Assembly: GCF_000353285.1 (NCBI RefSeq) | Contig: NZ_KB731324.1 | Span: 2,064,577 to 2,128,576 of the forward strand | Source of the DNA: Leptolyngbya boryana PCC 6306 | GTDB lineage: Bacteria > Cyanobacteriota > Cyanobacteriia > Leptolyngbyales > Leptolyngbyaceae | Direction: 5' to 3' | DNA length: 64,000 bases | Shown: in pieces, positions 1 through 64,000 of the stretch | Position numbering within the stretch: position 1 is the stretch's first letter | How the letters are laid out: each line of letters starts with the position of its first letter | Translations under genes and position numbers: made by a program | The notes under the pieces: generated by a model | What the model was told of the DNA's origin: nothing | Database searches by the model: none | Seen by the model: the letters and a program-made list of their open reading frames with translations, nothing else

Positions 1-122
1 CCAATTGTCGAAAAGTTCTTGAGTACGGATTCTCACTGCAGCCAACTTAGTGCAAAATAGAACAAATTAGGGTGCGTTGGGTACGGAAAATGACTTGTCA
101 CCAACGTTTTAGGGCAAAAAAG

Positions 123-1091
123 ATGCAAGTTTCTAAGCAATCGGCTCTCCCCCTCCTTTTGACTCTAGCAGCAGCAGCACTCACCACCGGATGCGATGAT
201 GCTCGCGATGCGGTTCGTGCTTCTACTCCAGAACTTTCAGCAGATCTCTCGCTTGGTGATCCTGCTTATTACGTCAATTTAGGACACGAACTGCAATCGA
301 GTCGCAAATACGAAGAAGCGATCGCGGTCTATCGCAAAGCGATCGTGCTCGACATGGAAAACTCTGAAGCCTATAACGGTCTGGGACAAGCACTGATCGA
401 ACAACGTCGAATTGCAGAGGCGATCGCCGCCTATCGCCGCTCGATTGAAATTAATCCACAAAATGCCTCTGCCTATGCCGGATTGGGCAATGCTCTAGCC
501 GATCGCAGACGCAACGAGGAAGCAATCGCAGCTTATCGCCGCTCGATCGAGGCGAATCCGAAGCAGATGATGGCTTATGCAGGATTGGGAAATGTGCTGG
601 CAGAACAGAAGAAAATCCCAGAAGCGATCGCGCAGTACGAACAAGCCTTAAAAGCACCCGAGCAAACCGAGAAAGCGCAAGCGATCGCGTATGTCGGATT
701 GGCACGAGCCTTGCAGACTCAAAATCGCACAGAAGAAGCGATTAATCTCTATCGCAAAGCGGCTCAAGTTGCGCCGGACTATGCTTGGGCACATATTTTC
801 CTCGGTCATGCTTTAGCCAATCAGAATCAGTTCGATGCCGCGATCACAGCTTACCGAGAAGTGCTGAGCCAACCGAGTGAGCGCAAAGGCAATCTCGGCA
901 ATACCCATGCCATTGCACTGAATGGATTGGGTTCTGCTTTACAGCGACAAGGAAAACTCAAAGAAGCGATCGCGGAGTATGAAAAAGCAGTCGATACAGA
1001 TCTCAACTACGAAGCCGCACAGAACAATTTGAACCGCGCCAAACAGCGCCTCGCTCAAGAAGTTTCCAAAACAACTTCGGCTCGGAGTTAA
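123..1091 (+). CDS. TPR-repeat lipoprotein
   Basis: The N-terminus is a lipoprotein signal: a basic start, a hydrophobic Leu/Ala run and the lipobox LTTGC followed by DD. The rest is about seven tetratricopeptide repeats with the recurring pattern EEAIAAYRRSIEINP, so this is probably a membrane-anchored protein-interaction scaffold facing the periplasm. The open frame reaches a GTG at 72, but the ATG at 123 places the signal peptide at the N-terminus and is preferred. Nothing in the repeats names a partner. It stands about 40 bp upstream of the DUF39 gene on the same strand, and co-transcription is possible. The TPR assignment is firm; the function is unknown. Confidence 0.85.
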   Translation: MQVSKQSALPLLLTLAAAALTTGCDDARDAVRASTPELSADLSLGDPAYYVNLGHELQSSRKYEEAIAVYRKAIVLDMENSEAYNGLGQALIEQRRIAEAIAAYRRSIEINPQNASAYAGLGNALADRRRNEEAIAAYRRSIEANPKQMMAYAGLGNVLAEQKKIPEAIAQYEQALKAPEQTEKAQAIAYVGLARALQTQNRTEEAINLYRKAAQVAPDYAWAHIFLGHALANQNQFDAAITAYREVLSQPSERKGNLGNTHAIALNGLGSALQRQGKLKEAIAEYEKAVDTDLNYEAAQNNLNRAKQRLAQEVSKTTSARS

Positions 1092-1132
1092 CTCGCCGCA
1101 TAATGGCAGAGATGACTTAATTCCGATGCCTT

Positions 1133-2338
1133 ATGCGAACTCTGGCTGAAATCAACGAGAAAATTCAACGCGGAAGTGCGATCGTACGAACTGCCGAAGA
1201 GGTGAAAGCTCAAGTAGCAGAAATCGGAGTCGCTGCAACCGCAAAGCTCGTTGATGTCGTGACGACAGGCACGTTCGAGCCAATGGAGTCTTCGGGGGCA
1301 GTGTTGAACTTAGGACAAACTGATCCCCCGATCAAAATTCGCCAGTGCTGGGTCGATGGAGTGCCCGCTTATGCAGGATTTGGCGCAGTCGATTTGTATC
1401 TAGGCGCGTCGCAGGTTGTAGAGTATCCGGGCGGATCAGAGCCGTTAGATCATGACGATCGAGAATCCCCAGATGCCAGACAGCGACAGCGCGGTGGAGG
1501 GCATGTGATCGAGGATCTGATTGCCGGACGATCGGTAACGTTGCGAGCACTCGGACAGGTGACTGACTGCTATCCGCGATCGTCTTTTGAAACCAGCATT
1601 ACGCGGGACACGATTAATCAATTCTATTTATTCAATCCTCGGAATCTGTACCAGAACTTTATCGTGGGCGTGAATGGGGGCGATCGCCCTTTATTTACAT
1701 ATCTAGGCGCGCTACAGCCCCAATTGGGCAATGCTGTTTTCTCAAATCCGGGTGCAATTTCGCCGCTGTTGAACGATCCAGATTTGCAATTGATTGGCAT
1801 TGGGTCACGGATTTTTTTAGGTGGGGGAATCGGCTATGTCGCTTGGGAAGGAACACAGCATTTTCCACTTCAAAAGCGCTTGCCCAATCGGACACCCATT
1901 GGACCCGCTTCGACACTTGCATTAATTGGTGATGCAAAACAGATGGATGCGCGCTGGGTGCGAGGCTGCTATTTCCGCGGCTATGGAGCTTCTTTGATGC
2001 TTGGGGTGGGAATTCCGTTGCCTGTGCTGAGCGAAGAGGTGATTGCCCATTGTGCGGTGCAAGATCAAGATTTGGTTGCTCCGATCGTTGATTTTTCGAT
2101 TCCGCGCCGAGTCCGTCCCACCTTTGGACTGGTGAACTATGCCCAGTTAAAGTCTGGGAAATTAACGATCGATGGCAAAGTCGTGCGAGTCGCACCGCTG
2201 GCAAGCCTTTATCTGTCGCGCCAAGTTGCAGTCGAGCTAAAACACTGGATTGAGGCAGGCACGTTCACATTAACTGAAGCTGTTGCCGCCATTCCCAACG
2301 ATCGCGCATTTATTCCCCAAGATATGCGAGGGATGTAA
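1133..2338 (+). CDS. Homocysteine biosynthesis protein, DUF39 family
   Basis: This 401-aa protein has the features of the DUF39 family: an N-terminal stretch beginning RTLAEINEKIQRG, the motif TTGTFEPMESSGA, a Gly-rich region FLGGGIGYVAWEGTQH and a conserved C-terminal segment ending near KLTIDGKVVRVAPL. In methanogens family members take part in making homocysteine from aspartate semialdehyde and sulfide, and cyanobacterial copies carry the same name by homology. No usual C-terminal ferredoxin or CBS partner gene is adjacent. The start is the ATG at 1133. Family membership is confident; the reaction in this organism is inferred. Confidence 0.85.
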   Translation: MRTLAEINEKIQRGSAIVRTAEEVKAQVAEIGVAATAKLVDVVTTGTFEPMESSGAVLNLGQTDPPIKIRQCWVDGVPAYAGFGAVDLYLGASQVVEYPGGSEPLDHDDRESPDARQRQRGGGHVIEDLIAGRSVTLRALGQVTDCYPRSSFETSITRDTINQFYLFNPRNLYQNFIVGVNGGDRPLFTYLGALQPQLGNAVFSNPGAISPLLNDPDLQLIGIGSRIFLGGGIGYVAWEGTQHFPLQKRLPNRTPIGPASTLALIGDAKQMDARWVRGCYFRGYGASLMLGVGIPLPVLSEEVIAHCAVQDQDLVAPIVDFSIPRRVRPTFGLVNYAQLKSGKLTIDGKVVRVAPLASLYLSRQVAVELKHWIEAGTFTLTEAVAAIPNDRAFIPQDMRGM

Positions 2339-2411
2339 ATCCGTTTGGTGACAAATTTTGAATGGGTTGACCTGAGGGGAGACAGGAGCGCTACACTGCG
2401 ATGAAGTTTGA

Positions 2412-3536
<1,125 letters not shown>

Positions 3537-3555
3537 AAGTAACAAGCAGCTTGCA

Positions 3556-4386
3556 ATGGATTTAGTTAGTCAAACCAAATGCTTCGGAGGCTCGATCGAG
3601 GTTTATTCTCATGCCTCGATCGCTTGTCAGTCTCCGATGAAATTCTCGATCTATTTGCCGCCCCAAGCAAAAGCGCGATCGCTGCCAGTGTTGTACTTTC
3701 TCTCTGGCTTAACCTGCACCGAAGAGAATTTCATGGCAAAAGCAGGCGCACAACAGTTTGCCGCAAAGTATGGGCTGATCTTAGTCGCGCCAGATACTAG
3801 CCCCCGCAACACCGGAATTGCGGGGGAAGATGAGGATTGGGACTTTGGAACTGGCGCAGGATTCTATGTCGATGCAACGGCTGAACCTTGGAGCCAGCAC
3901 TATCGCATGTATAGCTATATCGTCGATGAACTCCCAGAGTTAATTGGTGAAAACTTTCCAGTCTTACGCGATCGACAAAGCATCACCGGACATTCAATGG
4001 GCGGACATGGTGCATTAATCTGCGCCTTGCAAAATCCCGATCGCTATCGATCGGTTTCTGCCTTTGCGCCGATTTGTGCCCCGATACAATGTCAGTGGGG
4101 ACAGAAAGCATTCTCAAATTACTTAGGAGCAAATCAGAACGACTGGCGATCGTATGATGCGAGTGAGCTAGTTCGAGTCGGACAATTTCCCGGATCGATT
4201 CTCATCGACCAAGGCAGCGAAGACAAATTCCTCGCGAATCAGCTTTTGCCAACCGTATTTCAGCAAGCCTGTGCAGACGTTGGACAATCATTAAATCTGA
4301 GAATTCAACCCGGCTACGATCATAGCTACTATTTCATTGCTTCCTTCATTGAAGATCACATTCGCTTTCATGCAGAAATGCTTTGA
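3556..4386 (+). CDS. fghA: S-formylglutathione hydrolase
   Basis: This alpha/beta hydrolase of the esterase D family splits S-formylglutathione into formate and glutathione. The nucleophile elbow GHSMGGHG puts the catalytic serine at 147, with Asp223 in DQGSEDKFL and His256 in GYDHSYYF. The motifs [12 protein letters not shown] and [10 protein letters not shown] are typical of the family, and 276 aa is the usual length. It follows frmA by 19 bp and is almost certainly co-transcribed with it. The last 19 bp overlap the 3' end of the convergent sensor kinase gene. A strong hairpin lies inside the coding sequence at 3801-3826. Confidence 0.96.
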
Positions 4387-7070
4387 CGGATCGGAATTTC
4401 AATCCAAAATTCAGTTCCCTGCCCCGGTTCAGAATGACAGTTTAGACTGCCCTGATGGTCTCGCACGACCACTTCATGACTGATCGCTAATCCCATGCCT
4501 GTTCCTTTTCCGATCGGTTTCGTTGTAAAAAACGGATCAAAGATACGCAGCTGAGTTTGGGCTGAAATTCCGCATCCATTATCTGCGATCGAAATGAGCA
4601 CGCGATCGTCATGAACTTGTTTTGTGCGGATACGAATTGTGGGATTCTCGACCGTTTCAAGCGCATCGATCGCATTACTTAGCAGATTCATAAACACCTG
4701 ATTCAACTGCCCTGCATAGCATTCAACTGGGGGCAATTCCGCATATTCCCTAATCACCTCGATGCTGCAATCTCCCCCGTTTGGTTTCAAGCGATGCTGC
4801 AAAATCAGCAGTGTACTTTCGATTCCTTCATGGATATCAACTGGCTTCATTTTAGCTTGGTCAAGCCGTGAGAAATTGCGGAGAGAGAGCACGATTTCGC
4901 GAATTCGTTCTGTTCCGACTTGCATTGAAGCCAGTATTTTAGGTAAGTCTTGGCGAACAAACTCAAAATCAATCGATTCGATCAGATCAATCACTTCTGA
5001 TCGAGGTTCAGGATAAGCTGCGCGATAAGCGTCAAGCAGCCTCAGCATATCGATCACATAATGATTCAAATAGTTGAGATTGCCATGAATAAAGCTGACC
5101 GGATTGTTAATCTCATGGGCGACTCCAGCGACTAATCGCCCTAAGCTCGACATCTTTTCAGTTTGAATCAACTGCGCTTGAGTATGCTTCAAAGAATGCA
5201 GCGTTGCCTCGATCTGCTGAGCTTGATGCTGAGTTTGCAAGAGCAATTCGGCTTGCTCAAGTCCGATCGTCAACTGAATCGCAACTTGTTTCACAAATTG
5301 AATCTCATGCTCTGTCCAATTGCGCGGACGATCGCATTGATGCACACACAATAATCCCCACAGTTCATCTCCTCGTAAGATGGGCGCAATCAAATGGGCA
5401 CGAATCGCAAGGCGCTCTAAAATTGCTAAATAACAAGGTTCGATTACGAGTGCTTCCACATCTGAGATCGAACTCACCCGACCATGCCGATATTGGGTTG
5501 CAAACCGTTCTCCAAAGCAATAATCTTCGATACGCGTGCCCAAAACAGAGGAAAGTCCTGAAACCATATTTTCAGCAATCACCTGCCCTGTATTGTATTG
5601 ACGATCTAAATCAAATTGATAAACGCAGACTCGATCGACATTCAACGATCTCCGAAGCTCTTCGGTTGCGGTCGCACAAATCTGCTCAACTTGCAGCGAT
5701 TTCCGCATATTCGTCACCACACTGAACAGAACATGCTGCTGCTCAGTTGCTTTCTGCAATCGAGCCGTACGCTCTTGAACTTGAATCTCTAAACTGGCAT
5801 TCAGCTTTTGCACATGTTGATGCGTTTCATATTGTTGAATCGCGCTTGAAAACTGATGAGCGATCGCGCAACCTAGCTCTAAATCTCCTGCTGTCCAGGG
5901 CTGAATTTGTCCCCGTCGAGATTCACACCACGCCTTAAAAGACTGACGCGGATAAAGCTGCCGCTCGTCGGAGCTAATTTGCCCCGCCCAAAGAATCTCA
6001 GTTTCAATTTCATCTCGAAAGATAGTGAGATAGCCAAGCAATTCTCGGCGATACCACAAGGGCAAAATCAGTACCCCTCGGATTTTGAGCGATCGGAATG
6101 CAGGGTAGAACTTTTGCAATGCTGGCTCTTGATATAAATCCGCGATCGCCCAAACTGCATCTTGCTCAGACTGAAACTTATCTTGCCAAGCACTGTCTTC
6201 TTCGAGCAGCACAAATTCAGCCGTTTCGATACGCTCATCTCTAGGAGCCATTGGCTGGCTCCCACATTGAAACAATCTGACACAAGCACTCGGCAGTTTT
6301 AGATTGCGAGGAGAATGTTCGACTGCCAATGATGTGGCATTCACCCACAGTCGTCCCCCTGACCCTGCGAAGGCTGAAACTGCTGTTTCTAAAGCAGCTT
6401 GAAGTTCAATCGTCAAAAGCGAATGCAGTAAGCAACTAATGCGACGTAGCGTCGATTCGCGATCGGCTTTAGCACGCGCTTGTTCGATCAAATGATACTG
6501 AGCAATCGCTACAGTCAGCAAATCAACGACCATCTGCAGCGCACTCACTTGTGCGTCTGAAAACGATCTCGCTTCAGCATGGTGAATGACAAACAATCCC
6601 CAAAGCTTGCCTTCTTGCAAAATTGGGACGACCAGCGAAGACTGAATTCCCATTGCCATCAGATATTCAGCATGACAGGCGTTCAGCGGACGATAGCGGA
6701 TTTCATCGGGTGCAGTAGAATCAATTCCCGTTTGTCCAATGCGACGTTCAGCCACATTGACAATCGATCGCGCTCCGGTTCTTGCAAACAGTTCGCGTGC
6801 TCCAGGGGGAATATCATTCGCAGGAAATGTTAACCCTAGCAGCGAAGGGAGGCGTTGTTCGCAAATCCACTCTGCGACTACGGTTCCCGTTTCATCAGGA
6901 TTAAACTGGTAGATTTTTACCCGATCACAACTTAAAACGGCACTGATTTCCTGAGCGATCGCAGCTAAAAGTTCAGATAAACTTTTCGACCTCCGAATCC
7001 AGTGTGTCACTCGCCCAAATAGTTCTGTATTCGGAGATGAAACATTCGTCTGAAACTCATCGCTCGTCAT
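4368..7070 (-). CDS. Phytochrome-like GAF-domain sensor histidine kinase
   Basis: This is a 900-aa soluble sensor kinase. GAF1 (about residues 20-195) has the phytochrome-type [12 protein letters not shown], with Cys132-His133 where phytochromes and cyanobacteriochromes attach a bilin. Residues about 210-415 resemble a PHY domain ([13 protein letters not shown], then YPRQSFKAW). GAF2 (about 440-605) has [13 protein letters not shown], with Cys546 in the bilin position but Tyr replacing the following His. A coiled coil leads to a HisKA domain with phospho-acceptor His652 in GVAHEINNP, and an HATPase domain with [10 protein letters not shown] and GTGMGLAIS. There is no receiver domain and no transmembrane segment. 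The gene runs convergently into fghA. Kinase identity is certain; chromophore binding is inferred. Confidence 0.9.
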
Positions 7071-7217
7071 TTAATTCCGCCCTATCCGTACAAGTTAACT
7101 TCTATAGAAACTCTTAACTAGCGTGTTTCTATTTTTAGCCTCAGTATGGGCAGAGTTTTTTGGAAATCTACATGCAGAACGCAGGTTTTCGACTAATAAT
7201 CATTCTTTTTTGAGCGA

Positions 7218-7574
7218 TTAACGACCATTCTTTTTTGAACGATAATCTTGACATTCATTTGCGGCTGATGTCATCACAACATAAGGATTAACAGCACATT
7301 TCATGTAATGATTATTACTAAAGAATTGACATTTCTTACAGGGAAGTCGAGCGAGTTCACGGCTAACTCTCGTCGATTTCTGGTTGTACTTCCAAGTATC
7401 AGCAATCACATAGATTAAGCCAATCCAAATCGCAATAAAGCATAAGGGAATCAGCACCATTCCCCCGTCTGGCTGAGGAGAATTCGAGGGGGTAGAAGTG
7501 CGTTCGGGCGGGATTTGTGCGATTTGAGTGTTGGCAGTTGGGCTAGGTTGTTGAGGAGATAGGTAGAGAGACAT
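7218..7574 (-). CDS. Small membrane protein of unknown function
   Basis: The family of this 118-aa protein was not recognised. The N-terminal 38 residues are rich in Pro, Ser and Thr, followed by one clear transmembrane segment (MVLIPLCFIAIWIGLIYVIA, about residues 39-58). The basic C-terminal tail carries four Cys (PCKKCQFF, MKCAVNPY, NECQDYR), which could bind a metal or form disulfides. Tail composition and length resemble small cyanobacterial membrane proteins. The start ATG at 7574 faces the divergent DUF4168 gene. A near-perfect 25-bp tandem duplication covers the stop codon. Confidence 0.6.
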   Translation of the reverse strand: MSLYLSPQQPSPTANTQIAQIPPERTSTPSNSPQPDGGMVLIPLCFIAIWIGLIYVIADTWKYNQKSTRVSRELARLPCKKCQFFSNNHYMKCAVNPYVVMTSAANECQDYRSKKNGR

Positions 7575-7782
7575 AAGGCTAGAGGGGACGCAAAAAGACT
7601 GACCTACTCACTGTTTTATCGATCGAGCTTTTTGACTATCTCTATCAAGGGGACTGATTTCTATCAATGTGGGTATATCTACAGATGGACTTGCTGAAAG
7701 ATGTAACGCGGATCAAAGGTCTGATAACGGATGTGAATCGCAGGTTGCCTCGATAAGATGGCGCAAAACATTGGAGATTAAA

Positions 7783-8274
7783 ATGATTCAGCGACTTCTC
7801 TTGAGTGGATGTGTCTTGGTGATAGGTGGACTGTGTCAGATGCCTGTCCAAGCTCAAACTCCAACCAGCAAACCTGCTCCAACAAGCCAGCCTGCGAATC
7901 AGACGGTGACTCCTGCCGAAACTCGCCAATTTGCAAATGCAGTCAAACAGGTCTTAGCGATCAGCCGTGAAGCAGAAAAACAGGCAACTCAGGCAATTCA
8001 ATCGGAAGGATTAACCGAGCAACGGTTTGATGAGATCTTCCGTTCTCAAAACAATCCGCAGCAAAAGCCATCTAAACCCGTGGAAACAGGGGAGCGGCAA
8101 AAGTACGATCGTGTGATTGCAAAATTGACCCAAATCAGCAAGGACAATGATTCTAAGGTAGAAACTGCGGTGAAAAAAGAAGGGCTAGAAATCCCCCGAT
8201 TCAATCAAATTTTCCAGATTGTCCGATCGAATCCCCAATTGCGCCAGCAGGTTCAAGACATGATTCGCCAATAG
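7783..8274 (+). CDS. DUF4168 secreted protein
   Basis: The protein starts with a Sec signal peptide (RLLLSGCVLVIGGLC, cleavage near VQAQ), then a Pro/Thr/Gln linker and two similar helical halves of the DUF4168 type (FANAVKQVLAISREAEK ... QSEGLTEQRFDEIF and YDRVIAKLTQISKDN ... KKEGLEIPRFNQIF). The internal duplication is clear. The ATG at 7783 is chosen over the longer frame from 7669 because it puts the signal peptide first. DUF4168 proteins are common in cyanobacteria and have no settled function. A second family member lies at 31918-32331. Confidence 0.8.
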   Translation: MIQRLLLSGCVLVIGGLCQMPVQAQTPTSKPAPTSQPANQTVTPAETRQFANAVKQVLAISREAEKQATQAIQSEGLTEQRFDEIFRSQNNPQQKPSKPVETGERQKYDRVIAKLTQISKDNDSKVETAVKKEGLEIPRFNQIFQIVRSNPQLRQQVQDMIRQ

Positions 8275-8362
8275 GCAGTTTCGACTACACTTCTCAAGTG
8301 CTGCATACCAGCCAATGAGCGTCTGAAAGGAATAGAACTCAGAAGATTTCTATTTAGTCTGC

Positions 8363-8396
8363 AACTTGATCAAAGCCGATGAGCTTTGATCAAGTT
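8363..8396. terminator. Bidirectional hairpin terminator
   Basis: A perfect 14-bp stem (AACTTGATCAAAGC with its complement) encloses a 6-nt loop, with a T-run a few bases further on the plus strand. It sits between the convergent DUF4168 and livG genes and probably ends both transcripts. Confidence 0.75.
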
Positions 8397-8422
8397 GGTC
8401 GATTTTTTGCTATCCCAAAATT

Positions 8423-9193
8423 TTACTGTCCCAAATAAGCCTCTAGTACCTTTGAATTGGATTGAATCTCAGCAGGACTTCCATCTGCAAGATTGGTTCC
8501 TTCTGCCAACACCCAAACGCGATCGCACAAGGACATAATCACATCCATATTGTGCTCAATAATCAAGAACGTTAATCCTTGCCGATTCCAGTACTGGATG
8601 TACTCACAGATTTGCTGAATCAACGTTGGATTCACTCCTGCCGCAGGTTCATCGAGTAACACAAGCCTCGGACGCGTCATCAACGCTCGCGCAATTTCCA
8701 AAAGCTTCCGCTGTCCCCCAGAAAGTGCGCCTGCATAGTCATTTGCTTTCGTCGCTAAGCCGACTGATTCGAGAATTTCCATCGCTCGATCGCGGTTTTC
8801 ACGTTCCTCTTTGCGAATCTGTCCCGCTAGTAACCAGGTGTTAAGAAAATTCTCCCCGGTTTGCTTCTGAGCCGCTAACAGCATATTTTCGAGCACCGAG
8901 AGCCGCGACAACACTCGCGCTACCTGAAACGTGCGAATCATGCCACGCTGAGCAATTTCGTGCGGTTGCAGTGATTCGATCGCCTCTCCATCGAATAGAA
9001 CTTGCCCTTGATCGGGCTGAATGAAATTCGACAGTAAGTTAAACAGCGTTGTTTTTCCGGCTCCATTCGGTCCAATCAAGCCTGTAATACTTCCAGCGGG
9101 AACCTCGATCGCCGCATGATTGACCGCTTTAATTCCACCAAAGCTTTTGACCAATCCACGTGCAGAAAGGACAGGAGTACTTGAAGTCTGCAT
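8423..9193 (-). CDS. livG: Branched-chain/neutral amino-acid ABC transporter ATPase (LivG/NatA type)
   Basis: This is the cytoplasmic ATPase subunit of a hydrophobic amino-acid uptake transporter. It shows Walker A GPNGAGKTTL, the ABC signature LSGGQRKLLEIARAL, Walker B LVLLDEPAAGV and the switch His in IIEHNMDVIM. The long insert between Walker A and the signature and the MDVIM ending are typical of LivG rather than LivF. It begins 2 bp after the permease gene, so the two are translated from one message. The LivF, LivH and binding-protein genes are not in the window, a scattered arrangement also known for the cyanobacterial Nat systems. Confidence 0.92.
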   Translation of the reverse strand: MQTSSTPVLSARGLVKSFGGIKAVNHAAIEVPAGSITGLIGPNGAGKTTLFNLLSNFIQPDQGQVLFDGEAIESLQPHEIAQRGMIRTFQVARVLSRLSVLENMLLAAQKQTGENFLNTWLLAGQIRKEERENRDRAMEILESVGLATKANDYAGALSGGQRKLLEIARALMTRPRLVLLDEPAAGVNPTLIQQICEYIQYWNRQGLTFLIIEHNMDVIMSLCDRVWVLAEGTNLADGSPAEIQSNSKVLEAYLGQ

Positions 9194-9195
9194 GA

Positions 9196-10314
9196 TTATT
9201 TCCCTAGTGTCAGTTCGTCTTTGTTGCCCAAAATGCCTTGCGGTCTAAATCGCATCAACACCATGAGAATCAATCCAATCAACATAATCCGCAGCGCCCC
9301 AACTTGATCAGCCCCGAGTCGAAGAACTCCATCTAAATCGCGAGTAAATGCAGTGTAAGCCCAGTAGATGCCCGCTCCCAAAATCGTGCCTGCATTGTTC
9401 CCGGCTCCACCCAGAATCATAATAATCCAAGCTTGAAAAGTAACAATCGGTTCAAAATTCGTCGGATAAACCGTACTCAACTGCCAAGCAAAAAATGCAC
9501 CCGCAATGCCTGCAATAAAGCCCCCAAGCATTAAGGATTGTAGCTTGTAGCTAAACACATTTTTACCTAATGCCTTTGCAACCTGCTCATCTTCGCGAAT
9601 GGCTTTGAGAACCCGACCCCAAGGCGATTTTACTAATCTTTCTAATGCCCAATACACAATTGCTAGAGTAATCAGCGACAAGAACAACAGTCCATTGCGC
9701 GCTTGATTGTCCCGATAGTTATAGAGTGCTACCGCAGCCACACTGTACAGTCGCAGCGTCAGCAGAATCAGCACTGCTGATACGATCGCTTGAACCGTGT
9801 TTTTGCGAGATAAGATCCGCTGCACTAATTTCCAAATCACAACGGCAAAAATCGGAGTCACGATCGCAATCATGCCAATCCGAGTCGCAACAGTGGGGCG
9901 AAATTCTGCCAGCGGCAACGGAAAATTTTGAACCCCAAATGCGCCTTTGGTGAGCCAACTTTCATTCAGCGCTACTAATCGCACTAATTCTGAAACCCCA
10001 ATCGTGACGATCGACAAATAATCTTCGCGCAATCGCAGTGTTGAAAACCCCATCAATAAGCCCAACAAGGCTGCCAATAGTCCGCCAATCAAAACAGCCA
10101 GGAAAATTGGCATTCCACTTAAAGTAAATAACGAGGTCGCATAAGCTCCGACCGTCATAAAGGCAACATGCCCAAAATTGATCAATCCGGTGTAGCCCCA
10201 CTGCAAATTCAGCCCTAGGCTAAAAATTGCATAAATCGCAACTGAGACGAGGAGAAACACCAAATAGCCGATCAATCCGGGATCAAATGAGAAAAGGTAA
10301 TCTAGCATAAACAT
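9196..10314 (-). CDS. livM: Branched-chain/neutral amino-acid ABC transporter permease (LivM/NatC type)
   Basis: This permease has about nine to ten hydrophobic segments and the LivM motifs LNLQWGYTGLINFGHVAFM and LRLREDYLSIVTIGVSE. The coupling-loop region that contacts the ATPase is SPWGRVLKAIREDE. Compared with short LivM proteins there is an extra membrane region around residues 165-230, seen in several cyanobacterial NatC-like permeases. The frame reaches a TTG at 10335, but the ATG at 10314 or 10308 is more likely. It is the first gene of the livM-livG operon. Confidence 0.9.
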   Translation of the reverse strand: MFMLDYLFSFDPGLIGYLVFLLVSVAIYAIFSLGLNLQWGYTGLINFGHVAFMTVGAYATSLFTLSGMPIFLAVLIGGLLAALLGLLMGFSTLRLREDYLSIVTIGVSELVRLVALNESWLTKGAFGVQNFPLPLAEFRPTVATRIGMIAIVTPIFAVVIWKLVQRILSRKNTVQAIVSAVLILLTLRLYSVAAVALYNYRDNQARNGLLFLSLITLAIVYWALERLVKSPWGRVLKAIREDEQVAKALGKNVFSYKLQSLMLGGFIAGIAGAFFAWQLSTVYPTNFEPIVTFQAWIIMILGGAGNNAGTILGAGIYWAYTAFTRDLDGVLRLGADQVGALRIMLIGLILMVLMRFRPQGILGNKDELTLGK

Positions 10315-10442
10315 GAACTGCGATCGTGTAAGCAAATCGTACCGTAAGCAGGAACATAATCTGTCTTGATTCGCACCAGTTGCGCGGGATTTCCGGCAAG
10401 TCGATGGGCATTCTCAAAGGGACTAGTTGCTCCTCCTTAGCT

Positions 10443-10661
10443 ATGAATCTCTATCGCAACCGCGCTCACCATTTAATCGATCGCATGTCTGATGCTGAAC
10501 TCGAAACGTTTTGGCCGGTTCTAGAAACAGCGTATTGTGATGCATATATGTTGAAAGCAATCGCTGATGGCAGACGGACTCACAATCCGGGGGATACCCT
10601 GACGCGCGAAGAAGCGATGCAACTCTTACCGCTCCTCCAACCCGCACCGCGCACATTATGA
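10443..10661 (+). CDS. Putative type II antitoxin paired with a RelE-type toxin
   Basis: This 72-aa acidic helical protein has the pattern LIDRMSDAELETFWPVLE, then DAYMLKAIADG, PGDTLTREEAMQLL. The same pattern is found in short cyanobacterial genes placed directly before RelE-type toxins. The last 4 bp overlap the start of the toxin gene (ATGA), the classic coupling of an antitoxin-toxin operon. The ATG at 10443 fits the homologous region better than the upstream frame from 10380. It should bind and neutralise the next product and repress the operon. The family is inferred from layout and sequence pattern. Confidence 0.7.
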   Translation: MNLYRNRAHHLIDRMSDAELETFWPVLETAYCDAYMLKAIADGRRTHNPGDTLTREEAMQLLPLLQPAPRTL

Positions 10662-10960
10662 AACCGACGAAAGCCTCATCGGCAGGTAGCATGATTTTTC
10701 CAGCCAGGTTAGAAGTGCGCTACGATCGCGCCTTCTTAATCGATCTCAAAGGACTCGAAACAGCCACGATGCAGAAGCTGCACAGTTTTGTGTTTGACGA
10801 GTTTTACAGAACCCATCAGCTTCAAGATTTGCCTGAATTCCAACCGCTTGAGACAAGCGAAATTTGGTATCGATTCACGATCGAGAATTTTCTCATCAGT
10901 ATCGAAGTGACCGGACAGATTATTAAATTCCTACGCATTTTGCCCAAGCCGAGCGTTTGA
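10658..10960 (+). CDS. RelE/ParE-superfamily toxin
   Basis: This 100-aa protein has the RelE-like order: YDRAFLIDLKGLE near the start, a helical stretch QKLHSFVFDEFY, then strands with IWYRFTIENFLISIEVTG and a C-terminal FLRILPK. RelE toxins cleave mRNA in the ribosome A site. The WYRF motif matches the conserved YYRIR-type strand, although basic catalytic residues are fewer than in classical RelE, so activity is uncertain. The first codon overlaps the antitoxin stop by 4 bp. The N-terminal MKPTKASSAG may be non-conserved, with translation possibly starting at the later Met before IFPARLEV. Confidence 0.75.
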   Translation: MKPTKASSAGSMIFPARLEVRYDRAFLIDLKGLETATMQKLHSFVFDEFYRTHQLQDLPEFQPLETSEIWYRFTIENFLISIEVTGQIIKFLRILPKPSV

Positions 10961-11013
10961 GTTCAATTCGTCAAACCCTTGCCAAATCTGCTTTCTGGAC
11001 TCTTTAAAAGATT

Positions 11014-11031
11014 TTAGTACCCTCGTACTAA
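11014..11031. promoter_or_regulatory. LexA-like palindromic operator
   Basis: TTAGTAC-CCTC-GTACTAA is a perfect 7+4+7 palindrome 46 bp before the DUF2721 start. Read on the minus strand it fits the cyanobacterial LexA consensus RGTACNNNDGTWCB as I recall it. A -10-like TTATCC follows at the right distance for the site to overlap a -35 region. Confidence 0.4.
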
Positions 11032-11076
11032 ATCTGTGTTATCCTGCTTGCGTTAGAGAGAGTATCAGAACACGGC

Positions 11077-11607
11077 ATGAGTATTGACGACACAACCCAA
11101 CTGATTCAGCTAATTCTCAATTCGGTGCTAATGCTGCTTGCCTGTGCATTTGTACTGGGTGGTCTACTTCTACGACGCAGTGTGATCGAAAATCGCCTGC
11201 AAATTACGAATATCGAATATTTTCAAATTCTCGATCGGTTTGAGCAATCCAATCGCCTCGCCATGCTGCAAAAGCAACTGCGCCATCTCCAGCAGCGAGT
11301 CAAGACCGCAAACAATGGCATTTTAGTGATGTACTACGCACTGACGCTATTTGTTGCGAGTACGCTGCTGTTGTCGATCCGAACGGTGATTAGTGCCGAA
11401 TGGTTAATCACTTCTTCAATGGCAGTGTTCGTGGCTGGGGTTGGAGTTTTGCTGTTTAGCGTTGCGATCGTCTTGCTCGATTTGCATCAATCGGATCGTC
11501 CGTTCTGGCAAGAAATGCGAGATATTCTCTCGACAGATTTGCCCAAAAAACGTCGAGTTAAGAAAATTCGCGTTGCCCGATCGATCCGTCGCGTTGCAGT
11601 TCGTTAA
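11077..11607 (+). CDS. DUF2721 membrane protein
   Basis: This 176-aa protein has three predicted membrane spans: near the N-terminus (LILNSVLMLLACAFVLGGLL), at about residues 85-108 and at about 113-140. A soluble helical segment rich in Gln and Arg lies between the first two (LQKQLRHLQQRVKTANNG), and the C-terminus is very basic. The layout fits the DUF2721 family of small bacterial inner-membrane proteins, whose function is unknown. It is monocistronic. Its promoter region holds a LexA-like palindrome, which hints at damage-responsive control. Confidence 0.75.
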   Translation: MSIDDTTQLIQLILNSVLMLLACAFVLGGLLLRRSVIENRLQITNIEYFQILDRFEQSNRLAMLQKQLRHLQQRVKTANNGILVMYYALTLFVASTLLLSIRTVISAEWLITSSMAVFVAGVGVLLFSVAIVLLDLHQSDRPFWQEMRDILSTDLPKKRRVKKIRVARSIRRVAVR

Positions 11608-11616
11608 ACAGGTTCG

Positions 11617-11892
11617 TTACGCTTCCGGTGCGATGACCTTGGCAGATTTGCCCGCAGCATCCACCACGATCCATCCGGTTGCCGTGTCGCTTGGTTCAGC
11701 TTGACTCACCCGAAACGGGACTTTTTCGCCCTTTGTACTAATGTAAAAATCGGCATTTTGAGTCGGCTGAACCATAAAACCGCGATCGCGTAAACAAAAC
11801 ATTGCCCAGCCTTTCAGCGTTTGATTGACTGGGTTAAATGACACAGGAGGGTTATCAAATACTGTTTGCATCACTTGGATCAGTTGCGACAT
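11617..11892 (-). CDS. Small conserved cyanobacterial protein of unknown function
   Basis: This 91-aa soluble protein has no signal peptide and no membrane segment. An N-terminal helix (MSQLIQVMQTVFDNPPVSF) is followed by a beta-rich part (LRDRGFMVQPTQNADFYIS ... TGWIVVDAAGKSAKVIAP). The ATG at 11892 is preferred over the TTG nine bases upstream. Its 3' end lies 9 bp from the convergent DUF2721 gene. The composition suggests a real small folded protein, but I do not recognise the family. Confidence 0.6.
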   Translation of the reverse strand: MSQLIQVMQTVFDNPPVSFNPVNQTLKGWAMFCLRDRGFMVQPTQNADFYISTKGEKVPFRVSQAEPSDTATGWIVVDAAGKSAKVIAPEA

Positions 11893-12117
11893 ATTTCCCA
11901 ATAGAAATCACTATTTTCAGCGTAAACGGTTATGGGCTGAAAAGATGGAAACCACTCCCTACTCCCTAAATTTGGTACATTGGTATTAGACCTTGGACGT
12001 TCGCCAAATTTGAGGAGTTAACTCCATATGTAGGGTTAAAGCTTCAAAAAATTTATAAATATAGCGTTCAAGATCGGTTACGCTAAGACTCATTCCTTCG
12101 CGTGGGTTGAGTGAATT

Positions 12118-15100
12118 ATGTCTTTCGTCGGTCTGCACATTCACAGCGATTACAGTTTGCTCGATGGAGCTGGACAATTAGACAAACTGGTCGATCGAGC
12201 CGTTGAACTCGAAATGCCTGCGATCGCATTAACCGATCACGGGGTGATGTATGGCGCGATCGAACTCATTAAAACCTGCCAAGGTAAAAATGTTAAGCCA
12301 ATCATTGGCAATGAGATGTATGTCATCAACGGCGACATTACGAAGCAAGAACGCCGCCCCAAATATCATCAAGTTGTCCTTGCTAAAAATACTCAAGGCT
12401 ATAAGAACTTAGTTAAACTCACCACGATTTCGCACCTCAAAGGCGTTCAAGGAAAAGGCATCTTCTCGCGTCCTTGCATCAACAAAGATCTGCTTGCCGA
12501 ATATCACGAAGGTTTGATTGTGACGAGTGCTTGCTTGGGTGGCGAAGTTCCGCAAGCGATTCTACAAGGGAAGCCTGAAATTGCTCGGCGGATTGCGACT
12601 TGGTACAAAGAGCTATTCGGAGACGATTACTATCTCGAAATTCAAGATCACGGGTTACTAGAAGAACGAATTGTTAACCCTGAGATTGTCCAAATTGCAA
12701 AAGAGCTAGACATCAAACTCGTTGCAACGAATGATTCTCACTATGTGTCTTGCTATGACGTGGAAGCTCACGATGCATTGTTATGTATCCAAACCGGAAA
12801 GCTAATTTCCGAAGATAAACGACTGAGATATACCGGAACTGAGTATTTAAAATCAGCGGATGAAATGCGATCGCTCTTTCGCGACCATTTGCCGCAAGAC
12901 ATCATTGAAACAGCGATCGCCAATACCGTAGAAGTTGCAGACAAAGTTGAAGAATACAAACTGCTCGGCGGCGAAGCGCGAATTCCGAATTACCCGATTC
13001 CAGAAGGCTACACAGCCGACACATACATTGAAAAAATTACTTGGGAGTCTTTAGTTCAGCGGCAAAAGCTCAACTCACGCGAAGAAATCAGTCAAGAGTA
13101 TCAAGACCGCCTCGTCTACGAGCTGAACATGCTGAAGCAGATGGGCTTCTCCACTTACTTTTTAGTCGTTTGGGACTACATCAAATACGCGAGAGACAAT
13201 AAGATTCCAGTCGGGCCGGGTCGAGGTTCCGCAGCAGGTTCACTCGTCGCTTATGCATTGGGAATTACCAACATTGACCCCGTTCATCACGGTCTACTCT
13301 TCGAGCGATTCCTGAATCCAGAACGGAAATCGATGCCAGACGTAGATACAGATTTCTGTATTGAGCGGCGGGGTGAAGTGATTCAATACGTCACCGAAAA
13401 ATACGGCACAGAACGGGTTGCACAGATCATCACGTACAACCGCATGAACTCAAAAGCCATTTTGCGAGATGTTGCCCGCGTGTTGAACATTCCGCTGAGC
13501 GAAGCCGATCGCATGGCAAAGCAAATCCCCGTTTTTCGTGGAAAATCCACAAAGCTCAAAAAGATGGTTTCTCCCGAAGAAACCCCCTCGAAAGAATTCA
13601 GTCAAAAGTACCAACAAGATCAAGTCATTCCTAACACCAATCCACCGATCACTTATCGGCGTTGGTTAGATATGGCAATCCGCATCGAAGGGACAAACAA
13701 AGCAACCGGAGTTCATGCCGCAGGGGTCGTGATTGCGGCTGATCCATTAGATGAAATTGTGCCCTTAGAAATGACGAAAGATGGCGGTGTTGTGACCCAA
13801 TACGCCATGGAAGACATTGAACAACTGGGTTTGTTAAAAATGGACTTCCTGGGGTTAAAGAACCTCACGATGATCGAAAAAACGATCGACTTAATCGAAC
13901 AAAGCCGCAACATCAAACTCGATCTCGACACCTTGCCGCTCGACGATCCAGAAGTCTACAAGCTCCTCGCAAGAGGTGAACTCGAAGGGATCTTCCAGCT
14001 TGAATCGTCTGGTATGCGCCAAATCGTGCGTGAACTCAAACCGGACGGAATTGATGATATTTCTTCTGTACTCGCGCTCTATCGTCCGGGGCCACTGGAT
14101 GCAAAGCTCATTCCCAAATTCATCAACCGCAAACACGGGCGCGAGAAAATCGACTATGCCCACGAAATTCTCACCCCAATCCTGAAAGAAACTTACGGCA
14201 TTATGGTCTTCCAAGAGCAGATCATGAAAATTGCTCAAGACATGGCGGGGTATTCGCTCGGTCAGGCAGATCTGCTGCGTCGAGCGATGGGGAAAAAGAA
14301 AAAATCTGAGATGGAAAAGCACCAAGCCATGTTTGTCAAAGGTGCACAAGAGCGCGGTGTATCTGCCAAAGTTGCCGAAGAACTATTCGAGCAAATGGTG
14401 TTGTTCGCCGAATATTGCTTTAATAAATCTCACTCAATGGCATATGGATATGTCACCTTCCAAACGGCTTATCTCAAAGCGAACTATCCTGTTGAGTACA
14501 TGGCAGCGATCCTGACAATCAACAGTGGAGAGCAAGATAAAGTTCAGCGCTACATTGCGACTTGTCTAAGTTTGGGTATCAAAGTTCTTCCGCCTGATAT
14601 CAATCGATCGGGTATCGACTTTACCCCGATCGGGGATGCGATTCTCTTTGGACTTTCTGCCGTGCGCAACGTCGGTATGGGCGCGATCGAAGCAATTCTC
14701 GAAGCCCGCAACCAAGATGGCAAGTTCAAATCATTAGCCGATTTATGCGATCGCGTTGATTCTCGTGCAATCAACAAACGCGCCTTAGAAGCCTTAATCC
14801 ACTGCGGCGCACTCGATTCAATCAATCCCAATCGCCATCAACTCGCAAGCGATCTGGAACTCGTGATGGATTGGGCACAGTCGAGAGCACGCGATCGCGC
14901 CAGCGGACAAGGCAGCCTCTTCGATCTCTTAGGTGCAACCACTCAGCAAGGCAGCTTTGAAACGGCTCCAAAAGCTCCAACAGTTGAAGACTACCCCTCT
15001 CAAGAAAAGCTCCGACTCGAAAAAGAAGTCCTCGGCTTCTACATCTCCGATCATCCGCTCAAACAATTGCAAGACGCAGCAAAAGTCCTCGCCCCAATCA

Positions 15101-15633
15101 GTCTCGGCAACATTCAAACCTGTCGAGAAGGTTCAACGGTCAGCGCCATCATTATGATCACGGCTGTCAAACGAGTCACTACCAAAAAAGGTGATGCAAT
15201 GGCAGTGATTCAAATCGAAGACCTCACAGGTCGATCGGAAGCGGTTGTCTTCCCGAAAGCTTTTGAGCGAATTGGTAGCTTGATCGAACCCGATGCACGC
15301 TTAATGGTTTGGGGCAAAATCGACAAGCGCGACGAAGATCAATATCAATTCATTGTTGACGATGCAGAGCCGATTCAAGATGTTCGCATGGTGATGGTCG
15401 AACTCGATGCAAAAGTTGCAGACGATGCAATGGAACGTCATCGCTTAAAGACTGTTTTGCAGCAGCAAGGCGATCGAGACAAAGCCAAAATTCCAGTGAT
15501 TGCGATCGTAGGTACACCTGTAAAAAATCAAATCGTCCGTTTCGGCTCCCAATTCCGCGTCCAAGATGAAGCTGCAACCGTCGATGCTTTAGAAAAAGCA
15601 GGCTTCAGAGCGCATGTTTCCTCATTAGTTTAG
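12118..15633 (+). CDS. dnaE: DNA polymerase III alpha subunit, unsplit and intein-free
   Basis: This 1171-aa replicative polymerase carries an N-terminal PHP domain ([16 protein letters not shown]), the C-family polymerase core with catalytic Asp408 and Asp410 in MPDVDTDF, palm and fingers motifs ([25 protein letters not shown]), a helix-hairpin-helix region and a C-terminal OB fold. Most cyanobacteria encode DnaE as two genes joined by a split intein. Here the intein site AEY|CFN (Y766-C767, junction 14415/14416) is uninterrupted in one continuous frame, and the total length matches the two exteins combined. Confidence 0.97.
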
Positions 15634-15663
15634 GATTGAGATCAGCCCTTGAGGAATTCACTC

Positions 15664-16230
15664 ATGAGTCAGACGACAAACAATTTTCGTTGGACGATTC
15701 GCGATATTGAAGCTTTGCCTGACAACGAGTGGATTCGCTATGAAATCATTGATGGAGAATTGTTTGTGACGAGATCTCCTCACCATAAACACCAGCAAGT
15801 AACCGGACGCATTTTTGCTGTTCTCGATCAATGGTCAGTTGAAACTGGACTTGGACAAGCTTCAATCATGCCAGGGCTGATCTTTTCAGATTCCGACAAT
15901 GTTTCTCCAGATGTCACCTGGACAAGTCAGCAACGATATACTCAAATCGTTGACGACGCTGGGCATTACCAAGGCGCACCAGAGTTAGTTGTCGAAGTCT
16001 TATCTCCTGGGAGAGTGAATGAAGATCGCGATCGCTCTGCCAAACTCAAGCTTTATTCGACTCAAGGCGTTCTGGAATATTGGATTGTCGATCGCATCTC
16101 TCAACGCTTAGAAATCTATCGCCGCAACAATGCCCAACTCACTTTGGTTGCCACATTAGTTGTGGGTGATCAACTCACATCCCCTCTCCTGCCTGAGTTT
16201 CACTGCGATATTGCCCGTTTTTTTCTATAA
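15664..16230 (+). CDS. Uma2-family (DUF820) putative endonuclease
   Basis: This 188-aa protein has the Uma2 fold of the PD-(D/E)XK superfamily, expanded in cyanobacteria. Motifs are YEIIDGELFVTRSPHHKHQ, then VSPDVTWTS (active-site Asp), GAPELVVEVLSPGR (active-site Glu), DRSAKLKLYSTQGVLEYWIV (conserved Lys and Tyr). The catalytic pattern is intact, so it may be active, but no biological role is established for the family. The ATG at 15664 is preferred over the TTG at 15649. It lies 30 bp after dnaE, and read-through is possible. Confidence 0.88.
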   Translation: MSQTTNNFRWTIRDIEALPDNEWIRYEIIDGELFVTRSPHHKHQQVTGRIFAVLDQWSVETGLGQASIMPGLIFSDSDNVSPDVTWTSQQRYTQIVDDAGHYQGAPELVVEVLSPGRVNEDRDRSAKLKLYSTQGVLEYWIVDRISQRLEIYRRNNAQLTLVATLVVGDQLTSPLLPEFHCDIARFFL

Positions 16231-16355
16231 AGTCTGTGGTATCAGATGTTGCGTTGAAATTTGACACCTAGCAATTCCAAATCTGAAAACAATCCGGGAA
16301 ATCCAACAAATCCCGCCCCAGACGGTATGCTAAATCACAGATTTGAGGAATTTTC

Positions 16356-17087
16356 ATGTCCTGGCAGCGTCCAGATGGTCGGCAATCCGATCAACTCCGT
16401 CCCACCCGATTCGATCGCCGATTCACCAAATTTTCGGCAGGCTCCGTTCTCACCCACTGTGGCGACACCCAAGTTCTCTGCACCGTCAGCATCAAACCTA
16501 AAGTCCCCCGCTTCCTCGAAGGCAAAGGACAAGGCTGGCTCACCGCAGAATATCGCATGTTACCTGGAGCCACCCCCGATCGCCAAGATCGCGAATTTCT
16601 CAAACTCTCTGGTCGCACCCAAGAAATTCAACGCCTGATCGGACGCAGTTTGCGCTCGGTTCTCGACATGCAAGCCTTAGGAGAACGCACCCTGACGATC
16701 GATGCCGATGTCCTACAAGCCGATGCTGGAACTCGCACTGCTTCTATTACAGGCGCATTTGTCGCACTGCATGACGCAATTGCCACATTAATCCAATGCG
16801 GAGAACTCGACCAGTCTCCCATTCGCCATCAAGTCGCAGCCGTTTCCGTCGGCTTACTCGAAGGCGAAGCCTTTCTTGACCTCAACTATCCGGAGGACGT
16901 AAGCGCAGATGTGGATTGTAATGTGGTGATGAATGATGCGCTGGAAATCATCGAAATTCAAGGAACCGCAGAGCAAGGCAGTTTCACCCGACAACAATTG
17001 GATCAGATTGTTAACCTTGCCGAGAAGGGGATCAAAGAACTGCTACAATTGCAGCGCGAAGCACTTGAATTCAATAAGATTTGTTGA
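16356..17087 (+). CDS. rph: Ribonuclease PH
   Basis: RNase PH is a phosphate-dependent 3'-5' exoribonuclease that trims the 3' tails of tRNA precursors. The sequence shows the conserved N-terminus [15 protein letters not shown], then [17 protein letters not shown], the phosphate-binding region with [33 protein letters not shown] and [19 protein letters not shown]. The 243-aa length is standard for the hexameric enzyme. A GAGGAA Shine-Dalgarno precedes the ATG by about 7 bp. The antisense and shifted frames here are shadows. Confidence 0.97.
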
Positions 17088-17254
17088 TAAAGCTCTATAG
17101 ACATCGCCTGTTCTATGTATCAAAAAGTGTGCAATCTCACTGGCTCATTCGTAGAAAATCCAACGAATTGACAGAGAAAAGACACGTATCATAGTTAAAG
17201 TTAGGAACTGAACATTACACACCCAGACGCGCGATCGAGTGGACGAATCGGAGC

Positions 17255-17722
17255 ATGTTTCAGCAAGATCATCTGTCGGTTAGTAGTAACCTTACAGTGT
17301 TGAACCACGTCCAGAAATGGTTCGAGAGATTCTGGTTTCAACACGATCCTCACTTTCCACGACGGGAAAATCAGCTTCACCGTCTCAATCTCGCTCTTGC
17401 AGAAGGCTTTACCAACGCCGTTCGGCACGCTCATTCCGGTTTATCCAACGAAACCCAAATTGATATTCAGGTTGCGCTGCATGACGATCGCATGGAGATT
17501 GAAATCTGGGACTGGGGACAACCTTTTGATCCCAATAATATCCGTGAACCCCAGCCTGGAACTCTTCAAGAAGGAGGATACGGCTGGTTTTTATTACGCC
17601 GACTCGCCGATGAAGTCAGCTACAATCGCCAAGGTCAGCGCAACTGCCTAAAAATTGTCAAATATACACCCGAAACCCGTCCTTCAGAAACTCGAGCCGC
17701 GCAAGTGTCCAAACTCTATTGA
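17255..17722 (+). CDS. Anti-sigma regulatory factor (RsbW-like serine kinase/HATPase)
   Basis: This 155-aa single-domain GHKL ATPase resembles SpoIIAB/RsbW. The N-box is LALAEGFTNAVRHAHSG, followed by MEIEIWDWGQPFD (G1 box) and EGGYGWFLLRRLADEVSY (ATP-lid and G2 region). Such proteins phosphorylate STAS-domain anti-anti-sigma factors or bind sigma factors, but no STAS or sigma gene is nearby, so the target is unknown. It is followed 87 bp later by ftsH on the same strand; any link is speculative. Confidence 0.85.
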   Translation: MFQQDHLSVSSNLTVLNHVQKWFERFWFQHDPHFPRRENQLHRLNLALAEGFTNAVRHAHSGLSNETQIDIQVALHDDRMEIEIWDWGQPFDPNNIREPQPGTLQEGGYGWFLLRRLADEVSYNRQGQRNCLKIVKYTPETRPSETRAAQVSKLY

Positions 17723-17809
17723 GAAGGCTAGACTAGGGACAGATTATTGTTACCGTCCCTTTACGGGCGATCTGCCCCTTTCGCGTTCCACCAGGCATAA
17801 GGCAATCCC

Positions 17810-19714
17810 ATGATCAAAGGTTCTCGTCAATTCGCGCTCTCACTCCGTCTGACAAAAGCCAAATCGAAAGCGGCTAAATCCGCGATCGTCGGCTGGATGC
17901 TCCTGCAAAGTGTCCTGATGAGTGTCCCCGCAATGGCTCAAGCCCGCGAATCTCTCAGCTACACTGGATTGCTAAAAAAAATCGATGCCGGAGAAGTCGA
18001 GCGGGTCGAAATCGACGAAACGCAGAATGTTGCAAGAGTTCGGCTTCAAGGCAAGAAGCAGAGTGAACCCGATATCGAAGTGCAATTGCTAGAGCGAAAT
18101 CCAGAACTGATCGATCGTCTCCGCAAAAACAAAGTTACGTTTGAATCGAAACCCACCACAGACAATAGTATTTTGGTGGGTTTGATTGCGAACCTGCTGC
18201 TATTTATGCTGCTCATTGCTGGGTTGCTGCTAATTTTACGACGATCGAGCAACTCACCCGGCGGTCCCGGACAAGCCATGAATTTTGGTAAGTCTCGTGC
18301 CAGGTTCCAGATGGAAGCCAAAACTGGTGTGATGTTCGATGATGTGGCGGGCATTGAAGAAGCCAAAGAAGAACTTCAAGAAGTCGTGACATTTCTGAAG
18401 AAGCCAGAACGCTTTACCGCAGTAGGCGCACGAATTCCCAAAGGCGTTCTCCTAGTGGGATCACCTGGAACTGGCAAAACCTTACTGGCAAAAGCGATCG
18501 CAGGAGAAGCCGGAGTGCCATTCTTCTCGATCTCGGGTTCAGAATTCGTCGAAATGTTTGTCGGTGTCGGCGCTTCCCGGGTTCGTGACCTGTTCAAAAA
18601 AGCAAAAGAGAATGCTCCTTGCATCGTCTTTATCGATGAAATTGATGCAGTTGGACGACAACGCGGAGCTGGAATTGGCGGCGGCAATGATGAGCGCGAG
18701 CAAACCTTGAATCAGTTGCTGACTGAAATGGACGGGTTTGAAGGCAACGCAGGTATCATTATTATTGCGGCAACAAACCGTCCAGATGTTTTGGATTCTG
18801 CATTACTTCGTCCGGGACGATTCGATCGACAAATTAGCGTCGATTTACCTGATCGTAAAGGTCGCCTGAAAATTCTTGAAGTTCACGCCCGCAATAAGAA
18901 ATTAGCCGACGAAGTGGATCTCGAAAAAATTGCTCGGCAAACGCCTGGATTCTCCGGCGCAGAATTGGCGAACCTGTTGAATGAGGCTGCGATTCTCACG
19001 GCACGTCGGCGCAAAGACGCGGTGACGATGCTAGAGATTGACGACGCGATCGACCGAGTGTCGATTGGGCTGTCCAAAAATCCCTTACTCGACTCGAACC
19101 GCAAGCGCATGACGGCATATCACGAAATCGGTCATGCCCTGCTGACCACGATTTTAGAGAATGCTGACCCCTTGAACAAAGTCACGATCATTCCACGCGC
19201 AGGCGGAATTGAAGGGTTCTCTCAAACTATTCCAAACGAAGAAACGATCGATAGTGGGCTTTACACCCGTGCCTGGATGCTCGATCGCATTAAGGTAATC
19301 TTAGGCGGTCGCGCCGTTGAAGCAGAAGTATATGGCGAAGATGCGATCGATACGGGAGCCGCAAGCGATATCGGCAAAGTCACACAAATTGCCCGCCAAA
19401 TGGTGACAATTTTCGGAATGTCTGATCTCGGTTCAGTTGCCTTTGAAAGCATGGGCGATGAAGTGTTCTTAGGACGGAATTTGATGCCTCGATCAGAATA
19501 CTCCGAAGAATTGGCAAGCCAAATTGATACCAAAGTCCGTGAAATCGCGAAGTTCTGCTATGCGGAAGCGCGGCGCTTAGTGAGTGAAAATCGTCCTTTA
19601 GTCGATCGCTTAGTCGATGTCTTGTTAGAGCAAGAAACGATCGAAGGCGACCAATTCCGCAAGATTGTTGAAGAATACCGCCAATCTATCCCCACCGCGA
19701 ACGTCAGCAGTTAG
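17810..19714 (+). CDS. ftsH: ATP-dependent zinc metalloprotease FtsH
   Basis: This 634-aa membrane AAA protease has an N-terminal membrane segment or signal (about residues 25-44), a luminal/periplasmic domain, a second membrane span (about 121-144) and an AAA module with Walker A GSPGTGKT (217-224), Walker B FIDEID (274-279) and an arginine-finger region RPGRFDR. The protease motif HEIGH spans 438-442. Cyanobacteria have four FtsH proteins that turn over photosystem II D1 and other membrane proteins; which paralogue this is cannot be settled by eye. A strong hairpin terminator follows. Confidence 0.97.
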
Positions 19715-19734
19715 GAAAAATAGATACACCGATT

Positions 19735-19766
19735 AAAGGCGGATGATCCTCGGATCATCCGCCTTT
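19735..19766. terminator. Hairpin terminator after ftsH
   Basis: A perfect 15-bp stem (AAAGGCGGATGATCC with its complement) has a 2-nt apex. The flanking A and T runs make it work in both directions, between ftsH and the convergent DUF2993 gene. Confidence 0.85.
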
Positions 19767-19842
19767 ATTGCAGTTCGCGTTTACATACAAATTTAACCCG
19801 TCAGGCTTGAGGCGAAATGAATCAATCGCCTACTCGAAAAAC

Positions 19843-20637
19843 TTACCCCTGCCGTGGAAAATGCGTCACTTCCGCATATCCACTAAAAATCAGCTTATCG
19901 CCCTCCGTATCGAGTCGATTCAACCGCATCGTTACCCCATCCAAATTAAATCGATCGAGATCCACCATATTGTTCAAAATCTGAGCAAACGCATTCGTCA
20001 ACAACTCTGAAACTCCACGCTGGGCTTCAGGAATTCCCTCTGCCGAAAATTGCGGATTTTGAAACAAAATGCGACGACGACGTTCGATTCCAATCGTCGC
20101 TGTCAAAGAAATTGGCACAATACCATTCGGCAAACTCGCCTTTGCTAAAATCCGAATCTGATTCTCCGGCAATAATTTCAGCTCAACATCAGAAAAAGCA
20201 ACAGGTTCCCCACCCGATAAATCCATCAGAGAAGACTCTGTAATATTTTCCATCCGGGGTTTCACCAATTCGGATTGAAATGCTTTGTTGATTCCAGCTT
20301 CAGTCAATATTACCTTCGCCACAGCCTGCGCTGCCTGCTTCAACCGAATTTTCCCAGACAATACCGAGCCAAAATCGATCGAAACTGCATCTGTTTCAAA
20401 CCACATCTCCTCGACCCAAAATTCGCGACGGATCAAAAGCCCGCGACCGCTCATTTTGAAGCTGTCAATGCTCCCTTGCAGCAACTTACTCGATGGAAAA
20501 CATTTGAGCGAGACATCCACATTCTCGCTCTCTGTAAATAGATGACGAATGGACTGACTCAGCACTGAATTGAGCATCTGCTCTCCAAAATCGGTTTGAT
20601 TGGAAGGGGGCTTAAAGCCAGTAAATCCGCCAAACAT
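19843..20637 (-). CDS. DUF2993 (LmeA-like) protein
   Basis: This 264-aa beta-rich protein matches the DUF2993 family, common in cyanobacteria and actinobacteria. In mycobacteria a member is the periplasmic lipomannan-elongation factor LmeA, and the fold resembles lipid-binding TULIP/BPI proteins. Visible features are FGEQMLNSVLSQSIRHLF, LLQGSIDSFKMSGRGLLIRR and the C-terminal LDRFNLDGVTMRLNRL. No signal peptide is present. The ATG at 20637 is preferred over the GTG at 20643. A lipid-related role is only analogy. Confidence 0.8.
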   Translation of the reverse strand: MFGGFTGFKPPSNQTDFGEQMLNSVLSQSIRHLFTESENVDVSLKCFPSSKLLQGSIDSFKMSGRGLLIRREFWVEEMWFETDAVSIDFGSVLSGKIRLKQAAQAVAKVILTEAGINKAFQSELVKPRMENITESSLMDLSGGEPVAFSDVELKLLPENQIRILAKASLPNGIVPISLTATIGIERRRRILFQNPQFSAEGIPEAQRGVSELLTNAFAQILNNMVDLDRFNLDGVTMRLNRLDTEGDKLIFSGYAEVTHFPRQG

Positions 20638-21017
20638 AAGCACTTTTTATTTCTTCCTTTACCCATTATGTAACACAATATTAAGACTAGCAATCAAGAG
20701 TCATTGGGAGACATGATGAAACCCTTCAATGATCCAAATCAATCGTTAGTCAGGAATTCGTGTTCCCCTCGCCTGCATGAAAACTCTGTGAACTTAATTG
20801 ACGCTACCCGGATATCTAAGCGAAATTACGGAAGTAGGTGATACATTACGTGTCACCTCGTCGAGAATTCGAGCAACAAATCAGCGATCACGCTTAGGTT
20901 TGTCTGAATCTTGCAGGGTTCGGTTGAATCTCCCCACAATTGGGTTGCATCACCTTCAACGTAATCAAACGACAACGAACTCACTGAACCGGGAATGCAG
21001 TGAAATCTGGAGGTGCT
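20638..21017. other. 380-bp intergenic region between divergent genes
   Basis: No credible ORF is present. It should hold the promoters of the DUF2993 gene and of the downstream TPR gene. An inverted repeat AGGTGA-N11-TCACCT lies at 20836-20858. A clear Shine-Dalgarno, GGAGGTGCT, lies immediately before the TPR start at 21018. Confidence 0.6.
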
Positions 21018-22379
21018 ATGACAAGTATTAGCTGTGATACAACATTCAATCCGTCTCAAGGTTGGTTGGGACGTGCGATCGCGCTGAGCCAAAACGGCTG
21101 GCACGAAGCCGCGATCGCCTGCCTGGATCAGGCGAATTCAAACGATCCTGATACTCTACACTATCGCGGCTATATTCTGGGCAAATTGAAGCGCTACGAA
21201 GCTGCCATTACGAATTACGAGACTGCCCTGCAACTCAATCCAGCTGATCCGAAAGTCTGGTACAACTGCGGACGAGCACTGGCAAAACTGAAGCACTACG
21301 ATCGAGCGATTGCTTATTATGATCGAGCGATTGAGCTTGATCCGACCCACCTCAAGTCCTGGTATCAAAAAGGCAAAGCCTTAGCGTATTTAGGTCGGTA
21401 TGCAGAAGCACTCCGCAGCTTAGAGAAAACGGTCAATCTCCAGCCCGATTACTACAAGGCATGGGGCTACCAGGCGCAGATTCTCGGCAAATTGGGCAAT
21501 TACGAAGATGCAATCAACCGCGTCGATCAAGCCATCAAATTCGAGCCGAACGATGTGCAGTTATGGAATTTCCGCGCCTATGGATTGTGGAAACTCGATC
21601 TTTACCCTCAAGCGCTCACCAGCATCAATACAGCGATCGCGTTGACTCCAGACCGTTTCCAGCCTTGGTGTATGCGGGGCATGATTCTTGGCTCAATGGG
21701 CGAATTCAAGCAAGCTCGATCGAGCTTTGACGCAGCCCTTCAGATTCAGCCGGGTGAAATGTCAGCTTTATTCAATCAAGCGATCGTGCTGCGCAAATTG
21801 GGACAATTGACAACCGCACTCAGCTTTATCGAGCAGGCGTTATCGATCGATCCGCAAAACTTCAAACTCTGGGTGCTCCGCGCTTTGATTTTCTGGGAAC
21901 TCAAGCAACCCGAAGAAGCCATTCAAAGCCTCGACCATGCTTTGATGCTGCATCTGAATCATCCTAAGGTGTGGCAATATCGCGGCACGATTCTCGATAG
22001 CATTCACCGGCATGATGAAGCGATCGGCAGTTACATTCGCGCCCTGATGATCGAGCCTTACGATTCTCAAGGCTGGATCTCACTTGGCTCAGCCCTACAA
22101 AGTGCTGGACGATACGAAGAAGCCATCGCCAGCTATGACAAAGCGCTCGGCATTGAACCCGATGATGCAGAAGCTTTTTACCACGAAGCGTGCTGCTATG
22201 CGATGCAAAACAATTCAGAATGGGCACTAGAGCACTTAAGACGGGCGATTGCGCTCGCTCCAGGCTATCGAGAAATTGCCGCCAACGATCGCGTCTTTGC
22301 GAGACTGCAGAAAGATTTGAGATTTCAAGCCTTGCTGCAATCGCGTTCTACCACAAGCGTGATGACAGGCTCTTGCTGA
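21018..22379 (+). CDS. TPR-repeat protein
   Basis: This 453-aa protein is almost entirely tetratricopeptide repeats: about twelve 34-residue units of the form W.xxG.xLxxLxRYEEAIxSYDxALxIxP, starting near residue 10. There is no signal peptide or membrane span, so it is a cytoplasmic interaction scaffold. The strong Shine-Dalgarno GGAGGTGCT directly before 21018 fixes the start, which is six codons into the open frame. Repeats that include Asn and Trp at fixed sites are the usual cyanobacterial TPR type. No enzymatic domain is attached, and the partner is unknown. Confidence 0.88.
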   Translation: MTSISCDTTFNPSQGWLGRAIALSQNGWHEAAIACLDQANSNDPDTLHYRGYILGKLKRYEAAITNYETALQLNPADPKVWYNCGRALAKLKHYDRAIAYYDRAIELDPTHLKSWYQKGKALAYLGRYAEALRSLEKTVNLQPDYYKAWGYQAQILGKLGNYEDAINRVDQAIKFEPNDVQLWNFRAYGLWKLDLYPQALTSINTAIALTPDRFQPWCMRGMILGSMGEFKQARSSFDAALQIQPGEMSALFNQAIVLRKLGQLTTALSFIEQALSIDPQNFKLWVLRALIFWELKQPEEAIQSLDHALMLHLNHPKVWQYRGTILDSIHRHDEAIGSYIRALMIEPYDSQGWISLGSALQSAGRYEEAIASYDKALGIEPDDAEAFYHEACCYAMQNNSEWALEHLRRAIALAPGYREIAANDRVFARLQKDLRFQALLQSRSTTSVMTGSC

Positions 22380-22419
22380 TCCACGTTTAATCAAGTTAAA
22401 GATTGAGCATTGATTCAGA

Positions 22420-22752
22420 ATGAAAAGGCTGCTCGTAATCCTTAGCAGCATTGCGCTAATGCTGCTTACCCTTCAAACTTTTTTCCCCGCTCAGGCACAA
22501 GTTGGACTCGTCGAATCACGACTTGCCCGAGTTGAATCAGAATTAGCGGGCATTCGCTCGCAATTAAGCCAACTCTCTGCTCTTCGTGCGAGTCCAGGAG
22601 TTTCAGTGCCTGCTCCGAGAAACGCCCTGCCCCCGCAACGCCCAACGAAGTTTACAGATGCTCAGTTTGATCGGCTTGCCACCTTGGTGATTGAATCGCG
22701 CGATCGCATCGAAGCACTCGAAGCAAAAGTCGCCCAACTCGAAGGTCGCTAA
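22420..22752 (+). CDS. Small secreted coiled-coil protein
   Basis: This 110-aa protein has a Sec signal peptide (RLLVILSSIALMLLTLQTFF, cleavage near AQAQ). Two short coiled coils follow (LVESRLARVESELAGIRSQL and IEALEAKVAQLEGR), joined by a Pro-rich linker. This build is common among cyanobacterial periplasmic or cell-wall proteins of unknown function. It lies 40 bp after the TPR gene on the same strand. No family was recognised. Confidence 0.65.
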   Translation: MKRLLVILSSIALMLLTLQTFFPAQAQVGLVESRLARVESELAGIRSQLSQLSALRASPGVSVPAPRNALPPQRPTKFTDAQFDRLATLVIESRDRIEALEAKVAQLEGR

Positions 22753-22891
22753 TTTTTCTCCGCAAGTGCAAGACGGCAAGGTATATTAAATTGCGCTTAC
22801 CACAATAGACTTTTCTCTGGAACTAAATTCAGAAAAACTCTATCTTGTTCAACAGCACGCAGTATTTCTTACATACAGTAATTTTTTAGGC

Positions 22892-23800
22892 ATGAAGAGG
22901 TTCTTTCAAGCATTTGCGATCGCGATTATTGGACTATCCGGTTTCTTAATTGCGATGCAAGCCGGTCAAGCATCCTGGCTAGACGGCATTCAAATCCGGA
23001 ATTCGCCATTGCAATTGATCGCACAGCGTCAACCCATTGCCGATACAACTGACCTCTTATCCAGTGCTTGCGCAGTTAAACCAAACCCGAACAAAAATAA
23101 ACTGAGAAATCTGCCTGCAATTCGAGGCACAGTCCCTTTGACTCGTTTCCGACAAGAGTCTCCAGACGCTGATTCTACTTATCGTCCCAGAGAAGAAGTT
23201 GCACTCGCCCATCCTTCTAACTTTGGACGACGATTCACCCAAGATTTATTCGGTCGCCCTGTAGACAATGAACCGATCGTGGTTCTGCACGAAACAGTGG
23301 GTTCAGGCAGTTCTGCGATTAATTATTTTCAAACCCCGCATCCGAGAGATGATGACCAAGTCAGCTATCACGCCCTGATTCGGGAAAATGGCAATGTTGT
23401 CTATTTAGTTCCGCCTGAGCGACGCGCTTTTGGGGCTGGCAACTCGATTTTCAACGGTACAAAAGGCGATGAAGCGGTTAAAACAAATCCGGTATTTCCC
23501 CCTTCAGTCAATAACTTCGCCTATCACATTTCGTTAGTCACACCACCTGATGGTCGGGGAAATGGATCACGCCATAGCGGATATACGCGTGCTCAGTATC
23601 AATCATTGGCATGGCTAGTTGCAAAAACAGGGGTTCCGAATAACCGGATTACGACGCATCGATTGGTGGATCGATCGCGCCAACGTCTCGACCCGCGCAG
23701 CTTTGACACTAAGTTATTTGCTCAACTCTTAGAGTCGTTCCCCAAAACAAACGATATTTCGATGCAATGTACGATCCCAGCGATCGCCCAAGAAGAATAA
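22892..23800 (+). CDS. N-acetylmuramoyl-L-alanine amidase (amidase_2 family)
   Basis: This exported 302-aa protein has a signal/anchor at residues 8-25 and, from about residue 120, an amidase_2/PGRP domain. Such domains cleave the amide bond between muramic acid and L-Ala in peptidoglycan. The first zinc-ligand motif VVLHETVGSGS is present, then VSYHALIRENGNVVYLVPP and the last-ligand region NNRITTHRLVDRS. The final ligand usually lies in an HxxxxxxxxxC/D context; here HRLVDRSRQRLDP could supply it. It probably acts in cell-wall remodelling or recycling in the periplasm. Confidence 0.85.
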   Translation: MKRFFQAFAIAIIGLSGFLIAMQAGQASWLDGIQIRNSPLQLIAQRQPIADTTDLLSSACAVKPNPNKNKLRNLPAIRGTVPLTRFRQESPDADSTYRPREEVALAHPSNFGRRFTQDLFGRPVDNEPIVVLHETVGSGSSAINYFQTPHPRDDDQVSYHALIRENGNVVYLVPPERRAFGAGNSIFNGTKGDEAVKTNPVFPPSVNNFAYHISLVTPPDGRGNGSRHSGYTRAQYQSLAWLVAKTGVPNNRITTHRLVDRSRQRLDPRSFDTKLFAQLLESFPKTNDISMQCTIPAIAQEE

Positions 23801-23804
23801 AAAA

Positions 23805-23831
23805 ACAGGAATGCCTTTGCAGCATTCCTGT
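23805..23831. terminator. Hairpin terminator between convergent genes
   Basis: A 10-bp perfect stem (ACAGGAATGC) with a 7-nt loop is preceded by A6 and followed by TCTT. It serves the amidase gene on the plus strand and, with the A-run read as T, the FG-GAP gene on the minus strand. Confidence 0.75.
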
Positions 23832-23853
23832 CTTAACTCAGTTCTTGCGCAGA

Positions 23854-26607
23854 CTAGGAGAGCGTGAACTTGAGGTAGTTCTTACCTAGGGTGTCTTCCG
23901 CCGTTTCAGGGTTGAGTTTGTTGTCGAGGGGATCGTCTAATGGAACGCTGTTGTTCAGCGGATCAATCCAAGACGCAAGGTAGAAGGTCGTCGATCCATC
24001 AGTCCATCCACTCCAGTCTGCGGACGGCAGTTTCAGGTCAACCATAAAGGTGAAGGTATTCGAGACTCCACCCGCACCATTCTTGCCACCCAAAGCAGGC
24101 ACTGGAACCGGATTATTCGGATCGAGAGGACGGCTCACTATGTAGGAGGAGAACAGATCTGAATCCTCCACCACCATTGCAGTGCGATCGCCACCCTCTG
24201 CACCCTGTTGAGTAATTACAGTATCAGTTGACAAGAGAAACTGGATTGGGATACCGACACCGTTGGGGGATGATCGGTTGCCCTGATTTTGGAGCGTGAA
24301 TTCCACTGTCACAATTCCATCGGGTGCGAAGGTCGATGGATTTGAGATCAGAGTCATTTGTGAACCGACGATAGCAATTGTGTCTGTGTCAAGAATCTCA
24401 AGTGTCACTCGATCGGTTCCCAAAGCACCATTGAAGTTATTCCTTTCATTAGTCTCAGTCAGACGATTGTTTGGATCGACGACTAAACCGATCGTATATT
24501 CACCGTCCACAAACCAGAAAGAAGAGTCAGTATTCGGCAGCAGCAGTTGAATATTCTGAAATTCTCGTTCTTCGCCTGGGTCTAACGGAGTTGCGATCTT
24601 GAGAATTGTCTTATCTGGAGCCGTTGAACCCAAAAATTCCAAACGAGTATCCGTTGTGCCCGTATCCAGATCAATCACACCATCACGCGAGATGACAAAG
24701 CCCACTTCAATGTCGCTGATTGCCATTGAACTATTGTTCTTCACCTTGAACGTTGCGGTAATCACGTTCGGCGTTTGGTTTTGTCCAGACGGATTGAGAT
24801 TCACCGTGCTAACCGTTGTCGTCAAGCCTGCGGTCGCAATATCAGTAGACTCGGGTTGCCCAAACACTCTCAATTCGTAATTGGTTGGTGTACCTGTGGT
24901 CGTGAACACGCGAACCGCATAGGAACCAAGCTCAAGCGCCATGTCCTTGCTATAGGTCAGTGCAGATCCTAAGGTGCCGTCTGACAGAATCGGGAAGAGT
25001 GCAAACTGTACGGACGGACTGTTGAACAACTCCAATCGAATATTCGATTTCACAGGGGTTGTGAATTTGAAGTAGTCATCAAAGCCCGATCGCACATCAT
25101 TTTTGTACGTACCGCGCCCTTCAAGCGTTCCCATATCAAAGGCAAGCGCACTGGCAAATCCACCGGCTGAAGTGCGATCGCTAATGTCGAATGGTTCCGA
25201 GGAGACATTGCGCTCCATAATTCCGCGCACTTTCCAACCCGCACCAATTCCACTATAGGATTGGATGTCAATGATAGTGGTTCCATCCATCAGCAGCACT
25301 TCGACAAGTCCTTGCTGCTCATTGCGATAAAGAATGTCTGCTTTGCCATCATTGTTAAAATCGCCCACGCCTGCGATTGTCCAGTCTGCACCTTTGTTGA
25401 AGGCAGCGCCATTTAAGGTAATTCCTGCTTGCTTGGTAAACCCAGTCCCTTGTGAGTTAAACAACCAGATGCCCATCTCGCCGGTTCTACGATTGCGCCA
25501 GAGCAGATCTGCATTGCCTCCATTGGCAGTTCCATCAAAATTGCCAATCGATTCAATTTGCCATTCCTGGCTGATCGCACCGGTCAGCCAAGAATTTTTG
25601 ATGGTGACACCATCCATTTGCCAGAACGCGATCGCGCCACTGTTCGTGTCGCGCAGTAGAATATCGTCCTGCAGATCTCCGTTGAAATCCCCATAGAACT
25701 GAGGAATCCAAGTCGGGCCTGTGTTAACGATCGTGCCTTCTTCAATCACAGTTCCATTCAGCTTCCAGAACGCAATCTGCCCTCCCACTGAATTGCGCAG
25801 AACAAAGTCAGCTTTGGTGTCCGCATCCAGATAAGCAGGTGCAAGAGGCTGCCAACTTGCACCCACATTAATCGTACTCGAGCTGATTAATGCCCCAGCT
25901 TTGAGCGTCCATAGCCCAATCAGTCCAGCTTGAGGATTATGCCAAACCAAATCCGCATTGAGGTCACCATCTAGATCTTTTACAGCAACAATTTTCCAAT
26001 CTAGGGGAATCGGCGCACCAAAAGAGATTCCCGTCGAAACGCGTTGCCCATCCTTAAACAACCAGTACGCAACATCACCAGATTTCATGTTGCGCCAAAG
26101 CAAATCATCTTCTCCATCTCCATCCAAGTCTTCAACGCCTTGGATTTCCCATTCTGCTGGAAGCTGACTGTAAAGCTCTGTGCCAGCAATATTGATGCCG
26201 TTCATACGCCAAATTGCGGCTTGGGCAGCAGCAGAATTGCGCCACCAGATGTTACTGAGGTCTGCTTCAGCTTTGGCAAGAACATTCAGGGTGTAGGTCG
26301 CGTTGCTCGTTCCTTCAGCCAAGGTGACTTCGATCGTATAAAGATCAGGCGCAAGGAGATTTTGCTGGGAACCCAGCAGAATCGATTCGGACAGCTTACC
26401 AGTGTTTTCAGAAGATGCAAGAACCGTGCTGTTTCGGAGCACTTTGAGATTGACATCATCAGACAGGTTCGTTAGGGAGAGGCGAGCCGAACTGCTGCTA
26501 AAAGAACGTAGATCAATCTGAAAGGTATCTGTTCTGTTGCCAGGGCTGAGAGAACCGTCCAGTGCCGAAGGAATCAGAGGATTTTGAATCAGTTGTGGAG
26601 AAGACAT
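23854..26607 (-). CDS. FG-GAP/VCBS-repeat and CARDB-domain surface-type protein
   Basis: This 917-aa protein opens with a pre-peptidase C-terminal (PPC)-like beta domain (about 20-110). Six or seven FG-GAP/VCBS blades with calcium-binding loops follow (DLDGDGEDDLLWRN, DLDGDLNADLVWHN, DFNGDLQDDILLRD, DFNNDGKADILYRN; about 115-460), then a second PPC-like domain (about 480-585), and two CARDB-like Ig folds (about 590-900). The blades should form a beta-propeller. No Sec signal peptide and no C-terminal anchor is seen, so export may be by type I or another route. Likely extracellular or adhesive; role unknown. Confidence 0.85.
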   Translation of the reverse strand: MSSPQLIQNPLIPSALDGSLSPGNRTDTFQIDLRSFSSSSARLSLTNLSDDVNLKVLRNSTVLASSENTGKLSESILLGSQQNLLAPDLYTIEVTLAEGTSNATYTLNVLAKAEADLSNIWWRNSAAAQAAIWRMNGINIAGTELYSQLPAEWEIQGVEDLDGDGEDDLLWRNMKSGDVAYWLFKDGQRVSTGISFGAPIPLDWKIVAVKDLDGDLNADLVWHNPQAGLIGLWTLKAGALISSSTINVGASWQPLAPAYLDADTKADFVLRNSVGGQIAFWKLNGTVIEEGTIVNTGPTWIPQFYGDFNGDLQDDILLRDTNSGAIAFWQMDGVTIKNSWLTGAISQEWQIESIGNFDGTANGGNADLLWRNRRTGEMGIWLFNSQGTGFTKQAGITLNGAAFNKGADWTIAGVGDFNNDGKADILYRNEQQGLVEVLLMDGTTIIDIQSYSGIGAGWKVRGIMERNVSSEPFDISDRTSAGGFASALAFDMGTLEGRGTYKNDVRSGFDDYFKFTTPVKSNIRLELFNSPSVQFALFPILSDGTLGSALTYSKDMALELGSYAVRVFTTTGTPTNYELRVFGQPESTDIATAGLTTTVSTVNLNPSGQNQTPNVITATFKVKNNSSMAISDIEVGFVISRDGVIDLDTGTTDTRLEFLGSTAPDKTILKIATPLDPGEEREFQNIQLLLPNTDSSFWFVDGEYTIGLVVDPNNRLTETNERNNFNGALGTDRVTLEILDTDTIAIVGSQMTLISNPSTFAPDGIVTVEFTLQNQGNRSSPNGVGIPIQFLLSTDTVITQQGAEGGDRTAMVVEDSDLFSSYIVSRPLDPNNPVPVPALGGKNGAGGVSNTFTFMVDLKLPSADWSGWTDGSTTFYLASWIDPLNNSVPLDDPLDNKLNPETAEDTLGKNYLKFTLS

Positions 26608-26794
26608 AGTGGGTTGGTTTTAGGCTGAATTGTTACTGACTTCTGCTATAGTGTTCCCTGGTTTGGGAAAGGCAGAAGCTTTTGATATGGACGCGATCAA
26701 CTCAGCCGAACTCAACAGAGCAAAACAATTGCTTAGAAGAATTTATACATATAGAACCGGAATAGCTACAGAATAAATACTGACGGATTTTCAT

Positions 26795-26835
26795 AAAAAA
26801 TCGCATCGCAGTCTTTCAACCAATCTGCGGTGCGA
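26795..26835 (-). terminator. Rho-independent terminator of cobO
   Basis: On the minus strand an 11-bp stem (one G-T pair) with a 13-nt loop is followed directly by T6. It lies just downstream of the cobO stop at 26859. Confidence 0.8.
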
Positions 26836-26858
26836 GTCTAAGTGCAGTAAATTGCAAT

Positions 26859-27470
26859 TTAGAATTCGATGCCGGGCTGTGCTTTAATCCCTTGTTCTCG
26901 GAAGGGATGTTTTACGAGAGTCATTTCAGTGACGAGATCCGCTCGATCGAGCAACGCATTTGGAGCACCTCGTCCGGTCAAAATGACATGGGAATCTTCT
27001 GGCTTTTGATCTAATCCTGCGAGGACAGTTTCAACTTCTAGATAGCCAAGCTTGAGAGCAATATTCACTTCATCAAGTAGAACTAAGCGAAACTCAGGGT
27101 TTTGGATAAATGAACGTGCTTTTTCCCAAGCGGCTGTCGCGTGGAGAATATCACGATCGCGATCTTGAGTTTCCCAAGTAAACCCTTCTCCCATTGCGTG
27201 AAATTCGATTTGATCGCCCCAAGGTGCAAAGGCTGCTTTTTCAGCAGGTTCCCAGGCTCCTTTGATGAATTGTATGATCGCGACTTTATAGCCATGCCCC
27301 AGCGATCGTAAAACCATGCCCAAAGCCGCTGTTGTTTTACCTTTGCCGTTGCCTGTGTTGACGATAATCAGTCCTTTTTCACGCGTGCGATCTGCTATGC
27401 GCTGGTCTTGAACTTCCTTGCGGCGCTGCATCTTGAGGCGATGCTGTTCGGCGTTGAGCGTATCAGACAT
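26859..27470 (-). CDS. cobO: Cob(I)yrinic acid a,c-diamide adenosyltransferase
   Basis: This CobO/BtuR-family enzyme transfers the adenosyl group of ATP to cobalt(I) corrinoids in coenzyme B12 synthesis and corrinoid salvage. The P-loop is NTGNGKGKTTAALGM. Other family motifs are VAIIQFIKGAW, FTWETQDRDRD, LVLLDEVNIALKLGYL and HVILTGRGAP. The ATG at 27470 gives 203 aa, the family's normal size; the longer frame to 27521 adds unrelated residues. It follows exbB-exbD on the same strand with a 75-bp gap. Cyanobacteria usually make pseudocobalamin, so the substrate may be a pseudo-corrinoid. Confidence 0.94.
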   Translation of the reverse strand: MSDTLNAEQHRLKMQRRKEVQDQRIADRTREKGLIIVNTGNGKGKTTAALGMVLRSLGHGYKVAIIQFIKGAWEPAEKAAFAPWGDQIEFHAMGEGFTWETQDRDRDILHATAAWEKARSFIQNPEFRLVLLDEVNIALKLGYLEVETVLAGLDQKPEDSHVILTGRGAPNALLDRADLVTEMTLVKHPFREQGIKAQPGIEF

Positions 27471-27545
27471 ATCTAAGCCAGAATGACGAGAAGCTGATTT
27501 TAGCGCAGTGCTGAAGCACAAGCCAAGATTCTCACTCAGGATTGA

Positions 27546-28226
27546 TTAGGGCGTTTGAGGCGCGACAGTCCCTGGAGCAGTTTGAGGAGCAGTACTATTT
27601 GGGGATAAGGAACTTCCGGGAACGGTCGGCTGAGGAATCGTATTTCCGGGTGCAGGTTGTACAGGTGCTCCAGGAGTCAGCGTCGGATTTGTACCGGGAG
27701 AGGTAGGAAGAGAATCTGTTGGATTTGGAATCAGTTGGGGAGCAGGGGTCAGTTGGGGAGAAGAACCCGGGAAAGGAGATTGACCCGGTTGCGGCTGTTG
27801 TCCAGGCTGATTGTTAGGTGCAGTGGAGAGGGCAACACGATCAGCAGCGACTGAGCGCATCACATCTAAGACTTGAATCACATCGTTATAAAAAGCCGTT
27901 TGAGAGGCTTCGAGAACCAGTAGACCTTCGGGCTGTTGTTGGTGATAAGACTGCACGAGTTGAAAGAGTTGAGTGCGATCGATGAGTTGTCTCTGCCCTT
28001 GATTCGACAGATAGGTTTGACCATTAGAATCGATGCCAATGATCAACATTTCACTCATCAAAACACTGCTCGTCTCAGCTTTCGGAAGTTCTAATCCGAT
28101 GCCTTGCTGACGAGTTAATTGCAATGCAGCAAGGATAAAGAACGTCAAAATACAAAAGATCACGTCGATCAGCGGAATGATCTGGATCTGAGCTTCATCG
28201 GCGGGAGAGTCAAGATTGATTTTCAT
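27546..28226 (-). CDS. exbD: ExbD/TolR-family biopolymer transport protein
   Basis: This is the small partner of an ExbB-type proton channel. A short cytoplasmic N-terminus (MKINLDSPADEAQIQIIPL) leads to one membrane span starting IDVIFCILTFFILAALQ, which contains the functional Asp (IPLIDVIF). The periplasmic domain (about 45-135) includes LLVLEASQTAFYNDVIQVLD. The last 85 residues are an unusual Pro/Gly/Gln/Thr-rich tail, probably disordered. The gene starts 18 bp after exbB. No tonB gene is seen in the window. Confidence 0.9.
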   Translation of the reverse strand: MKINLDSPADEAQIQIIPLIDVIFCILTFFILAALQLTRQQGIGLELPKAETSSVLMSEMLIIGIDSNGQTYLSNQGQRQLIDRTQLFQLVQSYHQQQPEGLLVLEASQTAFYNDVIQVLDVMRSVAADRVALSTAPNNQPGQQPQPGQSPFPGSSPQLTPAPQLIPNPTDSLPTSPGTNPTLTPGAPVQPAPGNTIPQPTVPGSSLSPNSTAPQTAPGTVAPQTP

Positions 28227-28244
28227 AACGCTGACAAGAAGGGT

Positions 28245-28901
28245 CTATAAATCGTTGGGAGGCAAAGCTTGATCGTGAGTAATCTGCCATTTCTGACGGT
28301 ACAGCAATTCTAAATCGTTGCCTGTCCGGCGGAAAATCTTTGCTTGGTTGAAAATAAGACCCTGAAAAATGCGATAGAACGCAAGGCTAAAAATTGCGAC
28401 AACTAGCCCGGTTGCAGTACTGATGAGCGCTTCACCAATCCCAGTTGTTACGCCAGCCGTTGAAGCGGTTCCAATATCACCAATCCGGATCGATCGCAGT
28501 GACAAAATTAGACCGATAACTGTCCCAAGTAGACCCAGCAACGGAGAAAGCGCGATCACGGCTTCTAAAATTTTGTCGCCACGACGCATAGAGGCGATTT
28601 CTTCATCCGCAGAGGATTCTAGGGCGAGACGGAAGAGTTCAGGATCTGGATTTTTCAGCCGCATCGGGGCATATAAGAACCGTCCGATCGGTTGATCATA
28701 AGATTGACGTGCAATTTCAACTGCAGATTCCCAATCTCGCCGGGAGGTTTCGAGAATTCTTCCCGCAACTTCTTTCTCTTTATTGAGGACGTTAAACCAA
28801 AACCACGATCGCTCAATAATGGCTCCTAGGGACAAGATTGAAAGAACAAACAGCGGGAGCATCGTCACGCCGCCTTTCTGAAATAATTCGATGATGTTCA
28901 T
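28245..28901 (-). CDS. exbB: ExbB/TolQ/MotA-family proton channel protein
   Basis: This 218-aa protein has three membrane spans: near residues 14-32, then about 112-134 ([18 protein letters not shown]) and 150-180 ([20 protein letters not shown]). The second and third carry the family Thr/Gly/Pro residues that line the proton path. With ExbD it forms the pmf-driven motor that energises TonB-dependent outer-membrane uptake or a Tol-type complex. The ATG at 28901 is preceded by a good Shine-Dalgarno (GGAAGGCGGAAC), so the longer frame from 29000 is rejected. It is first in the exbB-exbD-cobO run. Confidence 0.92.
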
Positions 28902-29002
28902 GTTCCGCCTTCCTGCACGTCCCTCTTTGATCTGAGTGATTTTAAAAAGAGTCCATAAAATCTTACTGCGCGATCGAAGCGATTTCCGTCGATTTCTCAA
29001 AG

Positions 29003-29044
29003 AAAAAAGAACTTCAAGCTAGAAATTCCAGCTTAGAAGTTCTT
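29003..29044 (-). terminator. Rho-independent terminator of thyX
   Basis: On the minus strand the arms AAGAACTTC(T)AAGCT and AGCTTGAAGTTCTT form a 14-bp stem with one bulge. The stem is followed by a T6 run and separates thyX from exbB. Confidence 0.8.
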
Positions 29045-29063
29045 TTTCAATCCCAAAAACCCG

Positions 29064-29819
29064 TTAAAACGATCGATTTAATTCCTCCCAAGCTGCGATC
29101 GTTTGCGGAACGATCGGCTGGATTAACTGCTCGATCGCACTGGCATAAGTATGGATTTCTTGCTGTGCACCTTCGCCTTTGCGTAATCCAATAAAGTGCA
29201 AGACGGTTTGCAAAGAAGCTGTCCAAACCCAAGACGTATAAACGCTTGGAACCAATACACCTCTTGCCTGTTCCCGTCCGACTCCTAGCTCAAGCAGGTC
29301 TTTGTAAGCTTTGTAGCTGGCTTCGCATTGTGCCTGATAGATTGCCAACGCCTTTTCGTTATTATCTTCAGGAATTTCGCCAAAGGTCGCTTGGCGGTTG
29401 CTCTTTGACTGTTGGCGAAACGATTGCGGAATGTAGAAATCTTCAGAATCCTCGATCGCGACATAGCGAAAACTCTTTTCATTCCAGCCGACTTGCTCAT
29501 CGTTATGGCTACTTGCGATCACATGCTTCCACCATTGGCGCGCAACAAACAGCGGGGCTTTGACTTTGAATTTGAACACAACGCCTCGGAAAGGAGACGT
29601 GTGATGATGCTGAATCAAGTAGCGAATCAGTTTGATATCTTTTTCATCGAGTTCGGTTGAGAGTTTGTCAAAACTCGCTCTCGCATCATTGACCACATCG
29701 AGATCGCTGCCCATATGTGACAAGAGCGCAATCCGGCTTTTGCCATCGTTGAGCGGATCAATCTCAGGAACCGTAGAAATTGAATCATTCATTTTAGGAA
29801 GGGTAATCGATTGAACCAT
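29064..29819 (-). CDS. thyX: FAD-dependent thymidylate synthase ThyX
   Basis: ThyX makes dTMP from dUMP using methylenetetrahydrofolate, FAD and NADPH. The overall pattern is clear: HHHTSPFRGVVFKFKVKAP, then ARQWWKH, NEKSFRY, and the C-terminal REQARGVLVPSVYTSW with the active-site Ser/Tyr region and WTASLQTVLHFIGLR. The signature differs from the textbook RHRx7S: the second Arg of RHR is Val and about nine residues are inserted before NExSxRY. The ATG at 29819 with GAGGA upstream is preferred. A terminator follows. Folate supply for the reaction links it to folP. Confidence 0.92.
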   Translation of the reverse strand: MVQSITLPKMNDSISTVPEIDPLNDGKSRIALLSHMGSDLDVVNDARASFDKLSTELDEKDIKLIRYLIQHHHTSPFRGVVFKFKVKAPLFVARQWWKHVIASSHNDEQVGWNEKSFRYVAIEDSEDFYIPQSFRQQSKSNRQATFGEIPEDNNEKALAIYQAQCEASYKAYKDLLELGVGREQARGVLVPSVYTSWVWTASLQTVLHFIGLRKGEGAQQEIHTYASAIEQLIQPIVPQTIAAWEELNRSF

Positions 29820-30053
29820 GAAAGGATTCCTCAAACGATGGAGAATTTAGTGACGCTAGATGTAGCGTGTAATTTACCCTTACTTTCGGAAAAGTTCAAG
29901 ATGTAGAGTTCAAATTTAATAATCGCGCCGATATTCCCTGAGCGCTAGCCCCTTGAAAACGAACTTCTTTCTCGATTCCAGCGTCCCAAACTCAGTAAGA
30001 TCGATTAAGCTAACGGAAAGTTTCATCTCTCGTCGTTTTTCAAAGGCTTTGTT

Positions 30054-30941
30054 GTGCCCAAACGTGTCTCTCTCTTCTCAGCCTGCTTGATCTTAGGGTT
30101 GTGGACAGCCCAACCCGCTTTCGCTCAAGCTCTGATCCCCCATGCTCCTCAAGTTGATTTTGAAAAACTTGAACAGCAAGGTCTTGGCTTAGTTCAGGAA
30201 GCGTCGCAGTTGGCGCAGTTCAATCAGAATCAACTGGCGCTAGCACGAGCGAGATTAGCAGTTCAATTGGCTCCGAAGCGACCCGAAGCTTGGGCGGTTT
30301 TGGGTGGATTGTATTTAGAGACAAACCAAGCAGAGCAAGCGATCCCCGCTTTGAATCAGGCGGCAGCGCTTGATCCCCGCAATGCCGCGATCCCGTTTGC
30401 GTTGGGAACTGCATATTTTCAGAAGCAGCAATACGAAGAATCGATCAAGCATATTCAGGCAGGGCTGAAACTTAAGCCGAATGTGCCAGGGGCTTACTTC
30501 GATATGGGCAATGCCTATCTGATGTTGAAGAAAAATCGAGAGGCGATCGCGAGTTACGAAAAAGCGATCGCACAAGAGAAGCAGTTTTGGCCAGCGATCA
30601 ACAATATTGGTTTGATTCGGTACGAAGAAGGCAAAATCGACGAGGCAATCAAGCTGTGGCGGCAATCGGTCGCGCTAGATCCCAAAACGACCACCGAGCC
30701 GCAATTAGCGATCGCAGTTGCGCTTTTCCGCAAAGGCAATCAAACCGAAGCAACGACCCTAGCTGAAGCCGCGCTGAAAACCGATGCAAGATACGGCGAG
30801 ATGAAATTTCTCAAGGATAATCTTTGGGGTGAAAAGTTATTAGCAGATACGCAGAAATTCTTTGCGTTGCCTCGGATTCAAGCCGCGATCGCTCAAGCTC
30901 AGTCCGAACAAGCTGCTCAAGAACGTCCGCGCGGTCAGTAA
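30054..30941 (+). CDS. Exported TPR protein
   Basis: This 295-aa protein starts with a signal peptide (RVSLFSACLILGLWTAQPAFA, cleavage near AQA). About six TPR units follow between residues 45 and 240, such as PEAWAVLGGLYLETNQAEQA and AIASYEKAIAQEKQFWPAIN. It is therefore a periplasmic or membrane-associated scaffold. The start is a GTG at 30054. A YdcF-type gene follows 68 bp downstream on the same strand. This build recurs in cyanobacteria, often near cell-envelope genes; the exact role is unknown. Confidence 0.82.
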   Translation: MPKRVSLFSACLILGLWTAQPAFAQALIPHAPQVDFEKLEQQGLGLVQEASQLAQFNQNQLALARARLAVQLAPKRPEAWAVLGGLYLETNQAEQAIPALNQAAALDPRNAAIPFALGTAYFQKQQYEESIKHIQAGLKLKPNVPGAYFDMGNAYLMLKKNREAIASYEKAIAQEKQFWPAINNIGLIRYEEGKIDEAIKLWRQSVALDPKTTTEPQLAIAVALFRKGNQTEATTLAEAALKTDARYGEMKFLKDNLWGEKLLADTQKFFALPRIQAAIAQAQSEQAAQERPRGQ

Positions 30942-31009
30942 TCGCTTGAGAAAAGCCAAACTCTCTGATAGGTTAAGCTTGAGTTTTTTCAATCCGTAGG
31001 GGTGGCATC

Positions 31010-31660
31010 GTGCGCTTGAGAGCCGTTTCGCCGAATCAATTTCATCAGTCCGCTCGAAGACGAAAGCGCTCGTTTCCTTTGTTGCTCCTACTTACACCTT
31101 TTTTTCTGTGGATGGGAGTGCGATCGCTGAGATTACACTTTGAGAAGCCCGACGCAATTCTGGTGCTAGGTGGCTCAGAGGATCGAGAGCTTTTTAGTGC
31201 CCAATTTGCGAAATCGCATCCCGATTTACCAGTTTGGATTTCATCTGGTGCGCCTCGCGATTATGCGGAACGCGTTTTTCGCAAAGCGGGAGTTGATTTA
31301 GAGCGTTTAAATTTAGATTATCAAGCGGTCGATACGGTCACGAACTTCACGTCGGTCGTCGATCGTCTACGCCAACAAAATGTTCGCAGTGTCTATCTGA
31401 TTACATCCGATTACCATATGCGACGAGCACAGGTGATTGGAGAAATCGTGTTAGGCAGCCGTGGGATCAATATTCAGCCCATCTCGATCCCGTCTACTCA
31501 GACAGAAGAACCGATGAGTAAAGCAGTTCGAGACGGGGGGCGAGCCGTGTTATGGGTTGCAACTGGAAAAACCGGAGCAGGGTTTTCGATGCCGAAGTTT
31601 GAACTTCCTACAGAGATTAAGCAGCTAGTTCCTGAACCAGAACATAAGGCTGAAGAATAA
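31010..31660 (+). CDS. YdcF/ElyC-family (DUF218) membrane protein
   Basis: This 216-aa protein has a basic N-terminus, one membrane span (PLLLLLTPFFLWMGVRSL) and a DUF218 domain: DAILVLGGSEDRELFSAQFA, then LPVWISSGAP, DTVTNFTSVVDRLRQQNV and VYLITSDYHMRRAQVIGEIV. ElyC of E. coli takes part in envelope and peptidoglycan biogenesis; SanA/YdcF are relatives. The catalytic role is unknown. The GTG at 31010 has a GGGGTGG-type Shine-Dalgarno. Its last 44 bp overlap the convergent DUF2288 gene. Confidence 0.85.
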   Translation: MRLRAVSPNQFHQSARRRKRSFPLLLLLTPFFLWMGVRSLRLHFEKPDAILVLGGSEDRELFSAQFAKSHPDLPVWISSGAPRDYAERVFRKAGVDLERLNLDYQAVDTVTNFTSVVDRLRQQNVRSVYLITSDYHMRRAQVIGEIVLGSRGINIQPISIPSTQTEEPMSKAVRDGGRAVLWVATGKTGAGFSMPKFELPTEIKQLVPEPEHKAEE

Positions 31661-31910
31661 GGGCTTTGAATCGTTTCGTTTGATCGCTATCCCAAACGAT
31701 TTTTTGCTCGATCGACGGCTTGTAGAGCAAGCTATCTTGAATCCATTGATTGACAGAACTCGCTTGATCATTGGCGATCGCGTAGCCAACTTCTACCAAA
31801 TCGAGCGATTTCGAGACAATAATGACAGCATCGCGATCGGCGTGCGGGATCAACCATTCCCATTGAGCTTCATCGATCGCGTCTTTTAGTTCGTCTTTCA
31901 AATCTGACAT
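31617..31910 (-). CDS. DUF2288 protein
   Basis: This 97-aa cytoplasmic protein follows the DUF2288 pattern: DLKDELKDAIDEAQWEWLIP, HADRDAVIIVSKSLDLVEVG, YAIANDQASSVNQWIQDSLL and KPSIEQKIVWD. The function is unknown. The ATG at 31910 begins the conserved part, so the longer frame to 32057 is rejected. Its start is only 7 bp from the divergent DUF4168 start, so the promoters must overlap. The 3' end overlaps the ydcF-like gene by 44 bp. Confidence 0.85.
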   Translation of the reverse strand: MSDLKDELKDAIDEAQWEWLIPHADRDAVIIVSKSLDLVEVGYAIANDQASSVNQWIQDSLLYKPSIEQKIVWDSDQTKRFKALILQPYVLVQELAA

Positions 31911-31917
31911 CTCAAAA

Positions 31918-32331
31918 ATGATCCGAATAATTAGAGTGATGTTAGCGATTGCAGTCGTATGTTTCTGCGTTCTAGCTAACCCTAGCGCACTTTGGGCAGC
32001 CACAGAACCTGCCGAAATCTCGATCGTATCCGATGCAGTTGCTAGTCCGGGGATCAATGCAGATACGATCCCATCTGAGAAGTTAAATCAGTTCGTGCAA
32101 GCGTGTCTACAAGTCGTTGCCTTAATTGAGCGCCGAGAAGGAGAACTACAAGCCGCAGAAACCGATTCAGAATCCGTCAGAATCCAGCAAGACATCGAAG
32201 CCGACGCGATCGCCATCATTGAAAAAGCCGGACTAACCCGTCAAGAATATTTGCAACTTTTAAGCCTCGCCAACGTCGATCCAGATTTCGGAGAAAGAGT
32301 CGCCACCCTACTACAAGAAACCCCAAGCTAA
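31918..32331 (+). CDS. DUF4168 secreted protein, second copy
   Basis: This 137-aa protein has a signal peptide (MLAIAVVCFCVLANPSALWA) and one DUF4168 unit: EKLNQFVQACLQVVALIER, then IEADAIAIIEKAGLTRQEYL and a final helix. Unlike the paralogue at 7783, it has one unit instead of two. It is divergent from DUF2288 with a 7-bp gap and followed by CCCCACT-type heptamers. Confidence 0.78.
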   Translation: MIRIIRVMLAIAVVCFCVLANPSALWAATEPAEISIVSDAVASPGINADTIPSEKLNQFVQACLQVVALIERREGELQAAETDSESVRIQQDIEADAIAIIEKAGLTRQEYLQLLSLANVDPDFGERVATLLQETPS

Positions 32332-32337
32332 CCCAGT

Positions 32338-32365
32338 CCCCACTCCCTACTCCCCACTCCCCACT
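32338..32365. repeat. Short tandem heptanucleotide repeats
   Basis: Four tandem 7-mers, CCCCACT, CCCTACT, CCCCACT, CCCCACT, follow the DUF4168 stop codon. This is the short tandemly repeated repetitive (STRR) type known from cyanobacteria. A two-unit version lies near 11951-11965. Confidence 0.8.
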
Positions 32366-32535
32366 CTCTTCACTAAAAAACCTTGCACTTTCAAGGAAAT
32401 CGATTAAAGTAAACCTCTGAAACCCAAGACCGGAAAGGACACCAGGTTTGACCATTTAAACCTTGAGTTCCATCCCCAGTCCTGTCAGAATGGCTTCATT
32501 CAGTTTCAGTCCGCTCTTGTTGCCTCACGCACTCC

Positions 32536-33348
32536 ATGACAAGCATCGCCCCCGTGTCTCGCATCGAACTTTCCCAGCGTCGCAAAACCTTGCGTCGTCA
32601 ACGTCGGACTCGATTTTTTCAAACCAGTTGGCGCAATATTGCGATCGCATCGCTTGCCATTGGCGCAGTTTGGGTTGCAACTTTACCAGAATGGGTGATT
32701 CGCAAACCAGAGCAGGTTACAATCAAAGGCAATCGATTTATCTCTGAGCAGACAATTCGTAATCTGTTACCGATCGCCTACCCGCAATCGCTCTTAAAGG
32801 TTCAGCCACAAGCGATTTCAGATGCTTTAAAAGAAAAAGCTCCCATCGCTGAAGCGACTGTCGATCGACAATTGATGCCACCGAGTTTGACCGTCCGAGT
32901 GCAAGAGCGCATTCCGATCGCCCAAACGATCTCCAAAACCGCTCAGCCCGGATTGTTAGACGAAACAGGTATGTGGATTTCGCAAGACAATTACAAAGCC
33001 TTAAATCCCAATCTGCAACTTCCCCCTCTGAAAATCGTGGGTGATCCAGAGCAATATCGATCAGACTGGTCAGAGTTTTATCGCACTCTGCGCCAAAGTC
33101 CTGTAAAAGTGCTTGAAGCAAACTGGGAAGATCCGACAAATTTAATTCTCAAAACAGAACTGGGTGCGGTACAGTTTGGTGTCTATGGCTCTAAATTTCC
33201 GACGCAGTTAAAAGTATTGGATCAGATGCGGCGACTGCCCAACCGCGTCAGTTCGGGTCAAATTCTGTCGATCGACCTAAGAAACCCGAATTCTCCCACT
33301 GTGCAAATGAATGCGACGAAAACTCCGGTAAAATTAAGTACTCCATAG
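32536..33348 (+). CDS. ftsQ: Cell division protein FtsQ
   Basis: This 270-aa bitopic protein has a short basic cytoplasmic tail, one membrane span (about residues 34-52), and a POTRA domain (about 57-130: VTIKGNRFISEQTIRNLLP). The beta domain continues to about 250. FtsQ recruits later divisome proteins after the Z ring has formed. The beginning is basic with many Arg, as in cyanobacterial FtsQ. The gene directly precedes ftsZ, the conserved dcw-type order. The ATG at 32536 is used. Confidence 0.9.
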   Translation: MTSIAPVSRIELSQRRKTLRRQRRTRFFQTSWRNIAIASLAIGAVWVATLPEWVIRKPEQVTIKGNRFISEQTIRNLLPIAYPQSLLKVQPQAISDALKEKAPIAEATVDRQLMPPSLTVRVQERIPIAQTISKTAQPGLLDETGMWISQDNYKALNPNLQLPPLKIVGDPEQYRSDWSEFYRTLRQSPVKVLEANWEDPTNLILKTELGAVQFGVYGSKFPTQLKVLDQMRRLPNRVSSGQILSIDLRNPNSPTVQMNATKTPVKLSTP

Positions 33349-33468
33349 AGCAAAAAGTGTGGAAAAATTTCCATTCCAGTTGCCGCGAGTCCTGCTAAGC
33401 TAATGTGCTAATCGAGTTCAGTCGTTTTTTAGACTTCTCTCTGTTCATCTCCACCGCTTGTAATCCCA

Positions 33469-34782
33469 ATGACGCTTAATCATAATGAGTCGAATTCCAA
33501 CCCAATGACGCTGAATCACCCGCAAGAGCAAGGCTACGTAAGCTCGAATGTGGAAGGTCAGCCGAATAATTTTTCGAGTCCAGATAGCTCGAATCCTTTT
33601 AATTCGGGTCTGTACCATGCCCAAAATAATGCCGGTTTAAAGGCGGTTCCTGAAGATGGAAGGAGTGGGGATATCGTGCCAGGAAGTGTTGCAAAGATTA
33701 AGGTAATTGGCGTTGGTGGCGGTGGCAGTAACGCGGTCAATCGAATGATTGCCAGCAATGTCTCAGGCGTTGAATTCTGGTCAATTAATACCGATGCTCA
33801 AGCTCTTGCTCAATCGACCGCCTTGAAACGGTTGCAAGTGGGTCAAAAGTTGACCCGTGGCTTAGGTGCAGGGGGTAATCCTGCGATCGGTCAAAAAGCA
33901 GCCGAAGAATCCCGTGATGAGATTGCAGCAGCTTTAGAAAATGCGGATCTCGTCTTTATCACAGCAGGCATGGGCGGCGGCACAGGCACAGGGGCAGCAC
34001 CGATCGTGGCTGAAGTTGCAAAAGAATTAGGAGCTTTGACCGTTGGAGTCGTGACTCGTCCGTTTACGTTTGAAGGTCGTCGCCGAACCGGGCAAGCAGA
34101 AGACGGGGTTTCAGCGCTTGCAAGCCGAGTCGATACGCTGATTATCATTCCAAACGACAAGCTATTGACAGTAATTTCCGAGCAAACGCCTGTACAAGAA
34201 GCATTCCGAACTGCGGATGATATTTTGCGGCAAGGGGTTCAAGGCATTTCCGACATCATTACGATCCCTGGCTTGGTCAACGTTGACTTTGCAGATGTGC
34301 GCGCCGTGATGGCAGATGCAGGATCAGCTTTGATGGGCATCGGGATCGGATCTGGCAAATCGAGAGCGAGAGAAGCAGCAGTGGCGGCGATTTCTTCACC
34401 GCTGTTAGAAGCGTCGATCGATGGTGCAAGAGGAGTCGTCTTCAACATTACAGGCGGTTCAGACTTGACCCTGCATGAAGTGAGTGCCGCAGCCGACATC
34501 ATCTATGAAGCGGTTGATCCGAATGCGAACATTATTTTTGGCGCGGTGATCGACGATCGCTTACAAGGCGAAGTGCGGATTACCGTGATTGCCACCGGAT
34601 TTACGCAAGAAGCACAGCCTCAAGCTGTGGGTAAAGGGGCAGCAGCTCCCGCAAAACCGCGATCGATTAGTGCGCCTGCGGTCAGTCCGAATCCTGTACA
34701 GCCTGCGGCTGAACCCCAAAAGCCTGGAAGTGGTGGTTTAGATATTCCTGAGTTTCTACGTTCTAGAAGAAAACCGCAATAA
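33469..34782 (+). CDS. ftsZ: Cell division GTPase FtsZ
   Basis: FtsZ polymerises into the division ring. The GTP-binding motif [10 protein letters not shown], the N-terminal [17 protein letters not shown], the synergy loop near [11 protein letters not shown] and the C-terminal peptide [10 protein letters not shown] are all present. The N-terminal extension before the core is about 75 residues, rich in Asn and Ser, as in many cyanobacteria. The first 12 codons are duplicated so that two in-frame ATGs (33469 and 33505) both read MTLNH. Neither has a clear Shine-Dalgarno, so the true start is open. Confidence 0.97.
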
Positions 34783-34801
34783 TTCCATATTTTGCAGAGT
34801 C

Positions 34802-34834
34802 AGAAGTCGGGGTTTTAGTAAAACTCCGGCTTCT
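34802..34834. terminator. Hairpin terminator after ftsZ
   Basis: A 15-bp stem with two G-T pairs (AGAAGTCGGGGTTTT with AAAACTCCGGCTTCT) and a 3-nt loop lies between the convergent ftsZ and moeA genes. Confidence 0.75.
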
Positions 34835-34861
34835 TTGCTGTTTGGTAATCAAATCAGATGT

Positions 34862-36097
34862 TCAAATCAAAAGAAATTTGACCGCTTCGCCAGCATTGAT
34901 CGCAGTTTCCCCAATTGCCATCACACCTAGCGCATTCGTTCCTGCTAAATGAATCAGATTCCCGGATAATCGGCTGCCTCCAGCAGGTGTGAATTGAAAT
35001 CCACCTTGTTCGATCGATACAGATCCCCACAAATACAGTTCTCGCTTACCATCGGATTTCAAATCATGAGTTGTCGTTGCCGTGAGAAATTTCGGCTCCC
35101 ATCCCTGCGCCAATCCTGATAATTTTTGAATTGCAGGTTTTGCAAATCGCCAAAACGTGACGAATGCGGAAGCCGGATTACCCGGAAGTCCAAAGTAGAG
35201 AGCCGCATTCGGAAATGTTGCAAAAGTCAGCGGTTTACCCGGCTTGATTGCGATCGCTCTGACCTGAATTGTTGCACCCAATTTTTCTAAAATGCGATCG
35301 ACATAATCGTAATCTCCCACAGAAACCCCGCCTGAAGAGATCACGACATCAGCCGACTCGATTGCATGAGCGATCGCATCTTCTAAGACTTTGGGATCGT
35401 CTTGAACAATCCCAAGCGAAATCACTTGCGCGCCCAGTTCAGCCACCAGCGCTTCTAATCCGTATTGATTCGAGTCAACAATTTGCCCAGGTTGCAGCGG
35501 TTGATTCGGCAAAACTAATTCGCTCCCCGTCGAAAGAATTGCCACGCGGGGACGGCGAAATACCGGAACCTCAAGACATTGAGCCGCAGCAAGAATCGCG
35601 ATTTCAGGTGCTTTGAGAACCAATCCAGGCGACAGTAATGGATCTCCCGCTTTGCAATATGTTCCTTGATAGCGAACGAAAGCCCCGCGATCGCGGGGTG
35701 GCGTCAAAATCGAAACTCGATCGCCTTGTCGAGTCGTATTTTCTTGCATAACGATCGTATCTGCCCCTTGAGGGAGCATCGATCCAGTGAGAATTCTTGC
35801 AGCTTGTCCTGATTGAATCGTTTTTTGAGGGGGAGAGCCTGCCGGAATTTCTTCAATGATGTCAAGCGTTACAGGCGTTTTCACATCCTCGAATCGCACA
35901 GCATAGCCATCCATTGCGGAGTTGTCCCAGTGGGGAAAGTCGAGCTGACTACTGATCGACGCTGCCAGAATGCGATCGCGTATCCGTACAGCAAAGCTAT
36001 CGCCACCGTCCTCTAATTTCACGACCTCCACATCCTGAATCACCTGAACCGCATCAAAAATAAGCTTTTCTGCTTCCTGAACTGATAGCATCAGCAT
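34862..36097 (-). CDS. moeA: Molybdopterin molybdotransferase MoeA
   Basis: MoeA inserts molybdate into adenylated molybdopterin during Moco synthesis. Visible motifs are PHWDNSAMDGYAVR, EIPAGSPPQKTIQSGQAARI, LTGSMLPQGADTIVMQE, VAILSTGSELV, ISSGGVSVGDYDYV and FGLPGNPASAFVTFWRF. The size is typical. Several ATG/TTG codons lie close together at the 5' end; 36097 is used. The gene is divergent from mtnA, with about 50 bp between starts. No other Moco gene is in the window. Confidence 0.95.
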   Translation of the reverse strand: MLMLSVQEAEKLIFDAVQVIQDVEVVKLEDGGDSFAVRIRDRILAASISSQLDFPHWDNSAMDGYAVRFEDVKTPVTLDIIEEIPAGSPPQKTIQSGQAARILTGSMLPQGADTIVMQENTTRQGDRVSILTPPRDRGAFVRYQGTYCKAGDPLLSPGLVLKAPEIAILAAAQCLEVPVFRRPRVAILSTGSELVLPNQPLQPGQIVDSNQYGLEALVAELGAQVISLGIVQDDPKVLEDAIAHAIESADVVISSGGVSVGDYDYVDRILEKLGATIQVRAIAIKPGKPLTFATFPNAALYFGLPGNPASAFVTFWRFAKPAIQKLSGLAQGWEPKFLTATTTHDLKSDGKRELYLWGSVSIEQGGFQFTPAGGSRLSGNLIHLAGTNALGVMAIGETAINAGEAVKFLLI

Positions 36098-36147
36098 CAA
36101 CCCCAAATCGCCGTAAGATAATCAATACTTCAGAGTAAAGCGAATCT

Positions 36148-37194
36148 ATGCTGCCGAATCAGGTTTATCCCGTTGTTTGGAATCACGATCGCGTGTTGCT
36201 GATCGACCAGAATCGTTTGCCGAGCGAGTACACCTTGGTTGAAATTAGCCGCTGCGATGACATGGCACATGCGATTAAAACGATGATTGTTCGGGGTGCG
36301 CCCGCGATCGGCGTTGCTGCCGCTTATGGTATGTATCTGGGTGCAAGAGAAATTGAAGCGACAAATCGAGACCAATTTTTAGCAAAATTAGAGCGAGTTG
36401 CAGAACAATTGCGATCGACTCGTCCAACAGCAGTAAATCTATTTTGGGCGATCGAGCAAATGCTGAAAACAGCGCGGCACACGATCGGATCGCTCGATCA
36501 TCTGAAGCAAGCTTTACTCGATGCAGCACAACGAATTCAACAGGCGGATTTAGAAACTTGTCGATCAATTGGCGATCACGGACTCGCAGCATTGCCCCCC
36601 GGAAAGTTGAGACTTCTAACCCATTGCAATGCGGGTGCTCTGGCAACGGCGGGATATGGAACAGCATTGGGCGTTGTGAGATCGACTTGGAACGCAGGTC
36701 GTTTGGAACGACTTTATGCCGATGAAACTCGCCCCCGCTTGCAAGGTGCAAGACTCACAGCTTGGGAGTGTGCTCAAGAAGGAATTCCAGTCACAGTGAT
36801 TACCGATAGCATGGCGGCTCACTGTATGCAGCGAGGCATGATTGATGCAGTAGTTGTGGGAGCCGATCGCATTGCCGCAAATGGAGATGCAGCGAACAAA
36901 ATCGGAACTTACAGCGTCGCACTGATTGCGAAAGCACACAATATTCCGTTCTTTGTAGCGGCTCCCGTTTCAACGATCGATTTCAATATTGCCAGCGGAA
37001 AAGACATTCCGATCGAGGAACGCGATGCGTCTGAGGTGTATCAAGTCGGCGAAACAATGCTCTGTCCCCCTGGAGTCGAGTATTACAATCCAGCGTTTGA
37101 TGTGACTCCAGCCGAATTAATTACGGCGATCGTGACCGAATTCGGAGCCTTTCCACCGGAGCGAATTCAGGCAGAATTAAGTCCGATCAGTTGA
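36148..37194 (+). CDS. mtnA: S-methyl-5-thioribose-1-phosphate isomerase
   Basis: MtnA converts 5-methylthioribose-1-phosphate to 5-methylthioribulose-1-phosphate in the methionine salvage pathway. The catalytic residues sit at the family's standard positions: Cys160 in [10 protein letters not shown] and Asp240 in [10 protein letters not shown]. The N-terminal [13 protein letters not shown] is also diagnostic. It overlaps the convergent downstream gene by 18 bp. No other methionine-salvage gene is in the window. Confidence 0.96.
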
Positions 37195-38043
37195 CACGTC
37201 GCGCACTGGAATCACGGGTTCGACGGGTTCGATCGGATCTAAAGTTTCGAGCGGGGGTTCGGGTTCGATTTCGACTTGAGGAGCAGGCTGAACTGGAGGA
37301 ACTTCTGGCTCGATTGGAGATGCAGGTTGAGTCTCTTCATTTCCAGAGTGGCGAACGATGGGCGCATCCTCTTTCGGTGTCCAGATTGGACGTTGCGATC
37401 GCGCAATCTTCGGCAATTCTGGCAAATTCTGCTCTATTTCTTTGAGGGGCTTCTTAGGTTCAACTGGATTTTTAAATGTTTCATCGCGCAGTTCGCGATC
37501 GCGCTGAATCTGCTGGCTCAGCGAATCGTACTGCTGGTTCGCCCAATACTCATTGTCTAATTGCCGTAATTGCCTTGCAGTTTGAAAAGCCTGTTGCCAT
37601 TCGCGTTTTTCAACCTGAGATTGGGCAGTTCTCGTCAGAGATTCGCCCTTTTCCCAAACAGATTTCCAAGCTTTGATTTTTGGATCTTGCGGCAGCACTC
37701 TCAGCATTGAAATTGCTTTATCCAAGTTTCCGGCTTGAAATTCGGATTCTGCCTGAGTGATCAATTCCAGTGACCAGCGTTCGATCAAGCGTTGACTTTG
37801 CTCGTAATACGGATCGTCAGTTGCAACATTGTCTAAAAGCTCGATCGCGGCAGCTAGACTTTCGGGAGTTTGGCGCTGAGCGCGTTGTTGAGCACAATGC
37901 AGCCGAGTCGAAATCTCTGTGTTTTCAGAGAGAGAATCACATGAGATGGAAACCGGAGTATTAAGAAATCCGAATGCGATCGTACCAATGCCCAATGGCA
38001 AACTCACCAACCCAGTCAGACAGGCTTTTTCCAACCGATTCAT
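37177..38043 (-). CDS. Membrane-anchored helical-repeat protein of unknown function
   Basis: This 288-aa protein has one N-terminal membrane span ([19 protein letters not shown]), then helical repeats with Trp at the repeat ends ([31 protein letters not shown]), and a Pro/Glu-rich tail. The repeats look like those of the 685-aa protein at 48069: a Cys near the membrane, an LHCAQQ motif and AI..L......P repeat cores. The ATG at 38043 is preferred. It may be a periplasmic or cytoplasmic scaffold; no enzyme motif is seen. The 3' end overlaps mtnA by 18 bp. Confidence 0.6.
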
Positions 38044-38172
38044 CGGCTCTGCTCCTGAAACGCTTGCTCTCAGAGTTGGCAATTTCAGAAACGAATTCTC
38101 TATACAATCGTTAAAATTCATCTTGACTTTAACTGATCGCCCTTCAGTAGTTCGCTGCGATCGAGGATCTTT

Positions 38173-38853
38173 TCAACGAAAATAGCCCTGTCGTCTCCAA
38201 TACTGATGAACCCGCGCTTCCCACTGCTGCCAATACTCTTCGATCGCACTTGGCTCGAACCAAAACACCTCCGCAGGCATCTCTGGAATCGCAACGACGA
38301 GCAAAGCATGGCGAATATTCAGGTCATAGTCGCGATAAAGCTGGTTCACTGCGCCACAATACGCCACAATCTGCAGCGGGTAGTCAAACAAGCGATCGAC
38401 TGTTTTTTTGGGTCGATCGCTGGTCTTCCATTCACAAATACAAGGCACACCCTCATAGCTGGCAACGCAATCGACGACACCTGCGTAACCCAGTTGATCA
38501 TGAATCACGACACCTTCGACCAGCCGCACTGCTTCTACCGCTTGGACAATCGGCTCCACACTTTCCCAATACGGGCGAATCGACTCAGGACACTCCACCT
38601 CCTGACCTTGCAGAAATTTTTGAATATAGCGATGCGTTCCCGTACCGCGCCGACTCGCTGATTTGGTAATTTCTGCCGCCTGTTCTACTCCAATCCGTTG
38701 CTGCCAACTGAATAATCGATCGCGATCCTCACGGGACTTCGTTGCATTCAAAATCGTCGTCACACTGGGAATCCGCAAGCCTTGAGAATTCACATAAAAC
38801 TGCTTCCCCGCTTCCCGGACAGATTTCGACTCATAGCGAGGCAATTCAGACAC
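38173..38853 (-). CDS. PD-(D/E)XK nuclease, MGME1-like exonuclease family
   Basis: The product has the order seen in the MGME1/RecB-like PD-(D/E)XK exonucleases: IPSVTTILNATK, then RRGTGTHRYIQKFL, GYAGVVDCVASYEG (catalytic Asp), ICEWKTSDRPKK (catalytic Glu-x-Lys), and YPLQIVAYCGAVNQLY. MGME1 degrades single-stranded DNA flaps in mitochondria. The open frame extends to 39027, but the conserved part begins near residue 60 of that frame and a GTG at 38853 has an excellent Shine-Dalgarno (AAAAGGAG, 6-nt spacing), giving 226 aa. Nuclease assignment is good; the exact substrate is inferred. Confidence 0.8.
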   Translation of the reverse strand: MSELPRYESKSVREAGKQFYVNSQGLRIPSVTTILNATKSREDRDRLFSWQQRIGVEQAAEITKSASRRGTGTHRYIQKFLQGQEVECPESIRPYWESVEPIVQAVEAVRLVEGVVIHDQLGYAGVVDCVASYEGVPCICEWKTSDRPKKTVDRLFDYPLQIVAYCGAVNQLYRDYDLNIRHALLVVAIPEMPAEVFWFEPSAIEEYWQQWEARVHQYWRRQGYFR

Positions 38854-39153
38854 CGATTTCTCCTTTTGAAAACATGCTCGATCGTATCGGAAAATGAAAC
38901 GAAGAAACTGCAAAACATCGAGTTTCTTCAACCACTTTGGAAAGTGTCCTAAGTTTAGAAACTTCTTAAGGAATCGAGCGGTCATAGGTGAATATAAAGA
39001 GTAGATAACTGAGCGAAGAAACCGCATCTCCTACTAAAGAAATAGAGATCAAATTGATTATTTCTACCGCAAGATGCAGGAACTTTTCAACTCAATCAAA
39101 CATCTACTTAGTTAACAAGAAAAAACACTCTCTCGCTTGGGGAACCGCTACCT

Positions 39154-40395
39154 ATGTATAGCTCTGTAAAATCTGGTTTGGCTCTAACTTTAGCACTCGG
39201 CACAATCGCAGGCGCAGCGGCTCCAATGGTAATGACCGCACCTGCTTCAGCACAAGCTGCCTTCTCTGATGTCGCGTCTGATAACTGGGCTTCTCCTTTC
39301 ATTCAAGAACTCGCTTCTCGTAACATTATTGCTGGATTTCCTGATGGCACTTTCCGACCGAATGATCCGGTCACTCGCGCTCAATTTGCAGCCTTGCTTC
39401 TCAAAGCATTTCCCAATGCTCAGCGAGTGAATACTCCGATCAATTTCGCAGATGTTCCTAGCAATTATTGGGGTCTTCAAGCCATTCAAACTGCGTATGC
39501 AACTGGCTTCTTAGCAGGCTTCCCCGGTGGCACTTTCCGACCCAATGACAACATTCCTCGCGCTCAAGTCCTAGTATCCCTCGCGAACGGTTTGCGATAT
39601 GCCAGCACTCAACCGGCTGACAGTTTGCTTGACCAAGCTTATTCTGATGCTTCCAGCATTCCTGGTTTTGCGCGCAACAGTATCGCGGCTGCAACTGAAC
39701 GCCGCATCGTCGTTAACTACCCGGATGTTCGTTTCCTTAACCCGAACCAAACTGCAACGCGTGCAGATGTTGCTGCGTTTATCTACCAAGCCCTTGTTAG
39801 TACTGGACAATTAGCTGCGATTCAATCTCCTTACATCGTCGGTCAAGTTGCACCTCAACCGCAAGCGATCAACATTCCTGCCGGAACTGCCATTCCTCTG
39901 CGCTATGCAAATGCTGAACGGATCTTGCTGGCACAAAATGAACCGCAACCCACTCCGATCACGCTTACAGTTGCTCAAAACATTGTCACTGCTGATGGTA
40001 CGGTCTTGATCCCATCAGGTAGCCAAGTCTCTGGTCAATTAACCGTGTCTCAAGGTGCAGCACAGTTTACTGCGTCTGAACTGACGTTGACCAATGGTCA
40101 GAAGGTTGCGATCGCAGCGACTTCTGATCCGATCACCACAACTGAATCGATCCGCCGTGGCGCAAACACAGGCACAATCCTCAAAGATGCTGCATTAGGT
40201 AGCGCTGCTGCTGCGGGTATCGCAGCTGTTACAGGCGATCGTAACGTCAGAGCAGGTGAAGTTCTTATCGGCACAGGAGTCGGTGCATTAGCTGGCCTGA
40301 TCTTTGGCGGCGATCGCATTGACCTGATTTCAATTCGCCCCAACGCAGATCTCAATCTCCGTCTCACCAGCGAATTGATCTTGCCTCGCTCATAA
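39154..40395 (+). CDS. S-layer homology (SLH) domain protein
   Basis: This 413-aa exported protein has a signal peptide (about 1-34, ending ASAQA) and three SLH domains at about 37-95 (AGFPDGTFRPNDPVTRAQFA), 97-150 (AGFPGGTFRPNDNIPRAQVL) and 160-215 (FLNPNQTATRADVAAFIYQA). The remaining half is beta-rich (TVLIPSGSQVSGQL) with a Gly/Ala-rich hydrophobic stretch (about 345-385). SLH domains anchor proteins to the peptidoglycan-bound polysaccharide. Unlike long SLH porins, there is no clear OprB barrel. Probably a cell-envelope anchoring protein. Confidence 0.85.
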   Translation: MYSSVKSGLALTLALGTIAGAAAPMVMTAPASAQAAFSDVASDNWASPFIQELASRNIIAGFPDGTFRPNDPVTRAQFAALLLKAFPNAQRVNTPINFADVPSNYWGLQAIQTAYATGFLAGFPGGTFRPNDNIPRAQVLVSLANGLRYASTQPADSLLDQAYSDASSIPGFARNSIAAATERRIVVNYPDVRFLNPNQTATRADVAAFIYQALVSTGQLAAIQSPYIVGQVAPQPQAINIPAGTAIPLRYANAERILLAQNEPQPTPITLTVAQNIVTADGTVLIPSGSQVSGQLTVSQGAAQFTASELTLTNGQKVAIAATSDPITTTESIRRGANTGTILKDAALGSAAAAGIAAVTGDRNVRAGEVLIGTGVGALAGLIFGGDRIDLISIRPNADLNLRLTSELILPRS

Positions 40396-40415
40396 TTCGT
40401 AGCGACTCTGCTGAC

Positions 40416-40510
40416 CAAGATCTAGGGCGATCTTGAGCTGTGAATACTCAAAAAGATCGGGAGTGGGGAGCCACTCAAAGAACGATTCCTCCTCCCCACT
40501 TCACAGCTCA
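40416..40510. repeat. Cluster of inverted repeats between convergent genes
   Basis: CAAGATC-N6-GATCTTG (40416-40435) is followed by a long hairpin. Its outer 11-bp arms TGAGCTGTGAA/TTCACAGCTCA (40434-40444 and 40500-40510) adjoin inner 9-bp arms AGTGGGGAG/CTCCCCACT (40462-40470 and 40492-40500). It probably terminates transcription between the SLH gene and the histidine kinase. Confidence 0.6.
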
Positions 40511-40563
40511 GGACTGCCATCGGTCTCAATCTTCTGAGTTTCAGAAGACCCAAGACTTAGATC

Positions 40564-41799
40564 TCAAGACTCACGCTCGCGATGAGTCTGAAGTATCACT
40601 AAAAAACTTGTCCCCTGTTTAGGGGGCTGGATGCCTTGAGGAATCCAGCCCTCTTTTTTCAATGGGCTGAACCCCTGAATCGAGCCATTCATCTGTTCCA
40701 CCAATCGACGCGCGATCGCTAACCCCAACCCCGTGCCTGGAATATCTCCCTTTGCCTGCACTCCCCGATAATGCCGCTCAAACAAGTGCTCTAAATCTTC
40801 CGGTGGAATTCCCAATCCGGTATCACTGACCCAAATACAGATGCGATCGTAATGAGAATATGCCCTAATATGCACTTCTCCGCCGCTAGGCGTATATTTC
40901 AATGCATTATCGATAAGATTACTCAATACCTCTCTTAAAGCCCCAGAATTGGCGGAAACAAGGGGCAGAAATTGTGGTATTTCTGTTCGCAGGAGAAGAT
41001 TGCGATCTTGCGCGATCGCACGAGCCGTTTCCACTAAGGGCAGCAAAATCTCGTGAATCGAACAAGGCGCTAATTCTAAACTTGATGCCGTCAGCACTCC
41101 AGCCGGAAGCAAGGGAATCGGGCGGATTGGATTTTCTGATAAAGCATCCACGGGATTTAAATCGATCGCTTGGTCAAATTGCTGTAAGAGTTCCTGCACG
41201 CGATCGCTCTCCCGCAAGATACTGCCTGCAATATTGCGATTCGGATCTTCCGGCTGTAACCGCTTCACTAACAATTTGCCAAACGTTCGCAATGCTGTGA
41301 CGGGACTTTTCAACTGATGTAGCAAATTATCTAAAACGTCATGCTGCTGCGTTTGCATCGAGCGATGTTGTCGCTGAGCCTGATCCAACCACTGCGCCCG
41401 TTGATCCATCACACAAGCGAGGGCTAACGTACTCGCAACTCGTTCAACTTGCGATCGCTCCCAAGTTGTCCAAGGTCGATCTTCGCGCTCTGTCACTAAC
41501 AACCCAAAGACTAATTCTTCATGAATCAACGGCAAGACGAGTTGCCGGGGTTGAACCAGTCCTGTTGTCACTAGATCCAGTTCTGGAATGTCCGAGGAAG
41601 GAAGAGCCAAACGGTTCGATCGCTCCAATGCCACAGAATTATCCGGATACGCTGCAACTGGGATCAAACGGGCTTGAGAACTTTCAACTAATTCTTCCGT
41701 TAGATAGATTACGCTTAGTGAAGCGCCTAACGCCTGAGTCAGCAATGCAATTTGTGATCGACACAACTCAATGAATTCGGAACTTGTAGGCATTAGCAT
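40564..41799 (-). CDS. GAF-domain sensor histidine kinase
   Basis: This 411-aa soluble kinase has an N-terminal GAF domain (about 10-135), a HisKA domain with phospho-acceptor His161 in LLHQLKSPVTALRTF, and an HATPase domain with NLIDNALKYTPSGG, ISDTGLGIP-like VSDTGLGIPPEDL and GTGLGLAIARRL. The GAF has no CBCR-type Cys-His pair that I can see, so the ligand is unknown. The build matches the GAF-HisKA kinases widespread in cyanobacteria. No response-regulator gene is directly adjacent. Start could be 41799 or 41793. Confidence 0.9.
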   Translation of the reverse strand: MLMPTSSEFIELCRSQIALLTQALGASLSVIYLTEELVESSQARLIPVAAYPDNSVALERSNRLALPSSDIPELDLVTTGLVQPRQLVLPLIHEELVFGLLVTEREDRPWTTWERSQVERVASTLALACVMDQRAQWLDQAQRQHRSMQTQQHDVLDNLLHQLKSPVTALRTFGKLLVKRLQPEDPNRNIAGSILRESDRVQELLQQFDQAIDLNPVDALSENPIRPIPLLPAGVLTASSLELAPCSIHEILLPLVETARAIAQDRNLLLRTEIPQFLPLVSANSGALREVLSNLIDNALKYTPSGGEVHIRAYSHYDRICIWVSDTGLGIPPEDLEHLFERHYRGVQAKGDIPGTGLGLAIARRLVEQMNGSIQGFSPLKKEGWIPQGIQPPKQGTSFLVILQTHRERES

Positions 41800-42116
41800 C
41801 GACTTTTCTGCCGGATGAATCTAAGAAATAGGATTGACGTTGAGTAATTTTTCTTATTAATTTAATAGATAGTCCTGATCCCCAACTCTTTCGCACCAGT
41901 TTTTCTTAACTTTTGCCCGACTTTCCGCAACTTTTGCTGACGTAAGCGCTCATTTTAGTCGTTACATAGCAAAAGAACTCGGAAAACAACCTTAAGAAAT
42001 TATGTAGATGCGTTAAGAGAAGTTGAAATCCAGGGCTGAAGCTGATATATTTTCGACGGATTTTGTAACGATCATTACAACTTTTAGGCAGTTTGGAACT
42101 TAAGGAGGTACGGGGT
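41800..42116. other. Promoter region between divergent genes
   Basis: No credible ORF is present in these 317 bp. The region is AT-rich and separates the histidine kinase from the divergent DUF3155 gene. Its right end holds an NtcA-type palindrome (42063-42080) and the DUF3155 Shine-Dalgarno AAGGAGG (42102-42108). Confidence 0.6.
42063..42080 (+). promoter_or_regulatory. NtcA-type box GTAN8TAC
   Basis: TTGTAA-CGATCA-TTACAA contains GTA-N8-TAC exactly, the binding consensus of the cyanobacterial nitrogen regulator NtcA. It lies 22 bp before the DUF3155 Shine-Dalgarno. No TAN3T -10 box is seen at the activator distance, so repression or a different regulator is as likely. Confidence 0.45.
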
Positions 42117-42434
42117 TTGGCAAGGAGACGTAAGCGGAAAAGTCGTCGTCGGCAGGAAGGAAGACGGATCTTAGAAAGCGTTCCTCAGTTTAGCATTGAG
42201 TGTGGCGAAGATAAGCCCGTTACCGCTGCCCGCAAGTTTATCCACGCTGAAGGCATTCTGCCGCCTGCGCTGTTACTGGTTAAGAGAAACGAGCATACTA
42301 CAGATCGCTATTTTTGGGCAGAGAAAGGTTTGTTTGGCGCACAATACGTCGAAGAAAATCACTTTTTATTCCCAAGTCTGAGAACATCTGAGGATGAAAT
42401 CGATGCGGTTGCTGTTCCTTCACGGAGCCGCTAA
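42117..42434 (+). CDS. DUF3155 protein
   Basis: This 105-aa protein is strongly basic at the N-terminus (MARRRKRKSRRRQEGRRI) and continues with family motifs ECGEDKPVTAARKF, EGILPPALLLVKRNEHTTD and RYFWAEKGLFGAQYVEENHF. DUF3155 is found almost only in cyanobacteria; the basic tail suggests nucleic-acid binding, which is unproven. The TTG at 42117 follows a perfect AAGGAGG with 8-nt spacing, so it is preferred to the TTG at 42093, which would read through the Shine-Dalgarno. Confidence 0.88.
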   Translation: MARRRKRKSRRRQEGRRILESVPQFSIECGEDKPVTAARKFIHAEGILPPALLLVKRNEHTTDRYFWAEKGLFGAQYVEENHFLFPSLRTSEDEIDAVAVPSRSR

Positions 42435-42569
42435 GCGTTCAGATCTCGATCCGGATCAAGTTCGAGTTTTCCAAATTTTGCTTGCCCTGAATGCAGATTT
42501 GGTGGTAGTGCCAGTCGCTACTGACCTAGTTGGGCAAGCTAAACTCAGTTACCCAGCATTCACTTCATC

Positions 42570-42601
42570 AAAGCTCTCCTCAACGCAACGAGGAGAGCTT
42601 T
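42570..42601 (+). terminator. Rho-independent terminator
   Basis: A perfect 12-bp stem AAAGCTCTCCTC with an 8-nt loop ends in TTTT. It lies 135 bp after the DUF3155 stop and before the convergent CCB1-like gene. Confidence 0.8.
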
Positions 42602-42629
42602 TGTCTAGAAATTCCCGTCTAAAAATTTT

Positions 42630-43148
42630 CTATTCCGCTTGCAGTTCCAACGATCGCTGCAATTCTGCCAATTCATCACGATGTGCTCTGACAGTAATCA
42701 CACTGCGCGCATCTGTGCCCCCTTCCAATTTCAGCGAAACCTGCTCCACTCGCTCTGCCCCTTTCCAATAAAAAACACCAGCTAGAGGCGACACGAACAA
42801 CAAGCCCCACCAGAAATTCGACCCATCGGGTAGCACCATCGTCAGGACTAACGCAAAACACAGCGCTCCCACCGAAGCAAGCAGCGACAAAAATACCGCC
42901 AGGAAAACGCTTGGACGGACAACTCCTTCAAACGTCACCTGATTTAAATCGGCATCGATCGCAGCTACTCGGTAAGAGCGCTGTCCAAAATATTGGCGCA
43001 GTTGCGCCATCAGAGAATCTTCAGGCTGCTCAGAGAGCAATCGCATCTCCTGGGTTCTATCTTTGACTGAGGCGCGAATGAAGAAAAACAGCCCAATCAT
43101 TAATAGAACCGTGAGGAGAAACGTCGAGGCAATTATAGGCTGATTCAT
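42630..43148 (-). CDS. Cofactor assembly of complex C subunit B (CCB1/DUF3529-like)
   Basis: This 172-aa membrane protein has one span near the N-terminus (IIASTFLLTVLLMIGLFFFI) and two in the middle (FLAVFLSLLASVGALCFALV and FWWGLLFVSPLAGVFYW). Soluble parts include YRVAAIDADLNQVTFEGVV and a C-terminal amphipathic helix. This matches the family that attaches the haem cn (ci) to cytochrome b6 in b6f assembly. The ATG at 43148 removes five extra residues. Assignment is by overall pattern, not by a single catalytic motif. Confidence 0.7.
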   Translation of the reverse strand: MNQPIIASTFLLTVLLMIGLFFFIRASVKDRTQEMRLLSEQPEDSLMAQLRQYFGQRSYRVAAIDADLNQVTFEGVVRPSVFLAVFLSLLASVGALCFALVLTMVLPDGSNFWWGLLFVSPLAGVFYWKGAERVEQVSLKLEGGTDARSVITVRAHRDELAELQRSLELQAE

Positions 43149-43221
43149 GGCGCAAGAAGACAAAATCCCAGTTACACCACAAGTTTAGACAACAATGGGG
43201 ATCATTCTCAGATCTCCACTG

Positions 43222-43614
43222 TTATTTCTCAGCCCCACTGACTGCGGGCACGCCCGAATTTTCTCGTGCATTTTCGCGTTTAACGGCATACTCTCGCCAA
43301 AGCCGAGCCAGATCTTGCGCCTGCTGCATTGCCTCAGACTTAATCTGATACATGCGGCGAGGACGACCCCGACCTTCGACTTTTTTCCAGTAGCCGGTGA
43401 CCATTTCTTCGTCTTCAAGAAACTTTAGGGCACTATAGAGAACCGTATCCGATAAGCGGTACAGCGGATATTCGGTTTCGAGCAATTGGATTAGCTCGGT
43501 TCCGTAGGAGTCTCCGCGTAAGAGAACCGCTAACACATAACAGACCGCCAGTTCTTTATTGAGATAGAAAGGGGGCGGATCTTTGAAAAATTGATAGATA
43601 TCCTCAAATTTCAT
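43222..43614 (-). CDS. PadR-family transcriptional regulator
   Basis: This 130-aa winged-helix protein has ELAVCYVLAVLLRGDSYG, TELIQLLETEYPLYRLSDTV, LYSALKFLEDEEMVTGYW and KVEGRGRPRRMYQIKSEA, the PadR pattern including the RGRPRR..Y wing. The helical C-terminal part allows dimer formation. PadR-like proteins in cyanobacteria include the clock factor Pex; I cannot tell whether this is an orthologue. The ATG at 43614 is preferred. Its upstream region holds several perfect inverted repeats that may be operators. Confidence 0.85.
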   Translation of the reverse strand: MKFEDIYQFFKDPPPFYLNKELAVCYVLAVLLRGDSYGTELIQLLETEYPLYRLSDTVLYSALKFLEDEEMVTGYWKKVEGRGRPRRMYQIKSEAMQQAQDLARLWREYAVKRENARENSGVPAVSGAEK

Positions 43615-43697
43615 CTGTCTGATTCCAGGCATGTGAGAAACGACTTGTTTGAGAAAGCGATCGATTAAATCAATTCAATCAATCGAAATCACAATGA

Positions 43698-43715
43698 GTA
43701 GGGTCATAACCCTAC
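43698..43715. promoter_or_regulatory. Palindrome upstream of the PadR gene
   Basis: A perfect 7-bp inverted repeat, GTAGGGT-CATA-ACCCTAC, lies 84 bp before the PadR start. Auto-regulated PadR genes often have such dyads, so it is a candidate operator. Confidence 0.35.
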
Positions 43716-43764
43716 ATTAACAATCACGCGATAGGGTTTGCCGTCCTCCCAAAGGATTAATCCT

Positions 43765-43854
43765 CCTGCGTGAAATATTAAATTAACGCGAATTGCCGAG
43801 ATATGTAGGCGAGTTTGGGAAACTCTACAATTCGCGGAGTACCCACATCGCAGG
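43765..43854. repeat. Nested inverted-repeat structure
   Basis: Three nested stems are seen: CCTGCG/CGCAGG (43765-43770 with 43849-43854), CGCGAATTG/CAATTCGCG (43787-43795 with 43828-43836) and GAGTTT/AAACTC (43811-43816 with 43820-43825). Together they could fold as one RNA of about 90 nt or be a relic of a small mobile element. Confidence 0.5.
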
Positions 43855-44170
43855 ATCAAGTTAATGATTCGCGAAGTTGGGGGTTATCATCGCAGCACCG
43901 TTGCTTTGAACGAGCCAAAATGAGAAATCAGTGGTTAAGAAGCAGGAAAGCAATGTGCCTTTCTGAACTTGTCTATTCGTAGATCAAGCTGCGCATCTCA
44001 AATCGTCTTCTTAAGCAGTAATTTCTTTAACTGGCTTAACTGACTACAAATTGTACATCTTGATTCTAAACTTGGATCGTTAATTTGTGGGTCTTGAAGT
44101 AAATTAGTTTGTACTGTAATCGATGTTGGGTTAGGGATTTGATGCTATTTGAAGAATTATTGCAATTCTG

Positions 44171-44459
44171 GTGAATCTTTTTCATGATCCTTACGGTCGA
44201 TTCAGGATGTTTATGGTCGAGCTAAGCTTATCTTCTGCCGTTTTGGGACTTCGGATCGACATTTCAGAAATTCCAGAATCGCGCCTGCTCATCAGCGGTC
44301 TTTCTACCGAGAAAAATGATGAATTTTTGGCAAATGCGCCACAGATCGGGAACAAACTTTAAAGAATAGCTTCAACAATTTGCGCAATTCGGTTTAAGCT
44401 TCATACCCGAAACAATCGAAGAAATTTTATTTTCTCTAAAGCTAAAATTTTCAGACTAA
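44171..44459 (+). pseudogene. Possible frameshifted gene remnant
   Basis: A GTG-started frame of 63 codons (44171-44362) ends at PQIGNKL-stop. Directly after, in another frame and beyond a TAG, 44370-44459 reads LQQFAQFGLSFIPETIEEIL, protein-like with regular helix periodicity. The two pieces together could be one small protein broken by a frameshift and a nonsense codon. I do not recognise the family. The second part overlaps the 3' end of the convergent regulator gene. Confidence 0.3.
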
Positions 44460-45101
44460 TCCTGTTCTCAAAGCAACAACCGCAGCTTGAACTCGATCGT
44501 CTACTGCGAGTTTATTCATGATGCCTCGTACATGAGTCTTCACGGTGTTGGGACTGAGATAAAGCTTTGCGGCAATTTCTGGATTGCTCAAGCCATCAAC
44601 CATTAATTTGAGGACTTGATGTTCACGTTGGGATAATTGCCCGATCGTATTGTCCGCTGCGGGGGGTTTGAGATGTTCGATCACGCGACGGGCAATTTGG
44701 GGATCAAGATAAGTCGCGCCCTCACAAGCTGCTGCGATCGCAGCAATTAAACGCGTCACATCTGCGCCCTTAATACAGTAAGCATCCGCTCCACTTGATA
44801 GCGCTGCAATAATTTCGTTCTCAGACGTATGCGAAGTCAGCATGACGATCCGAACATTCGGGAGTGCAGCTTTGATCTGCTGTGTTGCAGCAATGCCATC
44901 CAATCGAGGCAAGCCAATGTCCATGACAACCAGATCGGGGCGATGTTTGAGCGCCGCTTCAACTCCCAAATAGCCATCATTGGCTTGATCGACGATTGTT
45001 AACTCTGGATAGTCCTCTAAGGACTGCTCCAACCCCAATTGCATCATAGGGTCATCTTCTACAATCAAAACCCGTAAAGCTGGAAGGGTGATTGATGACA
45101 T
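44451..45101 (-). CDS. NarL/FixJ-type response regulator
   Basis: This 216-aa regulator has a receiver domain (LRVLIVEDDPMMQLGLEQSL; phospho-acceptor Asp in DLVVMDIGLPRLDG; signalling Thr and Lys in VMLTSHTSENE and CIKGADV) and a LuxR-type helix-turn-helix (LSQREHQVLKLMVDGLSNPE, IAAKLYLSPNTVKTHV). It is a DNA-binding output protein whose kinase is not adjacent; the GAF kinase at 40564 or the kinases elsewhere are possible partners. The ATG at 45101 is used; a start at 45131 is possible. It follows the ACT-domain gene on the same strand. Confidence 0.94.
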   Translation of the reverse strand: MSSITLPALRVLIVEDDPMMQLGLEQSLEDYPELTIVDQANDGYLGVEAALKHRPDLVVMDIGLPRLDGIAATQQIKAALPNVRIVMLTSHTSENEIIAALSSGADAYCIKGADVTRLIAAIAAACEGATYLDPQIARRVIEHLKPPAADNTIGQLSQREHQVLKLMVDGLSNPEIAAKLYLSPNTVKTHVRGIMNKLAVDDRVQAAVVALRTGLV

Positions 45102-45155
45102 AGAGCACGCTAAAAAATGGCTATCATCCATGATAGCGGGGCGGATTCCCAGAAA

Positions 45156-45881
45156 TTAAAAGCGTCGCCCTAAAAGTCGCTGCTTCACGCCTTCGGCAAT
45201 CTTCTGACCCAGATATTCTGGAATCAAGCTTTCGTTTGGTCCTAACAGATATAAAATCAGCCGCGTTCGTCCCCGCCAGACTAGCAAATTGGCATTGACA
45301 ACCAGCAAATCTTCTTGCCAAATCGCATACATCACCTTGTAGAAGAGTCCCGGCTGGTTGTCGGCTTCGATCAGCAAAGCAGGCAAATGGAAAACTGGAT
45401 CGACATAGAACTCTGTCTCTACCTGTTCTAGACCTGCATCTAGATTGAACTCAACCGCCAGCATTTCTTCGACTTCAAACCGTCCCGCGAGCGCTTCTCG
45501 AATTGCCCGACAGACGTTTTCAGAGGTTTTGTCGGTGAGCGCTTTTCCACTGCGAGACACGATCAGCTTGATAAACACCAGCATCGGGGGATAAATCTGC
45601 CCGTACAGGCTGAGGCTGTGAATCGTCAATCCATATGCTGCTAAAACCCCAAAAATATCGCTGAGCAAGAACGACTGATTTCGGTAGGCAAAATGGAGCG
45701 CGCTTTTTGTGCCCTCAGATTTCAGTTCAATCACCGCCTGCTTCGACTTATAAAGTTGATAAGCCAGTCGTAGATTTTGCAGTTGGATTTCGCTGCTGAC
45801 AAATTGCTCATAAAACTGCGGAAACGCTCGGTTGAAACGCTTTAACAGTTCTAGTGTGGACGATTTTAGACCCAGAGCCAT
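45156..45881 (-). CDS. Double ACT-domain-like protein of unknown function
   Basis: This 241-aa protein has two ACT-like folds. The first (about 60-130) includes LLSDIFGVLAAYGLTIHSLS and YPPMLVFIKLIV; the second (about 168-235) includes EADNQPGLFYKVMYAIWQED, LLVVNANLLVWRGRTRLILY. The pattern resembles the GlnD C-terminal ACT pair, without the nucleotidyltransferase or HD domain. ACT domains bind amino acids or other small ligands. The gene precedes the NarL-type regulator by about 54 bp on the same strand and may be co-transcribed. Function unknown. Confidence 0.7.
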   Translation of the reverse strand: MALGLKSSTLELLKRFNRAFPQFYEQFVSSEIQLQNLRLAYQLYKSKQAVIELKSEGTKSALHFAYRNQSFLLSDIFGVLAAYGLTIHSLSLYGQIYPPMLVFIKLIVSRSGKALTDKTSENVCRAIREALAGRFEVEEMLAVEFNLDAGLEQVETEFYVDPVFHLPALLIEADNQPGLFYKVMYAIWQEDLLVVNANLLVWRGRTRLILYLLGPNESLIPEYLGQKIAEGVKQRLLGRRF

Positions 45882-46067
45882 AGTGGTGGAGACTGACCTT
45901 AGACGACACGCGGATAGAAATTTGGGGTGGAATTTAGAATGGAGACGATATTGGAAAGCGCAACCCCAAGATACGAATTGCCAACATTTCCATAAAATCG
46001 GCAGAATGCAACCTAAATCCGAGAGATATACTAACTATTACTGCTTCACTGTTATCACCACGCTTGC

Positions 46068-46598
46068 ATGGGTTTTTGGAAAAGCTTATTTAGTAGTACG
46101 GATGCTTCGATCGAGAAACCGACTTCGACGGAGAGCTATGTTGTCCCCGGCTCCGGTGAGGGAGCGAGCGATCGCGCCACTCCTCGGATTTTCTTCTCAA
46201 CAGAGCGAGAGATCGATTTGTATGAGCTTGAGGAATTGTGCGATGCAGTCGGCTGGTCGCGCCGTCCGCTGAGGAAGGTAAAAAAGGCAATTCAGCATAG
46301 TTTTTTGGTGGCTTCGATGTGGGAGCAGCGAGGAGTCCAACGACGGTTGGTCGGATTTGCGCGCGCCACTTCTGACCATGCGTTTAACGCGACGATTTGG
46401 GATGTGGTCGTGCATCCGGACTTCCAGGGCAAGGGGCTAGGTAAGGCTCTGATGAAGTTCATGATTAAGAAGCTTCGCAGTGAGGATATCAGTAATATCA
46501 CTTTGTTCGCTGATCCCCATGTTGTCAATTTCTACCGAAATTTGGGTTTCATGCAGGATCCAGAAGGAATCAAAGGGATGTTTTGGTATCCGGATTAA
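46068..46598 (+). CDS. GNAT-family N-acetyltransferase
   Basis: This 176-aa protein has a GNAT domain: acceptor-side start [20 protein letters not shown], then [40 protein letters not shown] (acetyl-CoA motif A) and [10 protein letters not shown] (motif B). Its arrangement is like the cyanobacterial/chloroplast GNAT group that includes plant NSI/GNAT2 and proteins described as serotonin N-acetyltransferases. The substrate here is not determinable from sequence. The N-terminal 35 residues are low complexity. Start at the ATG 46068. Confidence 0.85.
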
Positions 46599-46642
46599 GG
46601 TTATATCCGCGATTCCACTTCAATAAGAGTGCCCACTTCCTG

Positions 46643-47098
46643 CTAAGTCTCTCGATTTGCACAAAGGTGTTTGGCTTGATGAATCCATAGTCCAATAGAG
46701 TCGGCGCTGGGGCAGAGATCACGGCGCTGCATCGTAGAAACATGGAGACGGAGTAGTTGGCGGTGTAGCGCTGCGATCGAGGTTTGAGCCAATTGAGCGG
46801 GAGAGGCGATCCCGGCATGCAGCAGTAAGCCTGAATATTCGCATCCTACACTGGGAATTCGAGCCAGATCAGCCAGCGCAACCCACTTATTTAATTGACG
46901 AATTGGCACTTGAAGATGGGTTGCCAGCAGATTTCTTTTGTCTTGAGTTTGACCGAGCTTGAGTAACTCTAGCGTCGTCCGAATTTCATGATCCATTAAT
47001 CGAGTTGCATCGTCAGCAGCAAGTCCCGGTAGTTGCACGATCGCCCAGCTAGCAGAGACGAGTCTCGCTCGTTTTGGAGGATTAGAAGAGTAAGCCAC
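46643..47098 (-). CDS. DUF4332 helix-hairpin-helix protein
   Basis: This 151-aa protein has two helix-hairpin-helix-like segments typical of DUF4332: VQLPGLAADDATRLMDHEIR and LARIPSVGCEYSGLLLHAGI, the latter followed by SPAQLAQTSIAALHRQLLRL. Such folds often bind nucleic acid non-specifically, but the role is not known. The start is a GTG at 47098. It lies convergent to the GNAT gene with a 44-bp gap. Confidence 0.8.
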   Translation of the reverse strand: MAYSSNPPKRARLVSASWAIVQLPGLAADDATRLMDHEIRTTLELLKLGQTQDKRNLLATHLQVPIRQLNKWVALADLARIPSVGCEYSGLLLHAGIASPAQLAQTSIAALHRQLLRLHVSTMQRRDLCPSADSIGLWIHQAKHLCANRET

Positions 47099-47237
47099 AA
47101 AAAATCCGCAAGAATTGAGATATTTCAGTGTAACGAACTCTCTTCGTGAAAGGAATCATAAAAAGCAAAGTTGTAGCGATTTCGCTTTAGCATGTGATAG
47201 AAATAGGACAGATAATTGATCATCACGCAATTGGTAG

Positions 47238-47254
47238 ACTCTTACTTTAAGAGT
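47238..47254. promoter_or_regulatory. Palindrome upstream of the Fur-family gene
   Basis: ACTCTT-ACTTT-AAGAGT is a 6+5+6 dyad about 83 bp before the Fur-family start, in an AT-rich region. It is a candidate autoregulatory site; it is not a clear Fur or PerR box. Confidence 0.3.
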
Positions 47255-47336
47255 TACAAAATAATTTGACTCTACACTGTTTCAAAATTTTCAATCGATC
47301 GATAAACAACCTACTTCAAATCCGTATTGCTCACCG

Positions 47337-47777
47337 ATGAACACTGAAACCTCGTCAGACCTCAAACCGATTCGTTGCCTAGATGACGCGATCGAACGCT
47401 GTCAAGTCTTGGGAATGCGTCTGAGCCGCCAGCGCCGCTTCATTCTGGAATTGCTGTGGCACGACCAAGAACATTTGTCAGCACGCGAGATTTACGATCG
47501 TTTAAATCGGCAAGGCAAAGACATTGGGCATACCTCGGTGTATCAGAACCTAGAAGCTCTCTCTGAGCAAGGCATCATCGAATGTATTGAGCGCTCTGAT
47601 GGCAGACTCTACGGAAATATTAGCGATGCTCACAGTCATGTGAACTGTATTGACACTCAGCAAATTCTCGACGTTCACATCCAGCTTCCAGAAGAAATTA
47701 TTCAACAAGTCGAAGCGCAGACGGGTGTGAGAATCACGGAATATCACATCGATTTCTATGGTTATCGAGCGAATTAA
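47337..47777 (+). CDS. Fur-family transcriptional regulator, PerR-like
   Basis: This 146-aa protein has the winged-helix part MRLSRQRRFILELLWHDQEH ... SAREIYDRLNRQGKDIGHTSVYQNLEALSEQG and the dimer part with HSHVNCIDTQQI and VRITEYHIDFYG. The two CxxC motifs that hold structural zinc in most Fur proteins are absent; only one Cys of that region remains. The His/Asp set for the regulatory metal site appears to be kept (HSHVNC, HIDFYG). It most resembles the PerR-type (FurC/slr1738) group of cyanobacteria, which controls peroxide defence. Confidence 0.85.
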   Translation: MNTETSSDLKPIRCLDDAIERCQVLGMRLSRQRRFILELLWHDQEHLSAREIYDRLNRQGKDIGHTSVYQNLEALSEQGIIECIERSDGRLYGNISDAHSHVNCIDTQQILDVHIQLPEEIIQQVEAQTGVRITEYHIDFYGYRAN

Positions 47778-48068
47778 GCTGTATCGCAATAGAGCGATCT
47801 TTTATACGTAACCTGTTGCGTCTTTCGGAGTGCAGATCGAGAGATTCGTGTTTCAATGAAGCAAAACTCGGCTTTCTCAAAGTATCCGCATCAATGCTTA
47901 CAAAACTTGATGTTTTGTGAGTACTGTTTTGCGAGATTATTCCCGGAAACCGTGATCCCCCTGCGGATCACGTAAAAGCATTTAATGTCGAGGGTTCCAT
48001 CGGCAAAATCGCTTGTAAAATAGCCGAGACTCTGAACTTCCGCTTGATATACGGTTTCGCAGCGATAA

Positions 48069-50126
48069 ATGGCTAGAAAACTCCCAACCCAATGGCTTCG
48101 GGCATTCCAGAAGCCGAAAGCTGACATTGAGCATCCACCTGCCCCGATCGAGAATTACCAGCACCAGCCTTACAGTGACCATTCTCCAGTCTTGCTGGAA
48201 GATGATCTTGATGCCGAAGCGTTGCCTGAGCCGGAAACCGAGAAGTCGTCTCGTCCGGTTCAGCATCGGGTTGCCAAGTTAGGACATCGCGCCGCTAGCA
48301 CTGCGTCCTCCGCAACTCAGGTCACTGCACGTCGCTTGGGCAAGTTTGCGAAAGCTTGGAGATGGCAACTGATCTGGTTAGGGATTTTTGGCGTGTTTGG
48401 TGGGACTGGTGCGATCGCGCTTCATTGGCTATCGAGCGCTCCGCCTGCGGTGGACTGTCAGCAAGTCACAGCGCAATCTCTAGAAGCGGAGCAGCTATTT
48501 TGCGCTCAGCAAGCCGCTCAGACTGGAAATGCGGATCAGATTCTTGCGTCGATCAATTTGGTCAAGGGTTGGACGACAGAACATCCTTTGTATGGGCAAT
48601 CTCGACCGCTGCTGCAAGATTGGTCGAATGCGGTGTTGATTTTGGCTCGCGATCGCGTTGCTCAGCGAGACATCAAAGGGGCTGTGAATCTTGCTAGTCA
48701 GATTCCTCAAAGCAGTCCTGTTTATAAAGATGCTCAAGCCGCGATCGATCGTTGGCAAGCAGAATATCGTCGCGGCGAAGCCATTTACGCCAAGATCCTG
48801 GAAGCCCTGAAGAAACGAGCTTGGGAGAGCGCCTCACAACAAATGGCGCAGTTGGCACTGGTCAATGATCCCGGTTGGCAAGAGCGCTTAGGCGAAGTTC
48901 GAGAACGATCGAATCAAGAGAAAAAAGCCTGGAAATTCCTGCAAGATGCGCGGAATTTTGCGAAAGCGAATCCGCCTGCTCAATTAGGACAAGCGATCGC
49001 GATGACGGATGGGATCGATCGCAACACTTTTATTTGGACTTTGCAGGCGAATCAGGAAGTTCTGCGCTGGCGGAATACGATCATTGGATTAGCGATCGCG
49101 CAGTTTGATCAGCAAAATATTCCCGCTGCTGTCGCGCTGGTCAATTCGATTCCGACTAGCGTTCAGTTGACGACTGCAAACCAGGATTTGATTCGATTAG
49201 TCCGCGCCAGAGAAATCGAAACGGTTGATAACTATAGAGCGCCTGGATTAGAGCGAATTGTGCCGCTGATCATGGCAACTCAGATGGTCAAACAGATTGA
49301 CGCTCAAAGTCCGTTTGCCAATCGCGCTAAAACTTTGATTCCCAGGTTGGAGCAAAAAGTACAAGACCTGACGCAGTTGAATCTGGCGAGTTCTGTTGCA
49401 AACTTACAACAGATTCCCATGCTGCATTTTGCGATCGCTCAAGCGAGTACCATTTCGCCGAAACGTCCCGGACGGCTCCATGCTCAAACCCTGGTCGCAC
49501 AGTGGCAAAAAGAGTTGGAATCCATGCAGGATCGTCCCTTGCTCGACCGCGCAAAACAAGTGGCAAAATCGGGGAGTCTTGGCAATTTGAAATCTGCCGT
49601 GGCAATGGCAACGTTGGTGAAGCCGAAGCGGAGTTTGCGGATTGAGGCACAAACTGATATCGCCAATTGGAGCAATCAAATTCAAATCATCGAAGATCGT
49701 CCGATCTTGAACAATGCAAGAGCGATCGCGAGTGCTGGACAGCTTGGGCGCGCCATCGAGGTTGCAGGTAGTATTCGACCGGGACGGGCACTATACGCGG
49801 AAGCACAAGGGTTGATTGGCGAGTGGGTTTATCAGATTCAGATTGCAGAAGATCGATCAATTCTGGCTCAAGCAAATCGCTTGGCAAGCCAGGGATATCT
49901 GACACGCGCGATCGATGTGGCTTCAGGAATTGGATCGGGTCGCCCCTTATTTGGTGAGGCACGAGGTGCGATCGCGCAATGGGCAGCAGAACGGGCAGCG
50001 ATTTGGCGACAACGAGAGGAAGAGTCTCAATCTGTTCCCAGTGATGAAGATCCAGAGCAGAGTTCAGGGTTTGAGTCGCCGATACCTGACCCGACCCCAC
50101 CCGCTTCAGAACCGACTCCGCCCTAA
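48069..50126 (+). CDS. Membrane protein with tandem ~52-aa repeats
   Basis: This 685-aa protein has a basic cytoplasmic N-terminus, one span (LIWLGIFGVFGGTGAIALHW, about 101-120) and a long helical domain. The C-terminal part has three clear repeats at about 486-538, 540-591 and 593-645 of the form EDRPILNNARAIAS.GQLGRA, then AEAQGLIGEW and QIQI. More degenerate units lie before. The tail is Pro/Glu/Ser-rich. It resembles the 288-aa protein at 37177. No enzyme motif is present; a structural or tethering role is a guess. The start could also be a nearby upstream codon. Confidence 0.7.
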   Translation: MARKLPTQWLRAFQKPKADIEHPPAPIENYQHQPYSDHSPVLLEDDLDAEALPEPETEKSSRPVQHRVAKLGHRAASTASSATQVTARRLGKFAKAWRWQLIWLGIFGVFGGTGAIALHWLSSAPPAVDCQQVTAQSLEAEQLFCAQQAAQTGNADQILASINLVKGWTTEHPLYGQSRPLLQDWSNAVLILARDRVAQRDIKGAVNLASQIPQSSPVYKDAQAAIDRWQAEYRRGEAIYAKILEALKKRAWESASQQMAQLALVNDPGWQERLGEVRERSNQEKKAWKFLQDARNFAKANPPAQLGQAIAMTDGIDRNTFIWTLQANQEVLRWRNTIIGLAIAQFDQQNIPAAVALVNSIPTSVQLTTANQDLIRLVRAREIETVDNYRAPGLERIVPLIMATQMVKQIDAQSPFANRAKTLIPRLEQKVQDLTQLNLASSVANLQQIPMLHFAIAQASTISPKRPGRLHAQTLVAQWQKELESMQDRPLLDRAKQVAKSGSLGNLKSAVAMATLVKPKRSLRIEAQTDIANWSNQIQIIEDRPILNNARAIASAGQLGRAIEVAGSIRPGRALYAEAQGLIGEWVYQIQIAEDRSILAQANRLASQGYLTRAIDVASGIGSGRPLFGEARGAIAQWAAERAAIWRQREEESQSVPSDEDPEQSSGFESPIPDPTPPASEPTPP

Positions 50127-50175
50127 AACTGCGGTAGATTAGAGTTCTCTCTTAAAAAGAGCTTTATATGAAGCG

Positions 50176-50208
50176 AGCAGTCAGAGTTTTTAAAGAACTT
50201 TGACTGCT
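50176..50208. terminator. Hairpin, possible terminator
   Basis: A 13-bp stem with one G-T pair (AGCAGTCAGAGTT with AACTTTGACTGCT) has a 7-nt loop. It lies 50 bp after the repeat-protein stop and has no strong T-run. Confidence 0.5.
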
Positions 50209-50375
50209 GGTTAGGCATTCCTGACCTAGGTGTTCTTGCGCTTTGGGAGTGGGAGTTTGTTGGGATGCGAACCTATTCAACATATTTCACCCAACCATTC
50301 GCCTAATTCTATATTGCAAATCTTGTATTTGAAGTTTTTAGGATGTTTAATCGATAGAAATGCGCTGGCAAATGG

Positions 50376-52034
50376 ATGAGTAGTTTAAGTGGAATAGCGC
50401 GACTAATGCTTGTGGAGCAAGATCCGGTGTTTCGATCGGGGTTGCTCAACTGTTTGAGTCGGTTTGCAGAATTTCGAGTCGTTGCAGAAGCAGAAACCAT
50501 TCCAACGGCATGGCGCAACCTGACGGAACTGGCACGAGACGAATTAGATGCCGTTTTAATTGGAATTGGGGGCGAATTTGCTCAACAGGTGAAAGCCCAG
50601 TATCCGGATTTGCCTGTTTTAGTGATTGAGCCGTTAGCCGAACGGGAGCTACTCGCGGCGTTTCAGGCAGGCATTGAAGGGTATTGTCCCAAGGGAAGCT
50701 CAATTTCTGAATTTGTTGCTGCCGTTCGACAGATCACAACGGGGCAAAATTATTGGCGATCGCAAGTCTTAGATCAGATTCGACTTGTCAGTTCACGGTC
50801 GCAGTCAGTCAGTATTTTGAAAGTGATTCGGCAAAATTGGCGATTGTCAGGGTTAGGGCAGATTGAAGCTGCCTTGAATGAGATTAACGCTCAGCTCAAA
50901 TCGACCTCCCTGTCTAACCTCGATCGCGCTTTTTTAGCTGGACGAAGACGAGAGTTAAAAGCGGCGCAGTGGTTAATTCAGAAAACACTTCCGGCTGAGG
51001 AGATTGCACCGACCCCGCGCACGATTGTGCCGGTCGAGTCATCGCTTACTGTGTCTGCACAGGAGATCGAACCTGTTCTAGAAATGCCGCGCCCGAAGGC
51101 ATGGCAGGGGGAATTGTGCGATCGCATTGCAGCAAAACTTCAATCAAATTTAGAAAATTTAACCGACATACCCCTAGAAATTGACATTCTCAAATTAGAA
51201 AAGAAACGGGAATTATTTTTTATCATCCTGCGGCAATTTGAAGATTTGCTGGACGAATTGAGATTTTCGCAACTTTTGCCCGACCAATTTGCGGCAAAGC
51301 AATCGCATATTTTGCGCGATTTGTGGCAAGCCATTGTGATGCAATTCTTCGGGCGTTATTCCACAATTCGAGTGAAGAATCGCGACTTTGAAATTGTTGC
51401 GACTTTACTTGAAGAAGGCAATACGGTTCAAACTGAAATTCTGGATAAAATTCCCTTGGTTCAGGAGATTTTTGAGCATTTATTGTTTGAAACGCCGCTG
51501 ATTGTCGATCAAATGCAACATGAAATCGGCACGATCGAAGCGCGCGATCGCGCCCTTGATCTTCTAGAAAATCTGATCATTCAGCTTGCAAATGCGACGA
51601 TTCAGCCTTTATTGAATCGGTTTGCTACCTTAGAAGCAATTAAACAAGGCTTCTACGATCGCCGACTTTTATCCACTCGTGAAATCGAGCGATTTAGAAA
51701 TGATTTATCCTGGCGAGTGCGATCAGAGCGATTATTTTCTGAGCCAAAAGCCATTTTTGAAAGTCGATATCGGCTGTTTGTCTTAGAAGAGTATGGGATT
51801 AATCGCATCGTGATTTATTCGCCTAGAACTGAAGAATTAGCAGAGCTTTCTGGTCTACAACTTGCAGTCACTCTCGCCCTAGAAACGCGAGATGCAATTT
51901 CACCCCGATTGAGGAGTGTAATTGCATTTTTAGGCAGTGGAATTGTCTATGTTTTAACCGAAGTGATTGGACGTGGGATTGGGCTAATTGGTCGGGGAAT
52001 CCTCAAAGGGATTGGTAAATCAGTTCGTGGCTAG
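50376..52034 (+). CDS. DUF3685 protein with an N-terminal pseudo-receiver
   Basis: This 552-aa protein begins with a receiver-like domain (about 8-125: LMLVEQDPVFRSGLLNCL, LPVLVIEPLAE, YCPKGSSISEFV). The phospho-acceptor Asp is replaced: the strand reads LDAVLIGIGGEF with Gly63 where Asp is expected, while Lys106 is kept, so phosphorylation is unlikely. The rest (about 150-552) is the helical DUF3685 domain found in cyanobacteria and some plastid proteins, ending in a hydrophobic VYVLTEVIGRGIGLIGRGIL, possibly membrane-bound. The function of DUF3685 is not established. Confidence 0.8.
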   Translation: MSSLSGIARLMLVEQDPVFRSGLLNCLSRFAEFRVVAEAETIPTAWRNLTELARDELDAVLIGIGGEFAQQVKAQYPDLPVLVIEPLAERELLAAFQAGIEGYCPKGSSISEFVAAVRQITTGQNYWRSQVLDQIRLVSSRSQSVSILKVIRQNWRLSGLGQIEAALNEINAQLKSTSLSNLDRAFLAGRRRELKAAQWLIQKTLPAEEIAPTPRTIVPVESSLTVSAQEIEPVLEMPRPKAWQGELCDRIAAKLQSNLENLTDIPLEIDILKLEKKRELFFIILRQFEDLLDELRFSQLLPDQFAAKQSHILRDLWQAIVMQFFGRYSTIRVKNRDFEIVATLLEEGNTVQTEILDKIPLVQEIFEHLLFETPLIVDQMQHEIGTIEARDRALDLLENLIIQLANATIQPLLNRFATLEAIKQGFYDRRLLSTREIERFRNDLSWRVRSERLFSEPKAIFESRYRLFVLEEYGINRIVIYSPRTEELAELSGLQLAVTLALETRDAISPRLRSVIAFLGSGIVYVLTEVIGRGIGLIGRGILKGIGKSVRG

Positions 52035-52197
52035 CAAACGCAACGACCAACAGGCACAATAATATCGGTTAAACCTGCCAAAGGTCTTGAATTTCAGCCC
52101 CGAATCTGCAACATTTTCAGGTAGAGAGATTAGACTAAACTTGCAACCTCTATTTTGAAAAAGTCATCGATAATTTGGCTCGGCGGGAGCACAACAT

Positions 52198-53007
52198 ATG
52201 ATTGAGATTACTGGTGCATTGTGTCTTATTGTTTTGGGTTACATCATAGGTTCTATCCGCATCGTTGAACAAGGCGATCAAGCGATCGTGCAACGTCTCG
52301 GGCAATATAAGCGCATCCTCAATCCAGGACTCAATTTTGTGATCCCGTTGTTGGATACGGTGTTAGTCGAGACGATTCGGGAGCAGTTGTTAGATATTGA
52401 ACCGCAACGGGCTTTTACGAAAGATAATGTGCCGATCGAAGTCGATGCGATCGTGTCTTGGCAGATTCTCGATTTGAGAAAGGCTTATTACGCTGTCGAA
52501 GATCTCGAAGAGTCGCTGAAACAGATTGTGATTTCGACGTTGAGAAATGAAGTGGGGCAATTGACTTTAGAGGAATCTTTCTCATCGGCGAGCAAGATTA
52601 ATCAGGCTTTGTTACGTCAACTCGATAAGTCCACGGCTAACTGGGGCGTAAAGGTGATTCGCGTGGAGGTGCAAGAGTTTATGATTTCTCAAGCGCTGCG
52701 AGATTCACTTGAGAAAGAGCGGGCAGCGCGAAGTGAGAAGCAGGCAGAACTGACTCGAACAGAAGGAACGGTGAAGTCGATTCAGCAGCTTTCAGCAGCC
52801 TTGGAAGGACAGAATGCGGATGTGTTGCGCTACTTGGTTGCGAAGGATTACGTCGATGCAAACCGCGAACTGGGTAAGAGTGAGAATTCCAAGATTGTCT
52901 TCCTTGACCCGCGAGCACTCAATGAAGCAGTGACAGATTTGATGGGACATACGGGCGTAATTGACGCGCGCAATCGCGGGAATATCGATGGGGATATTGA
53001 TACTTAA
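52198..53007 (+). CDS. SPFH/Band 7 (paraslipin-type) protein
   Basis: This 269-aa membrane protein has an N-terminal span (LCLIVLGYIIGSIRIVEQG) and an SPFH domain: GDQAIVQRLGQYKRILNPGL, then FTKDNVPIEVDAIVSWQILD, LKQIVISTLRNEVGQ and ISQALRDSLEKERAARSE. A C-terminal helix continues to about residue 250. SPFH proteins form oligomeric rings in membrane microdomains and often modulate membrane proteases such as FtsH. No NfeD-type partner gene is beside it. The ATG at 52198 is used. Confidence 0.92.
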   Translation: MIEITGALCLIVLGYIIGSIRIVEQGDQAIVQRLGQYKRILNPGLNFVIPLLDTVLVETIREQLLDIEPQRAFTKDNVPIEVDAIVSWQILDLRKAYYAVEDLEESLKQIVISTLRNEVGQLTLEESFSSASKINQALLRQLDKSTANWGVKVIRVEVQEFMISQALRDSLEKERAARSEKQAELTRTEGTVKSIQQLSAALEGQNADVLRYLVAKDYVDANRELGKSENSKIVFLDPRALNEAVTDLMGHTGVIDARNRGNIDGDIDT

Positions 53008-53036
53008 TGGTGTGAAGACGAGATTTGGAATTTGGA

Positions 53037-53060
53037 GGGAGGCAATTGCCTCCCTTTTTT
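53037..53060 (+). terminator. Rho-independent terminator
   Basis: GGGAGGCAATTGCCTCCC is an 18-bp palindrome followed directly by T6. It ends the SPFH transcript before the convergent folP gene. Confidence 0.85.
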
Positions 53061-53069
53061 AGCGGCTTT

Positions 53070-53900
53070 TTAGCGCCAGATCGCATCTGCAACGCGGCAG
53101 GCATCTCTGAGTTCGGCGACATCGTGAACGCGAACCATATCGGCTCCATTGGCGATCGCGCTGACACAAGCGGCGGCAGTTCCCCACACTCGTTTCTGAG
53201 GATCAGGTTGGTCAAGAATATGACCAATGAAGCTTTTTCGCGATGCACCGAAGAGAATCGGGCAATTCAAGGATTGCAACGCTTTGAGATTGCGGATGAT
53301 GTCTAAGTTTTGATCGAACTGCTTGGCAAATCCAATGCCTGGATCAATGATGATCTGGGTGATGCCATGGGCGATCGCGCTTTCAATTCGCGTGTTCAGG
53401 AATTCATAAATCTCTGGCATCAGATCTTGATACTCGGTCAGCGATTGCATGGTTTTGGGAGTTCCTCGCATATGCATCAAAACGATCGGAACGCCTAATT
53501 TGCCGACAGTTGAGAGCATTTCTGAATCGAACACGGCTCCAGAAATATCATTGATCAAGTCGGCTCCTGCCGCGATCGCATGTTTCGCAACGACAGCACG
53601 AGTTGTATCGACTGAAATCGGGATTTCAAAATTCTGCCGAATTGCCTCGATGATCGGAATGACGCGATCGAGTTCGGCTTGAAGTGAAATTTCTTCGGCA
53701 TTCGGGCGAGTAGACTGTCCACCGATATCGAGAATATCTGCACCGTTTTGAATCATGTGATCGGCTTGAGCGATCGCGCTTTCCAACGTGTTGAACTGTC
53801 CGCCATCACTAAAACTATCGGGTGTGACGTTCAAAATCCCCATGATGTAGGTTTTCTGTCCCCAATTAAAAGTCGATCGCCCTAGATTCCAAGCTTGCAT
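53070..53900 (-). CDS. folP: Dihydropteroate synthase
   Basis: FolP joins p-aminobenzoate and the pterin pyrophosphate to make dihydropteroate, the step blocked by sulfonamides. Conserved motifs are IMGILNVTPDSFSDGG, ADILDIGGQSTRPNAEEIS, VSVDTTRAVVAKHAI, GADLINDISGAV, GVPIVLMHMRGTP and IDPGIGFAKQF. The 276-aa length is normal. The gene is divergent from the PsaK-like gene. Confidence 0.96.
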   Translation of the reverse strand: MQAWNLGRSTFNWGQKTYIMGILNVTPDSFSDGGQFNTLESAIAQADHMIQNGADILDIGGQSTRPNAEEISLQAELDRVIPIIEAIRQNFEIPISVDTTRAVVAKHAIAAGADLINDISGAVFDSEMLSTVGKLGVPIVLMHMRGTPKTMQSLTEYQDLMPEIYEFLNTRIESAIAHGITQIIIDPGIGFAKQFDQNLDIIRNLKALQSLNCPILFGASRKSFIGHILDQPDPQKRVWGTAAACVSAIANGADMVRVHDVAELRDACRVADAIWR

Positions 53901-54031
53901 ATCGAGTCGATTGAATCATTGCCTTAAAATTATCCGTCTTTGTGCAGAACTCAGACCCCGCATTCAGAAAGAGGTTCGCTTGGGAGAGCGCACTCATCAT
54001 AGGTGCATCCCATCTATGGAGTTACTGTACT

Positions 54032-54286
54032 ATGTTTGAATTGCCTCCTTCTGGTGAACTGTGGAACTGGCAAGGTACGCCGTTTATTGTCGGTGCTTGT
54101 TTGCTCGTTCTATTAATCGGTTCGCGGACTATCAAACACCCTCATACGGGTGCAAAGATGCCGCTGCCATTTTCTAAATCTTTATTCAATAACATTAGTG
54201 TTGCTGGTTTTCTCGCTTGTATGAGTTTCGGGCATATTTTGGGCTTTCTCCTAACTCTAGGCTTTGCGAATACCGCATTAAGATAG
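54032..54286 (+). CDS. PsaK-like photosystem I subunit, divergent
   Basis: The product has two membrane spans: [17 protein letters not shown] and [20 protein letters not shown], joined by a short polar loop ([14 protein letters not shown]). The end, [12 protein letters not shown]...LGFANTALR, lines up with the PsaK C-terminus (LATTSFGHLLG...LGLSNAG). PsaK sits at the rim of photosystem I. The ATG at 54032 gives 84 aa, near the normal size. The frame also extends upstream to 53942, which could encode an extra leader. The first half is only weakly PsaK-like. Confidence 0.55.
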
Positions 54287-54298
54287 ACAACCAAGTAA

Positions 54299-54328
54299 AA
54301 ACTCCGAGTCTTAAACCGCTCGGAGTTT
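54299..54328. terminator. Hairpin terminator
   Basis: A 10-bp stem AAACTCCGAG/CTCGGAGTTT with a 10-nt loop lies between the PsaK-like gene and the convergent hybrid kinase gene. The A and T arms make it usable from both sides. Confidence 0.7.
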
Positions 54329-54347
54329 AAGCCGTATCAGCGCGAAT

Positions 54348-57300
54348 CTATTTGAGCAGAGTGATGATCTCATGAATCACCTGACTCGGTTCAATGGGTT
54401 TAGCTAAGTGTCGCTGAAATCCGGCGGCTAAGATTTGATGCTGATTGGTTTCTCCTGCATAAGCCGTTAACGCGATCGCAGGCACATCACTCTGCTGCCG
54501 AACTCGCTGGATCAACTCATACCCATCGAGATCCGGCATGGCAATATCGCTGATGACTAAATCTGGCGAGAATTCAGACAACTTTTCTAGCGCCAGTTTT
54601 GCACATTGAACCCCTTGTACAATTGCGCCTGCGGCTTCGAGCACAAAGACTAAGAAATCCAGATTATCTGGTTCGTCATCGATCGCTAAAATTTTCACCC
54701 CTAGAAGATCCTGGGATACTTCAGATCCGCGCTCAGGTTGATCAAGTTGAGTTTGAATCATGGCAATCGGCAATCTGACGGTGAAGGTGGCACCTTGATT
54801 TTCTCCTAAACTTTCCGCAGAGATCGTTCCCCCATGCAGTTCGACGAGATGACGTGCGATCGCAAGTCCTAACCCTAACCCGCCAAACTGCCGAGTTGTC
54901 GAAGAATCGGCTTGACGGAAGCGCTCGAAAATATACGGTAACACTTCAGCCCGAATGCCTTTGCCCGAATCGCGAATCTGAATCTGAGCTTCCGTCTCAG
55001 CCTGCGAGAGCGTGACTTCAACGCGTCCTGAAACCGGCGTAAATTTCACAGCATTCGATAGCAAGTTCCAAAAGACCTGCTGCAATCGGTTGGCATCCCC
55101 TCGAACTGAGCCAAGCAGTGGATCAACCGTGAGCAAAAGCTCGATCGCCTTCGATTCTGCGGCTAAGCGAACCGTTTCGACTGCGGCTGTCACCGTTTCG
55201 GCAAGATTGATCCAATCGCCGTTGAGGACAACCTTTCCTTGCAAAATCCGAGAGACATCCAGCAAATCTTCGATCAATTGAGCTTGCAACACTGCATTGC
55301 GCTCGATCGTGTCGAGCGCTTGGGGCACTCGTTCTGGGGGACATTTCCCGCCTTTGAGCATTTTCACCCAGCCGAGGATCGGATTGAGGGGCGTTCTCAA
55401 CTCGTGCGAGAGAACCGCGAGAAATTCATCTTTGATCCGATTCGCTTGTTCGGCTTGTTCGCGCAGCAGCTTTTCTCGATCGAGCAGTTCTTGTCGTTCC
55501 GCTTCACGGCGTTTGACTTCGGTGACATTGAGCAATGTGCCAACCCACCGGATCGGATTGCCGACGGAATCCGTAAAAACTTTACCGCGACAAGCAACCC
55601 ACCGCTCAATCCCATCCGAGAACCCAATGACTCGGTACTCGATCACCTCATCGCCTGAGCTTTGTCGAGCGAGTACGGCTTGGACAAATTGATTGACGCG
55701 ATCGCGATCATCGGGATGCATTCCAGCTTGCACCGTGTCGAAGGTAATTTCGTCCTCGCCGGTTGTTGCGAACATTGCCTTACAGCCGTCATTCCAAATG
55801 ATCCGTCCGGTCACGAGATTAAAATCCCAAGTCCCGAGTTCTGCCGACTCGATCGCCAGTCGTAATCGCTCTTCCGTCTCTTGTAATGTCGCTTCGATTT
55901 GTTTGCGCTCGGTAATGTCAGAGAGCGCGCCTGGAAACGAAATGGGCGTTCCGTCTGCGTCATATTCGACCCGTCCTCGTGCTGTGACCCAACGCTCTGA
56001 CCCATCGGCTGAGCGCACTCGATATTCTGTGAGATAGTCTTCTCGGGTCTCGATCGCAGTCTGAATCGCGGTTGCAACCGACTCGTGATCGTCTGGGTGT
56101 ATGGCATTTAAGAAAATTTCGAGCGGTAATCCCCGCATTGCAGTTTCAGGATCAACCCCCAATAACTGCGCCAATGCAGCGTCCACTGAGATGACATTTT
56201 CCTGCATTCGCCAGCGCCAGGTATAAATCGATCCGGCAGCGAGCGCTGAAGACAGAAGCGAGTCTGCTTCTCTTAATTCGGCTTCGGTTTGCTTGAGTTG
56301 AGACAGATCGATCGCAAAGAAAAACCCACTTTGAGACGCTTGATCAAATTTGCCGCCCCCTAGCAAAATTGGAACCCGATGCCCATTTTTGTGAATGTAT
56401 TCTTTCTCAAATGCTGTGCAATAACCTCGCGTCATAATTTCTTCAACGGCTTCGGCATCTCGCTTTTCCCATTCAGGTGGGGTCAGCGATTTCCAAGTCA
56501 GGAGTCCGGCTTCAAGTTCGGCGCGGGTATAGCCAATGAGATCCAGCAGTGCATCATTCCCGTCCGTTAAGCCCCCGTCTTTTGTCCAAATGCCGATCGG
56601 AATAATATTGCACTCAAACAAGCTGCGAAATCGGACTTCGCTTTCAAGTAGGGCTTGCTGCGTTTGTTTGCGCTCGGTAATATCCGACACAAACACAGAT
56701 ATGCCCGTGGCTGAAGGGGAAACCCGATTCAGAAACCAACGATTCCAGGTGGAGTAGAAGCATTCAAACTCGATCGTTTTTTGCTCAGCCAGACTCCGAC
56801 AATATTCGGTATAAATCGGGGTGTGAATCGCTTCGGGAAATACCTCCCAAATGCAATGACCCACTAATTCCGCTTCAGACTTGAGAAACAATCGGGTTGC
56901 CGCAGCATTGACATAAACATAGTTCCATTCTCGATCGAGCACAATGAATGCATCGGTGATGCTTTGCAAAACTGTTTCAGCTCGTGTTTTTTCGGCTTCT
57001 GCTGCTTCGCGCAGGAGGCGTTCTCGCTCAGCGACTTCCTGCTGCATTTTTGCATTAATTTTCTCTTGGGTAATGTCTCGAACTTCGATCACGGTTCCGA
57101 TCGTTTGACCGGCTTCTCGAATGGGACTGGCTGTATAAGCAACCGGATAAAAATGTCCATCCCGATGAACAAAGACTTCTTCGCCTTGCTCTTGGTTGTT
57201 TTGCGGAAAGACTTGATCGATCGGGCATTCACATAATGGGTAAGGGCTACCATCCGGGCGAGTATGGTGAATCGCATCATGTAAAGCCCGCCCCTGAAGC

Positions 57301-57494
57301 TCATGCAGCGCATATCCAGTGAGCTTTTCAGCCGCAGGATTCATATAAACGCACTGCTGATGTTCATCCATCACAAACAGCGCTAGGGTTGCATTGTTGC
57401 AGACCGTTTCTAGATACTGCTTGTAGTACCGAGAATCTGCTGATGAGTTTGGAAATTGCTGAAATTCACTCAAAGACTGGCGAGGCTGGGTCAT
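54348..57494 (-). CDS. Multi-PAS hybrid histidine kinase with receiver domain
   Basis: This soluble protein of about 1048 aa carries five PAS/PAC modules, seen from repeated ...GTVIEVRDITQEK, ...VFVSDITERKQ, ...FAIDLSQLKQ, ...GALSDITERKQ and ...GTLLNVTEVKR ends. A HisKA domain (FLAVLSHELRTPLNPILGW), an HATPase domain (NLLSNAVKFTP, DSGKGIRAEVLPYIF, GGLGLGLAIARHL) and a C-terminal receiver (LAIDDEPDNLDFLV, DLVISDIAMPDLDGY, ALTAYAG, HLAKPI) follow. The ATG at 57494 is used; a GTG at 57539 is possible. It follows the glycosyltransferase gene on the same strand. The signal is unknown. Confidence 0.92.
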   Translation of the reverse strand: MTQPRQSLSEFQQFPNSSADSRYYKQYLETVCNNATLALFVMDEHQQCVYMNPAAEKLTGYALHELQGRALHDAIHHTRPDGSPYPLCECPIDQVFPQNNQEQGEEVFVHRDGHFYPVAYTASPIREAGQTIGTVIEVRDITQEKINAKMQQEVAERERLLREAAEAEKTRAETVLQSITDAFIVLDREWNYVYVNAAATRLFLKSEAELVGHCIWEVFPEAIHTPIYTEYCRSLAEQKTIEFECFYSTWNRWFLNRVSPSATGISVFVSDITERKQTQQALLESEVRFRSLFECNIIPIGIWTKDGGLTDGNDALLDLIGYTRAELEAGLLTWKSLTPPEWEKRDAEAVEEIMTRGYCTAFEKEYIHKNGHRVPILLGGGKFDQASQSGFFFAIDLSQLKQTEAELREADSLLSSALAAGSIYTWRWRMQENVISVDAALAQLLGVDPETAMRGLPLEIFLNAIHPDDHESVATAIQTAIETREDYLTEYRVRSADGSERWVTARGRVEYDADGTPISFPGALSDITERKQIEATLQETEERLRLAIESAELGTWDFNLVTGRIIWNDGCKAMFATTGEDEITFDTVQAGMHPDDRDRVNQFVQAVLARQSSGDEVIEYRVIGFSDGIERWVACRGKVFTDSVGNPIRWVGTLLNVTEVKRREAERQELLDREKLLREQAEQANRIKDEFLAVLSHELRTPLNPILGWVKMLKGGKCPPERVPQALDTIERNAVLQAQLIEDLLDVSRILQGKVVLNGDWINLAETVTAAVETVRLAAESKAIELLLTVDPLLGSVRGDANRLQQVFWNLLSNAVKFTPVSGRVEVTLSQAETEAQIQIRDSGKGIRAEVLPYIFERFRQADSSTTRQFGGLGLGLAIARHLVELHGGTISAESLGENQGATFTVRLPIAMIQTQLDQPERGSEVSQDLLGVKILAIDDEPDNLDFLVFVLEAAGAIVQGVQCAKLALEKLSEFSPDLVISDIAMPDLDGYELIQRVRQQSDVPAIALTAYAGETNQHQILAAGFQRHLAKPIEPSQVIHEIITLLK

Positions 57495-57552
57495 GAATCG
57501 CGGAGACGAGAATCGCAAATCTATCATAAGATAGAGCACTGTGGCTTAGAGT

Positions 57553-58776
57553 CTACCGATCGATAGAATTGACTAGGGTTTGATATAGCTCAATATAGCG
57601 CTGTGCTTGAAGTTCTAGCCGATATTCTGACACTGCGATCGTTCGGCAATTCTCGCGCATCTGTTGACGCAATCGGTCGTTTTCGAGCAGGACTAAAATT
57701 CCAGTTTTGAGATCCTGAACGTCTTCTGAGTTTGCCAAGTAGCCTGTGATATTGGGGCGAACTAAATCAGGCACCCCTCCGACACGGCAAGAAATCATCG
57801 GCGTACCACAGGCAAGACTTTCTTGAAGCACGAGCGGTAAGTTATCGGCGCGGGTCGGAAATACGAGCAGATCTGCGGCGGAATATACGATCGCTTTTTC
57901 TGCGTCATCTTGGATATAGCCGAGTGAGACAGTTTGAATTCCAGTCTGCTCGGTGTCGCCACTGCCGAATGTGACAAGTACGAGTTGAGATTTAATCGCG
58001 TCTGGTAACTGTTGCAATGCGGCTAAAACTAAATCACCTCCTTTGCGGCGTTCCTGAAGGTGAGTCGCGACAAAGAGTAAAACTCTTTTGCCGTTTGGCA
58101 GGTTTAATCGCGATCGACAGTACTCTGGATCAAGCGGTTTATAGACATCCACATCTATTCCGTAAGGAATATGATGCACGGCAAATCGTCTAAATAGTGG
58201 GCTTTCTCTGGCAACGGTTGCCAGCCAGCGACTCGGAGCGACGATCGTTAATCGAGCTTTGTGATACGCCCATTTTTTCAGCTTCCATTCCCAATGGCTA
58301 CTATCGCGCCGCATCGGTGGAAAAATGGTGAGATCGGGACAGTTACCACAGCCAATTTTCCAGCGATCGCAGTCATAGCTAAATGAACAATGCCCGGTCA
58401 TCGACCACATATCATGCAGAGTGAGAACCGCAGGCTTGTGTTGGGTAAGATGTGCGATCGCTAAATAGTTAAAGTAGCCGTCATGTAAGTTATGAAAATT
58501 GAGCAAATCAGCACTTTGATAGCTCGGATGTTGTTTGAGATTGAACGTCGAAAGTAAATGAATCTGAGCAAATCCCAATGGATCAGTAATGCTTTGAATT
58601 CGTCTCTCTGTCCGTGAAGGCGAAGGAAGTTGAGTAACGCGATCGCTTTGAGTAACCTTACGAGCAACGAGGAATCGAGAATCAATCTTCTGATCTAATA
58701 GTCCTTGATGCAGTCGATAGCCTGCCAGTGCTGCACCTCCTGCTACATCCGTTTGGTTGAAATGGAGAACTTGCAT
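57553..58776 (-). CDS. Glycosyltransferase family 4 protein
   Basis: This 407-aa GT-B enzyme has an N-terminal HFNQTDVAGGAALAGYRLHQ, HDMWSMTGHCSFSYDCDRWK in the middle, and a C-terminal donor-binding part with LLFVATHLQERRKGGDLVL, LLVFPTRADNLPLVLQESLACGTPMISCRVGGVPDL (read as the EX7E motif). This resembles WcaC-type enzymes of exopolysaccharide synthesis. It is first on the minus strand before the hybrid kinase, with a gap of about 58 bp. Confidence 0.9.
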   Translation of the reverse strand: MQVLHFNQTDVAGGAALAGYRLHQGLLDQKIDSRFLVARKVTQSDRVTQLPSPSRTERRIQSITDPLGFAQIHLLSTFNLKQHPSYQSADLLNFHNLHDGYFNYLAIAHLTQHKPAVLTLHDMWSMTGHCSFSYDCDRWKIGCGNCPDLTIFPPMRRDSSHWEWKLKKWAYHKARLTIVAPSRWLATVARESPLFRRFAVHHIPYGIDVDVYKPLDPEYCRSRLNLPNGKRVLLFVATHLQERRKGGDLVLAALQQLPDAIKSQLVLVTFGSGDTEQTGIQTVSLGYIQDDAEKAIVYSAADLLVFPTRADNLPLVLQESLACGTPMISCRVGGVPDLVRPNITGYLANSEDVQDLKTGILVLLENDRLRQQMRENCRTIAVSEYRLELQAQRYIELYQTLVNSIDR

Positions 58777-58899
58777 GGATCGGAATACTATCTCTAAGGT
58801 GAAGTCGATCGCACATCAAAATAGCTCGGGTTCTTGAGACGGAAGCAATTTAGCTTAGAGAATTTTGAGTGTATGGACAATCAGTTTTTGAGCGATCGT

Positions 58900-59187
58900 T
58901 CAAGTTTTTTGAGCGATCGACAAACGCAGATTCAACTCATTCAAAAGATCAACAAGCATCAGGAGATTCGGCATCTCTCCTTGTTCTAATAATTCATAGC
59001 ATTCTCGCCATTTGACAGCATTTGATAGCTCAGTCAAACTCGCACGTGCCTCAGCAACGTTCTTCAGGGCTAGGCGAATATGCTGCGGATCGCCATCTTC
59101 TAGAACAGAATCCAGGTATGCTGCGGCTTTTTCTGGATCTTGCAGCGAACTAACTAAGAACGCATGATAACTTTTAGTCGTTGGCAT
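58900..59187 (-). CDS. Orphan HigA/antidote-like small regulator
   Basis: This 95-aa protein starts KSYHAFLVSSLQDPEKAAAYL and has the pattern SVLEDGDPQHIRLALKNVAEA, as in addiction-module antidote proteins that normally sit after a HigB/RelE-type toxin. A helix-turn-helix-like end NLLMLVDLLNELNLRLSI follows. No toxin gene is on either side: a GT4 gene lies on one side and the GH57 gene on the other. So it may be a solitary transcription regulator. Confidence 0.75.
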   Translation of the reverse strand: MPTTKSYHAFLVSSLQDPEKAAAYLDSVLEDGDPQHIRLALKNVAEARASLTELSNAVKWRECYELLEQGEMPNLLMLVDLLNELNLRLSIAQKT

Positions 59188-59245
59188 TGGCTTGAATTTA
59201 CTTATGGAGAAGCGCAGCCTAGAGCCTAAGCTGCGCTTCCACAGG

Positions 59246-60835
59246 TTAGAGCGGGCGATAAACGCGATAGTTAATATCGGGGAAGATATTGTCGATCGCT
59301 TCTACTTTTTCAACCCAGCCCGAATCAACCTTGCCGTGGTTGATATCTTCATAGAGCTTGTTGAAGCGCATTAAATGCGATCGTGTTCTTCTAATCGCAT
59401 ACGGAACCATCGTGCCCGTTCGCATGATAAACGCCCAATCCGAAGACTGTGCAAGCAACAATTCGCGGGCAGCTTGATTCAGCGCTTTCCACTCTAGTTC
59501 ATCCGCAGGCTCACGTTTTGCAAGTTCGATCATGCGTTCTGCGGCTTTGTGCAAATGCGGATAGATCCAAGCATTCGTCTCATTTAACCAGTATTCGTGG
59601 AAGCCCTTGTATCCCCAACTCGATTGAGACGGGCGACACACTTGCTGAGTCGGATGCGTTCTCAAATAGTCAGCGAGGTGAGTCATCTCAAAGGTACTTT
59701 GATCGAACCACGATTTGCGGAAGAGGTAATCGATGAACATCGGACCTTCATACCACCAGTGCCCGAAAAGCTCTGCGTCATAGGGCGAGACAATGATCGG
59801 CGGACGGTGCATGATGCCAAATAAATGCTCGACTTGGCGTTCGCGGTTGTAGACAAAATTCGCGGCATGTTCTGTGGTTTTCTCACGTGCCCAGTAAGGA
59901 TCGTAAAGCTGCTTATCGCCCAGACCTAAGCCTTTTCCGGTAATTTTGTGGTACTTGATGCCGACATTTTTACGCTGACCGTTGGGCATAACGTACGGTT
60001 TGATGTATTCATAGTCCGCATCCCAACCTAAATCGCGATAGAACTCTCGATATTCAACCGCGCCCGGATAGCCGACTTCTGAAGACCAAACTTGCTGCGA
60101 GGATTCGTGATCACGTCCAAATGCTGCGACCCCTGGCTCTGTGAAAATCGGTGCGTAGCTGCCATAACGCGGACGAGGACGGGCATAGAGAATTCCATGT
60201 CCATCCGTGAGGAAATAGCGCAGACCTGCATCGGCGAGCATCCGCTCGACCCCTTCGTAATAGGCACATTCAGGGAGCCAAATGCCTTTCGCAGGACGAC
60301 CAAAGGTTTTTTCGTAATGTTCACAAGCGACCTGGATCTGTGCCCAGACGGCTTGCGGATACATTTTCATCAGCGGCAGATATCCGTGGGTTGCGCCGCA
60401 GGTGATGATTTCGAGGTTGTTGGAGTCGAGAAACTGTTTGAAGGCGTTGATTAAATTACGATCGTACTTCTCCCAAGTATTGCGAACCCCGTTGAATTCT
60501 TTGGCGTTGTATTCCGCCAGATATTTCATGTGCCCAGAATGAGCGTGACGCTCGACTTCCAGTTCTGCTAATTCTTCGAGCTTGGACAAGTGCTCGTCAT
60601 AGCGTTCTTGGAGCAGTGGATCTGCCAACATCGAGCAGAGCGGCGGGGTCATGCTCATGGTGATTTTGAAGTCTACGCCGTCGCGTTTTAAGCCTTCAAA
60701 AACTTGAATTAAGGGAATATAGGTTTCAGTAATTGCTTCATACAGCCATTCCTCTTCTAATACAAAGTCACTCTCCGGATGACGGACGAAGGGCAAGTGA
60801 GCGTGCAGAACGAGGGCAACATATCCAATACTCAT
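59246..60835 (-). CDS. GH57 1,4-alpha-glucan branching enzyme-type protein
   Basis: This 529-aa GH57 enzyme has the catalytic nucleophile Glu189 in WLPECAYY and the acid/base Asp353 in SPYDAELFGHWW, close to the E183/D354 of the archaeal branching enzyme. The start motif is SIGYVALVLHAHLPFVRHPE and the C-terminal helical part contains RPSQSSWGYKGFHEYWLNE. It should add alpha-1,6 branches to glycogen, although some cyanobacterial GH57 proteins are weak and may do other alpha-glucan work. The ATG at 60835 is preferred. Confidence 0.9.
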   Translation of the reverse strand: MSIGYVALVLHAHLPFVRHPESDFVLEEEWLYEAITETYIPLIQVFEGLKRDGVDFKITMSMTPPLCSMLADPLLQERYDEHLSKLEELAELEVERHAHSGHMKYLAEYNAKEFNGVRNTWEKYDRNLINAFKQFLDSNNLEIITCGATHGYLPLMKMYPQAVWAQIQVACEHYEKTFGRPAKGIWLPECAYYEGVERMLADAGLRYFLTDGHGILYARPRPRYGSYAPIFTEPGVAAFGRDHESSQQVWSSEVGYPGAVEYREFYRDLGWDADYEYIKPYVMPNGQRKNVGIKYHKITGKGLGLGDKQLYDPYWAREKTTEHAANFVYNRERQVEHLFGIMHRPPIIVSPYDAELFGHWWYEGPMFIDYLFRKSWFDQSTFEMTHLADYLRTHPTQQVCRPSQSSWGYKGFHEYWLNETNAWIYPHLHKAAERMIELAKREPADELEWKALNQAARELLLAQSSDWAFIMRTGTMVPYAIRRTRSHLMRFNKLYEDINHGKVDSGWVEKVEAIDNIFPDINYRVYRPL

Positions 60836-61097
60836 AAAGACGCTGGGGTAAGTGGGCGGGATCGTTGCCAAAATTGTACGGCAAAATTGAGACTAAGTTT
60901 TGTTAAATGGGGAGCAGATTTTTAGATCGGGGATCAAGTTGCAAAATTGGGGATCAAAATGATTTGAGACGCTAGAGCCGCAGGTGGACTGCCAAAAACT
61001 AGAGGCAGCGATTTTCTCACTGCCTCTAAAAGCGGTATGAATTTGAATGTAGGCGAGTTTAGGCTGCTCAATCTCCCATTCTGGGAAACACAAAGAA

Positions 61098-61568
61098 CTA
61101 CATCCGGTTAATAATGTTCTGCACGATTCCCACGCCTGTGACAGCCTGCCAGCCAAACAGTCCAGTAATCACTACGTTGATAACGATGTGGCTGAGTCGC
61201 GCCCATTCTTGTCCTTTCTGCATGAATGGTGTAAGCGAAGCTGACATTGCAATCAGACAGGTCATTCCTAATCCTGTTATCAAGTGCGGATTGACAAAAA
61301 GTTTACCGCTATTGATATAAGTCGCACCCATTGCCCCGACTGAACCAACCACCATCAACGTGAGTACGATCGCACCGATTTGGTGATGCTTGATGTTGAA
61401 TCTTTGCTTGACGAGCTCTTTCTTCAAATCACCTTGAGCCGATCGAGTGCGTCGCCATTGCAGCCCGGTATACATTGCGTAACTGGTCAGCGCTAGCAAA
61501 ACCCACATCAAAACAGGATGGACAAACTGACTGTAAACCTTGAGGGTGTGAAGGATATCGGCAGACAT
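61098..61568 (-). CDS. DUF4079 membrane protein
   Basis: This 156-aa protein has four membrane spans: VHPVLMWVLLALTSYAMYTG, about 68-88 (IGAIVLTLMVVGSVGAMGAT), about 95-118 and 126-150. Conserved His in FVHPVLMW, KHHQIGA, NPHLITG and SHIVIN suggest haem or quinone contacts as in b-type cytochrome-like DUF4079 proteins. The function is unknown. It follows purH on the same strand, 42 bp away. Confidence 0.82.
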   Translation of the reverse strand: MSADILHTLKVYSQFVHPVLMWVLLALTSYAMYTGLQWRRTRSAQGDLKKELVKQRFNIKHHQIGAIVLTLMVVGSVGAMGATYINSGKLFVNPHLITGLGMTCLIAMSASLTPFMQKGQEWARLSHIVINVVITGLFGWQAVTGVGIVQNIINRM

Positions 61569-61610
61569 AGAAACGTGTTCTTGAGAGGAATGTAATAGAA
61601 CTTAACACAA

Positions 61611-63146
61611 TCAATGTAAGAAGTGCCGAATTCCTGTGAGAACCATGACAATTCCAAGTTCGTTGGCAGCTTTGATCGAGTCTGCATCGCGCATACTTCC
61701 ACCGGGTTGAACGATCGCTTTAATTCCCGCTGCGGCTGCCGTTTTCACGGAGTCATCAAATGGGAAAAATCCGTCCGATGCGAGAATTGCGCCTTGGGCT
61801 TTTTCGCCTGCTTGTTCGAGGGCGATTTTGGCAGAGCCGACTCGATTCATTTGTCCAGCCCCGACTCCTAAAGTTGTGCGATCGTTGCTCACAACAATGG
61901 CATTCGATTTCACATGCTTACAGATCTTCCAGGCAAATAAGAGTTCTGCAAGTTCTTCAGGGGTTGGCTTTTTCTCGGTGACTAATTGCCAAGCATTCGG
62001 ATCTGCCACAATGTCATCTGCGGCTTGGACTAAGAATCCACCTGCAATCTGTTTGACGTTATTCTTCGCGCCGTTGGTCAAATCTGGAAGGATCAGCACT
62101 CGAAGATTTTGCTTGGCTTGCAGAATGGTTTGAGCTTCGGAATCAATGCCAGGTGCAACTACGCATTCTAAGAAGGTTTTGGTGAGAGACGTTGCGGTTG
62201 CAGCGTCGATCGCTCTATTCAGTGCAACAATTCCACCGAATGCGGAAGTCGAATCTGCATTGAACGCTTTTTCGTAAGCTTCAGCGATCGATGATCCCAT
62301 CGCTGATCCACAAGGGTTGTTATGTTTAATGATCGTTGCGGCTGGATCATCATTGGCAAATTCTGCAATGATCGATCGGGCTGCTTCTAAGTCAACCAAG
62401 TTGTTGTAGCTGAGTTCTTTGCCTTGCAATTTTGTAGCGGCTGCCCAACCTGTCGGGGTTGCTCCAGTTTGATACCAAGATGCAGGTTGATGCGGATTTT
62501 CTCCGTAACGCAGTTCTTGGATTTGGGTTCCGGTGAGGGTAAAGGTTTCCGATTTCTGTTCGAGTTGCTGTTCGAGATAGGCTGCGATCGCTGCATCATA
62601 ACTTGCTGTGTGTTTGAAAGCCTGAAGTGAGCAGGCTTGCCGGAATGCGATCGAGGCTTCTCCATTTTTGCGGAGTTCTTCGAGGTACGTGTCGTACTGA
62701 TTGGGATTGCAAAGGATGGTCAGGTTGGCAAAATTCTTCGCCGAAGCGCGAACCATTGCAGGGCCGCCGATGTCAATTTGTTCGATCGCGTCTTCTAATG
62801 TGACATCGGGTTTTGCGATCGTTTGTTCAAATGGGTAGAGATTGACGACGACTAAATCGATCGGGCGAATGTTCTGAGCTTCCAAATCTGCCACATGCTC
62901 TGGCAAATCGCGTCTTGCTAAAATTCCGCCGTGAATTCGAGGATGTAGGGTTTTGACGCGTCCGCCTAAAATTTCGGGCGATCCGGTGTAGTCGGAGACT
63001 TTCGTCACGGGTAAGCCTGCTGCTTTCAAGGCTTGAGCCGTTCCACCGCTGCTGATAATATCGAAGCCAAATTCTTCGACTAATTGTTTTGCAAATTCGA
63101 CTAATCCTGTTTTGTTGGAGACGCTTAATAGTGCCAAACGTGCCAT
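61611..63146 (-). CDS. purH: Bifunctional AICAR transformylase/IMP cyclohydrolase
   Basis: PurH makes the last two steps of IMP synthesis. The N-terminal cyclohydrolase domain starts MARLALLSVSNKTGLVEFAK and includes ISSGGTAQALKAAGLPVTKV and HPRIHGGILARRD. The C-terminal transformylase has TIIKHNNPCGSAMG with the catalytic Lys-His pair, FGGIVALNRAIDA and RVGSAKIALEQAG. The 511-aa length is typical. The ATG at 63146 is preferred over 63161. It is divergent from the esterase gene. Confidence 0.97.
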   Translation of the reverse strand: MARLALLSVSNKTGLVEFAKQLVEEFGFDIISSGGTAQALKAAGLPVTKVSDYTGSPEILGGRVKTLHPRIHGGILARRDLPEHVADLEAQNIRPIDLVVVNLYPFEQTIAKPDVTLEDAIEQIDIGGPAMVRASAKNFANLTILCNPNQYDTYLEELRKNGEASIAFRQACSLQAFKHTASYDAAIAAYLEQQLEQKSETFTLTGTQIQELRYGENPHQPASWYQTGATPTGWAAATKLQGKELSYNNLVDLEAARSIIAEFANDDPAATIIKHNNPCGSAMGSSIAEAYEKAFNADSTSAFGGIVALNRAIDAATATSLTKTFLECVVAPGIDSEAQTILQAKQNLRVLILPDLTNGAKNNVKQIAGGFLVQAADDIVADPNAWQLVTEKKPTPEELAELLFAWKICKHVKSNAIVVSNDRTTLGVGAGQMNRVGSAKIALEQAGEKAQGAILASDGFFPFDDSVKTAAAAGIKAIVQPGGSMRDADSIKAANELGIVMVLTGIRHFLH

Positions 63147-63211
63147 CGATTTAGTTCCCAAGTAAAAAGAGATCTCTAAGCATACAATCGACTGGATGAG
63201 ATAGGAATTTT

Positions 63212-63853
63212 ATGCTGAATACGATGACAATTCCCGCCAAGTCTGGCACTGCAACTGCTGCGATCGTCATATTGCATGGCTGGGGTGCAAATGCTCAGGA
63301 TGTGGCGTTTCTCTGTTCTTTGCTGAAATTGGATCAGGTGCAATTTATTCTGCCTGATGCGCCGTTTCCGTTTCCTTATAGTCCTGAAGGTCGGATGTGG
63401 TACGACTTGAGCGAGTCAAATTTTTCGAGTGATTTTGGTCAGCGATCAGATTTAATCAGCAGTCGCCAGCAGTTAAGGGATTGGCTCAATTCTTTAGAGG
63501 CAACAACCGGAATTCCTTTATCGCGCACAATTTTGGGTGGCTTTTCTCAAGGCGGGGCAATGACGTTGGATGTGGGATTGTCTTTGCCGTTAGCGGGGTT
63601 GATGATTTTGAGTGGGTATCAACATTCCACGCTGCATCCTGGGGCGACGGTTCCGCCGATTTTGATGGTGCATGGTCGGCAAGATATGGTGGTTCCTCTG
63701 GCGGCGGCGCAGCTTGCGAAGAAGAATTTAGAGGGATTGGGTATCGCGATCGACTATCAGGAATTTGATATTGGGCATGAGATTTCGCCGTTGGTTTTGA
63801 ATGAGGTTTATGAGTTTGTGCAGAAGATTTTGCCGGGAGTGGGGGGAAATTAG
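63212..63853 (+). CDS. Carboxylesterase/phospholipase-type alpha/beta hydrolase
   Basis: This 213-aa cytoplasmic serine hydrolase has the oxyanion-hole motif HGWGANAQD, the nucleophile Ser112 in GGFSQGGAM, Asp158 in HGRQDMVVPL and His189 in FDIGHEI. It belongs to the same superfamily as acyl-protein thioesterase and carboxylesterase 2. The substrate is not clear. The start could be 63212 or the second Met at 63224. An inverted repeat follows near the window end. Confidence 0.9.
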   Translation: MLNTMTIPAKSGTATAAIVILHGWGANAQDVAFLCSLLKLDQVQFILPDAPFPFPYSPEGRMWYDLSESNFSSDFGQRSDLISSRQQLRDWLNSLEATTGIPLSRTILGGFSQGGAMTLDVGLSLPLAGLMILSGYQHSTLHPGATVPPILMVHGRQDMVVPLAAAQLAKKNLEGLGIAIDYQEFDIGHEISPLVLNEVYEFVQKILPGVGGN

Positions 63854-63957
63854 TCGGCAATTGCATGAATTTTGTGGGTTGGGAGTGGGGCGATTGTTTC
63901 GCTGCGTTGCGATTCCGCCCGTGATTGGAAATCCGGGCTAACAGAGAAAAGTCCACT

Positions 63958-64000
63958 AAAGGGACTGAAAGGCTCTCATACTGGCTGTTTTAGTCCCTTT
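63958..64000. terminator. Inverted repeat at window end, terminator-like
   Basis: AAAGGGACTGAAA and TTTTAGTCCCTTT form a 13-bp stem with one G-T pair and a 17-nt loop, ending in a T-run at the window edge. It is probably the esterase terminator; a CRISPR repeat start cannot be fully excluded. Confidence 0.45.

Follow-up and report, generated by a model that had tools for sequence, protein, structure and literature searches.

What does the kinase gene at positions 4368-7070 of this 64,000-nucleotide stretch of the Leptolyngbya boryana PCC 6306 genome (the window) enable the cell to sense, and do the formaldehyde genes beside it belong to the answer? A preliminary description of the window read the product as a phytochrome-like kinase with two GAF domains holding candidate bilin cysteines, considered the order of its domains unusual and raised antisense interference between light sensing and formaldehyde removal. 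From its domains, motifs, conservation and lineage, we find it very probable that the protein is an All2699-type knotless phytochrome histidine kinase with a second colour-sensing GAF domain, most likely of the two-Cys class.

Sequences and comparisons

Matches to the kinase at an E-value of 1e-60 were found in 42 of 42 genomes, many of them spanning only the second GAF domain and the kinase. Of the other 41 genomes, 20 contributed stretches around the best matches. This selection does not include the long matches L021 in G032 (residues 5-812) and L022 in G010 (residues 235-895), an additional copy in G025 or the matches on the kinase side, L024-L030. A further set consisted of the 79 best loci among 482 relatives, with several per genome in some cases (for example, three from UBA11371). 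Seven of these 79 (L051-L055, L095 and L115) were omitted as repeats of genomes already included, and five (L090, L095, L125, L127 and L128) yielded no ORF by the pattern used. The 89 proteins compared are thus 21 orthologues, the L. boryana kinase included, and 68 others. Because the ORF pattern includes Cys-His, conservation of GAF1 is given from the 21 orthologue rows only, one of which (L037) lacks the region of the GAF1 Cys-His. For the second GAF, 142 bilin-type GAF domains that follow PHY were drawn from 88 of the 89 proteins and placed, with seven reference domains, in one maximum-likelihood tree of 149 rows; counts of these domains refer to related species and are not independent events. 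Papers marked "excerpt" are cited from passages of their text.

A phytochrome module joined to a histidine kinase

The gene (4368-7070, minus strand, as are all features within it) starts with ATG and encodes a knotless-phytochrome/cyanobacteriochrome histidine kinase of 900 amino acids, in which Pfam matched GAF twice (E-value 2.6e-48) and also HATPase_c. The HisKA-HATPase kinase (residues 637-897; 4380-5162) is assigned from Pfam and alignment, as HisKA alone scored 22.7 bits, under its cut-off of 26.9; His652 (5115-5117) is the phospho-acceptor predicted from the alignment. The AlphaFold model of the whole protein has a mean pLDDT of 75.3 and a pTM of 0.43.

The N-terminal domain, GAF1 (residues 15-200; 6471-7028), is a phytochrome chromophore domain by Pfam and by its matches to the structures 6oza and 8w26. 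Alignment locates a DIP motif at Asp86-Ile87-Pro88 (6807-6815), of which Asp86 is nearly invariant, and sets Cys132-His133 (6672-6677), the expected site of the phycocyanobilin thioether, against the Cys of 6oza. This pair is as quoted in the preliminary description and is kept in 20/20 orthologue rows that hold the region, the L. boryana kinase included. In six congeners with the entire domain, GAF1 is 69-76% identical to that of L. boryana. Pfam at E-values up to 1 detected no PAS domain ahead of GAF1, which begins near residue 15.

The segment that follows (residues 201-425; 5796-6470) was correctly located in the preliminary description, but "PHY-like" was too weak a name, as Pfam identifies it as PHY. 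PF00360 matches residues 311-413 with an E-value of 1.7e-12 and a score of 47.5 bits (cut-off 27), a match that spans only profile positions 72-180 of 183 and that exceeds the cut-off in a genome-wide search too. PHY was matched in all 21 orthologues of the alignment, the L. boryana kinase among them. The tongue (residues 350-392; 5895-6023), placed by motif alignment, contains all three of the motifs W(G/A)G, PRXSF and WX(D/E), as W361AG, P374RQSF and W381CE; residues 358-379 have low confidence in the AlphaFold model (pLDDT <50). The WAG motif is kept in 21/21 orthologue rows (L. boryana included), PRXSF in 15 (it is altered in L040, L041, L042, L046, L049 and L050) and the acid of WX(D/E) in 17, with Gln in the other four. 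With six rows altered in PRXSF and four lacking the acid, these two motifs are not strictly kept across the family.

The best sequence relatives with solved structures are phytochromes. GAF1 matches SyB-Cph1 of Synechococcus OS-B' (8w26; PMC11264168, excerpt) at 1.2e-66 over the entire query and all2699g1 (6oza) at 1.2e-52, and GAF1-PHY matches Cph2 (4bwi) at 4e-43. In comparisons of the model, GAF1 superimposes on 6oza with Z 24.9 and an rmsd of 2.4 over 183 aligned residues (52% identity), residues 12-421 superimpose on the GAF-PHY of 8w26 with Z 30.7 and an rmsd of 3.5 over 356 residues, and Foldseek also ranks 8w26 first. On domains and motifs, the protein fits a knotless phytochrome, that is, one of the PAS-less Cph2/All2699 type.

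The L. boryana genome contains two matches to PHY, this kinase and a strong one in a separate open frame of 798 amino acids, and a single gene for a ferredoxin-dependent bilin reductase (PF05996, 3.0e-77), presumably PcyA. A paralogue of the second GAF and kinase lies about 20 kb before the start of the window, in an open frame of 1075 amino acids (G000:C1:2042951-2044396); it is 51% identical to the kinase described here over residues 432-897.

The second GAF belongs to a lineage with two candidate cysteines

Is the second bilin-type GAF (residues 444-615, GAF3 in All2699 numbering; 5226-5741) equipped to carry a chromophore as well? Pfam and structure matches to cyanobacteriochromes define the domain. 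Its sequence matches PPHK (6oap) at 5.8e-33 and miRFP670nano at 1.3e-28, its model superimposes on TePixJ (4fof) with Z 24.3 and an rmsd of 1.7 over 162 aligned residues, and it is 58-66% identical in six congeners. The preliminary description reported Cys546 in EPCYLAI with Tyr in place of His, and both are as quoted (Cys546-Tyr547; 5430-5435), Cys546 aligning as the canonical bilin Cys. In alignments to structures of bilin proteins, Cys132 and Cys546 both fall in the attachment column and neither lies outside the chromophore pocket, which bears out the phytochrome-like reading of the kinase. The one-Cys description of this domain was incomplete, however, as it overlooked Cys518 (5517-5519) in DYCF, a DXCF motif. 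Cys518 is 28 residues before Cys546; in TePixJ the cysteines of DPCF and CH are likewise 28 apart and occupy the same columns, which makes Cys518 a candidate second Cys. It is present in 7/7 rows of the genus that hold the second GAF, the L. boryana row included.

Among the 142 domains, 39 carry a Cys at the DXCF position, with CY at the bilin site in 31, CH in 7 and CD in 1; the other 103 lack it (98 CH, 1 CY and 4 other). The Tyr noted in the preliminary description is therefore the usual residue in the DXCF set (31/39). In the tree, 38 of the 39 DXCF-Cys domains, that of L. boryana among them, fall in a single group of 43 (support 100/93) that also contains five domains without this Cys, and 98 domains without a second Cys cluster with AnPixJ, 6bhn and Slr1393g3, in a group of 101 (100/99). 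The thirty-ninth, from L048, is on a long branch near 8k9o, and the placement of the long branches of TePixJ, 8k9o and L048 is unsure.

By sequence, the second GAF thus belongs to a two-Cys, DXCF-like lineage and not to the red/green lineage of L076. The third GAF of L076, whose GAF1 is 95.8% identical to all2699g1 (6oza), is of the red/green type, with DTYL and CH and so without a second Cys, a combination that the L. boryana domain lacks. The All2699 chassis is therefore shared between the two proteins and the class of the third GAF differs. Several longer Nostoc homologues have both classes in tandem. A His after the bilin Cys, which Tyr547 replaces, is doubtful as a strict part of the DXCF definition, since the related GAF 8k9o, which we assume to bind bilin, has Leu there. 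Neither the gene nor a DXCF-plus-Tyr lineage is named in the titles and abstract openings listed by our searches of openly licensed papers.

Cys518 in its DXCF motif makes the two-Cys class the most likely one for this domain. A lesser but substantial possibility is that bilin is held by Cys546 only, that Cys518 forms no adduct and that Tyr547 turns the site into a sensor that fluoresces, switches weakly or reverts fast and reports how strong the light is, not its colour. The Tyr selected in the engineered H87Y variant of miRFP670nano, a fluorescent relative, stacks on biliverdin (PMC6336887, excerpt), which suggests that the second GAF may switch poorly. NpF2164g5_BV4 is described as fluorescent and without photoconversion, and the primer printed for it encodes Cys-Tyr by our translation (PMC7504144, excerpt). 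The DXCF second Cys is also dispensable for isomerisation in some cases, as described for AM1_6305g1. However, H87Y comes from an engineered protein that holds biliverdin and is of a different lineage, and we take both Cys-Tyr precedents as leads only. Cys518 is present in every genus row that holds the domain, even in L031, which has Asp after the bilin Cys, whereas Cys465 and Cys482 are variable within the DXCF domains. We also considered Cys-Tyr as a mark of biliverdin binding and dropped it, as the biliverdin changes in the AnPixJg2 pair 3w2z/5zoh leave CH untouched.

A variable slot between PHY and the kinase

The order GAF1-PHY-GAF-histidine kinase is not unusual: All2699 shares it, and it occurs exactly in 41 of the 89 proteins compared, the L. 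boryana kinase included. Thirty-one others have two GAFs between PHY and the kinase, 11 have three, one has none and the remaining five ORFs have no kinase match, so that PHY, one to three bilin-type GAFs and a kinase are found together in 83/89. Four ORFs of 652-657 residues without a kinase match (L110, L122, L124 and L129, three of them exactly 652) consist of GAF1, PHY and a GAF; the kinase may be separate or lost, or these may be frameshifts.

Within the genus the second GAF is labile, as it is absent in one congener. The orthologue L036:5903-8047 (G017) is 168 residues shorter, in frame, and the stretch between PHY and kinase has 59 residues, against 227 in the L. boryana kinase and 226 in L033 and L034. 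In the alignment, the PHY helix of L036 runs straight into the kinase helix as a continuous helical linker. As other congeners keep the second GAF, loss is more likely than original absence. Since 168 residues are 24 heptads, a coiled-coil register would hold in L036, although one case proves no rule. In a second orthologue, L040:6654-9305, the second GAF has neither cysteine (AQRG and SF), GAF1 keeps its Cys-His and the tongue reads TQLSF where others read PRXSF. Near the orthologues of L035 and L036 there are additional weak GAF matches (L035:989-1696 and L036:10187-10936), hinting at a second GAF protein close by.

That the domain is dispensable in these species would fit a second GAF that binds no bilin and has a structural or redox role, with light sensed by GAF1-PHY only. 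Cys579 (39/39) and Cys575 (37/39) are also kept in the DXCF set and could hint at thiol chemistry. We nevertheless consider this unlikely, as Cys546 is kept in 39/39 DXCF-Cys domains and 99/103 of the others, and the nearest structures are cyanobacteriochrome GAFs. Because Cys518 is what defines the set of 39, its own 39/39 carries no information.

Formaldehyde genes as probable chance neighbours

Pfam assigns the product of adhC (2427-3536) to the zinc alcohol dehydrogenase family and that of fghA (3556-4386) to an esterase family; their formaldehyde function is the usual assignment, which we assume here. Just upstream of the two is an HcyBio gene (1133-2338, plus strand; PF01837, 2.6e-145). 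As the preliminary description noted, the convergent kinase and fghA genes overlap at their 3' ends, by 19 nt (4368-4386), and L031 (G022), the closest relative, shares both this gene order and an overlap of 19 nt. Although fghA is present in 8/8 genomes of the genus, it lies beside the kinase gene only in these two, and in G017 and G018 the two genes are megabases apart on one contig. Among the 92 other loci, which are approximately 5 to 16 kb long, so that remoter neighbours escape, fghA is near the kinase gene in two (L031 and L064, in the latter upstream and divergent) and adhC in one. A promoter/terminator scan of positions 3500-7900 gave no clear excess over shuffled sequence (5 against 6.2, sd 2.7; 4 against 3.8, sd 2.3), and one promoter-like match on the plus strand starts within the overlap, at 4383. 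On synteny, we reject as very improbable the proposal that antisense interference where the two genes overlap couples light sensing to formaldehyde removal.

The most conserved neighbour of the kinase gene, by synteny and alignment, is the gene upstream of it (7218-7574, minus strand), which encodes 118 amino acids. Its product has a hydrophobic stretch, by reading, and the motif PCKKCxFF...KCAV...C, gave no match in a Pfam search and has four cysteines that are invariant in 10/10 aligned copies. This gene adjoins the kinase gene in the same direction in 7/8 genomes of the genus (the exception, G021, has its contig end within the kinase gene) and in three genomes outside it, a total of 10 of the 42 genomes searched. 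It is near the kinase gene in 9/92 other loci, and some relative of it is present in 37/42 genomes, often away from the kinase. It is thus a better-conserved neighbour than the formaldehyde genes. Divergent from it is a gene for a DUF4168 protein (7669-8274, plus strand), which is near the orthologue in 6/92 loci.

Discussion

How might the two photosensors act together? Bilin binding, colours, refolding of the tongue and control of the kinase are inferred here by analogy with characterised relatives. Phycocyanobilin attached to Cys132 would allow GAF1 to switch between red- and far-red-absorbing states, and the PHY tongue, with its WAG, PRQSF and WCE motifs, would seal the chromophore and read its state. 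From there the signal would travel by way of the post-PHY helix and the second GAF to the kinase, altering autophosphorylation at His652. A bilin on Cys546 would provide a second colour input, and in a two-Cys domain reversible addition of Cys518 to this bilin would generate a blue-absorbing state.

The closest known system is All2699 (AphC) of Nostoc sp. PCC 7120, the source of 6oza, in which three GAFs precede a histidine kinase. Phycocyanobilin is bound both by GAF1 (638/685 nm) and by GAF3 (645/595 nm), and GAF2 resembles PHY and contains the three tongue motifs (PMC6696110, excerpt). The L. boryana protein resembles it in having a bilin Cys in GAF1, a PHY with tongue, a third bilin GAF and a histidine kinase; it differs in that all2699g3 is reported as red/orange, whereas the L. 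boryana domain has DYCF and CY and falls in a separate group of the tree (with L076 representing the All2699 side). In Anabaena 7120, all2699 (aphC) appears in a FurA table at -14.3 (PMC12282138, excerpt).

SyB-Cph1 and Synechocystis Cph2 share the PAS-less GAF-PHY module and provide the best structural matches, but their solved pieces are GAF-PHY only. Cph2 has GGDEF/EAL domains and an additional cyanobacteriochrome GAF and is not known to have a histidine kinase. TePixJ resembles the second GAF in the position of its DXCF Cys, 28 residues before the bilin Cys, and in HQC after the last strand; unlike the L. boryana kinase, it is a chemotaxis-type protein with His after the bilin Cys, and in the tree it lies outside the L. 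boryana lineage, although on a long branch. PPHK, the top PDB match of the second GAF, is also a dual-sensor kinase with a cyanobacteriochrome GAF, but it lacks the DXCF Cys (DQYF) and has His after the bilin Cys. The other sensor of PPHK is not known to be a phytochrome module.

The L. boryana kinase is itself one more All2699-type kinase, a type already known from Nostoc. More tentatively, the second GAF may represent an undescribed two-Cys lineage (DXCF plus Tyr) that serves as an exchangeable cartridge between phytochrome module and kinase, its replacement leaving the heptads of the signalling helix in register, so that the phytochrome would be gated by blue/violet light, by red/orange light or, as in L036, by neither, depending on the species; we regard this as possible but doubtful. 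The family nonetheless offers a natural series in which one phytochrome-kinase chassis is combined with zero to three colour-sensing GAFs, drawn from two separate classes. This series allows one to ask how a second photosensor placed in series affects the output of a phytochrome, with L036 as a natural deletion control, and the two-Cys, Tyr-containing bilin lineage deserves to be screened for new colours or strong fluorescence.
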